64,000 nucleotides of DNA, from positions 2,108,001-2,172,000 of the forward strand of contig NZ_BCNW01000001.1 in NCBI RefSeq assembly GCF_001571385.1, in the 5' to 3' direction. This stretch comes from Methanofollis ethanolicus (GTDB lineage Archaea > Halobacteriota > Methanomicrobia > Methanomicrobiales > Methanofollaceae). Of the stretch, positions 1-64,000 are shown one piece after another; the first letter of the stretch is position 1; each line of letters starts with the position of its first letter. The translations under genes were made by a program, and so were the position numbers. The notes under the pieces are model-generated. The model was not told the DNA's origin. It was given only the letters and a program-made list of their open reading frames with translations, and ran no database searches.

Positions 1-309
1 ATAAAAAATCCCGTTCTGATCACAGAACTCGAAGTACGGCGCGGGCATCAGGACAGAAGGATCGATCGTCCTCACCTGCTCGGTATCGCCATCGAGGAGA
101 AACACATGGTCGTTAAGCTCCCGCGTGCAGCACCTGCCACAGCAGGTGCAGGAGAACCCGACCTCCCTGATGATGCGGACGAGGTCTGCATCAGGGTAGC
201 CGAGGAGCGCATCGGTCTCAGCCTCGATGTCGGCGATCATCCGGCCAAACCGGTCTGTCGGGGCGAGAGTTTTCTGGTGAAGATCCATCCCTATGAGATT
301 GCAGGCCAT
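1..309 (-). CDS. YkgJ-like cysteine-cluster protein (partial, runs off left edge)
   Basis: The reverse strand reads open from an ATG at 309 to the window edge, giving the first 103 residues. A dense cysteine motif, CTCCGRCC, lies near residue 54. This C-x-C-C-G-x-C-C pattern is typical of the YkgJ/UPF0153 family, proposed to bind zinc or an iron-sulfur cluster; function is unknown. A second in-frame ATG at 288 is an alternative start, and neither start has a clear Shine-Dalgarno. The C-terminal part is outside the window, so total length and the remaining cysteines cannot be judged. Codon use looks like that of neighbouring real genes. Confidence 0.7.
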   Translation of the reverse strand, partial: MACNLIGMDLHQKTLAPTDRFGRMIADIEAETDALLGYPDADLVRIIREVGFSCTCCGRCCTRELNDHVFLLDGDTEQVRTIDPSVLMPAPYFEFCDQNGIFY

Positions 310-391
310 GGGAGATGCTCTTTACGGCCGGGGATCACGTCGGCAGAGGTGAGTCGCACGTACCTGGGCTCAGGTACATATCCCGATATTC

Positions 392-655
392 TTGCCGGGA
401 GACCTCGGCGCAGCCAGCGCCGCGATCTTCGGGACGCCCACGCGCGTTGGGAATATGTGGGGGCAGATGAGGCGGTTTCTCGATGCGACCCACGGGATCG
501 GGAAAAGAGACTTTCTCGTCGGCAAGGTAGGGCTCCCCTCCCTTTGCCGATCAGAGACCTCTCGAAAAGGTCACCGACTGCTCGCAGTACGGGAGTATCC
601 TCGCCGGCGATACCGTCACATAGCCGGGCAAGAAAGAAAGGGCGGGCAGATGTTT
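392..655 (+). pseudogene. Decayed WrbA-type flavodoxin/quinone reductase remnant
   Basis: Three short pieces of a WrbA-like flavoprotein lie in order on the plus strand but in three different frames. At 392-532 the reading includes IFGTPTRVGNMWGQMRRFLD and then LVGKVG, matching the conserved WrbA flavin loop. At about 564-619 a second frame gives VTDCSQYGSILAG, matching the later SPYGA-x-x-IAG segment, and then hits a TAG. At about 628-655 a third frame gives ARKKGRADV, like the C-terminal A-R-x-x-G-R-x-V-A-E-V helix. The N-terminal flavin phosphate loop and much of the middle are absent. Frameshifts, a stop and internal deletion mean the gene is dead. The assignment rests on motif recall, not on a search. 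Confidence 0.6.
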
Positions 656-880
656 TCAGAGCAGCCTGGATCGGCATGTTGCCGCGGTCGCCCTCCGACC
701 CGTCCCCTCTCCCGAGAGAGCACTCGTGCCGTCACAAGAAGCCGGGACAGGAAAATAAGGCCGTTTTCATCCCTGAACTCACATTTCATGACAGAACTCC
801 GGAAATATCCCCGCTTTTCCGGATGAATCCAGAAATCGGAGAACACCGGGACGAGAAGCCCCCAAGTCAGAGGAGGAAAG

Positions 881-890
881 ATATAAATAT
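881..890 (+). promoter_or_regulatory. TATA-like box for the glycosyltransferase gene
   Basis: The A/T block ATATAAATAT stands out in GC-rich surroundings 128 nt before the ATG at 1018. Transcription would start near 910 and leave a leader of roughly 100 nt. There is no obvious Shine-Dalgarno before 1018. Confidence 0.5.
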
Positions 891-1017
891 CGAATCTCCT
901 ATTAGAGTCCTTCACGAGAGAGCACATCGGTGCGATCCCGGGGGGGACCGAGGGACATTGACAATTTTACCAAATGACGCGTACGTACGCCCGGAATACG
1001 ATCCAATAACAACTCAT

Positions 1018-2010
1018 ATGAGTTCGCCTCTGGCCGAGATCGTACGGCCGGATCTGGAAAAAAACCGTATCAGCGGGGCCAGATCTTTCGAGACGGTCAT
1101 ATACCGCCCCGCACAAACGCCCAGAACAAGGAAGTCACTTGCAGCCATTCCCTGCTACAACGAGGCCGTTACCATCGGTTCCGTTGTCCTGCAGACGCGG
1201 AAATATGTCGATGAAGTCCTGGTCATCGACGACGGATCGACAGACGACACCAGGGTCATCGCCCTTGAAGCGGGAGCAAAGGTCATTACCCATGCCGTGA
1301 ACAGCGGCAAAGGAAGTGCGGTCAGGACGGCATTGAAATACGCGCAGGACGGTGCATTCGACTTCATCGTCCTCCTTGACGGCGACGGCCAGCACGACCC
1401 GCGCGAGATCCCGGCGCTGGTGGAGCCGGTGGAAGAAGGAACCGCCGACCTTGTCATAGGGTCACGTTTCCTCAGCAGCAAGAACAAGATACCGAAATAC
1501 CGTCAGCTCGGCCAGATGGTCCTCACGACCATGACGAACTTCAACGCCCGGCATACGACGACCGACTCCCAGTCAGGCTTCAGGGTGCTCAGCCGGTCCG
1601 CGATCAAACGCTTCACCATGGAGTCGAAGGACTATAATGTCGAATCGGACATGATCACCAGCCTCTCGGCACAGGGGATCGTCATCAAAGAGGTGCCCAT
1701 CTCGGTGACGTACGACGTACCCAACAAGCACAAGAAAAATCCGATCACCCATGGTTTCGGTGTCTTACGGAGCATCGTCGGGACGATGGAGTACAGCAAC
1801 CCTTTCCTGACCTTCGGCATCATCGGCATCGCAGCCCTGGTGGGGGGGATAGCCTTCGGTGTCACCGCCCTCTCGGCCTATGCGGCCACAGCAGTCCTGC
1901 CCTTCTGGACATCGCTGCTGGGAGGCACATTCACGCTGCTCGGCGTCCTCTTTTTGATGGCAGGGATCACCCTCAGGTATGTTGCCATGACGGTCAGGAG
2001 GATGGTCTGA
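1018..2010 (+). CDS. Family 2 glycosyltransferase, dolichol-phosphate-sugar synthase type
   Basis: A 330-residue GT2 enzyme expected to transfer a nucleotide-activated sugar to a polyprenyl phosphate at the membrane, feeding protein glycosylation or cell-surface glycans. Visible motifs are PCYNEA near residue 45, VIDDGSTDDT near 69-78, the catalytic DGDGQHDP near 121-128, VIGSRF, and SQSGFRVLSR. The C-terminus has two hydrophobic membrane segments (about 265-325), as in dolichol-phosphate glucosyl/mannosyl transferase relatives. The open frame extends upstream to 106, but that stretch has the wrong character for protein and overlaps the wrbA relic and the promoter, so the ATG at 1018 is chosen. 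Donor and acceptor cannot be read from sequence. Confidence 0.85.
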   Translation: MSSPLAEIVRPDLEKNRISGARSFETVIYRPAQTPRTRKSLAAIPCYNEAVTIGSVVLQTRKYVDEVLVIDDGSTDDTRVIALEAGAKVITHAVNSGKGSAVRTALKYAQDGAFDFIVLLDGDGQHDPREIPALVEPVEEGTADLVIGSRFLSSKNKIPKYRQLGQMVLTTMTNFNARHTTTDSQSGFRVLSRSAIKRFTMESKDYNVESDMITSLSAQGIVIKEVPISVTYDVPNKHKKNPITHGFGVLRSIVGTMEYSNPFLTFGIIGIAALVGGIAFGVTALSAYAATAVLPFWTSLLGGTFTLLGVLFLMAGITLRYVAMTVRRMV

Positions 2011-2258
2011 GGTAACGTCGTCAAAAAAGTGGAGGGACAGGCATCCCAGAAAAAAGACACATATATACGGGGGGGACGTGTCGCTGAGACCCCTGTTCGC
2101 TCCTACCTACACTTGTAGATTGCAATATATAAATCTTATTCTTTTGTTCGGTTATGTATATTTCTGATTGGTGTCTTACTTTTGTTCGACCTCCCGAATG
2201 CCGGATGCATTTCCAGAGATCGGGGAAAGAGAAAACCCTTCTCCGGCGCGAACGTCGT
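2011..2258. other. Non-coding gap between convergent genes
   Basis: No gene is seen. An imperfect inverted repeat with GACAC and GTGTC arms flanks a G-run near 2068-2095, and an A/T box (ATATATAAATC) near 2122-2133 could be a promoter, but no convincing reading frame follows it. Confidence 0.5.
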
Positions 2259-2678
2259 TCATGCATACCCGCTGATATCATAGTCGATCTCCGTGCTGCT
2301 CCGTGCACACCCCTCACCATGCCTCAGGAAATCATCGATGTTCTTCTTTAGCAGTGCCGGGAACGCCGCACCGACGATCTGCTGGACTACCTTTCCACCG
2401 CAGAAGAAGAGGAACGAGGGAGTGTGGCGCACGGCATAGCGCTCGGCCGTCCAGGCATTGCCCATCACATTCAGGCGTGCAAAGAGGATCTGTCCCCCGT
2501 ACTCCCCTGCGAACTGCCGGAAGAAGGGTTCGATCTGCTTGCAGAAGGGGCACGTGGGGCTGTAGAACATCACCACGGCAGGCCCCTTCCCTTTCTCGAC
2601 CGTCGCCTCCCATGTGGTGTCGGTCACCTCCACCGGACCGGTACCCTCGGTCATAGGGAGAGGAGACACCGTCATCAC
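2259..2678 (-). CDS. Thioredoxin-like protein with CPFC active site
   Basis: A 139-residue thioredoxin-fold protein, probably a cytosolic thiol-disulfide oxidoreductase. The redox motif is CPFC at residues 43-46 in the context YSPTCPFCKQIEP, and the expected cis-proline follows in HTPSFLFF (Pro near 87). CPFC replaces the classical CGPC, so the redox potential and partner may differ from standard thioredoxin. Translation could start at GTG 2678 or the ATG at 2675; either lies a few bases after the stop of the AbrB-PhoU gene, so the two are probably co-transcribed. A short C-terminal tail beyond the fold (residues 120-139) is unassigned. Confidence 0.85.
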   Translation of the reverse strand: MMTVSPLPMTEGTGPVEVTDTTWEATVEKGKGPAVVMFYSPTCPFCKQIEPFFRQFAGEYGGQILFARLNVMGNAWTAERYAVRHTPSFLFFCGGKVVQQIVGAAFPALLKKNIDDFLRHGEGCARSSTEIDYDISGYA

Positions 2679-2680
2679 GG

Positions 2681-3700
2681 TTAATGCTTGCCCCCGCCCT
2701 CCCTGTCGATGAGGATGTTAATGGTGTTTTCACAGATATCGGTGGAGTATTCCCCGATCCTCCTGATGCTGTCGGAAAGCGAAACGAGCGCCGTCGCCGA
2801 GGCAGGGGCGTACTTCAGCGCCGCCTTGTTGATCGCACGCGCTTTTTTTTCGAGATCGGCGACCTGTTGAATGGCTGCATTGGCCCCCTCCAGATCTTCG
2901 TGGAAGAGAGATGAGACCGCACGGTCGAAGATCGTCTGCGACGTCGCGCTCGCCTCCCCGATCATCGCCTTCATATCGCCGTCGACACCCTCTCCCAGGA
3001 GGACGATCGCGTTTTTTGCAATCCTGGTGCCGTGGTCCCCGATCCTCTCGATGATCCGGGAAGTAAGAAAATAACTCATCGCCGCCGCCGGGGTGACGTC
3101 CATCCTGCGGGAGACCGCGGGGTCGCTGAGCACCAGGTGGCACTGGCGGGCGATGAGCCACTGGAGACGGTCCACGTCATTGTCCCGGACGATGACGTCC
3201 TCGGCCAGTTTCTGGTTGCCGGACCGGAGGGCCTCGATGCCGTCCTGGTGCATGCCCTTTGCGATCACCGCCATCCGCGTGATCGTCTTCTCGAAGGGCA
3301 TCTCGACCGGGTTGAGCAGGTCCTTGATGGTGATCGAGGTCTCGGTCTCCTCCACGACCTCCTGCCCGATGGCCATCTGGGTGAACTCCCTCACCCGGAT
3401 CCTGATAGACGGCGGCATCCTCCCCTGCGCCCTGAGGGTGATCGTGGTGTACCCGGCGATGTACGCCCCGACAAGACAGCGGTACAGGAAGGCCTGGTCG
3501 GTGGTGGCGTTCACCGGGAACTCCTTCGTCTTCTGAGCGACTCCGGCATTGATCGTGGGGGTGACGAGTAGGGTGCCGTCCTGCTGGACGATGAGGCCAA
3601 GAGGATCGTTTTTCTTGATATTTGAAGAAATAACCCAGTCTTTCGGGAGGGATACGATATAGGACGACCCCCCGGTGACCTGCACCTTTCTGATCTCCAT
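2681..3700 (-). CDS. AbrB/SpoVT-PhoU domain phosphate regulator
   Basis: A 339-residue protein with an N-terminal AbrB-like DNA-binding domain (about residues 1-50, beginning EIRKVQVTGGSSYIVSLPKD) followed by PhoU-type helical bundles rich in the DRLQWLIARQ and RIIERIGDHGTRIAKN type of motifs that bind metal clusters in PhoU proteins. Such archaeal fusions are thought to sense phosphate transport status and act directly on promoters. It is divergent from pstS, with a palindrome between the two promoters (3757-3774), which fits autoregulation and pst control, although binding is inferred. The ATG at 3700 is about 25 nt from a TATA-like box and lacks a ribosome binding site, so the mRNA is probably leaderless. 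Confidence 0.85.
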   Translation of the reverse strand: MEIRKVQVTGGSSYIVSLPKDWVISSNIKKNDPLGLIVQQDGTLLVTPTINAGVAQKTKEFPVNATTDQAFLYRCLVGAYIAGYTTITLRAQGRMPPSIRIRVREFTQMAIGQEVVEETETSITIKDLLNPVEMPFEKTITRMAVIAKGMHQDGIEALRSGNQKLAEDVIVRDNDVDRLQWLIARQCHLVLSDPAVSRRMDVTPAAAMSYFLTSRIIERIGDHGTRIAKNAIVLLGEGVDGDMKAMIGEASATSQTIFDRAVSSLFHEDLEGANAAIQQVADLEKKARAINKAALKYAPASATALVSLSDSIRRIGEYSTDICENTINILIDREGGGKH

Positions 3701-3721
3701 GTATCAGGGTTTTTCGGATGA

Positions 3722-3732
3722 GAATATATTTC
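3722..3732 (-). promoter_or_regulatory. TATA-like box for the AbrB-PhoU gene
   Basis: Reverse-strand GAAATATATTC lies 22-32 nt upstream of the ATG at 3700, the spacing expected for a leaderless archaeal transcript. Confidence 0.55.
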
Positions 3733-3756
3733 TTGCCCAGATCTATAGAGTGCACC

Positions 3757-3774
3757 ATACTCTCTACGGAGTAT
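3757..3774. promoter_or_regulatory. Palindromic candidate pho operator
   Basis: A perfect inverted repeat ATACTC-N6-GAGTAT sits between the divergent TATA boxes of the AbrB-PhoU regulator and pstS. Its placement suits control of both directions by one factor. The AbrB-type domain next door is the obvious candidate binder. Function is inferred from position only. Confidence 0.45.
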
Positions 3775-3804
3775 ATCGCACGCCATAGACTCATTCGAAA
3801 CCAG

Positions 3805-3815
3805 TTATATTATAT
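3805..3815 (+). promoter_or_regulatory. TATA-like box for pstS
   Basis: TTATATTATAT lies about 30-40 nt before the GTG start at 3845. A GGTGA ribosome binding site follows at 3834-3838, so this mRNA has a very short leader. Confidence 0.55.
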
Positions 3816-3844
3816 GGCCGGCTTCTTACTCATGGTGAAAAACC

Positions 3845-4693
3845 GTGAAGAACAGCAAGATTTCTCTCCTTGCCGTGCCTCTCCTGGCACTTCTTCTGAT
3901 TGCGACCCTCTTCGCCGGCTGCACGGGCGACGGAGGCGACACGACTCCTGAGACCATCTCGGTCACCGGCTCCACGACTGTCCTCCCTATCGCCCAGAAG
4001 GCGGCCGAGGCGTACATGGACACGCACCAGCAGGCTGATATCCAGGTGAGCGGCGGCGGTTCCAGTGTCGGCGTCCAGGCAGTCGGCGAGGGCACCGCGG
4101 ATATCGGTATGGCCTCCCGAGACCTGAAGGACTCGGAGAAGCAGAAGTACCCGGATCTGGTCCAGCACGTCGTTGCGAGAGACGGGATCGCCGTGATCGT
4201 CCACCCCTCGAACACCGTGGAGACGATCACCACCGCACAGGCGAAGGCGATCTACCAGGGCGCCATCACGAACTGGAAAGAGATCGGCGGCCCTGACATG
4301 GCGGTCGTCGTCGTCGGCAGGGACAGCGCCTCGGGCACCCGTGAGTTCTTCCAGGAGGCCGTCATGAACAAGGAGGACTTCGTCCCCACCCAGCTTGAGA
4401 AGAACTCGAACGGCGCTGTGAAGCAGACCATCGCCCAGACGCCGGGCGCCATCGGCTATGTCGGCCTCGGGTACATCGACGACACCGTGAAGGCGTTGAG
4501 TGTCGACGTGAACGGCACGACTGTCGAACCGACCGTCGCCGCCGTCGTCAGCGGGGACTACCCGATCGCCCGTTCCCTCAACATGTTCACAAAGGGCGAG
4601 GCCACCGGGCTTGCAAAGGAGTACCTCGACTTCATCTTGAGCCCTGAGGGGCAGACGATCGTCGAAGAAGAGGGCTTTGTCCCGGTCGCCTGA
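3845..4693 (+). CDS. pstS: Phosphate ABC transporter substrate-binding lipoprotein
   Basis: A 282-residue extracellular phosphate-binding protein of the Pst system. The N-terminus is a lipoprotein signal (hydrophobic stretch then LFAGC, Cys26) so it is tethered to the outer face of the membrane. The PBP-II fold shows SVTGSTTVLPIA near residue 40, the phosphate-contacting SGGGSSVG region, GTADIGMASRD, and the RDSASGTREFF loop, all hallmarks of PstS. The start is GTG with GGTGA eight bases upstream. It heads the pstS-pstCA-pstB-phoU run, separated from pstCA by a long hairpin that may let pstS be expressed above the membrane genes. Confidence 0.95.
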   Translation: MKNSKISLLAVPLLALLLIATLFAGCTGDGGDTTPETISVTGSTTVLPIAQKAAEAYMDTHQQADIQVSGGGSSVGVQAVGEGTADIGMASRDLKDSEKQKYPDLVQHVVARDGIAVIVHPSNTVETITTAQAKAIYQGAITNWKEIGGPDMAVVVVGRDSASGTREFFQEAVMNKEDFVPTQLEKNSNGAVKQTIAQTPGAIGYVGLGYIDDTVKALSVDVNGTTVEPTVAAVVSGDYPIARSLNMFTKGEATGLAKEYLDFILSPEGQTIVEEEGFVPVA

Positions 4694-4698
4694 TCGCA

Positions 4699-4731
4699 GG
4701 GAGAGGGGAGAGGCCTTCCTCTCCCTCTCCC
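4699..4731 (+). promoter_or_regulatory. Strong intercistronic hairpin between pstS and pstCA
   Basis: A stem of about 14 bp (left arm 4699-4713, right arm 4717-4731) with a 3-nt loop and one bulge sits directly after the pstS stop. In binding-protein operons such structures often stabilise the upstream message and attenuate the permease genes. No U-run follows, so it is not a simple terminator. Confidence 0.55.
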
Positions 4732-4749
4732 ATGAGGTGAAGCACCAGC

Positions 4750-6681
4750 ATGAACAGTCATCTTCAGGCAGCACGCAAAGCCCTCTCCTCCGGGAACAGG
4801 CTTGCCCGGGCGAAGGAGAGAGCCATAGGCTTCATCTGGCTGACCGCGGCTTCCTTCGCCACGCTCACCGTCTTTTTCATCCTCCTCTTTCTCCTCCGTG
4901 ACGCCCTCCCCATCTTCGAGACCGTCGGCATCGTCGACTTCGTCTTCGGGGAGACCTGGAACCCCACCGGCGCGACCCCGTCGTACGGCGCCTGGCCCCT
5001 CATCGTCGGGACTCTCCTCGTCACCCTGGGGGCGGTGGCCATCGCCGTGCCCCTCGGCATCGGGAGCGCGGTCTGTATCGCCGAACTCGCCCCGCCCCGC
5101 GTGAAGGCCATCGTGAAACCGGCCATCGAACTCCTCGCCGGCATCCCCTCGGTCGTGTACGGTTTCTTCGGCCTGGTGGTCCTCACCGACTGGCTCCGCA
5201 TCTCCTTCGACGTGCCCTCAGGGGAGAGCTGGCTGGCCGGGTCCATCCTCCTCAGCATCATGGCCCTCCCGACGATCGTCTCGGTCTCCGAAGACGCTCT
5301 GAGCACGGTGCCCCGCGCCTACCGGGAGGGGAGCCTCGCACTCGGCGCCACGCGCTGGCAGACGATCAGCCGCGTCCTTGTCCCCTCTGCCCTCTCCGGG
5401 ATCACGGCGGCGGTGATCCTGGGGATGGGCCGCGCCATCGGGGAGACGATGGCCGTCATGATGGTGACGGGAAACGCCGCCATCATCCCGGAGCCCATCA
5501 CCAACGTCCTCTCCCCTGTCCGCACCCTCACCGGCACCCTCGGTATCGAGATGGGCGAGGTGGCGGTCGGGTCCCCCCACTACCACGCCCTCTTCGGGGT
5601 GGCGGTGGTCCTCCTCCTCATCACCCTTCTCGTGAACCTCGCCGCGCTCTGGGTCATGGCCCGGATCAGGGCCGGGCAGGGCGCCGCGTTCCCGGGAGCG
5701 GACAGGCGGCAGGTGAAGAGGGTCCTCTCCATCATTGCAGTGCTTGCGGCCGCGGCCGTCATCTTCGCCGTCATCCCGCCGGTCCCGGCCCTTGCCGTCC
5801 TCCTCGTTGCAGGGGCGACATACCTTGCCCGCGACCGGATCGCCCCCGCGACCGCGGAGAGGTTCGCCTTCGCCACCCTCTGGGCGGCGATCGGGGTCGT
5901 CCTCTTCATCCTCGGGGTCATCCTCCTCTTTATCGTCGTCAACGGCCTCCCGGCCCTCTCCTGGGAGTTCCTTACCCAGGCGCCCCGCGACCTCGGACGT
6001 GCAGGAGGGATCTTCCCGGCGATCGTCGGGACACTCTATCTCGTCGGCGGCGCGATCCTCTTTGCTCTCCCGATCGGGATCGGGGCGGCGATCTATCTCA
6101 CCGAGTACACCCGCGGCGGCCGCGTCACCGCGACCATCAGGAGCGGGGTCGACCTCCTGAACGGCATGCCTTCGATCGTCTTCGGCCTCTTCGGCTTCGC
6201 ATTCCTCGTCCTCTTCCTCAACCTCGGTGTCTCCCTCCTCGCGGGCATGATCACCCTCGGGCTCATGATCCTGCCGACGGTCATCAGGACGACAGAGGAG
6301 GCCCTGAAGACCGTCCCGATGGCGATACGGGAAGGAAGCCTCGCACTCGGCGCCACACGCTGGCAGACCATCAGGCAGGTCATCCTGCCGCCGGCCCTCC
6401 CCGGCATCCTCACCGGCACGATCCTCTCGATCGGGCGGGCCGCCGGCGAGACGGCGCCGATCCTCTTCACGGCCGCCGTCTTCTCGAAACGCTTCCTGCC
6501 GACATCGGTCTTCGAACCGGTGATGGCCCTCCCGTACCACCTCTTCATCCTCACGACAAATGTCCCGGGCGCGGAGACGAACCAGTATGGCACCGCCCTC
6601 GTCCTCCTCATCCTCGTCGTCGGGATCTATGCCGCCGCTATCGCCCTGAGAAATCACTACCAGAAGAATGTCAGATGGTAA
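4750..6681 (+). CDS. pstCA: Fused phosphate permease PstC-PstA
   Basis: A 643-residue inner-membrane protein carrying both permease halves of the phosphate importer in one chain. The first half (about 1-310) has the PstC transmembrane domain with the coupling segment [17 protein letters not shown]; the second half (about 345-643) repeats the pattern with [17 protein letters not shown], typical of PstA. Around twelve or more hydrophobic segments are visible, with an extra hydrophobic linker near 320-400. In most organisms pstC and pstA are separate genes. GAGGTGAA lies 8 nt before the ATG. It would pair with PstB (6683) and take phosphate from PstS. Confidence 0.92.
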
Positions 6682-6682
6682 C

Positions 6683-7444
6683 ATGACAGAGACTGCAATC
6701 CTCTCGGCCAGACATCTCAACCTCTACTACGGGGAGAGTCATGCCCTGAAAGAGATCACGATCGATATCGCACCGAACAGGGTGACAGCCCTCATCGGCC
6801 CGTCGGGGTGCGGGAAGTCTTCCCTCCTCCGCTGTTTCAACCGGATGAACGACCTGGTCGAGAATGTCAGGACCGAGGGGGAGATCCTCTTCGCAGGCGA
6901 GGATATCTCCGTCCCTACGGCCGACGTCGTCGCGATCAGGAAGAGGATCGGGATGGTCTTCCAGAAACCGAACCCCTTCCCGAAGTCGATCTACGAAAAT
7001 GTCGCATATGGCCCGAGGGTCCACGGCATCAGGGACACGAAGGCCCTCGACGCGATCGTGGAGAAGAGTCTGCGCGACGCCGCCCTCTGGGAGGAGGTGA
7101 AGGACCGCCTCCACTCCTCGGCCCTCGGCCTCTCCGGGGGGCAGCAACAGCGCCTCTGCATCGCCCGCACCCTTGCGGTCGAGCCCGAGGTGATCCTGAT
7201 GGACGAACCCTGCTCGGCCCTCGACCCGATCGCCACGGCAAAGATTGAGGCCCTGATCGAGGATTTAAAGACGCGCTACACCGTGATCATCGTCACGCAC
7301 AGCATGCAGCAGGCGGCGCGAGCAAGCGACTTCACCGGATTTATGTACCTCGGCGAACTCGTGGAGTTCGGCGAGACGACCCAGATCTTCGAGGCCCCGA
7401 AGAACAGACTGACAGAGAACTATGTGACCGGCCGTTTCGGATAG
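6683..7444 (+). CDS. pstB: Phosphate ABC transporter ATP-binding protein
   Basis: A 253-residue ABC ATPase that powers phosphate import. It shows the Walker A motif GPSGCGKSS, the Q-loop [10 protein letters not shown], the signature [14 protein letters not shown], Walker [14 protein letters not shown] and the H-loop [13 protein letters not shown], matching PstB closely, including the PNPFP signature specific to this subfamily. The ATG at 6683 follows the pstCA stop by one base; an earlier in-frame ATG at 6668 overlaps pstCA and is the alternative. It is followed 8 nt later by phoU. Confidence 0.95.
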
Positions 7445-7452
7445 GTGAAAGG

Positions 7453-8103
7453 ATGAGCGAGAAGTTTCATGACGAACTGAAGGCCCTGAGAGGGGAGTTC
7501 ATCGAATACGGAGAGTTTGCAGCGGACATGCTGAAGGACGCCTTCAGGGCGCTGAAGGACGGGGACACGGACCTTGCAGAGTCGGTTCTCCAGCGAAAAA
7601 CACACCTTGCAGAACTCTCCGACCATTTCGACGAGCGCCTGCTCACTCTCATCGCCCTGTATCAACCGATGGCGAAAGATCTCCGGGTGATCGCCTGCAC
7701 TCTCAAGATGAACGATGCCCTCTTTCGCATCGGGCGGTACGGCAAGGACATCGCCATGCTCGTCCCCGAGTTCGCCGCATCCGGCCACCTCGGGCGGATG
7801 CTCAACCTCCCGTACATGGCGGAGATGGTCTTTTCGATGGTCGACGATACCCTCCGCGCCTATGAACAGAGGGACATCGCACCCATCGCCACCTTCTCCG
7901 AGAGGGACGACTGCGTGGACGACCTCAGGTACTCGGTCTTCAGGGAGGGGGTTACCTACATGATGGAGAACCCGAAGAACATCGAGCGGTGCATGGACTA
8001 TGTGATGGTGGCACGGTATCTCGAAAGGTGCGGCGACCACTGCTGCACGATGGCCGAGAAGGTCCATTACATGGTCACGGGGGAGAGGATTGAGATCCGG
8101 TGA
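7453..8103 (+). CDS. phoU: Phosphate signalling protein PhoU
   Basis: A 216-residue all-helical PhoU with two three-helix bundles. The repeated E/D-R-x-x-D and R-x-x-D pattern (KDLRVIACTLKMNDALFRIGRYGKDI and later VARYLERCGDHC) marks the metal-binding bundle cores. PhoU proteins damp Pst activity and protect cells from phosphate overload by contacting the transporter. It is the last gene of the pst run and differs from the divergent regulator in lacking a DNA-binding domain, so this window holds two PhoU-type proteins with different roles. The start ATG lies 8 nt after pstB, preceded by GGTGAAAGG. Confidence 0.93.
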   Translation: MSEKFHDELKALRGEFIEYGEFAADMLKDAFRALKDGDTDLAESVLQRKTHLAELSDHFDERLLTLIALYQPMAKDLRVIACTLKMNDALFRIGRYGKDIAMLVPEFAASGHLGRMLNLPYMAEMVFSMVDDTLRAYEQRDIAPIATFSERDDCVDDLRYSVFREGVTYMMENPKNIERCMDYVMVARYLERCGDHCCTMAEKVHYMVTGERIEIR

Positions 8104-8106
8104 GAG

Positions 8107-8400
8107 GGGGGGGGATCTGCCGGGGGGCTGCCGCCCCCCAGACCCCCTGCAATTAGGATAGGGGGTGGATGGCAGTTTTCTCTTCAAAATGCAGGATTAG
8201 ATCATTTGAATTCCAATCCAGATAGTTCCAGGGGACTATCTCGAAGACTTTGTCTTCTCGACTCTCTACGATCGTCCACACTCTGGATAGACAGGGATAT
8301 AGGAATATTCTCTCAGAGTGTTCACATCGCTCTTCTCCTGTCCTATCCTAACTTCGGGGGTCCGGGGGCAAAAGTCCCCCGGCTCAGATTGAGAGGAAGG
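8107..8400. repeat. Modular GC-rich intergenic repeat, copy 1
   Basis: The 422-nt gap between phoU and the ferritin-like gene holds three repeat modules seen elsewhere. Module A (about 8113-8175) is a GC hairpin of the GGGGGGCTGCCGCCCCCC type followed by GGATAGGGGGTGGATGGCA. A tip hairpin at 8243-8257 reads GAAGAC-TTT-GTCTTC. Module B (about 8340-8390) reads TATCC then CGGGGGTCCGGGGGC and AGTCCCCCGG with an AAA loop. No gene is seen. Confidence 0.75.
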
Positions 8401-8482
8401 CGAAGGATCGGCGCATTTTCTCCTGAAATCAGGAGGATACATCAATCCCGATCATGACGCCCTCCCTGAACCGATGCGATGC

Positions 8483-8491
8483 CTTTATCTT
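8483..8491 (+). promoter_or_regulatory. TATA-like box for the ferritin-like gene
   Basis: TTTATCTTA lies about 35 nt ahead of ATG 8526. A strong GGAGG at about 8515-8519 then decides the start. Confidence 0.45.
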
Positions 8492-8525
8492 ACCCCCGGC
8501 AGAGGAGGTATTCGGAGGAAATGAT

Positions 8526-8831
8526 ATGCCGGAATTTGGTAACCCGTTTTCAGGCACCGCATACGGCCGGAAGATGACCGATGCAGAACTCGTCCGCGCG
8601 GTCCGCTTCATGGTCGCGGCAGAGTACGAGGCGACGCAACTCTACCAGCAGCTTGCAGAGTCCACGGACAACACACTCGCACAGGCGGTCCTCCTCGACA
8701 TCGCCGAGGAGGAGATCGTCCATGCGGGAGAGTTTCTCCGTCTCCTGAAGGAACTCTCGCCCGAGGAGGAGGGGTATTACGCAAAAGGGACAAAAGAGGT
8801 CGAGGAGATGATCGAGAAGATCAGGAAATGA
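8526..8831 (+). CDS. Short ferritin-like (rubrerythrin-type) protein
   Basis: A 101-residue helical protein of the ferritin-like superfamily. The diiron ligands are suggested by AEYEATQLYQQ near residue 40 and AEEEIVHAGEFLRLL near 65-80 (E-x-x-H pattern). The N-terminus PEFGNPFSG is a recognisable feature of small archaeal ferritin-like proteins; related domains occur as encapsulin cargo. It probably oxidises or stores iron or detoxifies peroxide in this strict anaerobe, but no encapsulin gene is in the window. ATG 8526 has GGAGG upstream; the earlier in-frame ATG at 8454 is rejected because it lies upstream of the TATA-like box. It converges on the ACT-MBL gene, overlapping it by 11 nt. Confidence 0.8.
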   Translation: MPEFGNPFSGTAYGRKMTDAELVRAVRFMVAAEYEATQLYQQLAESTDNTLAQAVLLDIAEEEIVHAGEFLRLLKELSPEEEGYYAKGTKEVEEMIEKIRK

Positions 8832-10368
8832 CCGTCTCGTCTCCCTTTTTTCCTGTCGGGGTGTAGTGTTCGACCTCCCCGAAGACCTGCAGTTTGCCGT
8901 TCGCCAGGACGGAGACCGCACCGTGGCCGCCGCAGATGATACAGCGCTTTCCCTGCGCGGTGAGGTCGCGGTCCACCGCGGCCGCAAGGTCGAGGAGGGC
9001 GTGCCTCTCCTCCCTGGCCCGGCCCGAGTCCACGTTCACCGAGGTGACAAGGAAGTCGGCGAGGGAGTTGTAGACCTTCCTCGCCTCGGTGAGACTGCCG
9101 AAGTTGATCACCGTGTCGCTCGTGAGGAGGATGCCCTCCTCGGGACAGAAAAGGTAGACCAGACCGTGGACGTGGCCGCCAAGGCTTTCCAGCACCTCGA
9201 AGGTCCGGCCGCCGAAGGTGAACCGATCGAGGACCGGGAAGATCCCCCGTACCTCGCCTGTCGGGCCGCCGAAGAGGGTGAAGTTCTTCGGCGGGCTGAA
9301 CCGCGAGAAGAGGTTGATCATCGTCGTATAGACGGTCTCCAGGACCGAACCCTCGGCAGGAGAGCCATAGGCGCGATCGGAGGTCTCGATCTCGGCCAGG
9401 GTGCCGGGGTGCATGTACGCCGGGGCGTCGTAGAAGCCGCCCGCACCGCAGTGGTCGGCGTCGGCATGGGTGATCACCACCCGCGTCAGTTTCGTGCCGT
9501 CGCCGATGCCATAGTGCCTGAACATCGCGAGGACGTCGGGGTAGTAGATGCCGTACCCGGTGTCGACCATCATGGTCTCGTCGGGGGTCTCGAAGACGTA
9601 GATGCTGCCCCCGCCGGGGAGCTGGAAGCAGAAGAGTTCCATATCCTGGGTCACCCTGACCCGCTGGACGTCGGCGTAGAAGCCCTCGCCGCAGGTCCGG
9701 TTCAGGCTCTCGCCGGTCTGGAGAACGCTCGCGAAGACCTGACGCGGGTCGGCGCCGCGGGCGGCGAGGTCCTGGGCGATGTGGTTCATGTCGCCGAGGA
9801 GGCGGAGGAGGAAGTCGTCCCCGGCCTGACCGGTCAGCCGCCGCAGACGCTGGGCGAACCAGATGTAGAAGACGGTCTCGTCGAGGGTGTCGCCGGTCTG
9901 GTCGTATTCCAGGATCTCGATCGGGTAGTGCGACTTCAGGCTGTTGAGGAGGGCGTCGACCTTCCCGCTCTCCTCCAGGCTGAGGGCGAGGGTCAGGCGG
10001 TCGGGATGACTCCCCGTGTCGTCGAAGTCGACGTGCGCGATATTGGCGCCGACGGTCGTCGTCAGGTCAAGGAACGCGGAGAGTGCGCCGGGGACATGGG
10101 GAAGGGTGACGTGGATTCGCAGGAAACTCAAGCCCGGTAGATGGGTCTGGAGATAGCCGATGGCGGCGAGTTCGTTCCTGATGGCGACATGCGCCCCGGG
10201 ATATGCCGTTACCTCAAGAAAAACGGTGGACGGGTCGATACACCTGCTGTACTGGATGCGGTTGATGTTCCCGCCGTGCCGCATGATGATCCCGGCCGCC
10301 CGGTGAAGGGCGCCGGGGCGGTCGAGCATGCGGGCGACGAAGGAGATCTTCTCTTTCTGGGCCTCCAT
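8821..10368 (-). CDS. ACT-ACT-metallo-beta-lactamase fusion protein
   Basis: A 515-residue protein with two small-molecule-binding ACT domains at the N-terminus (about 1-80 and 81-155, beginning ISFVARMLDRPGALHRAAG), a helical spacer (about 160-235), and a metallo-beta-lactamase domain (about 245-490). The MBL metal motif is THADADHCGAGG, a variant of HxHxDH with Ala in place of the second His; later His residues appear in GGHVHG and CGGHGA. The fusion suggests a hydrolase controlled by an amino acid or similar ligand. Substrate is unknown. The ATG at 10368 lies about 30 nt after an A/T box with no ribosome binding site. Its 3' end overlaps the convergent ferritin-like gene. Confidence 0.8.
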   Translation of the reverse strand: MEAQKEKISFVARMLDRPGALHRAAGIIMRHGGNINRIQYSRCIDPSTVFLEVTAYPGAHVAIRNELAAIGYLQTHLPGLSFLRIHVTLPHVPGALSAFLDLTTTVGANIAHVDFDDTGSHPDRLTLALSLEESGKVDALLNSLKSHYPIEILEYDQTGDTLDETVFYIWFAQRLRRLTGQAGDDFLLRLLGDMNHIAQDLAARGADPRQVFASVLQTGESLNRTCGEGFYADVQRVRVTQDMELFCFQLPGGGSIYVFETPDETMMVDTGYGIYYPDVLAMFRHYGIGDGTKLTRVVITHADADHCGAGGFYDAPAYMHPGTLAEIETSDRAYGSPAEGSVLETVYTTMINLFSRFSPPKNFTLFGGPTGEVRGIFPVLDRFTFGGRTFEVLESLGGHVHGLVYLFCPEEGILLTSDTVINFGSLTEARKVYNSLADFLVTSVNVDSGRAREERHALLDLAAAVDRDLTAQGKRCIICGGHGAVSVLANGKLQVFGEVEHYTPTGKKGDETVIS

Positions 10369-10414
10369 ATCTGAATATCAATGGGAGAAGCGCGGCAATA
10401 AATGTCGGTGGTCC

Positions 10415-11146
10415 TCAGGACGGGACGAGGACATAGACGGCAAAACCCATGTACTCCCGCCCGTAGGCGGCGTACTCGTCCTGGATACGGTAGAGGTACT
10501 CGCGCACTTCGTCGGCGTCCGTGTCGTCGGGGTTGTCGCGCAGCCAGGCAAGGAGTCCCTGCCAGTTTCCCGACTCGTAGGCGTCCCAGTCGTCTGGCGA
10601 CGCCCGGAAGATGGACGCGACATCGAAGCCCGCGTCCCGTGCCGCCTGAAAGATCTCGTACTCAGTGAGGACGTCGCGCCACTCCCGGGCAAACTCGGGC
10701 GGGACGTTGTCCCGCACCCAGTACCGCTCGCCGATGACGATCCTGCCGTCGGGCTCGAGCCATGCGCTCATCGCCTCGATTGCACCGGCAAAACCGCCCC
10801 AGATGTGGGAGGAACCGATGCAGGCCGCACAGTCGTACTGGCGGTCGGGCGTCTCGTCCAGGACGTCGGCACGGTCGATCCCGATCCGCGGGGAGAGGCC
10901 CTCCTTTGCGAGGAGGGCCGCGGCCCGCCGGCAGGCGTCTTCCCTGATGTCGAGGCCGCGTCCGGCGATCCCGAACCTCTTCCCCCAGAGGGCGAGGATC
11001 GTCCCGTACCCGCAACCGAATTCCACAACCCGGTCATCGGCAGAGAGGCCGGCCACCTCACCGGCACGGACCACCTTTTCCGGTGTCGTGGGGTTCATGA
11101 TGGCCAGGCCGCTCGTCGAGATCGAGATGAGATCAAAATATTCCAC
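10415..11146 (-). CDS. Class I SAM-dependent methyltransferase
   Basis: A 243-residue Rossmann methyltransferase. The SAM-binding glycine motif is VEFGCGYGT near residue 41-49, followed by the acidic motif II GLDIREDA and a motif with DVLDETPDRQYDCAACIGS. The N-terminal NPTTPEKV suggests a small-molecule methyltransferase of the kind common in methanogens. Substrate unknown. The start appears to be GTG at 11146; an in-frame ATG at 11098 would remove part of the N-terminal helix. It lies upstream of the ACT-MBL gene on the same strand with a 46-nt gap containing that gene's own promoter-like box. Confidence 0.82.
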   Translation of the reverse strand: MEYFDLISISTSGLAIMNPTTPEKVVRAGEVAGLSADDRVVEFGCGYGTILALWGKRFGIAGRGLDIREDACRRAAALLAKEGLSPRIGIDRADVLDETPDRQYDCAACIGSSHIWGGFAGAIEAMSAWLEPDGRIVIGERYWVRDNVPPEFAREWRDVLTEYEIFQAARDAGFDVASIFRASPDDWDAYESGNWQGLLAWLRDNPDDTDADEVREYLYRIQDEYAAYGREYMGFAVYVLVPS

Positions 11147-11237
11147 CCTGAAACGTGGATGGTCCCGGAATATAGGGCCATCGCAGGGTGCGTGAAAGGG
11201 GGTATGTGAGATGGGCAGGTGTGCCTGCCCGTACTGT

Positions 11238-11345
11238 TCAGAGCCGGTTGGACTTGGTGCTCTTCTTCACCGGCGCAGTTTCTGTTTTGGCATCCGCGTC
11301 CTTCTTACCCCTGGACGAGGAGCGCTTCTGGGTCTCATAGGTCAT
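11238..11345 (-). CDS. 35-residue lysine-rich small protein
   Basis: A short frame missed by length cut-offs starts at ATG 11345 right behind a strong ribosome binding site (AGGAGGTGAG, 10 nt upstream) and ends at TGA 11238-11240. The peptide begins MTYETQKRSSSRGKKD and ends KKSTKSNRL; it is highly basic and low in hydrophobic residues, so it is probably disordered and may bind nucleic acid. The strength of the ribosome binding site is the main evidence that it is translated. No homologue is recognised. Confidence 0.55.
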   Translation of the reverse strand: MTYETQKRSSSRGKKDADAKTETAPVKKSTKSNRL

Positions 11346-11950
11346 TGAGGACTCACCTCCTATCCTGATCAGATATTCTCAGATCTGTCATGCGAGGGAT
11401 AAAGGTTGTCTGGCGCAACGGAAGATCCTCCATGCGAACCGTATTCCATGGGCATTCCAGAGGGTTTTGCGCGGGGCGCGCCGGAGGGGATCGGGAGGAT
11501 CAGGAGGAGGGCAAAAATAAGGAAGAGGGGGCATCGCCCTGTGCCGGTATGAACGTGGTGCCTGCATGTCAGAATGTGGAGGGCCATCCGGGACACGGCC
11601 CGGGTCAAATACGCCCGGATATGCCCCGGATCCGGGGACCACACCACCCATTCGGAACCATATCGGGAAGATCCCGAGATCCGGCCATACCGGGGGCCCT
11701 GGGCAAAACAGGATGAAATCCGGCAGGACTCAACGCCCCCAGGCCGCCGGTATGATTGCAGGTAATGTCCTCCCCTTCCCGGCCCTCCCGTGTGCCGGGG
11801 AGAGGGAGGGATAAGGGCTGGAAATCGTCCGGATCCGGGCTCGTGAGAACCCTCACACTGAGGTTGATATCGGCATTCCAGAGCGGGAATTCTACAATGC
11901 CCTCTCCAGGAAGCGATCACTCTACGCGAGGGTTTCTCCAGGTCCTGAAC
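11346..11950. other. 600-nt gap without a recognisable gene
   Basis: Open frames exist on both strands here, but their residue content is that of GC-rich noise and none has a ribosome binding site or a known motif. Overlapping GC palindromes around CCCGGATATGCCCCGGATCCGGGG occur near 11610-11640. Nothing else is supported. Confidence 0.5.
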
Positions 11951-12319
11951 TTAAAGGTCGATCCCGCGCTCTCTCAGTTCCTTCGTCTTCTTCTCGGAGC
12001 AGGCCTCGCACCTGAACTCGGGGGCGCTGTCGTCGGTCCTGTCGTAGTTGGAGGTCATGACAAGGCGGTATCCGCGGCAGACCTTTCCGCAGTCCACGCA
12101 CCTGATATTCTCCTTCACCTCCCACTGGGCGGCAAGGGCCTTCGAGGTGAAGATGAAGCGGTCCACCCAGAAGAAGATGAGGCCGCCGATGAAGTTGGCG
12201 ATGATGGTGGCGGTGATGGGGTCCATCGTGGAGAGGAGGATCAGCACGCCGGCAAGGAGTGGGGTCGAGAGTTGCCACCTGATGAGGTAGAGCCCGTAAC
12301 GCTTGAAATTGACGTCCAT
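11951..12319 (-). CDS. Two-TM membrane protein with C-terminal zinc-ribbon-like cysteines
   Basis: A 122-residue protein of unknown function. After a short cytoplasmic N-terminus it has two hydrophobic segments (about residues 18-35 and 38-58) separated by a tight turn (MDPIT), then a soluble tail with CVDCGKVC and later FRCEAC. The two CxxC pairs could bind zinc. ATG 12319 is chosen rather than upstream codons because an A/T box (TTTATTAT on the minus strand near 12343-12350) lies about 25 nt before it, typical of a leaderless gene. It is divergent from the SET-domain gene. Confidence 0.65.
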   Translation of the reverse strand: MDVNFKRYGLYLIRWQLSTPLLAGVLILLSTMDPITATIIANFIGGLIFFWVDRFIFTSKALAAQWEVKENIRCVDCGKVCRGYRLVMTSNYDRTDDSAPEFRCEACSEKKTKELRERGIDL

Positions 12320-12412
12320 ATGTCTGTATAAATTCAGAATTGCGGATAATAAACCTGAGTATGAGGACAGGGGAAGAACCTTCATCTCCCTTGCCATGCC
12401 ACCTGATCAGAT

Positions 12413-12907
12413 ATGGCAGATGCAGAGGCAGAAGAGGGCGCATCCACCTCTTCTATAGTGTCGTCGGTGAGACTGCATGATAGCGCCGAAGGCGCGGATA
12501 TCGAAGGACAGATCCACCCCCCCGATATCGTCGTCGGAGAGACGGCAGGGCGGGGCCGCGGCGTCTTCGCCGCCAGGGACTTCCTCCCCGGCGAGGTGAT
12601 CGAGGTCTGCCCGGTGATCGTCTCGGCAGGCGCGGGGGACGAGGGCCTCATCGAGCGGACGAACTTCTTCAACTACTACTTCGGGTGGGGAGAGGATGAG
12701 AGGGCCTGCGCGATCGCCCTCGGCTACGGCTCGCTGTACAACCACTCATACCACCCGAACGCCGACCACCGCCGGGACTTCGAGGGCGGCACGATCACGG
12801 TCGCGGCCTGCCGGCGCATCAGGGCGGGCGAGGAGATCACCATCAATTATACCGGTCCGGTGGACTGCCGGGACCCGGTCTGGTTCGACGTCGTGGGAGA
12901 AGAATAG
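12413..12907 (+). CDS. SET-domain protein (lysine methyltransferase family)
   Basis: A 164-residue compact SET-domain protein. After a variable 40-residue N-terminus it shows GRGVFAARDFLPGEVIE (the GxG SAM segment), then YGSLYNHSYHPNA (the N-H-S motif of the active site), GEEITINYTG and a final aromatic WFDV. SET enzymes methylate lysines of proteins; in archaea the target is unclear, with chromatin or ribosomal proteins as candidates. It lacks the pre-SET and post-SET zinc regions of eukaryotic enzymes. It sits alone between a divergent membrane protein and a convergent cyclophilin. Confidence 0.85.
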   Translation: MADAEAEEGASTSSIVSSVRLHDSAEGADIEGQIHPPDIVVGETAGRGRGVFAARDFLPGEVIEVCPVIVSAGAGDEGLIERTNFFNYYFGWGEDERACAIALGYGSLYNHSYHPNADHRRDFEGGTITVAACRRIRAGEEITINYTGPVDCRDPVWFDVVGEE

Positions 12908-12926
12908 AAAGAGACGGGGCAGGGTT

Positions 12927-13397
12927 TTAGAGGACCTCTGCCTTCGTGATCCTGACCTCAGGGGTGGGCCGGTCCTGCCGGTCGGTCCTCCCATTGCCGA
13001 TGGCGTCGACGACCTCCATTCCCTCAATAACCTTGCCGAAGACCGGGTGCATGCGGTCGAGGTAGTTGTTGTCCACCAGGTTGATGAAGAACTGGCTTCC
13101 CCCGGTGTTCGGGCCGGCATTCGCCATCGAGATGGTGCCGCGGGCGTTTTTGTTCGAGGGCGTGAACTCGTCGGGGATCGTGTAGCCCGGCCCGCCCATG
13201 CCGGTGCCTGTCGGGTCGCCGCCCTGGATCATGAAGTTGGGGATGACGCGGTGGAAGATGACGCCGTCGTAGAACCCTTCCTTCACCAGTTTTTCAAAGT
13301 TGCCGGCGGTGACCGGCATGTCGCCGTAGAGTTGGATGGTGATGTCGCCCGCCGTCGTGTGGAGGACGACCTTCGCTCCGTCTGGATGGTCAACCAT
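12927..13397 (-). CDS. Cyclophilin-type peptidyl-prolyl cis-trans isomerase
   Basis: A 156-residue cytosolic cyclophilin that speeds proline isomerisation during folding. Recognised motifs are VVLHTTAGDITIQLYGD, the catalytic FHRVIPNFMIQGGDPTGTG with the active-site Arg and Phe, and MANAGPNTGGSQFFI, the drug-binding loop. The start is ATG 13397, preceded by GAGGGAGG on the minus strand; the frame remains open upstream into the divergent HEAT gene but that region is antisense to it and is not coding. Length is normal for small prokaryotic cyclophilins. Confidence 0.93.
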   Translation of the reverse strand: MVDHPDGAKVVLHTTAGDITIQLYGDMPVTAGNFEKLVKEGFYDGVIFHRVIPNFMIQGGDPTGTGMGGPGYTIPDEFTPSNKNARGTISMANAGPNTGGSQFFINLVDNNYLDRMHPVFGKVIEGMEVVDAIGNGRTDRQDRPTPEVRITKAEVL

Positions 13398-13466
13398 GAT
13401 CTTTCCTCCCTCTCTGGTGGCGCGGACAACCATAAGAGTTCTCCCGGTTGGACACCATGGGGGATC

Positions 13467-13763
13467 ATGGCAGGGAAGGAGGAGAGGCGGGCCGCGGAGC
13501 ACGAGGAAATGGTCGCCGCGTTCCTGAAAAACCTCGCCCACGAGAGGCCGGAATACCGCTGGGGAGCGGCGGACGCCCTCGGGAGGCTCGGCGACCCCGA
13601 CCCGCGGGTGCGGAAGAAGGCGGCATGGGCCCTCGGGCAACTCGGGGACATGCGGGGGCAGAGGCCCCTCCTTGCGGCGATGCGGGACGGCGACGAGGAC
13701 GTCAGGGAGATCGCGGAGGAGGCGTATGAGATATTGAAGAGGAAGGTCTTCGGCGGGGGGTGA
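13467..13763 (+). CDS. Small HEAT-repeat protein
   Basis: A 98-residue helical protein with about two HEAT/PBS-lyase-type repeats. The repeat core is visible as RWGAADALGRLGDPD, RVRKKAAWALGQLGD and a third partial DVREIAEEAYEIL. Such short HEAT proteins act as protein-binding scaffolds; no partner is indicated. The ATG at 13467 fits the beginning of the charged N-terminus (AGKEERRAAEHEE). It is divergent from the cyclophilin gene with a 69-nt spacer and ends shortly before the convergent methyltransferase. Confidence 0.75.
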   Translation: MAGKEERRAAEHEEMVAAFLKNLAHERPEYRWGAADALGRLGDPDPRVRKKAAWALGQLGDMRGQRPLLAAMRDGDEDVREIAEEAYEILKRKVFGGG

Positions 13764-13811
13764 GCCGAACATCCAGGATCAGGGTGACAGTCCCCCGGCC
13801 GCGAATGTTGC

Positions 13812-14654
13812 TCACCGGCACCCGTCCACTTCCCACCAGAATTTCACCCGCGTCATCATCCCCGCCTGCAGGAAGCCGTCCCCGTTTTTCGAGAGGGTCG
13901 CGGAGAGGTACTCCCTGAGGATCTCCTCCTGATCCGGAGACGTTATCTGGCACTGATCCCCGAACTCGGCAACTGCTGCTTCGAAATCCGGAAACTTGCG
14001 GGCATGCTCCCTCCGTATCGTCTCGACGTTCGGGTAGATCCCCATTGAATAGAGGACATTGAAGAGGACATCGGCCTTGGGGCCAAAGCAGAACTCCTTT
14101 CCGTGCAGCGCCGGCCAGAGGTCGACCATCACCTGCTCCCAGGCCGTCGGCCCGGCAAACCAGAAGAGGTAGACCCATCGCGAGGACGCTTCGCACATCG
14201 CCTCGATCGCGGCCCGGATATCCGGCATCCCGAGCGAGTACGAGGCGACGACAATGTCGTACCTCCCCCTGAGATCGACAGAGGGATCGATCTCCTCCCA
14301 GCGTTTCCGCACGATCTCAAGGTTCGACACACCCTCTTCTGCAGCGTATCCGGCCATCACATCGGCCATTCCCGCCGAGGGTTCGACGGCGGTCACATGG
14401 GCGACGCGGCACGCAAGGGGAACGGCGAGCGTGCCGGGTCCGGCGCCGATGTCCAGCACCGTCGATCCGGCCTCGATCGGAAAGCTGTCGATGATGTGGC
14501 GGGTCCGCTCGGGTTTCTCCCGCAGTTGAGCGAGAAATGCTCGAGCTTTCTCGCGCGAAGTCCATGTGGAGGCGCACTCCCTGCTCCCCTGGCACGCCGC
14601 ATTCTCATTGTACAATTCCTTCCAGACGGCGTTCCAGTCTATGTTGTATGCCAT
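13812..14654 (-). CDS. Class I SAM-dependent methyltransferase
   Basis: A 280-residue methyltransferase with the glycine motif VLDIGAGPGTLAVPLA near residue 65-80, motif II AVEPSAGM and motif IV-like YDIVVASYSLGM. The C-terminal half contains aromatic and acidic residues likely to form a substrate pocket. It resembles methanogen methyltransferases of unknown substrate. ATG 14654 is chosen because GGAG lies seven bases upstream; ATG 14660 is two codons earlier. It is not obviously in an operon. Confidence 0.8.
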   Translation of the reverse strand: MAYNIDWNAVWKELYNENAACQGSRECASTWTSREKARAFLAQLREKPERTRHIIDSFPIEAGSTVLDIGAGPGTLAVPLACRVAHVTAVEPSAGMADVMAGYAAEEGVSNLEIVRKRWEEIDPSVDLRGRYDIVVASYSLGMPDIRAAIEAMCEASSRWVYLFWFAGPTAWEQVMVDLWPALHGKEFCFGPKADVLFNVLYSMGIYPNVETIRREHARKFPDFEAAVAEFGDQCQITSPDQEEILREYLSATLSKNGDGFLQAGMMTRVKFWWEVDGCR

Positions 14655-15117
14655 CGACATTCTCCATGTTTTTGATAGGGTGCTTCCCTTCGGCATATCC
14701 TCTTCGATCTTCCGTGAATCTCTGATCTTCGGCGTTCGTCCGCCCAAATATCTCTGGAGGGAAGAACGAGAGAGACACATCGATCGGGGAGCGTGCAAAC
14801 CATGAAAATCATCAGGGGTGGTTTTCAAAGAACCGCCTGAATATTCGTTTCATCAGTGATTCTACACAGCCGATTTTTGGTATATGGTCATTATCTACTT
14901 TTGGATATCCATCCCGATATTTCCGGAAAGGAAGTCTGTACCCTGCCCCTGCGGCCGATACCGGCACCAGTTCCGCACGCGCCTCTCCGGCGTTTCATCC
15001 GGCACAACCTGCTCTTTTTTCGAGGTCATCCCAAAACTGATCCGAACCTTCATGCACGCCGATGAAAGGACTCACATTCGGTTCTGAAAAATTCTGTTCT
15101 GAATTCTGTTCTGGCGT
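14655..15117. other. Non-coding stretch upstream of the mutS repeat
   Basis: No supported gene. A frame at 14884-15087 follows an A/T box (TTTTTGGTATATGG) but has no ribosome binding site or recognisable domain. At 15090-15113 the 12-mer AATTCTGTTCTG occurs twice in tandem without a gap. Confidence 0.45.
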
Positions 15118-15400
15118 CTTGTCCGGGGGGTTTCACCCCCCGATCGCCCCCCATCATTGCGATAGGGAGTGGATGGCAATCTCCTTCATCAGGATCTCTC
15201 TTCCCCGACCCTATCCTGTTTCGGGGGTCAGGGGGCGTCAGTCCCCCGGTAGAGATCTGGGGGAAGGCGGTGGTTTCGCACGATTCTTCAGGGAATTCAG
15301 GAAGATATCGACCAGATCAGGATATTCTCTCCCGATCCCTGCATGCAGAGATGGGGGGAATGAACGAGAGTTCTGGGATATGTTCTTCAAGAATCCGATC
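15118..15400. repeat. Long copy of the intergenic repeat element (copy 2)
   Basis: A roughly 280-bp element: module A hairpin (GGGGGGTTTCACCCCCC, 15124-15140), then GATAGGGAGTGGATGGCA, ATCTCCTTCATCAGGATC, module B (CGGGGGTCAGGGGGC and AGTCCCCCGG) and a tail with GGTTTCGCACGA and GGGATATG. The same order recurs at 54066-54350 with only scattered differences, and the tail recurs inverted at 47300-47465. It ends about 60 nt upstream of the mutS start. Confidence 0.8.
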
Positions 15401-15430
15401 CCGGCCGCTATCTTTCCCTCAAAAAAACAC

Positions 15431-15441
15431 CTTAATAGATA
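15431..15441 (+). promoter_or_regulatory. TATA-like box for mutSL
   Basis: CTTAATAGATA lies 21-31 nt upstream of ATG 15462, the spacing of a leaderless transcript. Confidence 0.5.
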
Positions 15442-15461
15442 CACGGCCGATCTCATACGGA

Positions 15462-18071
15462 ATGACCGAGGAGAAGATGACCCCTGCCATGCGGCAGTTC
15501 TATGCGATGAAGGAGGAACATCCTGACTGTGTCATTTTTTTCCGCATGGGGGACTTTTACGAGACATTCGGTCATGACGCCGAGATCGTCTCCCGCGAAC
15601 TCGACATCGTGCTCACCTCGCGGGGCAAGGACAGAGAGGGGGAGAAGATGCCCCTCGCCGGCGTGCCCTATCATGCGGCAGACACCTACGTCTCCCGCCT
15701 CGTTGCGAAGGGCTACAGGGTTGCCGTCTGCGAGCAACTCGAAGACCCGAAGAAGGCGAAGGGGATCGTGAAGAGGGGTGTCGTCCGGGTGATCACCCCC
15801 GGCACAGTCATCGACGCCTCCATGATCGCCTCGCCGGGGGCGCGGTACCTGATGTCCCTCTGCCCGGACGGTGCGGATTTCGGCATCGCCTTCCTGGACA
15901 TCTCCACAGGCGAGTTCTTCGTCGAGGAGTGCGGGGACGGTGGCGAGGTCGTCTCCGAGGTGGAGAGGTACAGGCCGCAGGAGTGCATCGTCCCCGGCCC
16001 CCTCCCCTGCGGCCTCGGCGAGCGTTTCTCCGCGCAGGGCGTCCTGGTCACCCCCTACGAGGAGGGGGCGTTCTCGGGTGTGCGGGCGCGGCAGGTGCTC
16101 CTCGACCGCTTCGGCACCGTCTCTCTCGAAGGTTTCGGGTGCGAGGGGATGGAGGCCGCGGTGCGGGCCGCCGGCGCCGCCCTCAGGTACGCCACCGAGA
16201 CGCAGTTCTCCGACCTCTCCCATATCACCGGCCTCTCGGTGCGGTCCACCGCCGAGAGGATGTCCCTGGATGCGATCACCCTCAGGAACCTGGAGATCAC
16301 CGAGACGATCCGGGGCGAGGGGAAGGAGGGGACGCTCCTCCATGTCCTGGACAGGACGCGGACCTCGATGGGGAGCAGGACGATCCGGGCGTACCTGGTC
16401 AACCCCCTCCTCGACAGGGCCGGGATCGACGCACGCCTCGACGCCGTCGAGTATTTCGTCGGGAACACCCCGGCACGGGAGACCTTCCAGGACCTCCTCC
16501 GCGGCTGTGCCGACATCGAGAGGATCGCGGGCAGGATCGCCTACGGCAATGCCACGCCCCGCGACCTCGTCACCCTCAGGGCGTCCTTCGAGACCGTGCC
16601 CGAGATAAGGGAGGCCCTGCAGGGCGACCTGCCGGCGCGGGTCAGGGAGGCGGTCGACCAGATCTCCGACTTCCCCGCGGTCAGGGACCTCGTCTCCCGC
16701 GCGGTCGTCGACGACCCGCCGGCGAACCTCAAGGGCGGCGGCGTGATCAGGGAGGGCTACAGCCCCGAACTCGACGAACTGAAGGGTCTCTCCGGGTCGG
16801 GGAAGGACTGGATCGCGGAGTACCAGCAGAAGGAGAGGGAGAGGACAGGGATCAAGTCCCTGAAGGTGCGCTACAACCGGGTCTTCGGCTACTATATCGA
16901 GGTGACGAAGCCGAACCTGGCCCTCGTGCCCGACGACTATGACCGGAAGCAGACGACCGCAAATGGCGAGAGGTTCACCACCCCGGACCTGCGGGAGAAG
17001 GAGATGCTCATCACCAATGCCGAGGAGCGCCTCCTCTCCCTGGAGGCTGAACTCTTCGCGGACCTCGTCGCCACCCTCGCCGCCTCCGTCCCCGGATTTC
17101 AGGAGACCGCCCGGGCGATCGGCGTCCTCGACGTCTATGCGGCCCTCGCCGCGGTCGCACAGAGGAACGACTACACGCGGCCGGTTCTCGACGACTCTGT
17201 CAGGACCGCGGTCCGGGCCGGGCGCCACCCTGTCGTCGAGGAGATGGTGCCGGGCTCATTTGTCCCGAACGACACCCTCCTCGACGGCGGCGGCGACCAG
17301 GTCCTCATCATCACCGGCGCGAACATGGCCGGCAAATCGACGTACATGCGTGCCGTCGCCCTCATCCAGGTGATGGCCCAGATCGGGAGTTTCGTCCCGG
17401 CCGCCCACGCCTCCCTCGGCATCGTCGACAGGGTCTTCACCCGCGTCGGGGCCTCCGACGACCTGTCGAGCGGGCGGAGCACCTTCATGGTCGAGATGCA
17501 GGAACTCGCGAACATCCTGAACAATGTCACCGAAAGGAGCCTCGTCGTGCTGGACGAGATCGGGCGGGGGACGAGCACCATCGACGGCTACTCCATCGCA
17601 AGGGCCGTCATCGAGTTCCTCCACGGCACGGGAAAGACCGGGCCGCGGACCCTCTTCGCCACCCACTTCCACCAGCTCATCGACGTGGAGGCCGACCTGA
17701 AGAGGGTGAAGAACTACCACTTTGCGGTGAAGGAGACGGCCGGGGAGATCGTCTTCCTGCGGACGATCATCCCGGGCGCCACAGACAGGAGTTACGGCAT
17801 CCATGTGGCGCGGCTTGCCGGCGTGCCGCGGGCGGTGACGCAGAGGGCCGAGAAGATCCTGAAGGCGACCGAGGAGGAGGTCGCGTCGGGCGGGCCGAGA
17901 CAGAGGAAGTTCACCCAGATGCTCCTCTTCCCGTCCTCTGAGGCGCGGGCGGATCCCGACCCTGCGGTGGAGGCCCTGAAGAAGATCGACCCCGACGCCC
18001 TGACGCCCCGGGAGGCCCTCGACGCACTCTATGAACTGAAGGCTCTCGCCGGGAAGGAGGGGTCGCCATGA
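15462..18071 (+). CDS. mutS: DNA mismatch repair protein MutS
   Basis: An 869-residue MutS1 that binds base mismatches and small loops. The mismatch-reading F-x-E motif is present as F32-Y33-E34 in MGDFYETFGHDAE. Connector, lever and clamp domains follow, and the ATPase domain has Walker A ITGANMAGKSTYMR, Walker B VVLDEIGRGTST and the helix-turn-helix dimer segment SYGIHVARLAGVP. Length is normal. Translation begins at ATG 15462; an apparent upstream extension to 15270 is repeat DNA. The stop overlaps the mutL start (ATGA). Bacterial-type MutS1-MutL pairs are patchy in archaea and were probably acquired by transfer from bacteria. Confidence 0.95.
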   Translation: MTEEKMTPAMRQFYAMKEEHPDCVIFFRMGDFYETFGHDAEIVSRELDIVLTSRGKDREGEKMPLAGVPYHAADTYVSRLVAKGYRVAVCEQLEDPKKAKGIVKRGVVRVITPGTVIDASMIASPGARYLMSLCPDGADFGIAFLDISTGEFFVEECGDGGEVVSEVERYRPQECIVPGPLPCGLGERFSAQGVLVTPYEEGAFSGVRARQVLLDRFGTVSLEGFGCEGMEAAVRAAGAALRYATETQFSDLSHITGLSVRSTAERMSLDAITLRNLEITETIRGEGKEGTLLHVLDRTRTSMGSRTIRAYLVNPLLDRAGIDARLDAVEYFVGNTPARETFQDLLRGCADIERIAGRIAYGNATPRDLVTLRASFETVPEIREALQGDLPARVREAVDQISDFPAVRDLVSRAVVDDPPANLKGGGVIREGYSPELDELKGLSGSGKDWIAEYQQKERERTGIKSLKVRYNRVFGYYIEVTKPNLALVPDDYDRKQTTANGERFTTPDLREKEMLITNAEERLLSLEAELFADLVATLAASVPGFQETARAIGVLDVYAALAAVAQRNDYTRPVLDDSVRTAVRAGRHPVVEEMVPGSFVPNDTLLDGGGDQVLIITGANMAGKSTYMRAVALIQVMAQIGSFVPAAHASLGIVDRVFTRVGASDDLSSGRSTFMVEMQELANILNNVTERSLVVLDEIGRGTSTIDGYSIARAVIEFLHGTGKTGPRTLFATHFHQLIDVEADLKRVKNYHFAVKETAGEIVFLRTIIPGATDRSYGIHVARLAGVPRAVTQRAEKILKATEEEVASGGPRQRKFTQMLLFPSSEARADPDPAVEALKKIDPDALTPREALDALYELKALAGKEGSP

Positions 18072-19813
18072 CCGGACCTGTCATCCACGTCCTCGACGAG
18101 AGGACGGTCAACCAGATCGCCGCCGGCGAGGTCGTCGAGAGGCCGGCGTCGGTCGTCAAGGAACTCGTGGAGAACGCCATCGACGCCGGCGCCGACCTCA
18201 TCAGGGTAGAGGTGACGACAGACCGCACCCATGTCACCGTGATCAGGGTGCAGGACAACGGCGTCGGGATGGACCGCGCCGACGCGGCCCTCGCCTTCAG
18301 GGAGCACGCCACGAGCAAGATCGCACGGATCGACGACCTCGACCGCGTCGCCACCATGGGCTTCAGGGGCGAGGCGCTGGCGAGCATCGCCTCGGTCGCC
18401 GACGTCACCCTGGTCACCCGGCCGAAGGGGGGCGAGGTCATCGCCGGGACGAAGGTCAGGATCAGGGGCGGCGGTGCGCCCGAGGTCGCGGAGGTCGGCG
18501 CACCCGAGGGGACGACTCTGGAGGTCCGCGACCTCTTCTTCAACACGCCGGCCCGCCGGAAGTTCCTCAAGTCCCTCCACACCGAACTCGCGCATATCCA
18601 CGGGGTCGTCGAGAGGACCGCACTCGCCCACCCTGAGGTCTCCTTCCGCCTCGTCCACAACGGGAGGGAGCGGGTCGCCACCCACAGGACGACCGACCTG
18701 CGGGAGACGGCGGCCTCCCTCTTCGGGACAGACCTCCACACAGACCTCATCCCCCTCGCATTCGAGGCCTCCCCGGTGAAGGTCGGGGGCTACATCTCAC
18801 GCCCGGCGCACTCCCGTGCCGACCTGTACCAGGTCTTCCTCTCGATCAATGCCCGCCCGATCTCGTCGCCCGCGATCGTGCGGGCGCTCAAGGAGGGCTA
18901 CGGCACCCTCCTCCCTGCCGACCGCTACCCTGTCGCCTTCGTCACCCTGACCGTCGACCCGGCCCAGGTGGACGTGAACGTCCACCCGACGAAGAAACTG
19001 GTCCGCCTCAGCCGGGAGAGGGAGATCTGCGACGCTATCGTCAGTGCTGTGCGGGCCGCGCTGGACGGGAGGGACCTCCTCTCCGCCCCTGCGGCACGCC
19101 CGGCGCCGGCATGGAAGCTTCCCGCCCCTGTCCCCCCACGGACGACCGGGATCGCGGAAGCGCCGGCACTCTACGCACGCTCCGACAGGCGCCTGAGGCA
19201 GACCTCCCTCCCCCTCGCCGGGGCCGAAAGAAACCTCCTCCCCGAGATCGAGGTCCTCGGCCAGGTCGACGCCACCTACATTGTCGGCAGGGCCGAGAAC
19301 CGCTCCCTCGTCGTCATCGACCAGCACGCCGCCCACGAGCGTATCCTGTACGAGCAGGCGACGGAGAAGCAGCAGGACGGGCAGAAGACACAGGAACTGA
19401 TCGTCCCTGTGCTCATCACCTTCACGGCGCAGGAGGCAGAACTGGTGAAGGACGCCCTGCCGGCCCTCGAAGAGGAGGGGTTCGCCCTCGGCGAGTTCGG
19501 GCCGGACACCTACGCGGTGAGCGCGATCCCCATCGTCCTCGGCCGGATGGAAGACCCGGCGGTGGTCCGCGACCTGGTCTCGGCCCTGATACGCGAGGCC
19601 CCCCGCGACCCGGTGGGGAGGCGGGAGGCGATCACCCGGAGAGTCGCCTGCCGCGGTGCGATCAAGGCCGGCGACCCCCTCACCCACGAGCAGATGCGCC
19701 GCCTCGTCGACCAGCTCGCCCACACGAAGAGCCCGTACACCTGCCCCCATGGTCGGCCGACGGTCCTCTCCTTCTCCCCCGACGAACTGGCGGCGATGTT
19801 CAGGAGGACGTGA
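18068..19813 (+). CDS. mutL: DNA mismatch repair protein MutL with endonuclease motif
   Basis: A 581-residue MutL. The N-terminal GHKL ATPase shows ELVENAIDAGAD, DNGVGMD, GFRGEALASI and FFNTPARRKFL. After a short linker (about 325-375) the C-terminal dimerisation domain has DQHAAHERILYE, which fits the DQHA(x2)E(x4)E metal-binding endonuclease motif, plus ACRGAIKAGD and CPHGRP. It is therefore predicted to nick DNA itself, consistent with the absence of MutH outside gamma-proteobacteria. It starts inside the mutS stop (ATGA overlap), so the two are translationally coupled. Confidence 0.95.
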   Translation: MTGPVIHVLDERTVNQIAAGEVVERPASVVKELVENAIDAGADLIRVEVTTDRTHVTVIRVQDNGVGMDRADAALAFREHATSKIARIDDLDRVATMGFRGEALASIASVADVTLVTRPKGGEVIAGTKVRIRGGGAPEVAEVGAPEGTTLEVRDLFFNTPARRKFLKSLHTELAHIHGVVERTALAHPEVSFRLVHNGRERVATHRTTDLRETAASLFGTDLHTDLIPLAFEASPVKVGGYISRPAHSRADLYQVFLSINARPISSPAIVRALKEGYGTLLPADRYPVAFVTLTVDPAQVDVNVHPTKKLVRLSREREICDAIVSAVRAALDGRDLLSAPAARPAPAWKLPAPVPPRTTGIAEAPALYARSDRRLRQTSLPLAGAERNLLPEIEVLGQVDATYIVGRAENRSLVVIDQHAAHERILYEQATEKQQDGQKTQELIVPVLITFTAQEAELVKDALPALEEEGFALGEFGPDTYAVSAIPIVLGRMEDPAVVRDLVSALIREAPRDPVGRREAITRRVACRGAIKAGDPLTHEQMRRLVDQLAHTKSPYTCPHGRPTVLSFSPDELAAMFRRT

Positions 19814-19906
19814 TTGGATAGGGGGAGACAGGGATCTCCTCCCAACAGTTCGAGCGCGATTTTTTTGTTTCATCCACACCCGCGGGACGTTTCGAAAACG
19901 CTATAT

Positions 19907-19928
19907 GGTGCAAAAATATATTTGCACC
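19907..19928. promoter_or_regulatory. Perfect 22-bp palindromic operator over the promoter
   Basis: GGTGCAAA-N6-TTTGCACC is a perfect inverted repeat whose A/T-rich spacer (AATATA) is itself the likely TATA region, ending 5 nt before the ATG of the downstream HTH gene. An operator here would block transcription factor binding or polymerase, so autorepression is likely. A related half-site TTTGCAC occurs at 21296-21302. Confidence 0.65.
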
Positions 19929-19933
19929 TGTAA

Positions 19934-20233
19934 ATGATTACAACCAGTAGCATCCCCGAGCTCTCGAAATTGCTTTCATTTCTCGGAAATGAACAAAGGC
20001 TCAGGATTCTGAAATCGATTGCAAAAGAGGAGAAATATGCGCGCGAGATCTCGGAAGAACTCTCAATCTCACGTACACTTGTCAACATCTACCTCAAACA
20101 GCTGGAGAAGAAGGGCCTCGTCACCGGAACCAGCAGAGTGACGGACGAACCCCCCCTGATGAGGAGATATTACCGGGCAGTTCCCTTCGAACTGGTTGTA
20201 AGCCTGGATGAGATTCAAAAAATGGAGGAGTAA
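19934..20233 (+). CDS. ArsR-type winged-helix transcriptional regulator
   Basis: A 99-residue regulator with a winged helix-turn-helix: LSFLGNEQRLRILKSIAKEE, then the recognition region EISEELSISRTLVNIYLKQLEKKGLV and a beta wing around RVTDEPPLMRRYYRAV. No cysteine cluster for metal sensing is present, so the inducer is unlikely to be arsenic-like metal. Its ATG lies directly behind a perfect palindrome that overlaps the promoter. It is followed after 4 nt by two membrane-anchored coiled-coil proteins that it probably controls together with itself. Confidence 0.82.
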   Translation: MITTSSIPELSKLLSFLGNEQRLRILKSIAKEEKYAREISEELSISRTLVNIYLKQLEKKGLVTGTSRVTDEPPLMRRYYRAVPFELVVSLDEIQKMEE

Positions 20234-20237
20234 AGGT

Positions 20238-20597
20238 ATGGATTATTTTAAGGTACGCGAATTTCACTGGATGACCTGGACGGTGATCGGACTCCTGATA
20301 GCGTTGCTCGTCATGCTCACCATCGGCATTGCCTATCGTATCGACCTCGGTATTGTCGTCGGTTCCATGGCAGGGATATTGTGGTATGTCTTCCTGCTCG
20401 CCTTCATCTGGACCGTGGCCTGCATCATTGGAAGGGGCCTGAAGACCTGGCTGGAAAAGTACCTCGACGCTCTCGTGGAGCAGAAGAGCAGGGAAGAGGA
20501 CGCCGGTGCACAACTGGCCGTATTGAACGAAAAGATCGAGAAGATGGAAGAGAAGATCGACCGGATCGAGGATGTCCTGACGAAGGTGGGCGAGTAG
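20238..20597 (+). CDS. Two-TM protein with C-terminal coiled coil (paralogue 1)
   Basis: A 119-residue protein of unknown function. It has two membrane segments (about residues 14-35 and 42-65) followed by an amphipathic tail rich in charged heptads (LNEKIEKMEEKIDRIEDVL) that should form a coiled coil in the cytoplasm. The next gene encodes a paralogue with the same architecture and the same ending (KKVDRIEAMLVKV). It starts at ATG 20238 behind GGAGGAG that overlaps the end of the regulator gene, so the three genes form one operon. Confidence 0.72.
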   Translation: MDYFKVREFHWMTWTVIGLLIALLVMLTIGIAYRIDLGIVVGSMAGILWYVFLLAFIWTVACIIGRGLKTWLEKYLDALVEQKSREEDAGAQLAVLNEKIEKMEEKIDRIEDVLTKVGE

Positions 20598-20602
20598 GAG
20601 GA

Positions 20603-20959
20603 ATGTCCATGGACCCTGAAAAAAATCTTGACAGGGACTGGACCCTCTGGACGGCGGTCGCGATCACGGTGTGGTTGGTCCTGAGCATCCTCGTATCTCT
20701 GGCAAACCCCGTCTTCGCACGTTCGATCTGGCCGGTGTTGTTCTCCGTCTTCGTCCTCGCATATGGGTACCTTGCCGTCTGCCATTTCATACGCAAGGCG
20801 AAGGCGTGGAGCGAGCACTATCTCGACACCCTCCTGGCACAGCGTGTCCGGGGAAAGGAGAGAGAGGCAGAGAAGATACGAGCAATGACCGAACAGGTCG
20901 GGGAAATGGAGAAAAAGGTGGACCGCATCGAGGCGATGCTGGTGAAGGTCTCCGGGTGA
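20603..20959 (+). CDS. Two-TM protein with C-terminal coiled coil (paralogue 2)
   Basis: A 118-residue paralogue of the preceding gene: two membrane segments (about 15-35 and 41-62), a conserved K-x-W-x-E-x-Y-L-D-x-L-L segment that matches K-T-W-L-E-K-Y-L-D-A-L in the neighbour, and a coiled-coil tail. Both proteins may pair with each other through the tails. The first ATG (20603) lies only two bases after AGGAGG; the second in-frame ATG at 20609 has better spacing. No family is recognised. Confidence 0.7.
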   Translation: MSMDPEKNLDRDWTLWTAVAITVWLVLSILVSLANPVFARSIWPVLFSVFVLAYGYLAVCHFIRKAKAWSEHYLDTLLAQRVRGKEREAEKIRAMTEQVGEMEKKVDRIEAMLVKVSG

Positions 20960-21404
20960 TGATGCACGATCTCTGAGAGTCATTGACAGGAACCTCTCAC
21001 TTTTCCTTGATCCGAAAAACATTGGAGATCGTACGGCATCACAGAACGTTACAAAAAATTCATAGAGAATATTTTCTGGAAACTCATCTTCCTAGAGCGT
21101 GCATGACGGCCAGGCGAGCGATCCCATCGCTAAAAGTCAGGATTTTCTCGAACATTTGCCTTCAGCAGGACATCCGGATCACTACACTCGTGAGTGACTC
21201 ATAGACAGATCTATCGGGCGGGACTGATCGGTCGCAAAGTTTTGCAGGATTATTACATCGATACAGAGGGTTAAATTTTTCCGATGTGTAAATGATTTGC
21301 ACAGAGCAGCCATATAATTGTATGAATATATCCTGGGTCGTGGACATCAGAACAGGTGTCCCGCCGGGGCCGGGGACACGGCCCGGAGGAGAAGAGGAAA
21401 CAAA
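20960..21404. promoter_or_regulatory. Gap with operator-like site, two TATA boxes and a leader hairpin
   Basis: No gene is supported in this 445-nt stretch. An imperfect palindrome GTGTAAA-TGA-TTTGCAC lies at 21286-21302 and shares its right half with the operator at 19907-19928. TATA-like boxes occur at about 21310-21320 and 21324-21333. A hairpin with arms 21356-21362 and 21373-21379 (GTGTCCC/GGGACAC) sits in the leader just before the GGAGGAGAAGAGGA ribosome binding site of the lipoprotein gene. Confidence 0.45.
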
Positions 21405-21980
21405 ATGAGGAATGGTGCATGTATGGTTACAGAAAAAAGATTTCTCACTCTTTTGCTCTCTTTCGTCCTGCTGGGATGTGCCATTCTCACGACGGGGTGC
21501 ACGGCAGGGGAAGGGCCGGGAGCGCCGACGCCTGTCCTGACGCCCCCCACGTTCCAGCCCGACATCCTGGACAAACCGATCATCAACGCACCCGCTGGAG
21601 AGGGAGGGCCGTCTCCTTTCCTCTTCGAGTTCGACACGGAGAACGCCTCGGGTTTCGAAGCGGTCGGGGCCGATCGACCGGGAGCGCCGACACTCGTCCT
21701 CCGACCGAATGCATCGGCGACCCTCCCGATCGTCGTCTCCTCCGAGGCCGACACCGGCACCGGGATCAGGACCACCCGGACCGACGGCCTGCCTGAAGGA
21801 GTGCAGGTCTCCTATGTCCCGGACTCCTTCACCCTTGAGGCCGGGGAGACGAGACGCGTGGAGATGCGTCTGGTCTCACCGGAGGACCTGACCGTGCCGG
21901 CGGCGACGGCCGTCGTCGTCTGGATGGAGGGTGCGGGATGGGAGGTCGGGAGGGGTTTCCACCTCGGAGAGAGGGAATGA
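21405..21980 (+). CDS. Secreted lipoprotein of unknown function
   Basis: A 191-residue exported protein. The N-terminus has a positively charged start, a hydrophobic core (LLLSFVLLGCAILTTGC) and a lipobox ending in TTGC, so it is probably lipid-anchored outside the membrane. After a proline-rich linker the mature part reads as one beta-sandwich-like domain with alternating hydrophobic strands (for example LPEGVQVSYVPDSFTLEAGETRRVEM), reminiscent of bacterial-type Ig or NEW3-like folds. The ATG at 21405 has GAGGA upstream. The shared half-operator suggests possible co-regulation with the ArsR-type operon. Confidence 0.65.
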   Translation: MRNGACMVTEKRFLTLLLSFVLLGCAILTTGCTAGEGPGAPTPVLTPPTFQPDILDKPIINAPAGEGGPSPFLFEFDTENASGFEAVGADRPGAPTLVLRPNASATLPIVVSSEADTGTGIRTTRTDGLPEGVQVSYVPDSFTLEAGETRRVEMRLVSPEDLTVPAATAVVVWMEGAGWEVGRGFHLGERE

Positions 21981-22013
21981 GGGTCTCCGACCGTCCTTCA
22001 AAACAACTCGTCC

Positions 22014-23024
22014 TCACGCCCGGCGGTCGCACCCCGGTACAACCCTTCCTCCGAGGACCAGGACAGAGGCGACGATGATGCCGACGAGAACAAAACCGGC
22101 CAGGGGGTGGTCGGGGATCACGATGAAGAGGTCGGGATAGCCGGTATATTTCAGAATCAGGTCGATCATCGCGACCGATGCCGCTCCCAGCAGGATATTG
22201 ATCGTCCGGTTGAATCGGGAGAGACGAAGAGATCCGAGTGCCTCGAAGGCGGCCGCCATCCCGAGGGAGATGATCACACTGGAGAGCAGCAGGACAAGGA
22301 GCGGTGTATCGTACAGGTCGATGAGTATTTCAGAGCGTGTCAGAAGAAAAGAGACCGGAAGCACCAGCAGTATCGGGAATGCGAGAGAAAACCAGGGGTG
22401 ACGGACGGACGCCGTCAGATGGCACCAGACGGCGGCAAGGGCTGCGATGAAAAAGCAGTCCGCGACGTATAGCAACGGTGCAAGGACCACGGCCGCGCTC
22501 ACCCAGCCAATAGTAGACATAACATCGGGGTAATCCTCTCGGATCAAGAAAATGAGGAGGATAAAACCGCATATCGATGCGGACATGATCAGGAACAGAA
22601 GGAATGTCAATATCAACCTCGATGAAAAGAAGAACGGAACGATGGTCCCGGCCTGAAGTGCTGCTTCGGAGACGGGCGACACGTTGAAGTCCCCTGCAAA
22701 ACCGAGCAGGAATATGAATAAAAAGGAACTCGCCGAGACTGCGGTGATCAGAAGGTACTTCCTCCAGTTGCCGAACCTCTCCGCAACGAGGGGGAGGGGC
22801 GTCAGAATGCCGAGAACCTGCACGGCGACGATCGTCAGAGTGCCGGCCAATGCCTCGGGGCCGGCGACCTGGAACTGGTAATACCGCGGTACGATCACCG
22901 AGAGGGCGAGAGCAAGGATGACGGGCATCAGAGCACTCAGGCGAGGGGAGGGCAGTCGTTCGAAGATCCCGTACAGGACTGCCGGGGCCAGGAGAAATCC
23001 GAGAAAAAGAATAATCTCGATCAT
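22014..23024 (-). CDS. Polytopic membrane protein, unknown function
   Basis: A 336-residue integral membrane protein with about nine or ten hydrophobic helices spread over its whole length and only short loops. No transporter or enzyme signature is recognised. It is followed on the minus strand by nothing close and preceded 55 nt upstream by the anchored exported protein at 23080-23928, so the two may be co-transcribed. It converges on the lipoprotein gene at 21405-21980 with a 33-nt gap. Confidence 0.7.
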   Translation of the reverse strand: MIEIILFLGFLLAPAVLYGIFERLPSPRLSALMPVILALALSVIVPRYYQFQVAGPEALAGTLTIVAVQVLGILTPLPLVAERFGNWRKYLLITAVSASSFLFIFLLGFAGDFNVSPVSEAALQAGTIVPFFFSSRLILTFLLFLIMSASICGFILLIFLIREDYPDVMSTIGWVSAAVVLAPLLYVADCFFIAALAAVWCHLTASVRHPWFSLAFPILLVLPVSFLLTRSEILIDLYDTPLLVLLLSSVIISLGMAAAFEALGSLRLSRFNRTINILLGAASVAMIDLILKYTGYPDLFIVIPDHPLAGFVLVGIIVASVLVLGGRVVPGCDRRA

Positions 23025-23079
23025 ATTTTCATTACTGGGGGTTTTTCTCGTTTCTTTGCGAAAGTTGTTGTGTTTTATA

Positions 23080-23928
23080 TCAGTACACCCCTTCCCCGGT
23101 AATCAAAACGCCCGTCACCTGATACGTGCCGTTGCACCCTCCCTGAAATTCGTGCCTCATCCTCTCCCGGTATGAATTCGACTGCCAGCCCCCTATCCAC
23201 CACTGGTTTGTCGCATGAAATTCGGAGGAGATGGTGAGGACATTCTCGTCATCCGCGGTATAGGAGAGGATGAAGGGCGTCTCGAAGACGTATCCTGAAG
23301 ACCCGGCGCTCACGTAGTAGTCCCCGTACATGGCGCTGTCGGGACCGCTGATAGTGTCGGTGATCCGGTACGGCATGAAGAGGGGCTCTTTTCCGACCGG
23401 CGTCTTTGTATCGATCTCGTGGTCGACAGAGGTGTCGTACATACGCATCTCCATCTCGACACGCTCAGGTGTCTCTTCGGAATATCGATCCGAATAGATA
23501 TGGGTCGGCTGCGGGAGTTCGGACTCGTCCTGTCCCGGCATGATCGGGATCGGTGTGATACGATTTTTGTAAACGGGACTGATCCGGTCGGCCGAGATCT
23601 TCAGCATCGGGACGCCGTTCACCTCCTCGATCAGTGCTGAGATATTTTCCCTGTCGAAATTCGTGAAACTGAGACGGGAGATATCGACGACTGTCTCATT
23701 TTTCCCGGACTCCGCCTTGTAATAGGAAGGAAGGGGGATCAGAAGAGTTGCATTCTCCAGAGGCCCGGTCGTGGAGAGAGTGAGTTCGTAGATATAGGCC
23801 GAGTGTGCACTTTCGGGTGCGGACACGCTGAAATATCCCAGGATCAATACAAAGACAACGACCAGAATGACGATCAGAATGATTACTGCAAGGACGATTT
23901 TCTTGAGAATGTCCAGGAGGTTCGCCAT
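23080..23928 (-). CDS. Signal-anchored exported protein, unknown function
   Basis: A 282-residue protein with an N-terminal membrane anchor (about residues 11-33, almost pure Ile/Val/Leu) and a large extracellular domain. The domain is rich in Ser, Thr and Tyr and has potential N-glycosylation sites such as NAT, NET, NIS and NGT. No catalytic motif is recognised. ATG 23928 lies 23-32 nt after a TATA-like box (TATAAATCG on the minus strand near 23951-23959), consistent with a leaderless message. It may act with the membrane protein encoded downstream. Confidence 0.7.
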   Translation of the reverse strand: MANLLDILKKIVLAVIILIVILVVVFVLILGYFSVSAPESAHSAYIYELTLSTTGPLENATLLIPLPSYYKAESGKNETVVDISRLSFTNFDRENISALIEEVNGVPMLKISADRISPVYKNRITPIPIMPGQDESELPQPTHIYSDRYSEETPERVEMEMRMYDTSVDHEIDTKTPVGKEPLFMPYRITDTISGPDSAMYGDYYVSAGSSGYVFETPFILSYTADDENVLTISSEFHATNQWWIGGWQSNSYRERMRHEFQGGCNGTYQVTGVLITGEGVY

Positions 23929-24079
23929 GGGGCGTAATTTTATAATGGTACGATTTATAGATGCTCGTTTGTCTTTTGGATGAGGGATTATTTGGATTTG
24001 TTGAATTTCTCATTCTCAGATTGTGCTCCTCCCGATGACGTGGAGATCCGTGCTGACCCCTCGACCTTCCCAAAGACTC

Positions 24080-24190
24080 TCCACCGGGGGACTGACGCCC
24101 CCGGGCCCCCGCTATCAGGATAGGACGGGGGAAGGATTCTACACTCTGATGAGGTCCGCCGTTCTTCCCCCTATCTCAATGATGGGAGAT
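24080..24190. repeat. Intergenic repeat module B, inverted, copy 3
   Basis: Read on the minus strand this holds CTATCCTGATAGC then GGGGGCCCGGGGGCGTCA and GTCCCCCGG, the module B hairpin seen at 8340, 15206 and 54158. The rest of the 351-nt gap (23929-24279) shows no gene. Confidence 0.65.
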
Positions 24191-24279
24191 TAGGAGGTGC
24201 GAAAAAAGGGAGCTTGAAAAACATTGAATATTTCGAGAAAGAGTGTTCGAAACTTCTCTTTATTTCCAAAAAAAGAGTA

Positions 24280-25242
24280 TTACAGGGTGAGAGTCCCCGC
24301 CACCCGCAGGTTCCCGCCCTCGAGGTAGGTGACGACCGCCTTCGACCCCGGCATATAGACCAGGTCCTTTTCGAGTTCGAGGGAGATCTTCACCGACCGT
24401 CCGTCGGCCGCGGCCGCGGTGACGCGGGAGGGGATGAACTGCATCCAGTGACCGACATGGAGGACCATGCCCTCGGTGATCGGCGTCTTCCAGAAGGGCA
24501 CGAGGTCCAGGGTGCCGGTCACGGAGGTCGCACACCGCAGGGAGGAGTCGTTTGTGAGGACATAGCCCCGGTCGAGTTCTTCAGCCTCGACGTTCTTGAG
24601 GGCAAGGCCGACGCGGTCGCCGGTCTCCGCCTCCTCGAAGTCCTCGTCGTGTTTCTGGACCGACCGCACGAGTGCTGTCTTCGCCGTCGGGAGCACCTTG
24701 AGGGTGTCGTGCTTGCGCAGGTGGCCGTCCGCGACGCACCCGAGAATCACGGTCCCGATGCCGCGGACATTGAAGAAGTGGTCGATCGGGACGACGCAGG
24801 TCTTCTTCGGGTCGGCAAGGGAGCGCTCGATCGCGGTCTGCTCTGTCTGCTCAAGGAGGCGCTCGCGCAGGTCGACGAGGTCGTCCTCGACGCACTCGTA
24901 CTCCGCGAGCACCGTCCCCTTCAGGAGGGGCCTGATCTGGTCGGGCGTGAGATAGTTGCGGAGGACGAAGTAGCCCTTCTTCACGCCCGCCGCCTGGAGC
25001 ATGAGCAGGTACTCGCCGAAGGTCGCGTTCAGGGCGTCGACGACGACAACAGCCGCGTCCGCAAGGGTCGCGGCGTAGAAGAGCGGGGCGAGACGCTCAG
25101 GGTACCGGGTCGGTTCGATGAACGTCACCGTGTGCGCACCCTTTTTCAGGTTGTAGAAGGTGATGTCGGTGCTCGTCCCCTTTTTTCCGAGGTCCTTTGC
25201 GTATCCTGCAGGGCCGAATACCGCTACAGTAAGGTTCGCCAT
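24280..25242 (-). CDS. SelB-like translation GTPase relative lacking the P-loop
   Basis: A 320-residue EF-Tu/SelB-family protein. Domains II and III are well conserved (for example FFNVRGIGTVILGCVADG), and the G-domain fold is present, but the nucleotide motifs are gone: the P-loop position reads FGPAGYAKDLGKKG instead of GxxxxGK(S/T), and the NKxD base-recognition motif is replaced by RNYL. Archaeal SelB-like proteins of this kind have been described in lineages without selenocysteine; their job is unknown. It is unlikely to hydrolyse GTP. ATG 25242 is used; the earlier in-frame start at 25296 reads through promoter-like DNA. Confidence 0.78.
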   Translation of the reverse strand: MANLTVAVFGPAGYAKDLGKKGTSTDITFYNLKKGAHTVTFIEPTRYPERLAPLFYAATLADAAVVVVDALNATFGEYLLMLQAAGVKKGYFVLRNYLTPDQIRPLLKGTVLAEYECVEDDLVDLRERLLEQTEQTAIERSLADPKKTCVVPIDHFFNVRGIGTVILGCVADGHLRKHDTLKVLPTAKTALVRSVQKHDEDFEEAETGDRVGLALKNVEAEELDRGYVLTNDSSLRCATSVTGTLDLVPFWKTPITEGMVLHVGHWMQFIPSRVTAAAADGRSVKISLELEKDLVYMPGSKAVVTYLEGGNLRVAGTLTL

Positions 25243-25306
25243 ACAAGGATATTGGCGTGAGAGGGGGATAATGCTTCTCGAAGGGGGCGGGATCATGACG
25301 ACAGAC

Positions 25307-25315
25307 GTTTATAGC
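25307..25315 (+). promoter_or_regulatory. TATA-like box for the acyl-CoA ligase gene
   Basis: GTTTATAGC is followed by a leader of about 15 nt and a strong GGAGGTG ribosome binding site before ATG 25348. Confidence 0.45.
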
Positions 25316-25347
25316 CGGGCACCGATTGACCGCGGAGGTGCAGGCAC

Positions 25348-27423
25348 ATGACCCGGCGACTCGGTGAAGCGGAGGGCTACGCCCTCCTGGCGACGTACGG
25401 CATCCCGGTGCCCCGCCATGCCGTTGCAGGGGACAGAGAGGGGGCGGCGGACGCGGCCGACGCCATCGGCTACCCGGTCGTCGTCAAGGTCGTCTCTCCC
25501 GACATCGCCCACAAGTCCGACGCGGGAGGGGTGCGGACAGGCGTGCGGAGCCGCGGGGAGGCGATGGAGGCGTACGACGCAATCGTCACCGCCGTCGCCG
25601 GGCGTTGCCCCGGCGCCGCGATCGAGGGCGTGATCGTCGAGGAAGAGGTCGGAGGCGGGCGGGAGTTCATCGTCGGCGGGGTGACCGACCCCGCGTTCGG
25701 GAAGGTGCTCACCTTCGGGTCGGGCGGCGTCCTCGTCGAACTCCTGAGAGACGTCGCTTTCGCCGTCCTCCCGGCAGACGAGGAGAGGATCAGGGAGATG
25801 GTCCGCGGTATCAGGGGCTACCCCCTCATCAAGGGCTACCGCGGCATGCCGCCCCTCGACGAAGAAGCGCTCGTTGCGGCGGTCGCAAGCGCGGCCCGGA
25901 TGTTCATGGCGGAGGAGAGGGTCGCGGAGTTCGACATCAACCCTCTCGTCCTCAGGGTGGAGGGGGCGTGCGCGGTGGACGCGAGGATCCTCTGCCGGGA
26001 GGAAAAACGTGTGGCGGCGGAGGCCACGGAAAGACCGCCCTTCTCCCTCCCGGCACCGGCGTCCGTCGCCGTCATCGGTGCCTCCCCCGAACCCGGGAAG
26101 GTGGGGTACGCCCTGGCAAGGAACCTCCTCTCCTTCCCGGGAAAGTTCTGGCCCGTCAACCCGAAGCATGCGACCGTCCTCGGGCGGATGGCCTACCCCT
26201 CGGTCCTCGCCGTCCCCGATACGGTGGACATCGCCGTCGTGGCGGTGCCGGCGCCGGTCGTCCCCGCCGTCCTCCGCGAGTGCGCGGAGAAGGGGGTGCC
26301 CCTCGCCGTGATCATCTCCGCGGGGTTCTTGGAGAGCGGTGCGGAGGGGAAGGAGAGGGAGGAGGAGGTGAAGAGGATCGCGGCCACGACAGGCATCAGG
26401 GTGCTCGGGCCAAACTGCCTCGGGATCATCCTCCCGGCCGAAAAGGTCAACGCCACCTTCGACCCCATCACCCCGAAGCCCGGCCACATCGGTTTTCTCT
26501 CCCAGAGCGGCGCCGTCATCACGACAGTCGCCGACTGGAGCATCCCCGCGGGCATCGGTTTCTCCGCGGTCGTCAGCGTCGGCAATCAGGCCGACCTCGG
26601 TTTTGCCGACCTCCTCCCGGCCCTTGCCGCCGTGCCCGGGACGCGGGCCGTCATCCTCTACGTCGAGGAGGTCAGGGACGGCCGGCGCTTCCTGGAGGCG
26701 GCGAAAGCGGTGACCCCCGAGGTGCCGGTCATCGCCGTGAAGTCGGGGGCGTCCGAGAGAGGGAAGGCGGCGGCCTCCTCTCACACCGGTTCCCTTGCCG
26801 GGTCGTACGCCGTCTATGCCGCCGCCTTCAGGGAGGCCGGGATACTCCTCGCCGGTTCCCTCGAAGAGGCCTTCCAGCTCGGCGAACTCCTGGCGTCGGA
26901 GGGCTATCCCACGGGCGAGAGGTGCGTCGTCATTTCGGGCGCCGGGGGTTTTGCCGTCCTGGCGGCGGACTACGCGGAGAAGCACGGCGTCCCCCTCCCA
27001 CCGCTCCCCGCCGGGGTCATCGACGCCCTCGACGCCTTCCTCCCCCCGATCTGGAACAGGACGAACCCGATGGACATCATCGGTGACGGCGGGGCCGCAC
27101 GGTTCGCCCGCGTCTTTGACGTCATGATCGCGCGTCAGGACCTCTGGGACGTCGCATGCGTCGTCAGCGTCCCCTCGGCCGTCCTGAACCCGGTCGAACT
27201 CGCCCACGAGATCGTCAGGTTCTCCCGGAACACCGACAAGATGGTCGTCTGCTGCCTCCTCGGCGGCGAGAGCATGAAAGGCGCGGTGCGTATCCTGAAA
27301 GACCACTGCGTCCCGAACTTCCCCGAGATCGAGGACGCCTTCAGGGCCGTCGGGACGGTCCTCGCTTCGGGACGGCGGGGGAAGGGGGCGGCACCCCCCT
27401 GCGACACCGGAAGGGGCGACTGA
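25348..27423 (+). CDS. NDP-forming acyl-CoA synthetase (beta-alpha order)
   Basis: A 691-residue acetate/acyl-CoA ligase (ADP-forming), converting acyl-CoA, ADP and phosphate to acid, CoA and ATP, or the reverse. The ATP-grasp (beta) part comes first (about 1-225, with VVVKVVSPDIAHKSDAGGV and EFDINPLV) and the CoA-binding and ligase (alpha) part second (about 230-680, with SVAVIGASPEPGKVG, GPNCLGI, FLSQSGAV and the phospho-histidine segment SSHTGSLAGS). Many homologues carry the alpha part first or as separate subunits. The product probably handles acetate or aromatic/branched acyl-CoAs. GGAGGTG precedes the ATG. Confidence 0.9.
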   Translation: MTRRLGEAEGYALLATYGIPVPRHAVAGDREGAADAADAIGYPVVVKVVSPDIAHKSDAGGVRTGVRSRGEAMEAYDAIVTAVAGRCPGAAIEGVIVEEEVGGGREFIVGGVTDPAFGKVLTFGSGGVLVELLRDVAFAVLPADEERIREMVRGIRGYPLIKGYRGMPPLDEEALVAAVASAARMFMAEERVAEFDINPLVLRVEGACAVDARILCREEKRVAAEATERPPFSLPAPASVAVIGASPEPGKVGYALARNLLSFPGKFWPVNPKHATVLGRMAYPSVLAVPDTVDIAVVAVPAPVVPAVLRECAEKGVPLAVIISAGFLESGAEGKEREEEVKRIAATTGIRVLGPNCLGIILPAEKVNATFDPITPKPGHIGFLSQSGAVITTVADWSIPAGIGFSAVVSVGNQADLGFADLLPALAAVPGTRAVILYVEEVRDGRRFLEAAKAVTPEVPVIAVKSGASERGKAAASSHTGSLAGSYAVYAAAFREAGILLAGSLEEAFQLGELLASEGYPTGERCVVISGAGGFAVLAADYAEKHGVPLPPLPAGVIDALDAFLPPIWNRTNPMDIIGDGGAARFARVFDVMIARQDLWDVACVVSVPSAVLNPVELAHEIVRFSRNTDKMVVCCLLGGESMKGAVRILKDHCVPNFPEIEDAFRAVGTVLASGRRGKGAAPPCDTGRGD

Positions 27424-27424
27424 G

Positions 27425-28486
27425 ATGGACGGCACCGCACGGAGACGCTCGGAGAAGGCAGGTCTCCCCCCGGGATCTCTCGTCTATGTCGGGGACGCAG
27501 GGCAGGAGACGACGGAGATCGCCGTCATCGACTACACCGGGGAGGAGATCAGGGAGGAGGCCGGCATCGGCGTCGACGCCGTCCTCCCCTACCTGGAGAG
27601 GCAGTCTGTCACCTGGATCAATGTGACGGGCCTCAAGGACACTGCCGTCATCGGGAGGATCGGAGAGATCTTCGGCCTCCACCCCCTCGTCCTGGAGGAC
27701 ATCCTCAACACCGAGCAGAGGCCGAAGACCGAGGAGTACGACGGGACGGTCTCTATCATCCTGAAGATGATCGGCTACTCGGCAGACGGCGACCTGGTGG
27801 ACGAGCAGATCAGCATCGTCCTCGGCAGGAACTCCGTCATCTCCTTCCAGGAAAGACAGGGCGACGTCTTCGATCCCGTGCGGGAGCGGATCCGGGCGGG
27901 GAAGTGGCGGGCGCGGCGACCCGGCGCCGACTACCTCGCCTACGCCCTCGTCGACACTATCGTGGACAGTTATTTCACGGTGATGGAGACCTTCGGCGAG
28001 AAGATCGAGGCGGTGGACGACGTCCTCATCGAGGACCCGGACCCCGGCGTGATCAGGGCGATCCAGGGGGTGCGGCGCGATCTCCTGTACCTCAGGAAAC
28101 GGATCTGGCCGCTGAGGGAGGTGATATCCTCCCTTGAGAGGACGGACTCGCCCCTCTTCGCCGACCAGACAAAGGTCTACCTCAGGGACGTCTACGACCA
28201 CACCGTCCAGGTGATCGAAGCGCTGGAGACCTACCGGGACATGGGGGCAGGGATGCTCGACATCTACCTGTCGAGCACGAGCAACAGGATGAACGAGGTG
28301 ATGAAGGTGCTGACGATCATCGCCACCATCTTCATCCCCCTCAGTTTCATCGCGAGCGTCTTCGGCATGAACTTCAGGCAGATGCCCGAACTGGAGTGGG
28401 AGTTCGGCTACCACTCCTCCCTCGCCCTGATGGCCGCCGTCGCCCTCGGCATGCTTTTCTATTTCAGGAGGAAAAAGTGGATATAA
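27425..28486 (+). CDS. corA: CorA-family magnesium/cobalt transporter
   Basis: A 353-residue CorA channel subunit. A large cytoplasmic N-terminal domain (about 1-285) is followed by two C-terminal membrane helices (about 292-312 and 326-346). The selectivity motif G-M-N is present as FGMNF between them, and the preceding SNRMNEVMKVLTIIATIFIPL is typical. It forms pentamers that admit Mg2+ when cytosolic Mg2+ is low. It begins one base after the acyl-CoA ligase stop and is followed 19 nt later by a DUF389 membrane gene, suggesting one transcript. Confidence 0.94.
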   Translation: MDGTARRRSEKAGLPPGSLVYVGDAGQETTEIAVIDYTGEEIREEAGIGVDAVLPYLERQSVTWINVTGLKDTAVIGRIGEIFGLHPLVLEDILNTEQRPKTEEYDGTVSIILKMIGYSADGDLVDEQISIVLGRNSVISFQERQGDVFDPVRERIRAGKWRARRPGADYLAYALVDTIVDSYFTVMETFGEKIEAVDDVLIEDPDPGVIRAIQGVRRDLLYLRKRIWPLREVISSLERTDSPLFADQTKVYLRDVYDHTVQVIEALETYRDMGAGMLDIYLSSTSNRMNEVMKVLTIIATIFIPLSFIASVFGMNFRQMPELEWEFGYHSSLALMAAVALGMLFYFRRKKWI

Positions 28487-28505
28487 TACTGGAGGAGAGA
28501 CAGAC

Positions 28506-29486
28506 GTGAAGAAAGTCCTGATCAACGCACGAAAGGAGGACTACGAGAATCTTGCCCCCCTCCTCGAAGGGATCCACCATGTGGTCCTGCAGGAGGACGG
28601 GATCTATGAGGTCAAACTCTTTCTCCCGGACAACGACCTCGACTCCTTCATCGAGAAAGTCAGGCCCCTCCTCGACCTGCGCTATCGGGAGAACCTCATC
28701 GAGGTCTCCTCGCCTGACTTCGTCATCTCGCCGTACCTCAAGAGGGTCGAGGAGAAGACGGAGCAGCCGGAAAAGACCCCGATCGAGGAACTCCTCGACA
28801 CCACCCGGCCGTACCAGAGGCTCGACGCAGGAAAACTCGTCCTCACATCGATCGCCGGGATCATCGCCCTGACCGGCCTCTTTCTCAACAATGTGGCGGT
28901 GATCATCGGGGCGATGCTCCTCTCCCCGATCCTGGGGCCCATCTACGGCTTCGCGATCAACATCTCGATCGGGAAGGTGCGTGACGGCCTCCAGAGCATC
29001 CTTGTCCTTGCAGCGCTCCTCTCCTGTGTCTTCACCCTCTCGGCCGCGACGACCTACCTCCTCCACCTTGTGACGCCCCTCTCCCTCACGCCGGAGATCC
29101 TCTCCCGCACCGTCGTCAGCCCGATCTACATCGTCATGGCCGTCCTCCTCGGCTTCGCCTCGGTGCTCGCCCTCGCCCGCGGGATGTCCGACCTCATCGC
29201 GGGCGTCGCGATCGCCGCCGCCCTCCTGCCCCCGACGGCCGTGATGGGCATCTCCCTGGTTCTCATCAGGGAAAGCCTCCTTCCCTCGACCGTGCTCGTC
29301 CTGGAGAACGTCATCGGCATGATGGCCGGGGCCCTGATCGCCACACTCTCCCTGCGGATCGGCCCGCGGGAATATTACGAGCAGATCGCCGCGAAAAAGT
29401 ACATCGCACGGACGGCCGTCCTCATTATCATCCTGATCGCCCTCCTCTTCGGGCTGAGCATCCTCCTCTCCACCCCGCCGATCTGA
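28506..29486 (+). CDS. DUF389 (TIGR00341-type) membrane protein
   Basis: A 326-residue membrane protein with an N-terminal cytosolic alpha/beta region (about 1-95) and about six membrane helices. The conserved segment IIGAMLLSPILGPIYGFA and the later LIAGVAIAAALLPPTAVMG identify the DUF389 family, whose function is not established. Neighbouring CorA hints at ion or osmotic homeostasis but this is only context. GGAGAGAC lies just before the start, which the listed track gives as GTG 28506. Confidence 0.85.
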   Translation: MKKVLINARKEDYENLAPLLEGIHHVVLQEDGIYEVKLFLPDNDLDSFIEKVRPLLDLRYRENLIEVSSPDFVISPYLKRVEEKTEQPEKTPIEELLDTTRPYQRLDAGKLVLTSIAGIIALTGLFLNNVAVIIGAMLLSPILGPIYGFAINISIGKVRDGLQSILVLAALLSCVFTLSAATTYLLHLVTPLSLTPEILSRTVVSPIYIVMAVLLGFASVLALARGMSDLIAGVAIAAALLPPTAVMGISLVLIRESLLPSTVLVLENVIGMMAGALIATLSLRIGPREYYEQIAAKKYIARTAVLIIILIALLFGLSILLSTPPI

Positions 29487-29528
29487 GATGGTGAGAAACC
29501 CTATATCACATGGTGTCGTCCGGCACCT

Positions 29529-30041
29529 ATGGCCGGGATATCAGCAGAGGTTGTCGAGGCGCGTTTTCCCCTTCTCTCCGGGCATACTCTCGAAGGGAGG
29601 AAGGTGATCCTGCCCAAAGACCTGAAGGGGATGGTCGCCCTGATCGCCGTGGCCGTGCAGAGGGGGGCCCAGTCCATGATCGACTCGTGGCGGACGCCTT
29701 TTGAGGAGGAGTTTGCGGGCGATCCGAAGATCGCATTCTATGAGGTGCCGGTGATCGAGAAAGAGAACGAACTCTTTCTCGGGGGCGTGATCAATGCGGG
29801 GATGCGGGAGGGCATCGACCCTGCGAAGTACGGCTCTATCATCACCGTCTTTGAGAACACGAAGCGGATCAGAAAAGTGCTCGGGATGGACGATCCCTCC
29901 CGTGCCTACCTGTACCTCCTCGACCAGGAGGGAACGGTCAGGTGGAGAGTGTCGGGATTCGCAGACAGAGGGGGGATTGAAGAAATCATTACCGTGACAC
30001 GGAGACTTGCCGGTTCGGGGGGCGCCGCAAGGAATCTGTAA
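29529..30041 (+). CDS. Thioredoxin-fold protein, possibly ATP10-like
   Basis: A 170-residue cytosolic protein. It has FPLLSGHTLEGRKVILPKDLKG at the N-terminus and a later DSWRTPFEEEF segment, which together resemble the ATP10/peroxiredoxin-like thioredoxin fold; no redox cysteine is visible, so it is probably not a reductase. The C-terminal AYLYLLDQEGTVRWRVSG is a typical last beta-hairpin of thioredoxin folds. Family assignment is tentative. ATG 29529 is about 25 nt after CTATATCAC with no ribosome binding site, suggesting a leaderless transcript. Confidence 0.55.
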   Translation: MAGISAEVVEARFPLLSGHTLEGRKVILPKDLKGMVALIAVAVQRGAQSMIDSWRTPFEEEFAGDPKIAFYEVPVIEKENELFLGGVINAGMREGIDPAKYGSIITVFENTKRIRKVLGMDDPSRAYLYLLDQEGTVRWRVSGFADRGGIEEIITVTRRLAGSGGAARNL

Positions 30042-30092
30042 CAGCACACGGCATTGGGCGACCGCGACGAGGAGCGGAATTTTTCCCTTCTC

Positions 30093-31211
30093 TCACGGCG
30101 CCCGATTCACCGGCGCGAACGGGTCGAGGAGGATCCTGTTCGGGAGGCCGCGCAGGGCCACCGCGGCGAGGGCCCCGATCACGCCGCGGCCGCCGCAGAC
30201 CTGAACGCCGTTCCGGGTGGCGACTTCTCGCGCCTCCTCGACGGTGACCACCTCGGCCCTCGCGCGGGCACCGAAGGCCCGCAATTCGGGGAGAGGGCAG
30301 AACCCGTGCCTGAGGGCGATCCCCCATTCGGGGGAGAGGGCCTCGGCGGCGACGAAACGGCGGGCCCTCTCCGCGATGCCGGGGCAGGCAGCCGGGTCCG
30401 CGGCAAGTTCGATATAACTGCACGAATTGCCCGCCGTCCTCTCCGGCAGGTCGGGCTTGAGCATCGCCACCCTGTGGCCGATCGGGATCACACCGTCCAG
30501 GGTGCTGAGGTGCTGGAGGAGGGCCAGGGCCAGGGCAAAGGTCGCCCCGCCCTCGGCACTGTCGGTGTCGTCGACGCCGATCCCGACCAGGACGAGGGCC
30601 CGCGTCCGCACCTCGCCCTCGACGATCCCGCCGCCGACCTTCCTGGTCTTGACCGAGCAGACCCCCTCGGCCTCGGCCATCTGGTCGGTGAGGGAGTAGG
30701 CCGGGCCGCCGGTGCACCGGATCCTCTGCACGATCTCGTCCCCCTCCCGCCTGATCCCGACCACGCCCACGGCCGGCCGCGGCGGGAGGCCGATCTCCAC
30801 CTCGTGCTCGGTGAGGGTGCCGCACTCCCGCAGGAGAGTGCCGTCCCTCTGCACATGGACGAGCGCCCCGCCTGCCCGGCCATGGTGGTATGCGCAGAAG
30901 GCGGCGCACCCGCTGCTCAGGCACTCATGGTAGCACTCCACCCGCTCGCCGTCGACAGTCGTGAAGATCCGCCGGCACGCGCTCGCAGGGAGGGCCGAGG
31001 CGACGGCATACGCGGCCGGGTGCCGCCCACGCCTCTCCTCCTTCTGGACGATACACCCCTCGTCGAGGAGACGGTTCACCCAGTCCTGCACCGTGCTCCG
31101 CGGCAGGGCGCTCCCCTCCGCGATCTCCTGCACCGTGAAATGCCCATTTTCGAGAGTCGAACTCCGCATCAGGGCGAGAATGTCCCGCCTCTTCTCAATG
31201 ACCCGTGACAT
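30093..31211 (-). CDS. HTH-domain fusion to a TiaS-like DDTD domain (methanogen marker-like)
   Basis: A 372-residue protein with an N-terminal winged helix-turn-helix (about 15-60: FTVQEIAEGSALPRSTVQDW), a cysteine-bearing middle (CYHECLSSGCAAFCAYHH near 100) and a C-terminal domain with GIGVDDTDSAEGGATFAL. The DDTD motif is that of TiaS, the tRNA-Ile2 agmatidine synthetase, but the zinc ribbon and OB regions of true TiaS are not apparent. It may correspond to one of the methanogenesis-marker families of unknown role; I recall marker 11 as TiaS-related but cannot confirm. Stop of this gene and start of its neighbour converge with the ATP10-like gene. Confidence 0.65.
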   Translation of the reverse strand: MSRVIEKRRDILALMRSSTLENGHFTVQEIAEGSALPRSTVQDWVNRLLDEGCIVQKEERRGRHPAAYAVASALPASACRRIFTTVDGERVECYHECLSSGCAAFCAYHHGRAGGALVHVQRDGTLLRECGTLTEHEVEIGLPPRPAVGVVGIRREGDEIVQRIRCTGGPAYSLTDQMAEAEGVCSVKTRKVGGGIVEGEVRTRALVLVGIGVDDTDSAEGGATFALALALLQHLSTLDGVIPIGHRVAMLKPDLPERTAGNSCSYIELAADPAACPGIAERARRFVAAEALSPEWGIALRHGFCPLPELRAFGARARAEVVTVEEAREVATRNGVQVCGGRGVIGALAAVALRGLPNRILLDPFAPVNRAP

Positions 31212-32184
31212 GACAGTTCTTGATGAAGAGCAGGTCGCCGATGACGGCGCTCGCCGTCTCCACCGACCCCGCCCCCTTTCCGACCTCGGTGATCGCCCCG
31301 GCCATATCGGTGACGACCGTCACCGCGTTCAGGGTGTCGCGGACGACGAGGGGGTGTTTCTTCGGGAGGATGCGCGGCGAGACCCGCAGCAGCCTCTTCT
31401 CCGGCACCACCTCGCCGATGAGCCTGATGGTAGAGTTCTGGCTCCCGGCAAGGGTCAGCGCCTCCGCGGTCAGGAGGTCGATGCCCGTGCACTCGACGTC
31501 CTTCAGGGTGACGCCGTTATTCCAGATCGTATTGGCGAGGATGACCAGTTTGAGGGCGGTGTCGATCCCCTTCACGTCGAAGGTGGGGTCGGCCTCGGCA
31601 TAACCGAGTTCCCGCGCCTCGGCAAGGGCCTGGTCGTAGGTGAGGCCCTCGTCCGCCATCCTGGTGAGAATATAGTTGCAGGTCCCGTTCATGACGCCAT
31701 ATATCGCGTGGACGGTGTTGCCGGCAAGGCCATGCTGGAGGGTCTGGATGATCGGGATCGCCCCGCAGACCGTCGCCTCGTACCTGAGTTGCACGCCGTG
31801 CTCCTCTGCCAGGGCCGTCAACTCCCTGAAGTGGAGGGCCATCGGCCCCTTGTTCGAGGTGACGACGTGTCTGCCCATCGAGAGGGCCGCCCTGATATGG
31901 GTGAGGGCCGGTTCGCCGGTCTCCACGTCGGTGGGCGTCACCTCGACGAGGACGTCGTACTCGCCCCCCTCCGCGATCGTCCGTGCCGTCACGGCCTGGT
32001 CGCCGCAGAGGCCGGTCTTCGCCTTCTTTTCAAGCACCGCGGCGACGTCGATACCCGCAGGGTCGGAGATCCCGCTCTTCGAGTCGGCGATGCCGGTGAC
32101 CGTGATACCAAGGCCCTTCCTGGCGAGCATCGAAGCGACGCCCCGTCCCACAGACCCGAGACCGAGAATGGCGACCCGCATCAT
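31195..32184 (-). CDS. hom: Homoserine dehydrogenase
   Basis: A 329-residue NAD(P)-dependent enzyme reducing aspartate semialdehyde to homoserine on the way to threonine, isoleucine and methionine. Motifs: AILGLGSVGRGVASML (nucleotide), VVTSNKGPMAL, GVMNGTCNYILTRM and EADPTFDVKGIDTALKL with the catalytic Asp and Lys. It lacks its own C-terminal ACT domain; the ACT protein encoded immediately upstream overlaps it by ATGA and probably supplies feedback control. A second ATG sits one codon in (32181). Its 3' end overlaps the HTH-TiaS-like gene by 17 nt on the same strand. Confidence 0.93.
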   Translation of the reverse strand: MMRVAILGLGSVGRGVASMLARKGLGITVTGIADSKSGISDPAGIDVAAVLEKKAKTGLCGDQAVTARTIAEGGEYDVLVEVTPTDVETGEPALTHIRAALSMGRHVVTSNKGPMALHFRELTALAEEHGVQLRYEATVCGAIPIIQTLQHGLAGNTVHAIYGVMNGTCNYILTRMADEGLTYDQALAEARELGYAEADPTFDVKGIDTALKLVILANTIWNNGVTLKDVECTGIDLLTAEALTLAGSQNSTIRLIGEVVPEKRLLRVSPRILPKKHPLVVRDTLNAVTVVTDMAGAITEVGKGAGSVETASAVIGDLLFIKNCHVTGH

Positions 32185-32672
32185 GCCACCTCCTCCAGGG
32201 GTTCGACGAGGAGGAGGTCCTTCTTTTTCGCCACCATGCGGAGGATCTTCACAGCCTCGTCCATGTGCGCCCGGTTTGTCGCGGAGATGGTGAGGAGGGC
32301 CGACGACCTCTGGGCGATCCCCGGCATCGTCATATGCATCTCGACGACCTCGGCGTACCCGGTCCGGTCGATCTGGCCGACAGTGTCGGAGAGGTCGGTG
32401 TGCATCAGGTGACCGATCATGATGACGCTCCGCTTCAGGAGGAGACGCTCCTCTCCCAGCCTGAGGATGGTCACCCCTGCGGCCTTGAGAGTCGTGATCA
32501 GGCCGTCGAGGCGTTCCTCGGGCAGGTCGAGAACGACCTGGACGATCCTGGTCTTCGGCCTCAGCGTCGGGTCCCACTCGTGGATCACGGCCATGATGTT
32601 CCCGCCGGCATCGGAGATCGGCCTGAGGGCGGCCACCAGCTGGCCGGGGGCGTCCTTCACCTCTATCTTCAT
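32181..32672 (-). CDS. ACT-domain regulatory protein partnered with Hom
   Basis: A 163-residue protein with two ACT-like regions: the first opens MKIEVKDAPGQLVAALRPI, the classical ligand-binding start of ACT domains, and the second half (about 85-155) has GHLMHTDLSDTVGQID and ISATNRAHMDEAVKI. Such proteins bind amino acids. Overlap with hom (ATGA) argues that it is the detachable regulatory subunit of homoserine dehydrogenase, probably sensing threonine, which is inference. ATG 32672 is preferred over the upstream start at 32750 because ACT homology begins there and a TATA-like AATAAAAGG lies near 32725-32735. Confidence 0.82.
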   Translation of the reverse strand: MKIEVKDAPGQLVAALRPISDAGGNIMAVIHEWDPTLRPKTRIVQVVLDLPEERLDGLITTLKAAGVTILRLGEERLLLKRSVIMIGHLMHTDLSDTVGQIDRTGYAEVVEMHMTMPGIAQRSSALLTISATNRAHMDEAVKILRMVAKKKDLLLVEPLEEVA

Positions 32673-32999
32673 GGATACCTGCACCAAACCACCGGTGTAG
32701 TATTCTCGCGCCGAAAAGATAAGCCTTTTATTCCGATCGATCACGGACAAACCGCCCTTTCCTTCACCCTCGACATATCAAATGAAAAATATATTTATGA
32801 TATGACCGCAGAAGTATGACTGACCAGCACAATCAGCTCCTGCTTACCGCGTGAATGCAAGTATCGTCTTGTTTTGGGCGCCCTATTCCGGCGTTCAACG
32901 TTGATTCATGCGGGGTTTGGCAGGACTGCCGGTATTGTCCGGGCATTAGAGATTCCCTGCCCTCAAGGGGGTTTTGAAGACCGCATAGCGGAGGCTTTC
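32673..32999. promoter_or_regulatory. Divergent promoters and long leader before the betaine transporter
   Basis: Besides the minus-strand promoter of the ACT gene, a plus-strand A/T block (AAAAATATATTTATGATATG, about 32781-32800) lies about 200 nt before ATG 33000. The transcript would carry an unusually long leader of about 170 nt for this genome. No riboswitch class is recognised. A frame open from 32874 runs into the transporter gene but lacks a ribosome binding site. Confidence 0.4.
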
Positions 33000-34220
33000 A
33001 TGAATAAGGAGATGGTTAAACCCAAAATTACAATCAGATCGTTATATAATATTTTTGGAAAACATCCGGAAAAAGTCGTTTCCCTTCTCAGAAAAGGGAA
33101 GACAAAACACGAAATCCTGGAGGAAACCGGGCAGACCGTCGGCCTCAGGGACGTGAACCTCTCTGTCGACGAAGGTGAAATTTTTGTGGTCATGGGTCTC
33201 TCGGGTTCGGGAAAGTCCACTCTTCTCCGGTGCATCAACCGCCTCATCGAACCAAGCCACGGGGAGATCCTCATCGACGGCACCGACATCGCCTCTCTTG
33301 AGGAGGGCGCCCTCAGGGAGGTGAGACGGAAGAAACTGGGCATGGTCTTCCAGAACTTCGCCCTCCTCCCCCACAGGAGCGTCATCGAGAATGTCGCCTT
33401 CGGACTGGAGGTGCAGGGGATGCCCGAGGGAGAAAGGATCGAAAAGGCAGGAAAGACCATCGAGATGGTGGGCCTTGCCGGCTACGAGGAGAGCACGCCC
33501 GACGAACTCTCCGGTGGCATGAAACAACGGGTCGGCCTGGCCCGCGCCCTTGCCAGCGACCCCGACGTCCTCCTGATGGATGAAGCATTCAGCGCCCTCG
33601 ACCCCATTATCAGGACAGGAATGCAGGACGAACTCCTCGACCTCCAGAATGACCTCTCGAAGACGATCGTCTTTGTCACCCACGACCTCGACGAGGCCCT
33701 CAAACTCGGGAACAGGATCGCCCTGATGAAGGACGGATGCATTGTGCAGGTCGGTACGCCCGAGGAGATCCTCACCTCGCCGGCCGACGACTATGTGGCC
33801 AGTTTTGTCGCCGGCGTCGACAGGACCAGAGTGCTCACCGCGGAAGGCGTCATGAAGCCTCCCGAACCTGTTGTATCGATCATTTCCGGCCCCAGGGTCG
33901 CCCTGAAACTGATGGAAGAGCACGGGATCTCGACAATCTTCGTTGTCGGGAAAGGAAAGGTCCTGAGGGGCCTGGTGACCGTCGACGATGCCGTCGCAGC
34001 GGCACGGGCAAAGAAGACGAACATCGAGGAGATCCTGATCACCGACACCCCGGTCACGAGCCCCGGGACGCCTGTCCGCGACCTGCTGGGCCTCGTGGCC
34101 ACAAGCCAGTATCCCGTTGCAGTCGTCGACGCCTGCAACCGACTCAAGGGTGTCATTGTCAGGGGTTCTCTCCTTGCCGCCCTGGCCGTCGCCGGCAACG
34201 GTGAGGAGGAGTGCGTATGA
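33000..34220 (+). CDS. proV: Glycine betaine/proline-type ABC transporter ATPase with CBS domains
   Basis: A 406-residue ATPase of the ProV/OpuAA class that drives uptake of osmoprotectants. It has Walker A MGLSGSGKSTLLRC, signature LSGGMKQRVGLARAL, Walker B VLLMDEAFSALDP and the H-loop FVTHDLDEALKL, followed by a tandem CBS pair (about 280-400) that in OpuA senses ionic strength. The N-terminal 40 residues match the OpuA ProV extension (SLYNIFGKHPEK). ATG 33000 has GGAGG eight bases upstream. It overlaps the permease gene by four bases (ATGA). Confidence 0.93.
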   Translation: MNKEMVKPKITIRSLYNIFGKHPEKVVSLLRKGKTKHEILEETGQTVGLRDVNLSVDEGEIFVVMGLSGSGKSTLLRCINRLIEPSHGEILIDGTDIASLEEGALREVRRKKLGMVFQNFALLPHRSVIENVAFGLEVQGMPEGERIEKAGKTIEMVGLAGYEESTPDELSGGMKQRVGLARALASDPDVLLMDEAFSALDPIIRTGMQDELLDLQNDLSKTIVFVTHDLDEALKLGNRIALMKDGCIVQVGTPEEILTSPADDYVASFVAGVDRTRVLTAEGVMKPPEPVVSIISGPRVALKLMEEHGISTIFVVGKGKVLRGLVTVDDAVAAARAKKTNIEEILITDTPVTSPGTPVRDLLGLVATSQYPVAVVDACNRLKGVIVRGSLLAALAVAGNGEEECV

Positions 34221-35068
34221 CCTCCTTCGACCTCCCGAAGCTCCCGCTCGGCGATGCGGTCGAGGCCCTCGTCGAGTGGATCGAGATCACCTTCGCCGTC
34301 GCCCTGGACCGGATCAGCGACGGGCTGGACGCGATCATCGGCGGGATGAAGTCCCTCCTCCTCGTCCTGCCGCCGCCGGTCTTCATTGTCGTGGCGTCGG
34401 TTCTCATATGGCTTGTCACGAAACGCAACACCAGACTCGCCGTCGGTTCCGCAATCGGCCTCCTCCTTATCTGGGACCTGCACCTCTGGCCCCTTGCAAT
34501 GGAAACGCTTGCGCTGGTCCTGGTGGCCACGCTCTTTGCGCTTCTCATCGGGATACCGACAGGTATCTTTGCGGCGCGCTCTGAGACGGCGCACAGGATC
34601 GTCAAGCCGGGCCTCGACTTCATGCAGACGATGCCGGCCTTTGTCTACCTCATTCCCGCGGTGGTCTTCTTCGGCCTTGGCAACGTGCCCGGCATGATCG
34701 CCACCGTCATCTTTGCGATGCCGCCTGTGGTCAGGCTCACCACTCTCGGGATCCAGCAGGTGCCCGGGGAACTGACCGAACTCGCCGACGCCTTCGGGAC
34801 CACCGAGAGGCAGAAACTGATCAAGGTCCAGTTGCCTGTCGCCCTGCCGACGATCATGGCCGGCATCAACCAGTGTATCATGATGGCTCTCTCGATGGTG
34901 GTGATCGCCGCCATGATCGGGGCCCAGGGTCTTGGCTACACGGTGCTGGAGGGCATCCAGCGCCTCGACATTGGCCTCGGTTTCGAGGGCGGCCTTGCGA
35001 TCGTGATCATCGCGATCATCCTCGACCGGGTGACCCAGAGCCTGGCACCCGCGCGTACAGAACGATAA
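34217..35068 (+). CDS. proW: Glycine betaine/proline-type ABC transporter permease
   Basis: A 283-residue permease with about six or seven membrane helices. The EAA coupling loop is visible as LADAFGTTERQKLIKVQLPVALPTIMAG, and a conserved DFMQTMPAFVYLIPAV segment is characteristic of ProW/OpuAB. The N-terminal amphipathic helix precedes the first membrane segment, as in ProW. ATG 34217 overlaps the proV stop, with GAGGAG upstream. It is part of proV-proW-proX. Confidence 0.93.
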   Translation: MTSFDLPKLPLGDAVEALVEWIEITFAVALDRISDGLDAIIGGMKSLLLVLPPPVFIVVASVLIWLVTKRNTRLAVGSAIGLLLIWDLHLWPLAMETLALVLVATLFALLIGIPTGIFAARSETAHRIVKPGLDFMQTMPAFVYLIPAVVFFGLGNVPGMIATVIFAMPPVVRLTTLGIQQVPGELTELADAFGTTERQKLIKVQLPVALPTIMAGINQCIMMALSMVVIAAMIGAQGLGYTVLEGIQRLDIGLGFEGGLAIVIIAIILDRVTQSLAPARTER

Positions 35069-35091
35069 AAACATTTTCCCGAGTTGATAGT

Positions 35092-35973
35092 ATGATAAAA
35101 AACAGCAAAACAATCGTATGTATTCTGGTCGGCCTCGTGGCCGCCGCACTCGTCCTCACCGCCGGCTGCACCGGAGACAGAGGAGCACAGCCTTCAGAAC
35201 AGAAATCGATCTCCATCGGCTACGTCCTCTGGGACTCAGAGATCGCGAGCACCAACGTGCTCAAGCAGGTCTTCGAGAAGGCGGGCTATGAGGTCACCAT
35301 CACTGCTGTCGACGCCGCACCCCTCTACCAGGCCGTCGCCAGCGGCGATGTGGACTGCACCGTCTCGGCCTGGCTTCCCCGGACGCAGAAGGCCTACATG
35401 GACAGGTTCGGGGACCAGTTCGACCTGGTCGGCAAGAACCTCGAAGGCGCGAAGATTGGTCTCGTTGTCCCGGCCTATGTGACCATCGACTCGATTGAGG
35501 AGATGAACGGTGTAAAGGACAGGTTCGACGGGAAGATCGTGGGCATCGACGCGGGTGCCGGGGTCATGAAGACGACCGAGGACGCAGTCGATGTGTATGG
35601 CCTCGACTATGAACTCATCTCCAGTTCAGGTGCCGGCATGACCGCGGCCCTGAAAAAGGCCGTCGACAGGGAGGAATGGGTCGTTGTCACCGGGTGGACT
35701 CCGCACTGGAAGTTCGCCCGCTGGGACCTGAAGTACCTCGACGACCCGAAGGGAGTCTACGGCGGCGAGGAGTACATCGGTACTCTTGCCCGGAAGGGGC
35801 TTGCAGAGGACGATCCCGAGGCCTATGCAATCCTGAAGCGTTTCTCCTGGACACCGGACGACATGGGGTCGGTGATGCTCGACATCGAGGGCGGCATGTC
35901 CCACGAGGACGCCGCACAGACGTGGATCGATGCCCATCCTGACCAGGTCGACGCCTGGCTCGGGAAGGCATAA
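35092..35973 (+). CDS. proX: Glycine betaine/proline-type substrate-binding lipoprotein
   Basis: A 293-residue OpuAC-type binding protein. A lipoprotein signal ends in LTAGC (Cys near 25). Mature motifs include IGYVLWDSEIASTNVLKQV, the tryptophan-bearing SAWLPRTQK and TGWTPHWKFARWDLKYLDDP; the tryptophans are those used to cage quaternary ammonium groups, so betaine, choline or a methylated relative is the expected ligand. The gene follows proW after 23 nt. Uptake of betaine-like solutes protects against salt stress; in some methanogens methylated amines are also substrates, which this sequence does not distinguish. Confidence 0.92.
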   Translation: MIKNSKTIVCILVGLVAAALVLTAGCTGDRGAQPSEQKSISIGYVLWDSEIASTNVLKQVFEKAGYEVTITAVDAAPLYQAVASGDVDCTVSAWLPRTQKAYMDRFGDQFDLVGKNLEGAKIGLVVPAYVTIDSIEEMNGVKDRFDGKIVGIDAGAGVMKTTEDAVDVYGLDYELISSSGAGMTAALKKAVDREEWVVVTGWTPHWKFARWDLKYLDDPKGVYGGEEYIGTLARKGLAEDDPEAYAILKRFSWTPDDMGSVMLDIEGGMSHEDAAQTWIDAHPDQVDAWLGKA

Positions 35974-35998
35974 TACTCCAGAGCCCCTCTTTTTTCTG

Positions 35999-36457
35999 AT
36001 GAAGGTCAGAGTCATCGCCTGCGGCAACCCCTATATGGGCAATGACGGTGTCGGCCACGCCGTGATGGAGCGTCTCTCTGCAAGACACCCGGAACTCGAT
36101 ATTGTCGACGGCGGTCTCGGCGGCTTCGGGCTCATACCCCTGATGGAGGACTGCGACCGCGTCGTCATCGTCGACGCGATGACAGGGATGGGAACAACAC
36201 CGGGCGAGGTCCGGGTCTTCCATGAGGTGCCTCCGTCGTCGGTCTTCCCGATGTCCCTCCACGACCTCGGGATCGCGGAGGCGGTCGCCTTCGCCCGCGA
36301 GGTAGGGGTCATGGCCGAGGTGGTCATCGTCGGGATCGAGGGGGGAGAGATCGAGGCATTCTCAGACGAGATGACCCCTGAGGTGCAGGCCGCAGTCCCG
36401 GCCGCATGCGAGGCGGTGGTCCGCGCGGTGAAGGAAGGGGATGAGGGCGGAGAGTGA
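35999..36457 (+). CDS. Hydrogenase maturation protease
   Basis: A 152-residue HycI/HoxM-type endopeptidase that trims the C-terminus of a NiFe hydrogenase large subunit after nickel insertion. It shows the nickel-sensing N-terminal GNPYMGNDGVGHAVME with the metal-binding Asp, DGGLGGFGL, VVIVDAM and SLHDLG (His) motifs. In a methanogen the likely substrate is the F420-reducing or F420-nonreducing hydrogenase, which is not encoded in this window. It starts 25 nt after proX without a ribosome binding site, so may have its own promoter. Confidence 0.88.
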   Translation: MKVRVIACGNPYMGNDGVGHAVMERLSARHPELDIVDGGLGGFGLIPLMEDCDRVVIVDAMTGMGTTPGEVRVFHEVPPSSVFPMSLHDLGIAEAVAFAREVGVMAEVVIVGIEGGEIEAFSDEMTPEVQAAVPAACEAVVRAVKEGDEGGE

Positions 36458-36579
36458 ACCTTCCGCACGCAGGATAGTTCTGGATATAATCTCTCCAGGT
36501 ACCGATCTGCCCTCCTCCTGATGTGCGGGGGTGTGGGTGGGGGAAGGGATTCGATCTTCTGTGAGATGAAGACAATCTC

Positions 36580-36650
36580 TGAGACAGGGGGCTGCCGCCC
36601 CCTGCAACCCTCGAAAACCTACGGTTTTCTCAAGCTCGCTGATGCTCGCA
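36580..36650. repeat. Intergenic repeat fragment with variant tip hairpin, copy 4
   Basis: The 347-nt gap 36458-36804 has a short module A hairpin (CAGGGGGCTGCCGCCCCCTG, about 36583-36604) and a tip hairpin at 36613-36629 reading GAAAACC-TAC-GGTTTTC. A degenerate module lies at 36700-36770 (CCCCCTATCCTG then G-runs). No gene is seen. Confidence 0.65.
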
Positions 36651-36804
36651 CCCGCACTCAGGATTATCCCGGATATGGTTTCCCCGGCACCGATCCACCC
36701 CCTATCCTGCCTTGCGGTGGCGGGGGTGGGGGGGTGGGATTCGATGCCTATCGCTCATATCCTGGCACCATCGATTCGAAGAACTGAAAAAAAAGAAAAA
36801 AGTT

Positions 36805-37515
36805 TCAGATCGACCCGGGAGCGCCGGTGACGACCGGGAGCGCCGCGGCGATATCAGGGAGGAGTTCGACCGGGATGCCCATGACCATCTCGCCGTCTGC
36901 AATGCCGGAGAACTTGCGCGACCCGTCGCAGCCCAGGGAGAAGTTCACCTTGCCGTTGAGGTAGGTCTGGGCGGTCGTATCGGCGCAGACCGACTGGATG
37001 CCGGCGAAGTTCGACTCGATCCTGCCGCCGAGTTTGTAGAGGACGCTCTGGGCGAGTTTGAGCATCACCCGCGGCTCGGCCACGATGAGGACGACCGTCG
37101 GGGTGAAGGGCGTCTTTTCGAGCGGGGCATACATCGTCGCATAGGTCAGCCCCGACTCCATGTGCGGGATCTGATCGATCGTCCGCTTGCAGGCCCCCCA
37201 GGTGTCGAACTTGCCGAGCTTGAAGTAGAACTCCCCGCTCTTCAGGCTCGGCGTGATCGCCTTCAGGCCGAGGGCCCAGGCACCGCCCTGGCAGGCGTGC
37301 TTCTCCGCGGTGGCGTAGAAGACCTTCCCCTCCTTCCGGGCGAGGTTGACCATCTGACAGTGGCGGGTGGTCTCGGAAAGTTCCTCCATCCCCGCGGGGA
37401 TCTGTTCCTTCGACTGCACGAACCCGACGGCCACCGGCGAGTGCGATAAATTGAGATTTTTCTTCAGAGCCTCAGAAGCAGCCGCATAATCGATTTTCGT
37501 CCGTATGTCACTCAT
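36805..37515 (-). CDS. DUF169 family protein
   Basis: A 236-residue cytosolic protein of the DUF169 family, found mostly in anaerobes and methanogens, function unknown. Conserved features are SPVAVGFV near residue 27, the cysteine segment ETTRHCQMVNLARKEG, ATAEKHACQGGAWALGL and the Cys in SLGCDGSRKFSG. The spaced cysteines suggest a metal or cofactor site. AGGAGGA lies seven bases before the ATG at 37515. It converges on the gap holding repeat copy 4. Confidence 0.85.
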   Translation of the reverse strand: MSDIRTKIDYAAASEALKKNLNLSHSPVAVGFVQSKEQIPAGMEELSETTRHCQMVNLARKEGKVFYATAEKHACQGGAWALGLKAITPSLKSGEFYFKLGKFDTWGACKRTIDQIPHMESGLTYATMYAPLEKTPFTPTVVLIVAEPRVMLKLAQSVLYKLGGRIESNFAGIQSVCADTTAQTYLNGKVNFSLGCDGSRKFSGIADGEMVMGIPVELLPDIAAALPVVTGAPGSI

Positions 37516-37591
37516 TTTTGTTCCTCCTGTAGTCTACTCCTCTCCTCCATGAACCATAAAAATGTGCCTGCCAGCAAATATATCAAGAATA

Positions 37592-38410
37592 TTATAGGCT
37601 ATGAAGTTTCTCGCGAACCTTCAGGAAGAAATTTTTCCCGGCGTCGATGAAGATTGCCGGTGCGTCGGCCCTTTTCACCGAGATATCGAGGCCGTCCATA
37701 AGTGTCGTGCTCCCTCTGCCGTCGAAGACGAGTTGAGCCGGTTTATCGCTTTCAAGCTTGATCCGCAGGTCCCTGCTGCTCTCGATGAGATGGGGCCGTG
37801 AAGAGAGCATGTAGGGTGCGAGAGGGACGAGGAGAAAGCCGTCGAACTTCGGGTCGACGATGGGCCCCCCGCCGCTCATCGCATAGGCCGTCGAACCGGT
37901 CGGCGTGGCGATGACCAGACCGTCGGCCCTGAACTCCTCGACCTCGATGCCGTCGATGACGACGGTGAACCGCAGCATCTTCGCGGGGCGTTCGGTGACG
38001 ATCACCGCCTCGTTGAGGGCCGTGCCCAGGGGTTCTCCCCCCGCACTGAGGGCGATGCGCATCCGCATTTCGAGTCTCATCTTCCTCTGCAGGTCCCTGA
38101 AGAATGCCTGCGCCTCGGAGGACTCGAGGTCGGCGAGGAAGCCCACATGCCCTTTGTTGATCCCGATGATCGGGATCTGCCTCTTCATCCTCCTGACGGC
38201 CAGGAGGACAGTGCCGTCCCCCCCGACGGCGACGACGATGTCGGCATCGGTCTCGTCGAGCCACTCCCCTTCCCCGTCTCTTCCGAGGGCGATGGCGGTG
38301 CTCCCTTCCAGAGCCACATGATAACCGTACGAAAGAAGGAGCCTCTCTATCTCGACGGCATAGTCGAGCACATCTGGCCGGTCTATACGGGATATCAGGA
38401 TGGCCTTCAC
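37592..38410 (-). CDS. nadK: NAD kinase
   Basis: A 272-residue NAD(+) kinase that makes NADP from NAD with ATP or polyphosphate. The defining motifs are VAVGGDGTVLLA, GINKGHVGFLADL, NEAVIVTE and TPTGSTAYAMSGGGPIV. The start is GTG 38410 with GAGGT just upstream, inside the end of the preceding phosphatase gene's spacer (5-nt gap). Because archaeal relatives fuse NAD kinase to an inositol-monophosphatase-type NADP phosphatase, the pair here probably sets the NADP level. Confidence 0.94.
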   Translation of the reverse strand: MKAILISRIDRPDVLDYAVEIERLLLSYGYHVALEGSTAIALGRDGEGEWLDETDADIVVAVGGDGTVLLAVRRMKRQIPIIGINKGHVGFLADLESSEAQAFFRDLQRKMRLEMRMRIALSAGGEPLGTALNEAVIVTERPAKMLRFTVVIDGIEVEEFRADGLVIATPTGSTAYAMSGGGPIVDPKFDGFLLVPLAPYMLSSRPHLIESSRDLRIKLESDKPAQLVFDGRGSTTLMDGLDISVKRADAPAIFIDAGKNFFLKVREKLHSL

Positions 38411-38415
38411 GTCTG

Positions 38416-39192
38416 TTACCTCAGGTATTCGATGATCTTGTTATGGAGGACGCCGTTCGTGGCCACCAGGCACCGCCCGATGCTCACCTCGTCGGGGAAG
38501 GCGACCGGGCTTCCTTCCAGTCCTGTCACCGTCCCCCCTGCTTCCTCGCAGAGAACGATCCCTGCGGCGGCGTCGATGATACGGAGGGTGTTCCTGACGT
38601 CCACGAAGCCGTCGAGCCTGCCTGCGGCGACATAGGCGAGTTCGAGGGACGAAGCCCCGAGCAGCCGCCACCGCCGGATCTTCTGCCCGATCCTGAGCAC
38701 CGAGGCCGGGTCGAACTTCCTCCCGTAGACCGAGAGTGCGCTGTCTTCAAGCAGGGACGTATTCGAGACATGGATGGGTTTCCCGTCGAGGAAGGCCCCT
38801 TTCCCCTTCTCCGCCCAGAAGGACTCGTGAGTGCAGAGGTCCCGGATAAATCCCTTTGTCAGGACGCCGTCCTCGCCATAGGCGATGGAGATAGTGTAGA
38901 ACGGGATGCCATGGACTGCATTGTAGGTGCCGTCGATGGGGTCGAGGTAGACCGTCCCCTTCTCTCCGCCGACATCGACGCTGCCAGCTTCCTCGGAGAT
39001 GAGGCGGCGGCAGAAGGGATCGTCCTTGAGGGCAGCGATAACGCACTCCTCCGCGACCTGATCTATCCGCTCGGTCGGGGTGCCGTCTGCGCCCATCCGG
39101 ATATACTTTCCGCCCTCGGGACTGCCAGCAAGATCCCGGGTGGCATCCTCGACTATCCCGGCCAGATTTTCGCACCACCTGATGAAGTCCAT
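38416..39192 (-). CDS. IMPase-family phosphatase (likely NADP phosphatase/FBPase IV)
   Basis: A 258-residue magnesium-dependent phosphatase. Metal motifs are LISEEAG (about 65-71), LDPIDGTYNAVHG (about 84-96) and IIDAAAGIVLCEEAGG (about 205-220). Archaeal members dephosphorylate inositol monophosphate, fructose-1,6-bisphosphate or NADP. Tight linkage to nadK favours NADP, since in Methanocaldococcus the two activities are fused. Translation starts at ATG 39192, 19-28 nt after TAGATAAATA, so it is likely leaderless; its promoter is back-to-back with that of aIF5A. Confidence 0.88.
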   Translation of the reverse strand: MDFIRWCENLAGIVEDATRDLAGSPEGGKYIRMGADGTPTERIDQVAEECVIAALKDDPFCRRLISEEAGSVDVGGEKGTVYLDPIDGTYNAVHGIPFYTISIAYGEDGVLTKGFIRDLCTHESFWAEKGKGAFLDGKPIHVSNTSLLEDSALSVYGRKFDPASVLRIGQKIRRWRLLGASSLELAYVAAGRLDGFVDVRNTLRIIDAAAGIVLCEEAGGTVTGLEGSPVAFPDEVSIGRCLVATNGVLHNKIIEYLR

Positions 39193-39230
39193 GCAAACTC
39201 ACGTGCGTTGTATTTATCTATGGCCGTCAT

Positions 39231-39239
39231 GATAAATTA
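39231..39239 (+). promoter_or_regulatory. TATA-like box for aIF5A
   Basis: GATAAATTA lies 21-29 nt before ATG 39260. The minus-strand box for the phosphatase gene (39211-39220) is only 10 nt away, so the divergent promoters nearly touch. Confidence 0.5.
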
Positions 39240-39259
39240 CTACTGCGAGCGTGAACTCA

Positions 39260-39640
39260 ATGAAGGAACAGACTGAGACTGGTAAGTTAAAGGAAGGCCG
39301 CTATGTTGTGGTCGATGATGAGCCCTGCAAAATCCTTGGGATTGCAACCTCAAAGCCCGGCAAGCACGGTGCGGCCAAGGCCCGTATCGATGTCGTCGGC
39401 ATCTTTGACGGCCAGAAGCGCTCGATCGTCCAGCCGGTATCGACGAAGGTGTACGTGCCTGTCGTCGAGCGGAAGGTCGGGCAGGTCATCTCTGTCGCGG
39501 GCACCACCGTCCAGATGATGGACGTCAAGGACTTCACCATGTTTGAGATTGAGGTCCCTGAGGACAAGGCCGCCGAGATGAAGGCTGGCGAGGAAGTCCA
39601 GTACATCGAGGCCCTCGGGAAGAAGAAGTTGGACTTCTGA
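39260..39640 (+). CDS. eif5A: Translation initiation/elongation factor aIF5A
   Basis: A 126-residue factor that relieves ribosome stalling at difficult peptide bonds. The hypusine loop is intact (TSKPGKHGAAK, with the modified Lys in GKHG), and the C-terminal OB fold follows. The chosen ATG at 39260 fits family N-termini; a GTG at 39251 is in frame. The next gene, agmatinase, supplies putrescine/spermidine precursors needed for hypusine, so the pair links the factor to its modification pathway. Confidence 0.95.
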   Translation: MKEQTETGKLKEGRYVVVDDEPCKILGIATSKPGKHGAAKARIDVVGIFDGQKRSIVQPVSTKVYVPVVERKVGQVISVAGTTVQMMDVKDFTMFEIEVPEDKAAEMKAGEEVQYIEALGKKKLDF

Positions 39641-39685
39641 GCCTGCACGGCCGTCTGGCCGGAGCGGTGCTCAGGAGGAGCATTC

Positions 39686-40552
39686 ATGGAAGTTTTCCTA
39701 AATACTCTTTTTGCCGACGCCGGAGCAGAGTATGCCGACGCCGGCTATGTGATCTTCGGGGCGCCGTATGACGGGACATCCTCGTACAGGGCAGGTTCCC
39801 GCGACGCACCCGGCGCGATCAGGGCAGTCTCGTTCAACTTCGAGACCTATATTCCTGACCCGGGTATCGACCTTGGGGACGTTGCCGTCTGCGACCTCGG
39901 CGACCTTGAGGTGCTCTCTCTCCCCGACCTCGTCGTGGACCAGGTGCGGGAGACGGCCGCCATGATCGTGCAGGACGGCAAGGTGCCGATACTGATCGGC
40001 GGTGAGCACACGGTCACGCCGGGTGCGGTCGAGGCTGTGAAGCCCGCGTGCTATGTCGTCTGCGACGCCCACCTGGACCTGCGCGACGAGTTCGGCGGGA
40101 CGAAGTGGAACCACGCCTGCGCGACGCGGCGGGTGATGGACCTCGGCGTGGAGGATATCTTCATCATCGGGGCGCGGAGCGGACCTGCAGAGGAGTTCGA
40201 GCTCGTCGCGGAGTCGGAGAGACTCCACATGTACACGGCCGACGATGTCGCGGAGAGGGGCATTGCGGCGGTGATCAGGGATATCAAGGAGATCATCGGC
40301 GACCGGAGTCTGTATCTCTCCATCGACGCGGACGCGGTCGACTGCTGTCTCACTCCCGGTCTCGGGACGCCCGAACCTTTCGGGATCACGACCCGCGATC
40401 TCAGGAGCGTGGTGCGGGCCTTTGCAGCGCGGGCGTCGGGATTCGACTATGTCGAGGTCTGCCCGATCGACGCTGGCCAGACCGCGGCGGTGGCGGCAAA
40501 ACTGATCAGGGAATTCATCGCCTGGCACGAGGCCGGGATTGAGGGGCTCTAA
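39686..40552 (+). CDS. speB: Agmatinase
   Basis: A 288-residue ureohydrolase converting agmatine to putrescine and urea. Manganese ligands appear in GGEHTVTPG, DAHLDLRDEF and SIDADAVDCC. The N-terminal FGAPYDGTSSYRAGSRDAPGAIR is typical. It follows aIF5A by 45 nt and has AGGAGG upstream of the ATG. Its product feeds polyamine synthesis, and hypusination of aIF5A needs spermidine. A terminator-like hairpin covers its stop codon. Confidence 0.93.
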   Translation: MEVFLNTLFADAGAEYADAGYVIFGAPYDGTSSYRAGSRDAPGAIRAVSFNFETYIPDPGIDLGDVAVCDLGDLEVLSLPDLVVDQVRETAAMIVQDGKVPILIGGEHTVTPGAVEAVKPACYVVCDAHLDLRDEFGGTKWNHACATRRVMDLGVEDIFIIGARSGPAEEFELVAESERLHMYTADDVAERGIAAVIRDIKEIIGDRSLYLSIDADAVDCCLTPGLGTPEPFGITTRDLRSVVRAFAARASGFDYVEVCPIDAGQTAAVAAKLIREFIAWHEAGIEGL

Positions 40553-40565
40553 GCCCCCTCTTTTT
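40543..40565 (+). terminator. Hairpin plus U-run after speB
   Basis: GGGGCT-CTA-AGCCCC straddles the stop codon and is followed by CTCTTTTT, the form of an intrinsic terminator. Confidence 0.6.
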
Positions 40566-40648
40566 GATCTTTTCTTCTTCACTTCTCAGAGATGGTACTC
40601 TTCTTCAGGTGTTCCCACAAAAGATGAAGAGCATCAGCGTTCTGCCGG

Positions 40649-40988
40649 GGATCTCCGGGCTACGCCCCGTTTACCGCCACCGTGACGATCGAGACGGACC
40701 GGACGACCACCCTCACCGCGACCCTGAACAACGACGACCTGGAAGAGGACGGCCTGCTCGACGACGACGAGACGAACGGGTTCCTCGACGGCTTCGGCAA
40801 CCGGCACACCAGCGACCCGGACCTCATCGACACCGACGTCGACGGCCACTCCCGATTACAAAGAGCGTTATAGCGCCTTGGAAATGGGCCGCAAGTCCCT
40901 CCTCGGTGCGGTCTTCGTCCTCATTCCCCAGTTCGTCACTGCCTCCTGCTGCACGGATCAATTCATGGAGACGCACACAATTGACTGA
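40649..40988 (+). pseudogene. Relic of a PEGA and thrombospondin-type-3-repeat surface protein
   Basis: One frame (from about 40649) gives SPGYAPFTATVTIETDR and later TTLTATL, matching the end of a PEGA domain, then acidic D-rich text such as EEDGLLDDDE and DTDVDGH that matches calcium-binding thrombospondin type 3 repeats. A second frame (40851-40988) continues with DYKERYSALEMGRKSLLGAV and stops. No single frame spans both, there is no start, and the repeats are truncated, so this is a broken surface or secreted protein gene. It lies between speB and a truncated flavoprotein gene. Confidence 0.6.
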
Positions 40989-41027
40989 AAACCGGTTCTG
41001 GAAAGATAGAGTGTATGACGCGCCTGC

Positions 41028-41579
41028 CGGAAAAAGGGGGACACTTCCATCCTTATCGGGCATATGCTCGAAGAACTCAGGGATAAGGGGATCGAAACCG
41101 AAGAGATATACCTCGGCGGACGCGTTGCACGGGGATGCACTGCCTGTATGAAATGTTTTGAGAAAAAAGACGGGCATTGCGTCTTTGATGATGATTGTGT
41201 CAACGACTGCATCGACAGGATGGTCGAAGCGGACGGCATCATTCTCGGTTCGCCGGTCTACTTCACCGATGTCACAGCCGAGATGAAGGCCCTGATCGAC
41301 CGGGCGGGCCTTGTATCCCTGGCAAACGGGGGACTCTACCAGCGCAAGGTGGCGCAGGCCGCAGTCGCGGTGCGGCGGAGCGGCACGTTCCATACCCTTG
41401 ACACCCTTCTGCATTTCCTGCTCATAGGCGGGATGACAGTCCCGGGATTCCCCGTTGTCGGTGTCGGAAAAGAGATCGGGGAGGTTCTTAAAGACGAGGA
41501 AGGCCTGATGCGGGCAAAAGATGCGGGGAAGAACATGGCATGGCTCCTGAAAACTCGTGAGCAGGCAAAAAAGTCCTGA
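41028..41579 (+). pseudogene. 5'-truncated iron-sulfur flavoprotein (Isf-like)
   Basis: The reading frame holds a flavodoxin-like Isf with the compact cluster motif CTACMKCFEKKDGHC (CX2CX2CX7C) and downstream FMN-contacting GSPVYFTDVTAEMK. The first ATG (41064) opens at the second helix. In the same frame upstream the text reads RKKGDTSILIGHM, matching the normal RKxGNTSxLI start of the flavin phosphate loop, but a TGA blocks further extension and the beta-strand with GSPR is missing. It is therefore probably a damaged gene that lost its N-terminus next to another relic; expression of a partial protein from 41064 is possible. Confidence 0.7.
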
Positions 41580-41701
41580 TGTTCTGAGAGAGATGAGCAA
41601 TGATTGACGATATGAGTGTGTAGATAAAAATAAAATGACCCGGCAAAACCATCTTATTTGAAAACGAGAGGAGTCCATCGAACTCCCCGACACTCTTTTG
41701 T

Positions 41702-43471
41702 TTATTCCTCGGCCTGAGCGTAGTAATACTCGCCCTTCGACCTCTGATCCCGGTCGAGGTACGACTCGGGCTTGTTGATCCTGGGCCGGCCGCTCTTGTC
41801 CCGCCTGAAGGTGACGCCAAGGCGCGAAAGGAAGAGGTTCATGCCGTCGCGCATCGAAAACGGCCCCTTCGCCTCGCCGGCAACACCGGGCTCGCCGTCG
41901 AAGACGACGAGGCGCTCGGAGATCATGTCGATGAGGTAGATGTCATGGTCGATGACGATGACGCCGCACTCCTTCCCCTCGGCATGGTGCTTGAGCACCC
42001 GCACCAGGCTCATCCTCTGCTCCACGTCGAGGTGGGCGCTCGGTTCGTCGAGGATATAGAGGGCGGCTTCCCGGGAGAGGCAGGCGGCGATGGCCACCCT
42101 CTGGAGTTCGCCGCCCGATAGGGTGTCCAGGGGCGACTGGAGGATCTGCCGGAGGCCGAGAGGGTCGAGCACCTCGTGCTGGTAGTACGAGGTGTCGAAA
42201 CGCCGGGTGATCTGGCGCAGGGTGAACTCCACCGTGTCGGTGGAGTCGGCCTTCACGTACTGGGGCTTGTACGAGATGGCAATCTTCTCGTCGAGGGCAC
42301 CACCGTCAGGTTCCTCCACGCCCGCGAGGAGTTTTGCGAAGGTGGACTTCCCGATGCCGTTCGGACCGACAAGGCCGAGCACCTCGCCCTTCCGGATCTC
42401 GCCGCCCTTCACGTCGAGGTGGAAGCGGTCATAGTGCTTGGACATCTGCGGGAAGGTATAGAGAGGTTCCCGCCTCGTCTCGTCGGCATGGGCCCGTTTC
42501 TCGAAGACGACGGCCGAGTCCCTGAAGCGGACGTTCTCCTCGGGCAGGTACCCTTCGAGGTACTCGTTGATCCCGACACGCACGCCCTTCGGCCCGGTGA
42601 TCACGCCGAAGACCGCCGGTTTGCCATAGGCGACATGGACCGTGTCGGCGAGCATGTCCAGGATCGCAAGGTCGTGCTCGACGATCACGACAGGCCTCTT
42701 CTCCGCGACCTCCCTGATCAGGTTGGCCGTCGCCATCCTCTGGTAGATGTCGAGGTAGGGAGTGATCTCGTCGAGGAAGTAGAAATCGGCGTCCCGCGCC
42801 AGACAGGCGGCGATCGCCACCCTCTGAAGTTCACCGCCGGAGAGGTTCTGGATGTCGCGGTCCAGGATGGAGTCGAGGGTGAGTTCCGCGGTGAGGTGGC
42901 CGAGCACCCCCCTCTCGTCGGTCTTTGCCAGAAGGTCATGCACCGTCCCTTTGAAGGCCTTCGGTATGAGGGTGATGTACTGGGGCTTCACCGCCACCTT
43001 GATCTCCTTCCCCGAAATGTGCTTCAGGTAATCGAAGAGTTCGGTCCCGGTGAACCTCTTCATGATCTCGTCCCAGGAGACGGTGGCGTCAAAGATCCCC
43101 AGGTTCGGCTGCATCTGGCCGGAGAGGATCTGGATGGACGTGGACTTCCCGATACCGTTCGGGCCGAGAATGCCGGTCACCTTCCCCTCGACAGGGATGG
43201 GGAGGCCGTACAGCACGAAGGCGTTCGGCCCGTACCGGTGAGTGGGTTGTTCCAGTTCCTCCGGGAGGTTCACGATATCGATCGCCCCGAACGGACACTT
43301 TTTGACGCAGATGCCGCATCCGGCACAGAGTTCCTCGGAGATGACCGCCTTTCCTTCCTCATCGAGGACGACGGTCTCGTCCCCGCTTCTGACCCGCGGA
43401 CAGTAGATGATACACTCCTGTCCGCACTTCTTTGAATGACAGTTATCTTTGTGGACGACGGCGATTCGCAT
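41702..43471 (-). CDS. abce1: Ribosome recycling ATPase ABCE1 (Rli1)
   Basis: A 589-residue twin ABC ATPase that splits archaeal ribosomes after termination or rescue. The N-terminal region carries two 4Fe-4S clusters (HSKKCGQECIIYCPRV and CAGCGICVKKCPFGA). Each ABC half has a GPNGIGKST Walker A and an LSGGELQRVAIAACL signature, with a hinge near residue 300. It lies five bases after the EMC6-like gene on the minus strand, and the pelota and RqcH genes face it across the divergent gap. The ATG at 43471 has no strong ribosome binding site. Confidence 0.97.
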   Translation of the reverse strand: MRIAVVHKDNCHSKKCGQECIIYCPRVRSGDETVVLDEEGKAVISEELCAGCGICVKKCPFGAIDIVNLPEELEQPTHRYGPNAFVLYGLPIPVEGKVTGILGPNGIGKSTSIQILSGQMQPNLGIFDATVSWDEIMKRFTGTELFDYLKHISGKEIKVAVKPQYITLIPKAFKGTVHDLLAKTDERGVLGHLTAELTLDSILDRDIQNLSGGELQRVAIAACLARDADFYFLDEITPYLDIYQRMATANLIREVAEKRPVVIVEHDLAILDMLADTVHVAYGKPAVFGVITGPKGVRVGINEYLEGYLPEENVRFRDSAVVFEKRAHADETRREPLYTFPQMSKHYDRFHLDVKGGEIRKGEVLGLVGPNGIGKSTFAKLLAGVEEPDGGALDEKIAISYKPQYVKADSTDTVEFTLRQITRRFDTSYYQHEVLDPLGLRQILQSPLDTLSGGELQRVAIAACLSREAALYILDEPSAHLDVEQRMSLVRVLKHHAEGKECGVIVIDHDIYLIDMISERLVVFDGEPGVAGEAKGPFSMRDGMNLFLSRLGVTFRRDKSGRPRINKPESYLDRDQRSKGEYYYAQAEE

Positions 43472-43477
43472 GGATGA

Positions 43478-43852
43478 TCACATCGATGAAGTGGTGAGCA
43501 TGGTGGACCAGGAGATGAACCAGAAGGCGAAGGTCATGAACGCCTGATAGAACCAGTCTTTGTTGTTCAACTCGGTGTAGTCGATCTTCATCAGCATGAA
43601 GATGTGTTTCTGGAAGACCACACCGGCCATGAGGAGGAGGATGCCGATGATCTGGTTTTGCTGCAGACCTGTCGCAGGGTCGGGAGTCCCGCAGATATAG
43701 AAGGAGAGCAGACCAGTCGCGATACCGAGGAAGCACGCAACAAGGGTCCTCCGGATGCGCTTTTTATGCTCCCTCTGTTTTTCCTCTTTCGTCTTTGCGC
43801 CTTTGCTTTTCGGCGCTTCGGGTGCCTGCGACAGTTTTTCCTCCTCGCCCAT
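43478..43852 (-). CDS. Small membrane protein, EMC6-like candidate
   Basis: A 124-residue protein with a charged N-terminus (KTKEEKQREHKKRIRRT) and three hydrophobic segments (about 38-52, 67-85 and 104-122), ending FAFWFISWSTMLTT. The layout resembles the archaeal EMC6-like family, relatives of an ER membrane insertion subunit; this is a recognition by pattern only. It is transcribed with ABCE1. If correct, it would assist membrane protein insertion near ribosome-handling functions. Confidence 0.6.
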   Translation of the reverse strand: MGEEEKLSQAPEAPKSKGAKTKEEKQREHKKRIRRTLVACFLGIATGLLSFYICGTPDPATGLQQNQIIGILLLMAGVVFQKHIFMLMKIDYTELNNKDWFYQAFMTFAFWFISWSTMLTTSSM

Positions 43853-44037
43853 GATGCATCAGTGGTCTATTTTGTGCGTTGTAGCCATATTTAATTTCGT
43901 GTTGCACGGGCGACGGGACCGGCACGGGCAGAAACTCCGGGCAGGGGAGCGGTGCCGACCTGCACGCGGTGGTGTCCATACCTGCGGGGGCATCTTAAAG
44001 AGCGTTCTGGACCCATACGTACAAAGAGCGTGGGACA

Positions 44038-45945
44038 ATGGCAAACGAACAGGGGATGAGCGGGATGGATGTCAGGGCACTGACGGCGGAACTGTCGGCC
44101 CTGCTCCCGCTCTGGATCGGCAAGATCTATCAGTACGATGCGAAGACCCTGGGGATCCGCCTCAACGGGAACGAGGGGGCGAAGTACCAGTTCCTCGTCG
44201 AGACGGGCAGGCGCGCCCACCTGGTCGGGGCCCTCCCCGAGTCCCCGAAAAATCCCCTGGGGTATGCGATGTTCCTTCGCAAACACCTCGAAGGGGGACG
44301 GGTGACTGCCATCGGGCAGTACGGCCTCCAGCGTATCTTCTATATCGATGTGGCGAAGAAGGCCGGGATACTGAGGCTTGTCATCGAACTCTTCGACGAG
44401 GGGAATGCCATCCTCCTCGACGAGGCCGGGGTGATCACCAAGCCCCTGCGGCACCACCGCTTCAAAGACCGTTCCGTCGTGCCTGGAGAGGCCTATGCCC
44501 TCCCCGAGGGGACTGACTGCAGCGGCTTCGACAGCGAGTCCTTCGCCGCGATGCTCAGGGCCTCAGACCGCGATCTTGTCAGGACCCTTGCCGTGAACTG
44601 CCTCCTCGGCGGCGCCTATGCCGAACTCGCCTGCAGCCGTGCCGGGGTCGACAAGAGCATTCCGGCTGCCGAAGCCGATGCCGGGGCGGTGTATGCAGCG
44701 CTCCACCAGGTCATCGGCATGGTCGAGGGGCAGAGGGAACCGGTGACCACGGCGAGTGGGTGCTGGCCGATCCGGGGCATGGGAGAGGAAAAAGAGGCGT
44801 TTTCCACATTCAACAAGGCCCTGGAAGCATATTATCCACTCCAGGCAGCCGCCGCGGTGAAGGCCGAGGCGAAACGGCCGAAACTCTCGAAGGAAGAGGT
44901 GATCCTCCGCCAGCAGGAGGAGGCGCTGAAGAAGTTCGCGGGGAAGATCAAAAAGGCCGAGAAGGCGGTCGAGGCGGTCTACACCAACTATCCCCTCGTG
45001 CAGGACGTCATCGCCACCCTTGAACGGGCAAGCCAGAGCCTCTCCTGGCAGGAGATCGAGGAAGTCCTCAAAAAAAGTGACCTCCCTGCAGCGAAGGCGG
45101 TCGTCGCCGTCCACCCGGCCGAGGCGGCCGTCGACCTCGACCTCGGGGTGCGGGTGAAGATCTTTGTCCACGAGAATGTCGAGGCAAACCTCGACCACTA
45201 CTACGACCAGGTCAAGAAGTTCAGAAAGAAGACCGAGGGCGCCCTTGCGGCGATAGAGCGCGGCGCCGCAAAACCGAAGGAGAAACCGAAAGAGACCCTC
45301 CACCTCCTGAAGAAGAAGTGGTTCCACAGGTTCAGGTGGTTCTATACGACCGACGGCACCCTCGTCCTCGGCGGGCGGGACGCCTCGCAGAACGAAGAAC
45401 TGGTCAAGAAGTATATGGAGGGGAAGGACACCTTCGTCCACGCCGACGTGCACGGCGGTTCGGTCGTCATCGTCAAGGGCGAGACCGAGCACATGGACGA
45501 CGAGGTCGCCCAGTTCGCCGCATCGTACTCCAATGCCTGGAAGGCCGGGCACTTCTCGGCAGACGTCTATTTCGCACGCCCCGACCAGGTGAGCAAGACC
45601 GCCGAGTCGGGCGAGTTCGTCGCCCGCGGCGGTTTCATCGTGCGGGGCGAGAGGCGTTATGTGAAGGACGTCCAGCTCGGCACGGCAATCGGGGTGCAGA
45701 AAGAGCCAAGCGTTGCGATCATCGGCGGGCCGGTGGCGGCGGTGCGGACACGGACACAATATGTCGTCGAACTTTCTCCCGGCACCTTCGAACCGAACGA
45801 CGTGGCAAAGAAGGTCCAGCGTCTCATGAGGGAGAAGATCGGCGAGGATACCTGGAAACGACTGAAGACCGCGCTGAACACCGAGGCGATCGCCGCCTTT
45901 GTCCCGCCGGGCGGGTCTGATATCGTGGGCGAGCATGAAGGCTGA
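44038..45945 (+). CDS. rqcH: Ribosome quality control protein RqcH (NEMF/Tae2/FbpA family)
   Basis: A 635-residue NFACT-domain protein. It binds 50S subunits carrying peptidyl-tRNA and can recruit Ala-tRNA to tail the nascent chain. Recognisable features are the N-terminal MSGMDVRALTAELSALL, the NFACT-N region with YAMFLRKHLEGG, a long coiled coil (about 290-420) and the NFACT-R core WFHRFRWFYTTDGTLVLGGR and HADVHGGS. Its end overlaps the pelota start by 11 nt, which indicates co-translation. It faces abce1 across a 185-nt divergent gap. Confidence 0.93.
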   Translation: MANEQGMSGMDVRALTAELSALLPLWIGKIYQYDAKTLGIRLNGNEGAKYQFLVETGRRAHLVGALPESPKNPLGYAMFLRKHLEGGRVTAIGQYGLQRIFYIDVAKKAGILRLVIELFDEGNAILLDEAGVITKPLRHHRFKDRSVVPGEAYALPEGTDCSGFDSESFAAMLRASDRDLVRTLAVNCLLGGAYAELACSRAGVDKSIPAAEADAGAVYAALHQVIGMVEGQREPVTTASGCWPIRGMGEEKEAFSTFNKALEAYYPLQAAAAVKAEAKRPKLSKEEVILRQQEEALKKFAGKIKKAEKAVEAVYTNYPLVQDVIATLERASQSLSWQEIEEVLKKSDLPAAKAVVAVHPAEAAVDLDLGVRVKIFVHENVEANLDHYYDQVKKFRKKTEGALAAIERGAAKPKEKPKETLHLLKKKWFHRFRWFYTTDGTLVLGGRDASQNEELVKKYMEGKDTFVHADVHGGSVVIVKGETEHMDDEVAQFAASYSNAWKAGHFSADVYFARPDQVSKTAESGEFVARGGFIVRGERRYVKDVQLGTAIGVQKEPSVAIIGGPVAAVRTRTQYVVELSPGTFEPNDVAKKVQRLMREKIGEDTWKRLKTALNTEAIAAFVPPGGSDIVGEHEG

Positions 45946-46960
45946 GTACGGCGAACTGAAAGGATCGTACGGCGAGATCAGGCTGTTCCCCGAGTCTCTC
46001 GACGACCTCTGGCACCTTGAACACCTCATCGAGCCGCGCGACCTCGTCTTTGCGACGACCTTGCGGACCGTCGACGCGGCGACGGACAAACTCCGCCCTG
46101 AAAAGGCCGAGAAGAGGCAGGTCCGCCTCGGCATCAGGGTGGAGAAGGTGGAGTTCCACCCGTACGCCAACCGCCTCAGGGTCGGCGGCATCATCGAATC
46201 GGGCATGGACATCGCCTCGTACCATACACTCAATGTCGAGCCGGGCTACGAGATCTCGGTGATCAGGAGGTGGCGGGGGATCGACCTCGAAAGGGTCGAG
46301 AGGGCGGTCGGGGCCTCTCTCCACAATGTCGTCCATGTGCTCACCATCGAGGAAGGCGAGGCCGAACTCTTCAGGATCCGGCAGTACGGCCCGGAGAGGG
46401 TCACGACCATCACCGCAGGAAGCGGGAAGGGTGCTGAGATCGACGGCAGGACCGCCTTCTTTGCCGACGCCCTGTCCTCCCTGAAGGATGTCACCGGCCC
46501 GGTCGTCGTCGCGGGGCCGGGTTTTGTCAAGGAAGACTTTGTCAGGTACCTGAAGGCGAAAGACCCCGACCTCGGCGAGAGGGTCGTCACCGTCGAGACG
46601 CGGCGGATCGGCCGCGGCGCCGTCCAGGACGCAATCGGCCAGGGTGTCCTCGAAAGACTCGCCGGCGACCTCCAGCTCGCCCGCGAGGTGACCAGGATGG
46701 ACGAGGTGCTCAAACGTATCGGCACCGGCGGGGCGGTGGCGTACGGAAAGGCCGAGGTCAGGAAGGCTGTCGAATATGGCGCTGCCGAGGAGGTGCTCGT
46801 CGCCGATGCCCTGATCAGGGACGCCGGCATCGCCCGTCTCCTCGAAGAGGCGGAGAGGATCAACGCGCGGGTCGTCGTCTTCAGTTCCGAGTTCGACCCC
46901 GGCGGACAACTCAACGCCCTCGGCGGCATCGCCGCCCTGCTCCGCTATCCCCTCGGGTGA
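45935..46960 (+). CDS. pelA: mRNA surveillance protein pelota
   Basis: A 341-residue pelota (Dom34) that enters stalled ribosomes like a tRNA and, with aEF1A and ABCE1, splits them. It has the N-terminal Sm-like domain (GELKGSYGEIRLFPESLDDLWHL), the central domain and the C-terminal GNAT-like segment with AYGKAEVRKAVEYGAAEEVLVAD. ATG 45935 overlaps the rqcH 3' end. The gene set ABCE1, RqcH and pelota in one place joins recycling, rescue and tailing. Confidence 0.95.
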   Translation: MKAEYGELKGSYGEIRLFPESLDDLWHLEHLIEPRDLVFATTLRTVDAATDKLRPEKAEKRQVRLGIRVEKVEFHPYANRLRVGGIIESGMDIASYHTLNVEPGYEISVIRRWRGIDLERVERAVGASLHNVVHVLTIEEGEAELFRIRQYGPERVTTITAGSGKGAEIDGRTAFFADALSSLKDVTGPVVVAGPGFVKEDFVRYLKAKDPDLGERVVTVETRRIGRGAVQDAIGQGVLERLAGDLQLAREVTRMDEVLKRIGTGGAVAYGKAEVRKAVEYGAAEEVLVADALIRDAGIARLLEEAERINARVVVFSSEFDPGGQLNALGGIAALLRYPLG

Positions 46961-48136
46961 GGGGGGGATATCATTTTTCGGCTCTGGAGAAACCCTCATG
47001 GGAAAGTACTTCCTGAAGCGATAGGGAGAAAAATTCTATTCAGATGTGCCTGGTCCAGGGGGGCTGCCGCCCCCCATACCCCCTGCCATTACGATAGGGG
47101 CAGGGATGGCCTCCTCCTCCTCCAGGACTCCGACCTTTTCTTCCCGGGACCAATCCTCGCGCGGGGGTCCGGGGGCAAAAGTCCCCCGGCGAACGGGAAG
47201 GCAGAGGATCAGCACGCACTATCAACCGATGGAGGAGGATTTCTCCAAAGCCCATTTTCTCTTTTCTATGGGGGCGTCCCTGAACCCTTGTTCCGCTCGG
47301 AAAATATCCCAGGAGCATATCCCAAAACCCTCGTTCACTCTCCCCATCTCTGCATGGGGGCTCGAGAGAACATTTCATGATCGGGTCGATGTCTTCCCGA
47401 ATACCCTGAAAAATCGTGCGAAACCCCCGCCTTCCCCCGCCTCTTTGCCGGGGGACTGACGTCGAAAATCAAAGATTTTCTTGTGCTCACTCCGTTCCCA
47501 GCCCCCGTAACTCGAAAATCAAAGATTTTCTGGCTCTGTAGAATTGGGCATGACCCGCGGGGTCACGCATACGGGATGAAAATTGTTCTTTGGGATCTGC
47601 TGGTCAACATGCCTTCCCCCACGCTCGCGCCGGGGGACTACCTCGAAGACCTTCGGTCTTCTCGTTGCCCCCGGACCCCCGCAGTGCGATAGGGCCGGGA
47701 AGGCAGAAGGCGGAGATTCCATCTCTGAAATGGGATGCTCGATGAGAGTCAGAGCCCCGTGCGAACCCGGGAGTCGTTCCCCGGGATCATTTTCATGGTA
47801 AACCCTCGTACTTCGGCCGATGTAACCCCGATCCTATGAAGAGGTACACAGATCCACTGCCTTCCCCACGATCTAGCCGGGGGACTGCCCTCCACCCCCT
47901 ATCCTGGTGGCAGGGGGACCGGGGGGCGGCAGCCCCCCGGCACAGACAATAGACCAGGATCTTTCCAGTGTCGACATGACAGAGGGTAGGATCCGTTCCG
48001 AATACCCTCTGTGAATGAAAACGGATCGACATCTCTTCCCACAGATCGACAGTTGAAAAACGGTCCCCTGATGAGCCCCTTCGCTCCGCACATGCAGGAC
48101 TGCTGGGCTGACGGAAAGGAAAAAAGGGGATTGTAT
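46961..48136. repeat. Composite repeat cluster, copies 5-6
   Basis: This gap of about 1.2 kb has no gene. It holds: a 73-bp block at 46980-47052 beginning GGCTCTGGAGAAACCC that recurs at 53997-54069; module A and B at 47053-47200; an inverted tail of the long element (47300-47465); twin hairpins GAAAATC-AAA-GATTTTC at 47464-47480 and 47514-47530; a 275-bp block at 47532-47806 whose inverted copy is at 53699-53977 and which contains hairpin GAAGACC-TTC-GGTCTTC (47645-47661); and an inverted module A (about 47880-47945). Confidence 0.8.
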
Positions 48137-48844
48137 TTATTCTTCCTTCGCTTCAGCTTCGGCAACTGCCGGTTCTTCTGCCGGCATCTCCGGGCGCTTG
48201 AAGGACTCGACAAAGACGATGTCCTGCACCTCGGGGATGAACTCGAAGATCTGGTGGACGACGATCCCGCGGGCCATGACCCAGCGGCGGTCGTAGTTGA
48301 TCCCTGCCGGGAGGTTCAGGGTGAGGGTGCCCTCGGCAAAGGTGACGTCCATCTCGCGGCCTGCAAAGAGTTTGACAAAGCCCTTTGCCTTCTCCTCGAC
48401 GGTCTCGACCATGCCCTCGACGGTGAAGGTGTAGGAGAGCGCCTTGCCGGCGAGCGGGTGGTTGAAGTCGACGACGGCCCTCTTCCCGACCACATTGACG
48501 ACGACGCCCTCGCGGTCGCCCGACTGGATACGCATGCCGAACTTTGGCTTCTCCCTGAACTGGTTGGCGTTCACGGACTCGACAAGCTTCATGTCGTGGG
48601 GACCAAAGCCCTTCTCGGCCTCGACCTCGACCTCGTACTGCTGGCCGATCTCCTTGCCGACGAGAGCCTCGTCAAGGCCCGGGATGACATGGTTGCTCCC
48701 GACGCGAACGACGATCGGGGCATAGTCCTTCTGGCTCTTGATGCCTGCTTCTTCTGCATCAGCGGCGACGGTGGTGTCGAAGATCTCGCCCTCCACACGG
48801 GCGGTATAGTTGAGTCTAACGATGTCTCCTTCCTGAATTGCCAT
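48137..48844 (-). CDS. slyD: FKBP-type peptidyl-prolyl isomerase (SlyD-like)
   Basis: A 235-residue cytosolic isomerase with FKBP and inserted-flap (IF) domains: GDIVRLNYTARVEGEIFDTT, VRVGSNHVIPGLDEALVGK, the IF region, and VDFNHPLAGKALSYTFTV. A C-terminal extension (about 160-235) of roughly 75 residues ends in a Glu/Ala-rich tail, longer than short archaeal FKBPs and typical of long archaeal members. ATG 48844 is used; GTG 48853 is in frame. It is divergent from the CYTH gene and both seem leaderless. Confidence 0.9.
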   Translation of the reverse strand: MAIQEGDIVRLNYTARVEGEIFDTTVAADAEEAGIKSQKDYAPIVVRVGSNHVIPGLDEALVGKEIGQQYEVEVEAEKGFGPHDMKLVESVNANQFREKPKFGMRIQSGDREGVVVNVVGKRAVVDFNHPLAGKALSYTFTVEGMVETVEEKAKGFVKLFAGREMDVTFAEGTLTLNLPAGINYDRRWVMARGIVVHQIFEFIPEVQDIVFVESFKRPEMPAEEPAVAEAEAKEE

Positions 48845-48900
48845 AATATACACCTTGTCTATATCAAGTCTCGACGAAAATACTTAAAATGGTGCCATAG

Positions 48901-49422
48901 ATGTTTGAAGTGGAAACAAAAATACGTGTCCCTGATCTCCCGGAGGTCCGCTCCCGTCTTGTCAGGATCGGCGCCGGAACGCCGTCTGTCGCCGACCAGC
49001 AGGACGTCTACTACAACCACCCGGTGCGGGACTTCGGCCGGACCGACGAGGCCCTCAGGGTCAGGTACGAGGGCGAGAGGTGCACCCTCACCTATAAAGG
49101 GCCGAAACTCGCCACAAAGGGTGCAAAGACCAGGGAAGAGTTCAACCTGACCGTGGAGTCCGGGGAGAACCTGGAGGAGATCCTGCGCCGCCTCGGTTTT
49201 GTCAGGAGCGCGGAGGTCAGGAAGCACAGGGAGGAGTTTGCCCTCGGGACCGCGTCCGTCGCCCTCGATGAGGTGGACGGCCTCGGGAGTTTCGTCGAGA
49301 TCGAGGTGATGGCGCACGAAGCAGGGGCGGAAGCGGAAAAAGAGATCGAACGAATTAAAGGAGAACTGGGGATAGAGGGTTCTCACATCCCGCAGTCCTA
49401 TCTTGAACTGCTCAGACAGTGA
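48901..49422 (+). CDS. cyaB: CYTH-domain protein (class IV adenylate cyclase/ThTPase-like)
   Basis: A 173-residue CYTH protein that folds as a tunnel for triphosphates. The E-x-E-x-K motif is present as FEVETKIRV at the N-terminus, followed by basic and acidic lining residues (RYEGERCTLTYKGPK, REEFNLTVE, SVALDEVDGLGSFVEIEV). Family activities include adenylate cyclase, thiamine triphosphatase and inorganic triphosphatase, and sequence alone does not choose between them. It starts at ATG 48901, near a TACTTAAAA box. It overlaps the convergent phosphoesterase gene by 11 nt. Confidence 0.85.
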   Translation: MFEVETKIRVPDLPEVRSRLVRIGAGTPSVADQQDVYYNHPVRDFGRTDEALRVRYEGERCTLTYKGPKLATKGAKTREEFNLTVESGENLEEILRRLGFVRSAEVRKHREEFALGTASVALDEVDGLGSFVEIEVMAHEAGAEAEKEIERIKGELGIEGSHIPQSYLELLRQ

Positions 49423-50053
49423 GCAGTTCGATCTCGATCGCCTTCGGTTCGTCGCCGAAGTGGATCAGGGCGCAGTTGCCCTCCGAGGCCGGGCCCGGGT
49501 TGACGATCGTGACGCCGTCCACCTCGGTGACCCCCTTGTTCTCGTGCATGTGAGCGCAGCAGACGAGGTCGAACTCCTTGATGTGGTTCCTGACACTTGT
49601 GCTGCCCACATGGTCCTCACCGGCCAGGTCAAAGACGCCGTGAGGCGGGACATGGCTGACCAGCACATTATGGACATTCCTGTCCATGTGAGCCGTAGCC
49701 TGTTTGATCAGACGTTCAATCTCCTCTTCTTTCAACTCGAAGGGCGTCTCGAAGGGCGTCGGGTTGGACCCGCCGACGCCGGCCATCGAAATCTTCCCGA
49801 GCGAGAATGTAGCACCGTGGAGATTGACACAGTCCGAGTGTTCGAGAGCATCGCAGATATCGCATGGATCACAGTTCCCCGGTACCGCAAAGCACGGTAC
49901 GTCGATGAGCGAGGTCATCTTGTTGACCATATCACATGGTCCGAACTGTGTGAGATCGCCAGCAATGATGACAAAGTCGGGCTGGAGGGCCATGAAGGAC
50001 TCCAGCTTGCCCAACTGGCCATGAAGGTCTGCCAGCAAAAGCACATCCATCAT
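49412..50053 (-). CDS. Metallophosphoesterase (calcineurin-like)
   Basis: A 213-residue dimetal phosphoesterase. Metal motifs are LLADLHGQ, AGDLTQFG, PGNCDPCD, SHVPPHG and CCAHMHENKG. It resembles archaeal YfcE/MJ0936-type proteins active on phosphodiesters; physiological substrate unknown. It starts at ATG 50053 or the next in-frame ATG, 12 nt after the radical SAM gene, so it is the last gene of a minus-strand operon beginning with DUF126 at 51599. Confidence 0.88.
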   Translation of the reverse strand: MMDVLLLADLHGQLGKLESFMALQPDFVIIAGDLTQFGPCDMVNKMTSLIDVPCFAVPGNCDPCDICDALEHSDCVNLHGATFSLGKISMAGVGGSNPTPFETPFELKEEEIERLIKQATAHMDRNVHNVLVSHVPPHGVFDLAGEDHVGSTSVRNHIKEFDLVCCAHMHENKGVTEVDGVTIVNPGPASEGNCALIHFGDEPKAIEIELLTV

Positions 50054-50065
50054 GATAGAACTTCT

Positions 50066-51175
50066 CTAACGGTTCCTATAAAATCTTCTCTCAGGATCGT
50101 CCCAGGAACCGGAAATTTTCCCGTTTAGTGCAAGACGGCCAAGATCGCGTTGCGTCTCCGAAAGAAGCCCCCTGGGCCCCAGGTTTGCCATCGGCGTCCC
50201 GGGCAGCGGTATAAAAAGATGGACATGGGCCTGCCCACGGCGCGTGACCTCGCGGATGAGAGCGAGGGTCGCCAGTTCGTCTTCGTCCTCCTCGCACGGG
50301 AGGCCGACGATGAAGTCGACCACGGGCATGAAGCCATGGTCACGGCAGAGGTCGAGGGCATGCTCGACGTCGGCGACGGTATGTCCCCGGCGCAGGAGTC
50401 CGAGCACCCTGTCGCTTCCCGACTGGGCCCCGAAATGGAGGCGGCGGTTTGCGCAGTGCGCCGAGATCAGGTCGAGAGACGCGTCGGTGACGAACTCGGG
50501 CCGCACCTCCGAGGGAAAGGTCCCGAAATAGATCTGGTTTGTGTGGAGCGCACGAAACAGGCGTTCAACGCGGTCGAGGCGAGGGTGGATGCCGTCGTCA
50601 GAACCGTAGGCAAGGGCGTTCGGGGTGACGAAACGGGCGTCCCGGAACCGTGCCGCATACCGGGCGATCTCCTCCACGGGCCGATGGCGCATCCGCCTCC
50701 CGAATATCCGGGGGGTCTGGCAGTACGCGCACCCGAAAGGGCAGCCGCGGGAGATCTCGATGTATCCTTTGAACTGCGAGAAGGGGGGATACGCGGGGAG
50801 AAAGACCGTATGGTCGGGAGGACAGATGCCGTCCTTTGTGGCCACACCCGGAACCGGTCCGGTCTCCCCTGCCTCGATCGCCCGAAGGAGCCGCGGGAGG
50901 GTGTGCTCACCCTCGCCGGTGACGACATAGTCGGCGTACCTCGCCACCTCCGCAGGGCATGCCGCCGCATGGGGGCCGCCGACGATGGTGGTGCAGGGCG
51001 CCGATGCGATCTCGTCCTGGAAGTGCGGGGCATTGATGGAGTTGAGACTGTAGCAGGTCACGTCGCCTTCGGGCCCGCCCGACAGCCGCACGGTGATCCC
51101 CTCTGCCTCGCAGGCCGCATAGAGGGCGGCAAAGGAATTTTTCGCCGCGGTGATCTCCCGCCAGTTCACCTGCAT
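50066..51175 (-). CDS. B12-binding/radical SAM protein (TIGR04013-like)
   Basis: A 369-residue iron-sulfur enzyme. An N-terminal cobalamin-binding-like region (about 1-110, with TTIVGGPHAAACPAEVAR) is followed by the radical SAM cluster motif RGCPFGCAYCQTP (C-x3-C-x2-C) and the TIM-barrel core with HFGAQSGSDRVLGLLRRGH. The relatives are methanogen radical SAM proteins of unknown substrate. The reader should note that the B12 domain lacks the classical DxHxxG and may be only fold-related. It lies between DUF126 and the phosphoesterase in one operon. Confidence 0.85.
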   Translation of the reverse strand: MQVNWREITAAKNSFAALYAACEAEGITVRLSGGPEGDVTCYSLNSINAPHFQDEIASAPCTTIVGGPHAAACPAEVARYADYVVTGEGEHTLPRLLRAIEAGETGPVPGVATKDGICPPDHTVFLPAYPPFSQFKGYIEISRGCPFGCAYCQTPRIFGRRMRHRPVEEIARYAARFRDARFVTPNALAYGSDDGIHPRLDRVERLFRALHTNQIYFGTFPSEVRPEFVTDASLDLISAHCANRRLHFGAQSGSDRVLGLLRRGHTVADVEHALDLCRDHGFMPVVDFIVGLPCEEDEDELATLALIREVTRRGQAHVHLFIPLPGTPMANLGPRGLLSETQRDLGRLALNGKISGSWDDPERRFYRNR

Positions 51176-51188
51176 CCTGTCTGCCCTC

Positions 51189-51599
51189 TCATGCCTCCCA
51201 TGAAACCGTCCCCGCCTCTCCGTCCACCGTCACGGTCACGGTCACGCCTGCAGGCAGGCCCGAGAGCCCGGTTTCGAGGCGGTCGACCATCGGGATATGG
51301 GCGATGATCGCGCCGGTGACGATGATCGGTTCGGCCTCCTCGTTGATGATGGCGGCCGGCGCCTTCCCGTTCCGTGCGAGGGCGTACATTACATAGGACC
51401 CGACAGTCGAACCCTTCCCGAAGGGAAATGCAAGGACCGTCCCCGCAATCGATTCACCCTTGAGGGGATGGCCTTCTTCGATGATCACGCCGCTCTCAGG
51501 GTCGACCCCTGAGAGAAATGACAGTGGTGCCGGGGAAACGAGCAACCTCCCGGTCGCAGTTCCCCGAGCAATGCCTCTTCCATTGATTATCACAGACAC
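51189..51599 (-). CDS. Aconitase X swivel domain protein (DUF126; phosphomevalonate dehydratase small subunit-like)
   Basis: A 136-residue protein matching DUF126: NGRGIARGTATGRLLVS, PLSFLSGVDPESGVI, the GKGSTVGSYVMY loop and APAAIINEEAEP. In archaea this domain is the small subunit of phosphomevalonate dehydratase in the modified mevalonate route to isoprenoid lipids, which needs a large DUF521 subunit not found in this window. The GTG at 51599 is the likely start; its promoter is back-to-back with that of the first PAN gene. It is separated by 13 nt from the radical SAM gene. Confidence 0.85.
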   Translation of the reverse strand: MSVIINGRGIARGTATGRLLVSPAPLSFLSGVDPESGVIIEEGHPLKGESIAGTVLAFPFGKGSTVGSYVMYALARNGKAPAAIINEEAEPIIVTGAIIAHIPMVDRLETGLSGLPAGVTVTVTVDGEAGTVSWEA

Positions 51600-51637
51600 A
51601 CCTAATAAATGTATAAAGAATCCACTATATTAGTGAC

Positions 51638-52795
51638 ATGGAAGACTCTGTGATTGGCGTCAACAATGACAATAATCTGTACAAACTCCAGGTCCAGGAA
51701 ATGAAGGCGAAGGTTCTGGACCTGAAGATGCAGAACGAGTTGCTCCAGAAAGAGGTCAACCAGCTGCGGCGGGAAAACAACCAGCTCAAGCGGGTCCCGC
51801 TCTTTGTTGCAGCTGTTGTTGACAAACTCGGTGACGGCGAGGTCTATCTCAGGCAGCAGGGAAACAACCAGGAATACATCACACGGGTCAACCCCGAACT
51901 CTACGACGGGATGAGTGTGGGCATGAAGGTTGCGGTGAACAATGCTCTTTCCATTGTGAAGCCCATCGGCATCACCTACGACTCCCGTGTCAGGGTTATG
52001 GAGCTTGAAGAGGCGCCGAACGTCACGTTCGAACAGATCGGCGGATTGAAAGAAGAGATCGAAGAGGTCCGCGAGGCGGTCGAGTACCCGCTCACCAGGC
52101 CCGAGATCTTCGAGAAGGTCGGCGTCGAACCCCCGAAGGGTATCCTGCTGTACGGCCCGCCCGGCACGGGGAAGACCCTCATCGCAAAGGCCGTGGCGCA
52201 CAATGCCCATGCCGAGTTCATCAGGATGTCGGGCTCTGAACTCGTCCACAAGTTCATCGGGGAAGGGGCGCAGCTGGTGCGGGAGCTCTTCGACTTCGCG
52301 CGGGAGCACGCCCCGGCAATCGTCTTCATCGACGAGATCGACGCGATCGCAAGCCAGCGTACAAACGACGGCACCTCGGGAAGCGCCGAGGTCCAGCGGA
52401 CCCTGATGCAACTCCTTGCCGAGATGGACGGCTTCAACAACCGCGGCAATATCAGGATCATGGCGGCTACAAACCGCGTCGACATGCTCGACCCGGCGAT
52501 TCTCCGGCCCGGCCGGTTCGACCGGATCATCGAGGTCCCGGTCCCTGACGCCGACTCGCGCCGGGAGATCTTCAAGATCCACACGCGGAAGATGAGCCTT
52601 GACAATGTCAACCTGGAAGCGCTCGTCCCCCTCGCCGAGGGTATGACAGGCGCCGAGATCCAGGCGGTCTGCCGCGAAGCCGGCATGCGGGCGGTCCGCA
52701 GGAATGCCGTGGCCGTGGAGCACAACGACTTCCTTGAGGCTATCCGGAAGGTCAGCCGCAAGGAAAACGCAGGCGATCTCCGGATGTACATCTGA
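51638..52795 (+). CDS. pan: Proteasome-activating nucleotidase PAN (paralogue 1)
   Basis: A 385-residue hexameric AAA ATPase that unfolds proteins for the 20S proteasome. An N-terminal coiled coil (about 10-50, KAKVLDLKMQNELLQKE), an OB domain (about 55-115) and the AAA module follow, with Walker A GPPGTGKT, Walker B VFIDEIDAI and RPGRFDR sensor residues. The C-terminus ends MYI, a hydrophobic-Tyr-X motif that docks into the proteasome and opens its gate. ATG 51638 lies close behind an A/T-rich promoter shared with DUF126. Confidence 0.94.
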   Translation: MEDSVIGVNNDNNLYKLQVQEMKAKVLDLKMQNELLQKEVNQLRRENNQLKRVPLFVAAVVDKLGDGEVYLRQQGNNQEYITRVNPELYDGMSVGMKVAVNNALSIVKPIGITYDSRVRVMELEEAPNVTFEQIGGLKEEIEEVREAVEYPLTRPEIFEKVGVEPPKGILLYGPPGTGKTLIAKAVAHNAHAEFIRMSGSELVHKFIGEGAQLVRELFDFAREHAPAIVFIDEIDAIASQRTNDGTSGSAEVQRTLMQLLAEMDGFNNRGNIRIMAATNRVDMLDPAILRPGRFDRIIEVPVPDADSRREIFKIHTRKMSLDNVNLEALVPLAEGMTGAEIQAVCREAGMRAVRRNAVAVEHNDFLEAIRKVSRKENAGDLRMYI

Positions 52796-52802
52796 ACCGA
52801 CC

Positions 52803-53201
52803 ATGCGCCTGCTCCTCATCCCGCATGAGGGAGTCGACCTCACCACTACCTTTTTTGCATCAGAGACAAGCCGCGAGATCCTCAGGTTCTACCGCCCCGA
52901 AAAAATGCCGTACGGTATGTCCATAAGGGTCGTATCCCTTGGTGTGGCCCTCTCCCTTGCCGCAGAACTGAGGTGGTACCTCAGACGGTACGTTGCACTC
53001 ACTCTCTTCGAGATGGCACCGGGCCATTCCTGCACCCTCGCCTACGCCCATGCGATTGAGCAGAGGGCGGTCGACCCGGACCAACCGCCGGACCACCGTT
53101 TCTTCATCGGCTTTCCCGATGGTCGCCCCGTGATCACGGAGGGACCGGACGGCACCCTTGAGGTGTGGGCGCTTCCCGGCGAGGTGATCCAGGTCAGGTG
53201 A
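52803..53201 (+). CDS. Hypothetical protein, possibly co-transcribed with PAN
   Basis: A 132-residue protein of unknown function. It begins MRLLLIPHEGVDLTTTFFAS and contains a single predicted amphipathic core with a FEMAPGHSCTLAYAHAIEQR segment carrying one Cys and several His, which might bind a metal. It starts seven nt after the PAN stop, so it is likely to be on the same transcript and may be a proteasome-related accessory, which is only a guess. No domain is recognised. Confidence 0.6.
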   Translation: MRLLLIPHEGVDLTTTFFASETSREILRFYRPEKMPYGMSIRVVSLGVALSLAAELRWYLRRYVALTLFEMAPGHSCTLAYAHAIEQRAVDPDQPPDHRFFIGFPDGRPVITEGPDGTLEVWALPGEVIQVR

Positions 53202-54361
53202 CTGCCCGTACATCCAGAGACGAGAGCACGTGCCATCCTCCTGGTCCTTCACGCTCTGGAAAGGACTCGGGTACGGAGAGGGGACGTCTTTCTCTCAGGC
53301 GGAGAACAGGCGGACACATCCAGAGACGGCAGAGAAAGAGGCCATCCCAGAACTCTCCGGCCTTGATATGTTGTGACCGGAAGAAATTTCTGAAGTACGG
53401 TGTCGTTCGAGAAATTGCTGCCGCCCCTCCCCTATCGTCTTCGGGGGATCCGGGGGTCTCCCCGGGGAGAGAGAGAAAAAAACGGCTCTGTAGAAACCCT
53501 CGCCTTTTCCGTGTATGAACGTGGCCCAACCGCCTTCCTCCATCTTCGCACCGGGGGACTTTTGCCCCCGGACCCCTGCTCAGGATTGGACCTCAAAAGG
53601 GCAAACGTGCATCTTGAAGAGGGGACTGCCCTCCACCCCCCTATCCTCATGGCGGGGGACCGGGGGGTGGCAGCCCCCCGGACGAGACACTCCAGAATAG
53701 GATTTACCATGAAAATGATCTTGGAGAATGTCTCTCCGGGTTTGCACGAGACTCTAACTCTCATCGAGCATCCCCTTTTCGAGATGGGAGGTCCGCATTC
53801 TGCCTTCCCGGCCCTATCGCACTGCGGTGGTCCGGGGGCAACGAGAAGACCGAAGGTCTTCGAGGTAGTCCCCCGGCGCGAGCGTGGGGGAAGGCATGTT
53901 GACCAGCAGACCACAAAAAACAATTTTCATCGCGTATGCGTGAGTCCCCCGAGACTCATGCCCGGTTCTACAGAGCCAAAAAAACACTCATTTATTGGCT
54001 CTGTAGAAACCCTCATGGGAAAGTACTTCCTGAAGCGATAGGGAGAAAAATTCTATTCAGATGTGCCTGTTCCGGGGGGTTTCGCCCCCCCGGTCCCCCT
54101 GCCACCAGGATAGGGGGTGGATGGCAATCTCCTTCATCAGGATCTCTCTTCCCCGACCCTATCCTGTTTCGGGGGTCCGGGGGCGTCAGTCCCCCGGTAG
54201 AGAGGTGGGGGAAGGCGGTGGTTTCGCACGACTCTTCATGGTATTCGGGAAGACATCGACCCGATCATGAGATTTTCTCCCGAGGTCAGCATGCGGGGGA
54301 AGGGGAATGAACGAGAGTTTTGGGATATGCTCCTGGGATATGCTAAAAAAAAGGGTGAGTT
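53202..54361. repeat. Composite repeat cluster, copies 7-8
   Basis: A 1.16-kb gene-free gap. It contains a GGCTCTGTAGAA end at 53484-53495; inverted module B (about 53540-53585); inverted module A (about 53625-53690); the inverted 279-bp block 53699-53977, partner of 47532-47806, with hairpin 53845-53861; a back-to-back pair of ends TTCTACAGAGCC (53966-53977) and GGCTCTGTAGAA (53997-54008); the 73-bp block 53997-54069; and a long element (54066-54350) nearly the same as 15118-15400. A duplicated GGGATATGCT occurs near 54326-54350. Confidence 0.82.
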
Positions 54362-55600
54362 TCAGGCGAACATCTCGCCGACTGTATTTCTCAGGGGTTG
54401 ACGTTCGAAGTCGGCCATGAACTTCTGGAGCGCCCGCCCGAAGTCTTCGTTGGTGACGGTCGTCCGCTCCTCCCGGATCGCGAACATCCCGGCCTCCATG
54501 CAGACCGCACGGAGGTCGGCGCCGTTCCTCCCCTCGGTCTGGCAGGCGATCCCGGTGAGGTCGACGTTCTCTGCCAGGTTCATGCCCTTTGTGTGGATCT
54601 TCAGGATCGAGAGGCGTCCCTCGATGTCGGGGAGCGGGATCTCGATGATCCGGTCGAAACGGCCCGGCCTGAGGAGGGCGGGGTCGAGGATATCGATCCT
54701 GTTCGTCGCCCCGATGATCTTCACGTCACCGCGGGCCTCGAAGCCGTCCATCCCTGCCAGGAGTTGCATCAGGGTCCGCTGGACCTCGCGGTCACCCGAG
54801 GTGACGGACTCCGTCCGGTGCGTCCCGACGGCGTCGATCTCGTCGATAAAGAGGATCGTCGGCGCCTTCTCGCGGGCGAGGTCGAAGAGTTCACGCACAA
54901 GACGTGCCCCTTCGCCGATATATTTCTGCACGAGTTCGGAGCCGACGACATGGAGGAAGTGGGCGTTTGTCTCGTGGGCGACGGCACGGGCGAGCAGGGT
55001 CTTGCCTGTCCCCGGAGGCCCGTACAGCAGGACACCCTTCGGCGGGGTGATCCCCACCGTCTCGAAGAGTTCGGGTTTTGTGAGCGGGAGTTCGACAGCC
55101 TCCTTCACCTCCAGGATCTGCGGTTCCAGCCCGCCGATATCGGAGTAACGCTCTTCAGGCCGGTCTTCCAGTTCCATCCCGTAGACCTGCGGGTCGTAGG
55201 TGTTCGGGAGCACCTCGATCAGGGCAAGGGACTGCTGGTTGAGGGTGCACCTGCTCCCGGCCTTCAGGTCCTTCGGTTCGATGAACTGGGATACCCGGAC
55301 AAGGAAACGCGGGCCTGCACTGCTCCTGACCACGACGCGGTTGTTGTCGATGATGTCGAGGATCTCACCGACAATGAGGGGAGGACTCCTGAGTTGTTCG
55401 ATCTCGCTCCGTAATTTCCGCATTTCCCGCTCGTAGCGGATCTTCTGCGTCTCCACATACCGCTTTTCAGACTCCATCTGGCGCATTCGCTCCCTGAGTT
55501 CCAGGTTGCGGTTTTCCAGGTTGGAGATCCGTTCGAGCAGGTACTTGCAGAGTTCTTCGCTGTTCTGCGGGTCGGGTGAATCACAGCCGCTGTCCCCCAT
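54362..55600 (-). CDS. Proteasome-activating nucleotidase PAN (paralogue 2, variant C-terminus)
   Basis: A 412-residue second PAN-like AAA ATPase with a longer N-terminal coiled coil (about 14-75), OB domain and complete AAA motifs ([24 protein letters not shown]). Its tail ends EMFA instead of hydrophobic-Tyr-X, so Phe replaces the Tyr used for proteasome docking. Compared with paralogue 1 it may work less with the 20S core or with another partner. It is next to MBF1 on the opposite strand. Confidence 0.9.
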
Positions 55601-55656
55601 CGTCCTCCTCGAATAGGTATATAGTATAAAGTGACTTAAATGTGTTTGCGAGTAGT

Positions 55657-56139
55657 ATGCAGTGCGAATTATGTGGGGCTATAATAAAGGGCGCCCCGAA
55701 AAGAGTGCGGATCGAGGGTGCGGTACTTCAGGTATGCCCGAAGTGTGCGACCCTCGGGGTGGAGGTGGCACAGCCGCGGCCTGTCGAATCGAAACGGAAA
55801 GCCGTCGCTGCTACACCGGGGGCCCCTCAACGCCGGGGCCGTGACGTCTTCGACCTGATGGTCGGAGAGATAGTCGAGGACTTTGGCGAAAGGATCAAGA
55901 GTGCCCGTCTGGAGAAGAACTGGACCCAGAAGGACCTTGCCAACGAGATCAAGGAACGTGAGGTCCTGATCAGGAAGATCGAGAAGGGCGACCTGATCCC
56001 TGAAGACGAGGTGCGGGTCAAGCTCGAAAAAGTGCTCGGCATCTCTCTCCTCGATGTCTCGGACGAGGAGGTGAGGAGACAGAAGGGGGGCAGGCTTGCG
56101 ACGACTCTCGGCGACATCATCACGATCAAGAGGGAGTAA
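55657..56139 (+). CDS. mbf1: Multiprotein bridging factor MBF1
   Basis: A 160-residue archaeal MBF1. It has an N-terminal zinc ribbon ([10 protein letters not shown] and CPKC) and a C-terminal XRE-type helix-turn-helix ([27 protein letters not shown]). MBF1 is associated with ribosomes and, in archaea, with translation. ATG 55657 lies 26-40 nt after TATATAGTATAAAG, so the message is probably leaderless. It is followed with no gap by tpiA (TAAATG). Confidence 0.92.
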
Positions 56140-56808
56140 ATGGCGACACCCCTGATCCTCGTCAACCTGAAAGCATATACGGAGGGCATGGGCGAGAGGG
56201 CCGCCGCCATTGCCGCAGCCGCCGCGACGGTCAGCGGGGAGAGCGGTGTCGTGATCGGCGTCGCCCCGGCCTTCACCGATCTTGCGGCGATCGCGTCCGG
56301 GTTCAGCATCCCCGTCTATGCCCAGCATATCGACGGCGTCTCTCCCGGAGCGTATACCGGCCATGTGACTGCCGCACAGGTGAAGGCGGTCGGGGCGACG
56401 GGTACGCTCATCAATCACTCGGAGAGGCGTCTCACGCTCGCCGGTATCGATGCCGGTCTCTCTGCAGCACGGGGTGCAGGGCTTGGAACCGTGATCTGCA
56501 CGAACAATGAGACGACGACCGCCGCAGCAGCGGCCCTTGCCCCCGACTATGTCGCCATCGAACCGCCTGAACTGATCGGGACGGGTGTCTCTGTCTCCAG
56601 GGCCGACCCCGGCATCATCGAGCGCTCGGTGGAGGCGGTGCGGGCGGTCAACCCGCAGGTGAAGGTGCTCACCGGCGCCGGGATCAGCACGGGCGAGTGC
56701 GTAAAAATCGCGCTGGAACTCGGGACCGACGGTGTCCTTCTCGCCTCCTCGGTCGTGAAGGCAAAGGACCCTGCCGCCGTCCTCAGAAACCTTGTCTCCC
56801 TGATCTAA
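56140..56808 (+). CDS. tpiA: Triosephosphate isomerase (archaeal type)
   Basis: A 222-residue shortened archaeal TIM, interconverting glyceraldehyde-3-phosphate and dihydroxyacetone phosphate in gluconeogenesis and glycolysis. The catalytic set is visible: Lys in [10 protein letters not shown], His in LINHSERRL, and Glu in [20 protein letters not shown] binds phosphate. The start ATG abuts the mbf1 stop. Its end overlaps the convergent CBS regulator gene by four bases. Confidence 0.95.
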
Positions 56809-57359
56809 CCAATAAGAGTGATCAGGTCGTGCTTTGTGATCACGCCCTGAACCTTTCCCCCGCCAAGGACAAGGACGGCATGGTGCTGCTGGAGCAGGTG
56901 GACCACTGTCTCAACATCGGCGTCCGGGGGGACTGTCGGGAAACTGGACTCCATAAAGTCCTTCACTTTTCGTGTATGTGCCCGAGCGATCCCGATCTGC
57001 TCGATGGTATTGACAATCGCCGACTCCGAGACGCACCCGATGGGAAAGCCGTTCTCGATCACCGGCAACTGGGAGACGTCTTCCTCCTCCATGATCGCGA
57101 CGGCGGTCGTGATCGCGTCGTCAGGGGTGACGGCATGGACGGGGGCGTGCATCACTGATCCTGCTGTGATCGAGGGATTTTCTGCAACTTTCAGAACCTG
57201 GACGATCTTCCTGAGGGTGCTCACCCTCGGGTCGACGGTGCCCGACTCGATCCTGGCCACCATGGACTGTGAAATGCCTGCTTTTCGTGCGACATCGGCC
57301 TGGCGGAGGCCGAGCAGGATCCTCTTGGCCCTCAGTTCCGCGGGGGTGGGAATATACAT
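56805..57359 (-). CDS. CBS-pair transcriptional regulator with XRE-type HTH
   Basis: A 184-residue regulator. The N-terminal XRE helix-turn-helix ([25 protein letters not shown]) is followed by two CBS domains (about 68-182, with [18 protein letters not shown] and [12 protein letters not shown]). CBS pairs bind adenosyl ligands, so energy or SAM status may control DNA binding. The MYIPTPAEL start at 57359 is used because this is the usual N-terminus and a TATA-like box sits about 30 nt upstream; ATG 57371 is a possible extension. Confidence 0.85.
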
Positions 57360-57499
57360 GGTATTACTCATGGTGATTCCATCCAATAAAAATATGCATT
57401 GCCTGACCCGCCCAATCCAGGATGGTCGACAGTGCTGGATGCTCTCTCCTCGCGGCTGGAGGGACGATAAAATGCTCCGGAGAATTCCTATTCTGGTGT

Positions 57500-57610
57500 G
57501 TCTGTGCCGGGGGACTACAGTGAAGGTCTTCGACCTTCTTGACTCCCTCCGATCGCATCTCCAGACTCCCACATCGAATCGGAGGTGCATGGCTGTCTCC
57601 GTTCTCAGGG
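57500..57610. repeat. Degenerate intergenic repeat with swapped tip hairpin, copy 9
   Basis: GCCGGGGGACTACAG is followed by GAAGGTC-TTC-GACCTTC (57522-57538) and a decayed right arm. The arms are the complement of those at 47645-47661, so pairing is kept with different bases. The rest of the 400-nt gap (57360-57759) holds no gene. Confidence 0.6.
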
Positions 57611-57759
57611 TCTCTGTCTTTCTTCCCCGGTCCAGATTATGGGAAGGTGGTGGATCGACAATCCCTTCCAGAGACTACCCGCAAAAATCGTTCGGAAGGA
57701 GAATGCCATCCTCCACAAGCACTCAAGACAAAAAAATTCTCCCGAGAAAAAAAGGGATG

Positions 57760-58413
57760 TTACGGGTGCCGTCTCCACACCAGAAGCCCGAGGGCGAGGA
57801 CCGCAAGGACGGCGCCGAAACCCGGGAGAGGGAAGGCGGGCAGTTCGCTCTTTGCATAGATTGTCGTTTTGAAGACGTCGGACCCGGTGAGATGCCATTC
57901 GGCCGTCTTCTCATTGACCGTGTTGGCATTGGAGTCGACGATCTTCCCGGGCATCTCCAGATAATAGTGGACGGAGCAACTGCCAAGCATCGCATCGGTG
58001 ATCTTGCCCGACTCGCCCATCCCCTCGGCGCCTGCAAATCTCCTGTCCGTGTAGATCAGGAACCCGCTGTCTTTTGCAAGTGTCCAGTTGGTCCCGTCAG
58101 GTACGACCTTTTCGGTGCCCGCGATCTTCATGGTCACCGAATCGCCGTCCCAGACTTCGTCATAGGACATGGCCCCGTCATCCGATCTCGCCAGGACATA
58201 GTCCCCGACGCCCGCATATCCTTCGTCTCGGGCATTCTGTTTCAGGATAGTATAGACGAACGAGGTTGTCGTGAGTTCGACGCGATAGTCGCTGACCGAT
58301 CCGTCGGGGTTTGCCGTCGCGTGGACATTCATCGTGAAGCAACCTGAGGCCATGACAAGAGTCAGTAATGCAAATATAACCAGAATATAGGTTATTTTCT
58401 TTGATAGTGTCAT
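57760..58413 (-). CDS. Exported lipoprotein with PGF-CTERM-like anchor
   Basis: A 217-residue surface protein of unknown function. The N-terminal signal ends VMASGC, a lipobox that would put a lipid on the Cys near 25. The C-terminus has LPGFG, a hydrophobic helix and a terminal RR, which is the architecture of PGF-CTERM archaeosortase targets. Both signals on one protein are unusual for archaea. The extracellular part is rich in Thr and Asp and lacks catalytic motifs. Start ATG 58413 follows an A/T-rich region. Confidence 0.72.
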   Translation of the reverse strand: MTLSKKITYILVIFALLTLVMASGCFTMNVHATANPDGSVSDYRVELTTTSFVYTILKQNARDEGYAGVGDYVLARSDDGAMSYDEVWDGDSVTMKIAGTEKVVPDGTNWTLAKDSGFLIYTDRRFAGAEGMGESGKITDAMLGSCSVHYYLEMPGKIVDSNANTVNEKTAEWHLTGSDVFKTTIYAKSELPAFPLPGFGAVLAVLALGLLVWRRHP

Positions 58414-58547
58414 GATAAGTGCCAGATATTAAAATGCGCGGGTACATAAAAAAATTTCGATTTTGTTTTCTGGCCGGAGAAAGTCAGGGAATAAAAATAC
58501 CCTGCTAATCTGATTTCATCGGTCGCTCCTGCTGGAGGCATGAGGAT

Positions 58548-58898
58548 ACAAAATGGTGGAGTCGGAGGAGTAAGCCCCCTTATGTTCTATGCGGCATTCA
58601 GCTCCGCGCCAAACCCGGGCAGGCCCAGGCGCCCGTATGCCCTGTTCTGGCTTGCACCCGCAGGGATTCACCGTTTCATCGGTTCCCGCCGTTACGTTCA
58701 ACGGGTTAACTCGCACCCGATGGTGCTTCTCGCCCGAAGGCTCGGCCGTTTCATAACTGGCGGCGGGGCGTGTCGTTTCTGTGTCATTGCCATGACTCTC
58801 GCCATCCGCACTTGTGTACGGCTGCGTGCCTGGTCGGTGGGGGGACTTTCCTCAGCGGCCCGAAGGCCACCGTCGGCCGCACTCTCCCTCTCCTCTTA
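58548..58898 (-). ncRNA. rnpB: RNase P RNA
   Basis: On the minus strand this stretch shows the core of archaeal RNase P RNA, the ribozyme that matures tRNA 5' ends. The CR-I box GAGGAAAGUCC is at 58853-58843, the CR-IV AGAAA element near 58780-58775, and the 3' CR-V region with GAAUGCCGC, AGAACA and AAGGGGGCUUAC spans about 58600-58568, followed by CUCC pairing that can close P1 with GAGGAG near 58895-58890. Exact ends are uncertain by about ten nt. A minus-strand TATA box (AATATATTCAG, 58916-58927) is 20-30 nt ahead of the inferred 5' end. Confidence 0.92.
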
Positions 58899-58915
58899 AT
58901 AATATGGGGGCCCCT

Positions 58916-58927
58916 GAATATATTACT
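58916..58927 (-). promoter_or_regulatory. Promoter box of rnpB, inside the AMMECR1 promoter region
   Basis: Minus-strand AATATATTCAG sits 20-30 nt upstream of the 5' end of rnpB and just ahead of the AMMECR1 ATG at 58929. The plus-strand box for AMMECR1 (TTAATAATATG, about 58896-58905) lies across the rnpB 5' end, so the two promoters overlap. Confidence 0.5.
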
Positions 58928-58928
58928 A

Positions 58929-59495
58929 ATGTTTGCGCTGACCAGTGAAGAGGGCGGGACCGCGGTGCGCCTCGCACGCGACGCCCTCGAAAAGAGCCTT
59001 CAGGGTGAGGAGTTCACCCTGCCGCCACTGCCCCGGATATTTTCTGAGAAAAGGGGCGTATTCGTTACTCTTACCCGGGACGGCACCTTACGCGGGTGCA
59101 TCGGCCTCCCGTATCCGGTCATGCCCCTGGGCGAGGGGATCGTCCACGCGGCCCTCTCCGCCGCCCTCGAAGACCCGCGTTTCCCGCCGGTACAGGCCGC
59201 CGAACTCCCGCAGGTCAGGGTCGAGGTCACCGTCCTCACAGCCCCCGAACCCCTCGCCTGCCCGCCCGAGGAGCGGGCCGGCCACGTGGAGGTCGGGCGG
59301 CACGGACTGATCCTCGCCGACCATGACAGGAGAGGACTTCTCCTCCCGCAGGTCGCGACCGAGTACGGCTGGGACGCGGAAGAGTTCCTCGACCACACCT
59401 GCATCAAGGCCGGTCTCTCGCCCGGTTGCTGGAAGAAGGCCGACGTCGAGGTCGCCACCTTCGAAGGAGAGATCTTCCCTGAGGAGGGAGCATAA
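58929..59495 (+). CDS. AMMECR1-domain protein
   Basis: A 188-residue AMMECR1-fold protein. The conserved LRGCIGL motif is present near residue 55, with FVTLTRDGTLRGCIG typical of the family. Function is unknown, but in archaea it often sits beside MEMO or tRNA modification genes. It starts at ATG 58929, 25-30 nt after a TATA-like box overlapping the rnpB 5' end, and its stop abuts the tgtA start (TAAATG). It is therefore the first gene of the archaeosine operon. Confidence 0.88.
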   Translation: MFALTSEEGGTAVRLARDALEKSLQGEEFTLPPLPRIFSEKRGVFVTLTRDGTLRGCIGLPYPVMPLGEGIVHAALSAALEDPRFPPVQAAELPQVRVEVTVLTAPEPLACPPEERAGHVEVGRHGLILADHDRRGLLLPQVATEYGWDAEEFLDHTCIKAGLSPGCWKKADVEVATFEGEIFPEEGA

Positions 59496-60953
59496 ATGGG
59501 AATATCCTTTGAGATCCTCCAGAAGGACATCGCCGCGCGCGCAGGCAGGCTGAAAGTGGGGGAGAAGACCATCAGGACGCCGGCCCTCCTCCCCGTCGTC
59601 AACCCGCACCTCCCCCTCGTCACGCCGCGGGAGATGCAGGAGATGGGCGTCGAGGCGATCATCACCAACGCCTACATCTTCTCGAAGAGCGCCGAGTACC
59701 GGGAAAGAGCCCTCTCCGAGGGCCTGCACAAGGTCCTCGACTTCGACGGCGTCATCATGACCGACTCTGGTTCATTCCAGTTGATGGTCTACGGCGGCGT
59801 CGAGATCACAAACCTGGAGACGGTCAGCTTCCAGAAGGCGATCGGGTCGGATATCATCGTGCCCCTCGACATCCCGACGACGCCCGACGCCGACCGCGAG
59901 CGTGCGGAGAAGGAACTCGCGATCACTCTCTCCCGTATCCGCGAGGCGAGGGAGCACCTCGGCCCTGACGCCCAGATGGCCGGACCCGTCCAGGGCGCCC
60001 TCTTCCCCGACCTGCGGGAGAGGTCGGCCCGGGCCGTCCAGGAGATCGGTTTCGACTTCTGCCCGGTCGGCGCCGTCGTCCCCCTGATGGAGAACTACCG
60101 GTACAAGGACCTCGTCGACGTCGTCCTCGGCGCGAAGAAGGGCCTCTCCCCCGCCACCTGCGTCCACCTCTTCGGCGCCGGCCACCCCTCCATGCTCGCC
60201 CTGGGTGCTGCGATGGGCTGCGACATCTTCGACTCCGCGGCCTACGCCCTCTTTGCGAAGGACGGCCGGTACCTCACCACCTACGGGAGCCTGAAGATCG
60301 ACGAACTCTCCGAACTCCCCTGCCCCTGCCAGGTCTGCCGGAGCCACACGGCCGAGGAACTGAAGAAGAGCCCTGACAGGGTGCGTCTCCTCGCCCTCCA
60401 CAACCTCTATGTCACCCTCGCCGAGATCGCGAGGATCAGGCAGGCGATCACCGACGGCACCCTCTGGGAACTCCTGGACCTCCGGTGCCGGAGCCACCCG
60501 CGCCTCCTCGAAGGCTACCGCGAGTTCCTGCGCCAGGCACAGGACCTGGAAGAGCAGGACAATGTCTCGAAGAGACGGTTCTTCTACCAGGGCTCGGAGA
60601 GTTGCATGCGGACCGAAGTCGTGCGCTACCACGCGATGGTCGAGCGCTTCACCCTCGGCCCCCGCGTCCTTGTCGCGATGGCAGGGAAGGCGCCGGGCGA
60701 CTACGACGACATCCTCTTCTTCAAACCGCCCTTCGGGCCGTACCCGGAGGGCCTCTCCGAGACCTTCCCGATCGGGCAGTCCGAGGTCCCGTCCTGGGAC
60801 GAGGATATGATGCGGGCCGGGTGCCGCGGCATCGCGCGCCTCGTCGAGACCCACCCGGAGAGCACGGTATCCGTTCTCTGTCCGGTCGAATGGGCTGCGT
60901 TCGTGCGGGGCGAACTCCCCGGCGTGGAGGTGCTGAATGCCGACACAATTTGA
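59496..60953 (+). CDS. tgtA: tRNA-guanine(15) transglycosylase
   Basis: A 485-residue archaeal transglycosylase that swaps guanine-15 of tRNA for preQ0 in the D-loop. It has the catalytic [13 protein letters not shown] (Asp nucleophile), [14 protein letters not shown], and the zinc motif CPCQVC with a downstream His. The C-terminal extension carries additional tRNA-binding domains, giving the long archaeal form, but the chain is about 100 residues shorter than PUA-bearing TgtA; the PUA lies in ArcS encoded next. The start directly abuts the AMMECR1 stop. Its 3' end overlaps arcS by 17 nt. Confidence 0.95.
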
Positions 60954-62571
60954 GGTGAGGGGACGGGACGGCCTTGGCCGTTCCGGTCTCTTCTCGGTGG
61001 ACGACAGCACGTACCAGACGCCTCTCCCCCTCGACATGGAGGAGATCTACCCCGAACTCGCCGCCCTCCACCACGCAAATGTCCCCCTCTCTGCAGACCC
61101 GGAGTTTGCGCGGGAGTATCTCGTCCAGCCAGGCGGCGAGGCCGTCATCGTCCACCCCGCCCTCGGCGGCGGCGAGTCGGGACAGTGCGCGGTCGTCGCC
61201 AACTGGCACACCACCCTCGCCAACGCGCGGAACATGGTCGGCCATCTGGCCGCCCTCAGGGAGAAGGTCCCGCCGGACGCGGCATGGTATGCTCCGGCCG
61301 CGGCCCTCCCCTCGAATGCGTGCTTCCTTGTCTACCTGGGCTTCGACCTCTTCGACTTCACGGCCGTCGACCTCATGACCGCCCGCGGCCTCTTCTGCAC
61401 CCCCGAAGGGGAGTTCCCGTTCGCGGAGATCGAAGAGGGCTCCTGCTCCTGCGCCGGGTGCGCGAAAGGAGACCTCGGCCTCCACAACCGTCTCGCCCTC
61501 CGGGCCGAGTGCGCCACAGTGCGGCGGTTCATCGCCGGCGGGCAACTTCGGGAACTGATGGAGCAGCGCTGCCGGATGGACCCGGACCAGGTCACCGCCC
61601 TGCGCCTCCTCGACCAGGAGTATCATATCACCGAGGAAGCGGCGCCCGCGGCGCGTGCCGTCAGGCTGCGCGCGAACTCGGCCGAGTCGATGTACAGGCC
61701 CGAGGTGAAGCGTTTTGCCGAGCGGGTGATCGGGCGCTATGTCCCGCCGAGGAACGACGTCGCCGTCCTCCTCCCCTGCGCGGTGCGCAAACCCTACTCC
61801 TCGTCGCAGAGTCACCAGCGCTATATCGCCGCCATCGCCGGCCGCGCCCACGAGGTGATCATCACCTCGCCCCTGGGCGTCGTGCCGCGCGAGGTCGAGG
61901 CCGTCTACCCGGCAGGCCACTATGACGTCCCGGTGACCGGGTACTGGGACCACGAGGAGTGCGCCTTCCTCTCCGACATCCTCACCCGCTACCTGCAGGC
62001 GCACCCGTACGGGAGGGTGATCGCCCACCTCGAAGGCGGGGCCCTGAAGGTCGCGGAGATGGCGGCCGGGGCATGCGGGATCGAACTCGAGTGCACCTGC
62101 ACCGGCCACCCGACGTCCCCCGCCTCCCTGCGCGCCCTCGACGAGGCCCTCGACGGCGAGAGAAAGATGAGGACCACACCGGTCGCCGGCGTCCTCTCCT
62201 GGCAGTTCGGCGAACAGGTCGAGACGAAAGGGATGCAGGTCAAGGGGAAACCCCGGCGGCAGGCGGTCTTCAAGGGGAAGACCCTTCTCTATAACATCGA
62301 CCCCGGGACAGGCCTGTACAAGCCCACCTTCGAGGGCTGGGAGTATCTCAGCGGTTACCGCGTCCGGATCGACGCCTTCGTCCCGCACGGGGACGTGCTG
62401 GCGCCGGGCGTGATGGATGCCGACCCCGCGATCAGACCGGGCGACGAGGTGCTCGTCGCCGGTCCCTCGGCCCTGGCGACCGGGCGGGCGATGATGGGTG
62501 CGTCGGACATGGTCAGGTCCCACCGCGGCATAGCGGTGAAAGTGCGTAAAGTAAAGTGCATCGAACGCTAA
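60937..62571 (+). CDS. arcS: Archaeosine synthase ArcS
   Basis: A 544-residue enzyme that acts on preQ0-tRNA made by TgtA; ArcS family members add lysine (later cleaved by a radical SAM partner) or an amidino group to give archaeosine. The signature [17 protein letters not shown] (the PCxxKPYxxSxxH motif) is intact near residue 280, and zinc cysteines CSCAGC lie near 170. The C-terminal third is a PUA domain ([17 protein letters not shown] onward and [20 protein letters not shown]). Translation starts inside tgtA, which couples the two. Confidence 0.93.
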
Positions 62572-62612
62572 CCTCATGAAGCAAGAGTCATTTGACATTG
62601 GAGTGGTAGAGT

Positions 62613-63461
62613 TTGTATCTGGTTGAGGAGGCAACACAGCTCGCAGATAAAGTGTTCCAGATGTGGATCCACGCGCCCCAGGTGGCGCGGCACGCCCGGG
62701 CCGGGCAGTTCCTGGTTATCAGGATCGACGAGACCGGTGAGAGGATCCCCATCACCATCTCGGCAGTGAAAGGGGACTCGGTACGGGTCATCTTTATGAC
62801 CATCGGCAAGACCACCGAGCACCTTTCCACCCTGAAGAAGGGCGACGCCATCAGGGACGTCGTCGGGCCGCTCGGCACGCCGAGCGATATCAAAAAATAC
62901 GGCACCGTCGTCGTCATCGGCGGCGGCGTGGGTGTCGCGAGCACCCCGATCATCGCTCGTGAGGCGAAGGAAGCCGGAAACCATGTCATCGGGATCATCG
63001 GGGCGAGGAACAAGGACCTCCTCATCCTCGAAGACGAGATGAAGGAGGCCTGCGATGAACTCTTCATCACCACCGACGACGGGAGCAAGGGCATCCACGG
63101 CTTCGCAAGCACCGTCCTCGACCAGCTCCTCAAGGAGCGGGAACTGGGGTGTGTCTGGATCATCGGCCCGGCCATCATGATGAAGGTGACCTCGGGCGTG
63201 ACGAAGCCGTACGGCGTCAAGACCTTTGTCTCCCTCAACCCGATCATGGTCGACGGCACAGGGATGTGCGGGTCGTGCCGGGTGACGGTCGGCGGCGAGA
63301 CGAAGTTCGCCTGTGTCGACGGACCCGAGTTCGACGCCCACCAGGTCGATTTCGACGGTCTCATGCAGAGGCAGAGGATGTACGTCGACGAGGAGAAGGA
63401 GGCGCTCGAACACTTCCACCACCCTCATGGCGGCTGCGGGTGCTGCGGCGGTGAGCACTGA
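62613..63461 (+). CDS. Sulfide dehydrogenase/NfnA-like FAD and 2Fe-2S subunit
   Basis: A 282-residue ferredoxin-NADP reductase-type subunit (SudB/NfnA) that carries FAD and one 2Fe-2S cluster. FAD is bound through RIPITISAV and VIGGGVGVASTPI; the cluster cysteines are in TGMCGSCRVTV and KFACVDGPEF. A Cys- and Gly-rich tail (GGCGCC) follows. It overlaps by one base with the next gene, which encodes the large subunit, so together they probably pass electrons between NADPH and ferredoxin or sulfur compounds. Translation begins at TTG 62613, chosen because it matches the family N-terminus (YLVEEATQLADKV); the upstream ATG at 62576 is out of frame. Confidence 0.85.
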   Translation: MYLVEEATQLADKVFQMWIHAPQVARHARAGQFLVIRIDETGERIPITISAVKGDSVRVIFMTIGKTTEHLSTLKKGDAIRDVVGPLGTPSDIKKYGTVVVIGGGVGVASTPIIAREAKEAGNHVIGIIGARNKDLLILEDEMKEACDELFITTDDGSKGIHGFASTVLDQLLKERELGCVWIIGPAIMMKVTSGVTKPYGVKTFVSLNPIMVDGTGMCGSCRVTVGGETKFACVDGPEFDAHQVDFDGLMQRQRMYVDEEKEALEHFHHPHGGCGCCGGEH

Positions 63462-64000
63462 TGACCGGGGTCTCAGAGCACGTTAAGGACTTCAACGAAG
63501 TCAACAAGGGGCTTTCCGAGGAGAACGCCGTCCTTGAGGCACTCAGGTGCATGAACTGCGTGCGGCCGAGTTGCGTGAAGGGTTGCCCGGTCTGCATCGA
63601 CATCCCGGCATTCGTCCAGAGGGTCGCAAACAGGGACTTCGCGGGCGCGGCAGAGGTCGTCAAGAAGGACAACATGCTCCCGGCGATCTGCGGTCGTGTC
63701 TGTCCGCAGGAGACCCAGTGCGAGGGAGCGTGCATCCTCTCGAAGAAGGAGAAACCGGTCGCTATCGGCGCGCTCGAACGCTTTGTCGCCGACCGGGAGA
63801 GGGAACACGGGGTGACGACCCCGGAGGTCGCCGCCCCGACCGGAAAGAAGGTGGCGGTCGTCGGTTCAGGCCCGGCAGGCCTCACGGCTGCGGCCGAACT
63901 TGCACGCATGGGTCATGCGGTCACGGTCTTTGAGTCCCTCCACGAGGCCGGCGGCGTGCTGATGTATGGCATTCCGAACTTCCGTCTCCCGAAAGAGATC
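63461..64000 (+). CDS. NADPH-dependent glutamate synthase/NfnB-like flavoprotein (partial, runs off right edge)
   Basis: The first 180 residues of the larger subunit (GltA/SudA/NfnB family). Two 4Fe-4S cysteine sets appear: CMNCVRPSCVKGCPVC and CGRVCPQETQCEGAC. The FAD-binding Rossmann motif is VAVVGSGPAGLTAAAELA followed by GGVLMYGIPNFRLPK. The start ATG overlaps the upstream stop by one base (TGATG). In methanogens this pair is found in place of glutamate synthase or as a bifurcating transhydrogenase; the electron partners cannot be decided from the part visible. Confidence 0.9.
   Translation, partial: MTGVSEHVKDFNEVNKGLSEENAVLEALRCMNCVRPSCVKGCPVCIDIPAFVQRVANRDFAGAAEVVKKDNMLPAICGRVCPQETQCEGACILSKKEKPVAIGALERFVADREREHGVTTPEVAAPTGKKVAVVGSGPAGLTAAAELARMGHAVTVFESLHEAGGVLMYGIPNFRLPKEI

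Follow-up and report, generated by a model that had tools for sequence, protein, structure and literature searches.

A putative autorepressed cassette pairing an ArsR-type regulator with membrane coiled-coil proteins in Methanofollis ethanolicus and its relatives

The stretch of Methanofollis ethanolicus DNA analysed here (64,000 bp, hereafter the window) carries a small cassette consisting of a putative operator, a gene for an ArsR-type winged-helix regulator and two genes for paralogous membrane proteins, P2 and P3, with a predicted coiled-coil tail. Comparison of the sequences suggests, at what we consider a little under an even chance, that the cassette is a self-contained membrane-to-DNA switch in which an autorepressor would be controlled by its membrane-anchored partner. 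This reading is supported by an operator fixed in 31 loci and private to one promoter in 17 genomes, and by the presence of a membrane coiled-coil neighbour at 31 of 36 distantly related regulators compared to 0 of 19 other helix-turn-helix (HTH) regulators.

Little is known about how archaea pass signals across the membrane, and two-component systems are unevenly distributed among them. The recurring pairing in methanogens, other archaea and some bacteria suggests, as far as sequences can tell, a little-noticed form of membrane-to-DNA signalling. If this is true, a compact and widespread pair of a repressor and a membrane-anchored tail would offer another way of linking the membrane to a promoter, and genes now annotated merely as “winged helix-turn-helix” and “hypothetical protein” would acquire a function. 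The precise operator, the candidate contact surface and the natural variants (one to four partners, tail-only and bacterial forms) make the system directly testable in hosts that are easy to handle.

Regulator gene and its putative operator

The putative operator is an inverted repeat, GGTGCAAA-AATATA-TTTGCACC, located at 19907..19928. It abuts the TATA-like element CTATAT (19901..19906, plus strand), a presumed promoter element read from the sequence, and fills the space from there toward the start codon, ending 5 bp before the ATG. In many relatives, the operator is directly preceded by TTTATC or an element resembling it. The initial annotation described a perfect 22-bp palindrome covering the promoter; the position and the 8-bp arms, which are exact, proved correct, but only 10 of the 11 pairs are complementary, pair 9/14 being an A/A mismatch.

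Among inverted repeats generally, this one is just modestly surprising and is weak evidence when taken by itself, so its status as an operator rests on conservation. Nor was the matter decided by scoring individual promoters for arm symmetry relative to shuffles, with some relatives’ sites pairing no better than the shuffles. In 31 loci from two archaeal orders, with 28 distinct sequences among them, the site is kept at the same place, immediately before the regulator start. Pairs 3-20 and 4-19 are invariant across these loci, and three pairs covary beyond column composition, namely 1-22 (T-A or G-C, shuffle P 0.006), 5-18 (T-A or C-G, P 0.0005) and 11-12 (P < 0.0005), these P values being optimistic as the shuffles ignore relatedness.

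At 0-3 mismatches, there is one operator site in the window versus 0.06 expected. The exact site occurs once in the organism’s own genome (2.71 Mb), which contains no second N6 site within 0-1 mismatches of the degenerate pattern, and the pattern search in 17 cassette-bearing relatives returned the site once per genome, plus two one-mismatch, non-palindromic extras overall. Since the operator occurs effectively once per genome, regulation looks strictly local, with the site apparently private to its own promoter. The autoregulated operon suggested by the initial annotation agrees, at the level of sequence, with an operator that is conserved, covarying and restricted to the regulator promoter.

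The regulator gene (19934..20233, plus strand) codes for a 99-aa protein with an ArsR-type (HTH_5) winged helix. The protein scores 40.4 bits with Pfam HTH_5 (E=2.8e-10, cutoff 22 bits) which, together with the Foldseek match to ArsR-type structures, places it in the ArsR/SmtB superfamily and bears out its earlier description as a small winged-helix gene of ArsR type. None of the curated subfamily models reaches its cutoff with this protein. The AlphaFold model is a winged helix (pLDDT 84), and the nearest solved structure found by Foldseek is 2p4w, Phr of Pyrococcus, with 34% identity over 73 columns. Cys and His are both absent from the sequence, for which reason metal sensing was rejected, and the metalloregulator model NF033788 gives 35 bits against a cutoff of 55. 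The predicted recognition helix region comprises residues 46-59 (SRTLVNIYLKQLEK; 20069..20110, plus strand), with a helix at 47-59 in the AlphaFold model. Thr48 is found just in the three core loci with TGC instead of TGT in the operator, while the other core loci have Pro; as these three loci make up one clade, the match counts as a single event, suggestive but not a statistic. Judging by these sequence features, the regulator is a probable autorepressor.

The initial annotation also proposed a small regulon including the lipoprotein gene at 21405, ahead of which the half-site TTTGCAC is indeed present (21296-21302), this heptamer occurring seven times in the window versus 2.85 expected. The palindrome TGTGTAAA-TGA-TTTGCACA, located at 21285-21303 upstream of a TATA-like element, has arms resembling those of the operator, which are 3 bp apart versus 6 bp in the operator, and no other site in the genome fully matches its N3 pattern, a pattern derived from this very site. 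It is absent from the upstream regions of the lipoprotein homologues in relatives. These homologues are located far from the cassette in two genomes (G003 and G006) and are present in four cassette-less ones (G008, G009, G010 and G014). With the homologues elsewhere, no palindrome upstream of them and no second N6 site, a common half-site and a different, unconserved palindrome spacing, the regulon was rejected, and the lipoprotein is not part of the module.

Membrane partners and the cassette in archaea

P2 (20238..20597, plus strand, 119 aa) and P3 (20603..20959, plus strand, 118 aa, alternative start 20609) follow the regulator gene with spacings of 4 and 5 bp, the gene order in the window being mutS, mutL, regulator, P2, P3. 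The P2 query finds P3 with E=2.1e-14 and 32% identity, which indicates paralogues, and the AlphaFold model of P2 is a helical hairpin with helices at 4-32 and 37-118, the second one running to the C-terminus; two paralogous membrane coiled-coil proteins had been recognized by the initial annotation as well. Model confidence is moderate (pLDDT 72, pTM 0.34), and the modelling covered P2 of the two paralogues. Both proteins are predicted to consist of a two-helix membrane hairpin and a C-terminal coiled-coil tail in the cytoplasm. They have no family in Pfam, NCBIfam, PADLOC or PDB sequences, with just sub-threshold matches of coiled-coil or membrane type.

The conserved cytoplasmic tail comprises residues 95-119 of P2 (20520..20594, plus strand), ending KIDRIEDVLTKVGE, and the aligned part of P3 (20882..20956, plus strand), ending KVDRIEAMLVKVSG. 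Its C-terminal motif KxDxIExILxKVSE is a constant of the cassette, alongside the operator and the regulator. Mean pairwise identity is 0.45 in the last 25 residues compared to 0.22-0.24 in the membrane helices, and the juxtamembrane stretch 67-80 also reaches 0.45. Relative to the Methanoculleus copies, dN/dS is lowest for the regulator (about 0.10), intermediate for P2 (0.24-0.37) and highest for P3 (0.44-0.57), values which put all three genes under constraint.

The cassette is present in five of the 12 Methanofollis genomes searched, the window’s own included, as well as in Methanoculleus, other Methanomicrobiales and Methanoperedens. In each of the 31 core loci, the regulator is adjoined by one or more membrane coiled-coil genes. 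The number of such genes varies from one to four, usually being one in Methanoculleus, two in Methanofollis and up to four in Methanoperedens; what is conserved of the trio is thus the pairing, the trio itself being the Methanofollis form only. In some families, the last cassette gene codes for a 68-71-aa paralogue, which is a tail without the membrane segment. Orphan tail-only coiled-coil genes (68 aa) were also observed at L165 (2368-2574, minus strand) and L166 (2281-2487, plus strand), and no regulator of this type was found in the genomes with such genes (G012 and G037).

Regulator identity is 60-76% between clades and 91% to the nearest Methanoculleus copies. Methanoculleus chikugoensis carries two cassettes, its own one-gene form and a window-like one (91% regulator identity). 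Homology of the window-like Methanoculleus cassette to the window ends at the cassette borders and the window-like copies are grouped in the regulator tree (support 86/76), which makes horizontal transfer of the whole cassette likely, as judged from sequence. The flanking genes vary by clade, with no fixed functional neighbourhood hinting at a substrate, and since the transfer into Methanoculleus was limited to the cassette, the latter appears to work as a unit.

In two Methanoculleus genomes (L049 and L050), the window-like cassette is located just before genes coding for an ABC transporter ATPase and an ABC-2-type permease, and in L050 (by eye also in L049) there is a stub upstream of the cassette matching the start of that ATPase, as if the insertion had duplicated the gene’s start. 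In another Methanoculleus locus (L070, genome G039), a transposase-like ORF lies between the regulator and the membrane gene, splitting the pair. In two Methanoperedens loci (L052 and L054), the tail-bearing genes are followed on the same strand by two small genes, one for a multi-helix membrane protein and one for a lipoprotein. Three other Methanofollis genomes (L167, L168 and L169) have a second, weakly similar membrane coiled-coil protein of 110-138 aa encoded outside the cassette.

Distant relatives in archaea and bacteria

More distant regulators were gathered with the regulator profile, and 36 loci were examined for a same-strand gene adjoining the regulator and coding for a small membrane protein whose tail is charged and bears heptads. 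Such a neighbour was found at 31 of them, compared to 0 of 19 other HTH regulators from the same order, 0 of 81 long genes in the Methanomicrobiales loci and three of 32 long genes in the distant loci. The five regulators with no such neighbour all belong to family f10, and in two loci of this family (L177 and L178) the regulator is followed by a gene coding for a seven-helix membrane protein resembling an ABC-2-type permease. The partner gene is located upstream of the regulator in family f8 and part of f9 and downstream in the other families. In f8, which is probably Methanosarcinaceae, the pair is kept at every regulator locus examined, in many genomes. Gene order and the number of membrane helices vary, and the pairing of regulator and membrane protein persists.

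In bacteria, with the spread known here from plasmid records, plasmid-borne relatives of the regulator were found in Streptomyces, Niallia, Peribacillus, Paenisporosarcina and Exiguobacterium, where the gene following that of the regulator codes for a membrane protein with one helix and an IEKLLKEVE-type motif at its end. The range was thus understated by the initial annotation, which had looked to other Methanomicrobiales, as other archaeal families and bacteria also carry the pair. The C-terminal pattern, written after seeing both groups, is present in all seven partners from bacteria, in 19 of the 20 from archaea and in one unrelated ORF in a background of about 4,500, the other 21 background matches being cassette members. 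By profile score, the similarity between the bacterial and archaeal tails is weak, and shared descent of the partners is plausible on the sequences, though not proven. In the Bacillota promoters, TGTAATAAAATTATTACA or a close variant was seen by eye over the -10 region and near the start codon, and three f9 promoters contain GGTAAA-N6-TTTACC or a close variant (also by eye); by the same visual comparison, both resemble the archaeal TGTAAA-N6-TTTACA geometry.

It is conceivable, although we lean against it, that the cassette and these pairs belong to a class of transmembrane one-component switches which spans both domains and has so far escaped recognition, and in which an HTH_5 autorepressor would be controlled by a small membrane protein via the conserved C-terminal coiled-coil motif. 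On sequence grounds, such a class would include several archaeal families, Bacillota and Actinomycetota and would share an operator geometry of roughly TGTAA-N8-TTACA at its own promoter.

Proposed mechanism, alternatives and known systems

An established example of a repressor controlled from the membrane is SdpI of Bacillus subtilis, which sequesters the autorepressor SdpR at the membrane (PMC1626106). In the mechanism proposed here, a regulator dimer would bind the inverted repeat that separates the TATA-like element from the start codon, thereby repressing its own operon, a step that we infer strongly from conservation and covariation. With no other target evident, the output would be the operon itself, that is, the regulator and the membrane coiled-coil proteins. 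P2 and P3 would be anchored by the hairpin, holding the tail in the cytoplasm, where it may be the surface on which the regulator docks. Once the membrane part detects a signal, or the proteins simply accumulate, the regulator would be held at the membrane, as in SdpI/SdpR, and the operator would be freed, allowing the cell to match the amount of membrane protein to need. The likeliest guess for the role of the membrane proteins beyond this loop is membrane homeostasis.

A role of the tail as the contact is consistent with its being more conserved than the membrane helices and with the tail-only paralogues in some cassettes. Counting against the proposed switch are the orphan tail-only genes in genomes without the regulator, which suggest that the tail may have other partners, the ease with which coiled coils are conserved for self-assembly alone, and the five f10 regulators without such a neighbour.

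The main rival, which we judge unlikely, is a conventional one-component repressor sensing a small molecule or a physical change, with the membrane proteins as mere effectors (e.g. membrane stabilisers) and the tail serving for oligomerisation or binding other partners. This would be classical ArsR-type logic, and autoregulated repressors with a single target are a common type; Phr, the closest relative of known structure, represses promoters by binding over the transcription start (PMC6316755), and constraint is stronger on the regulator than on the membrane genes (dN/dS 0.10 versus 0.24-0.57). However, the protein has no Cys or His with which to sense metals or thiols, its 99 aa leave little room for a ligand domain, and variable membrane segments with a conserved tail beside this regulator, but not beside other HTH proteins, would be left unaccounted for.

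A toxin-antitoxin-like or immunity cassette, in which the regulator would repress its own gene as an antitoxin or immunity regulator while P2 and P3 would be toxic or confer immunity, would match a small autoregulated operon that is patchy (five of 12 genus members), transferred as a unit and plasmid-borne in bacteria, and the layout, with the regulator as first-gene product and a putative palindromic operator, would fit type II toxin-antitoxin anatomy. We consider it improbable, as the genes match no toxin family in Pfam, NCBIfam or PADLOC, the four-copy tandem expansion and the tail-only paralogues are atypical, and the pair in f8, kept at every locus examined, looks vertical. A phage-defence or superinfection-exclusion module is very improbable: SieB similarity is very weak (12.6 bits for P2 and 13.4 for P3, cutoff 26) and a Hachiman gene is located close to one bacterial plasmid pair, but PADLOC gives nothing for P2 and sub-threshold noise for P3, the window neighbours are mutS, mutL and genes of housekeeping type, and no relative was found in viral contigs, for which reason a viral origin was rejected too. 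It is hardly credible that the inverted repeat arose as a palindrome by chance or acts as an RNA element, for although eight-base arms alone are not rare over 64 kb and the arms pair no better than shuffles in some relatives, TG...CA at a constant spacing is kept with covariation in 28 distinct sequences (shuffle P 0.006 to <0.0005), at a site essentially unique in each genome.

As regards described systems for control of a regulator from the membrane, the small membrane proteins PspB and PspC have a coiled coil in the cytoplasm and relay the membrane state to a transcription factor. P2 and P3 share this general build but score only 11.8 and 12.6 bits with PspC (cutoff 104) and 11 bits with PspB (cutoff 90), and neither PspA nor PspF was identified at the cassette locus. 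CsmR of Haloferax (no ArsR link), MreA of Methanosarcina (a 139-aa TrmB-family protein) and HdrR of Methanosarcina (no ArsR link or membrane partner in the available part of its description) were rejected as described relatives. The initial impression that the module seems undescribed fits our literature search, which covered few subscription papers.

According to the available part of PMC6316755, Phr of Pyrococcus furiosus is an archaeal ArsR-type heat-shock repressor acting over the transcription start and controlling many genes, with no membrane partner described there. It has the closest solved fold to the regulator (2p4w), but its C-terminal domain is missing in the latter, which matches the Phr model NF053602 in the winged-helix part only (32.5 bits, cutoff 320).

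Like SdpR-SdpI, the cassette joins a small ArsR-type regulator, here a probable autorepressor, to a membrane protein within one operon. Unlike SdpR, the regulator scores 22.3 bits with NF033789 (cutoff 100), and unlike the polytopic SdpI, P2 and P3 combine a pair of hydrophobic helices with a coiled coil and do not match the SdpI family; no gene for an SdpC-like toxin was identified near the cassette. The best reading is that the cassette is SdpR-SdpI-like in logic and outside that family, sequestration being suggested here by analogy. HAAS-PadR, a conserved pair of a stand-alone winged HTH protein and an alpha-helical membrane-linked signalling protein, was proposed as an alternative to two-component systems in PMC11237479, the text of which does not mention ArsR. 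The pairing of a winged HTH gene with an alpha-helical membrane protein is common to both, but the regulator is of HTH_5/ArsR type (PF03551, 16.8 bits, cutoff 27), the P2 model has two helices and no three-helix domain, and GxP is absent from the cytoplasmic part of P2 and P3. As the proteins lack the sequence characteristics of either family, the cassette is classed as working like SdpR-SdpI and HAAS-PadR and not as a member of them.
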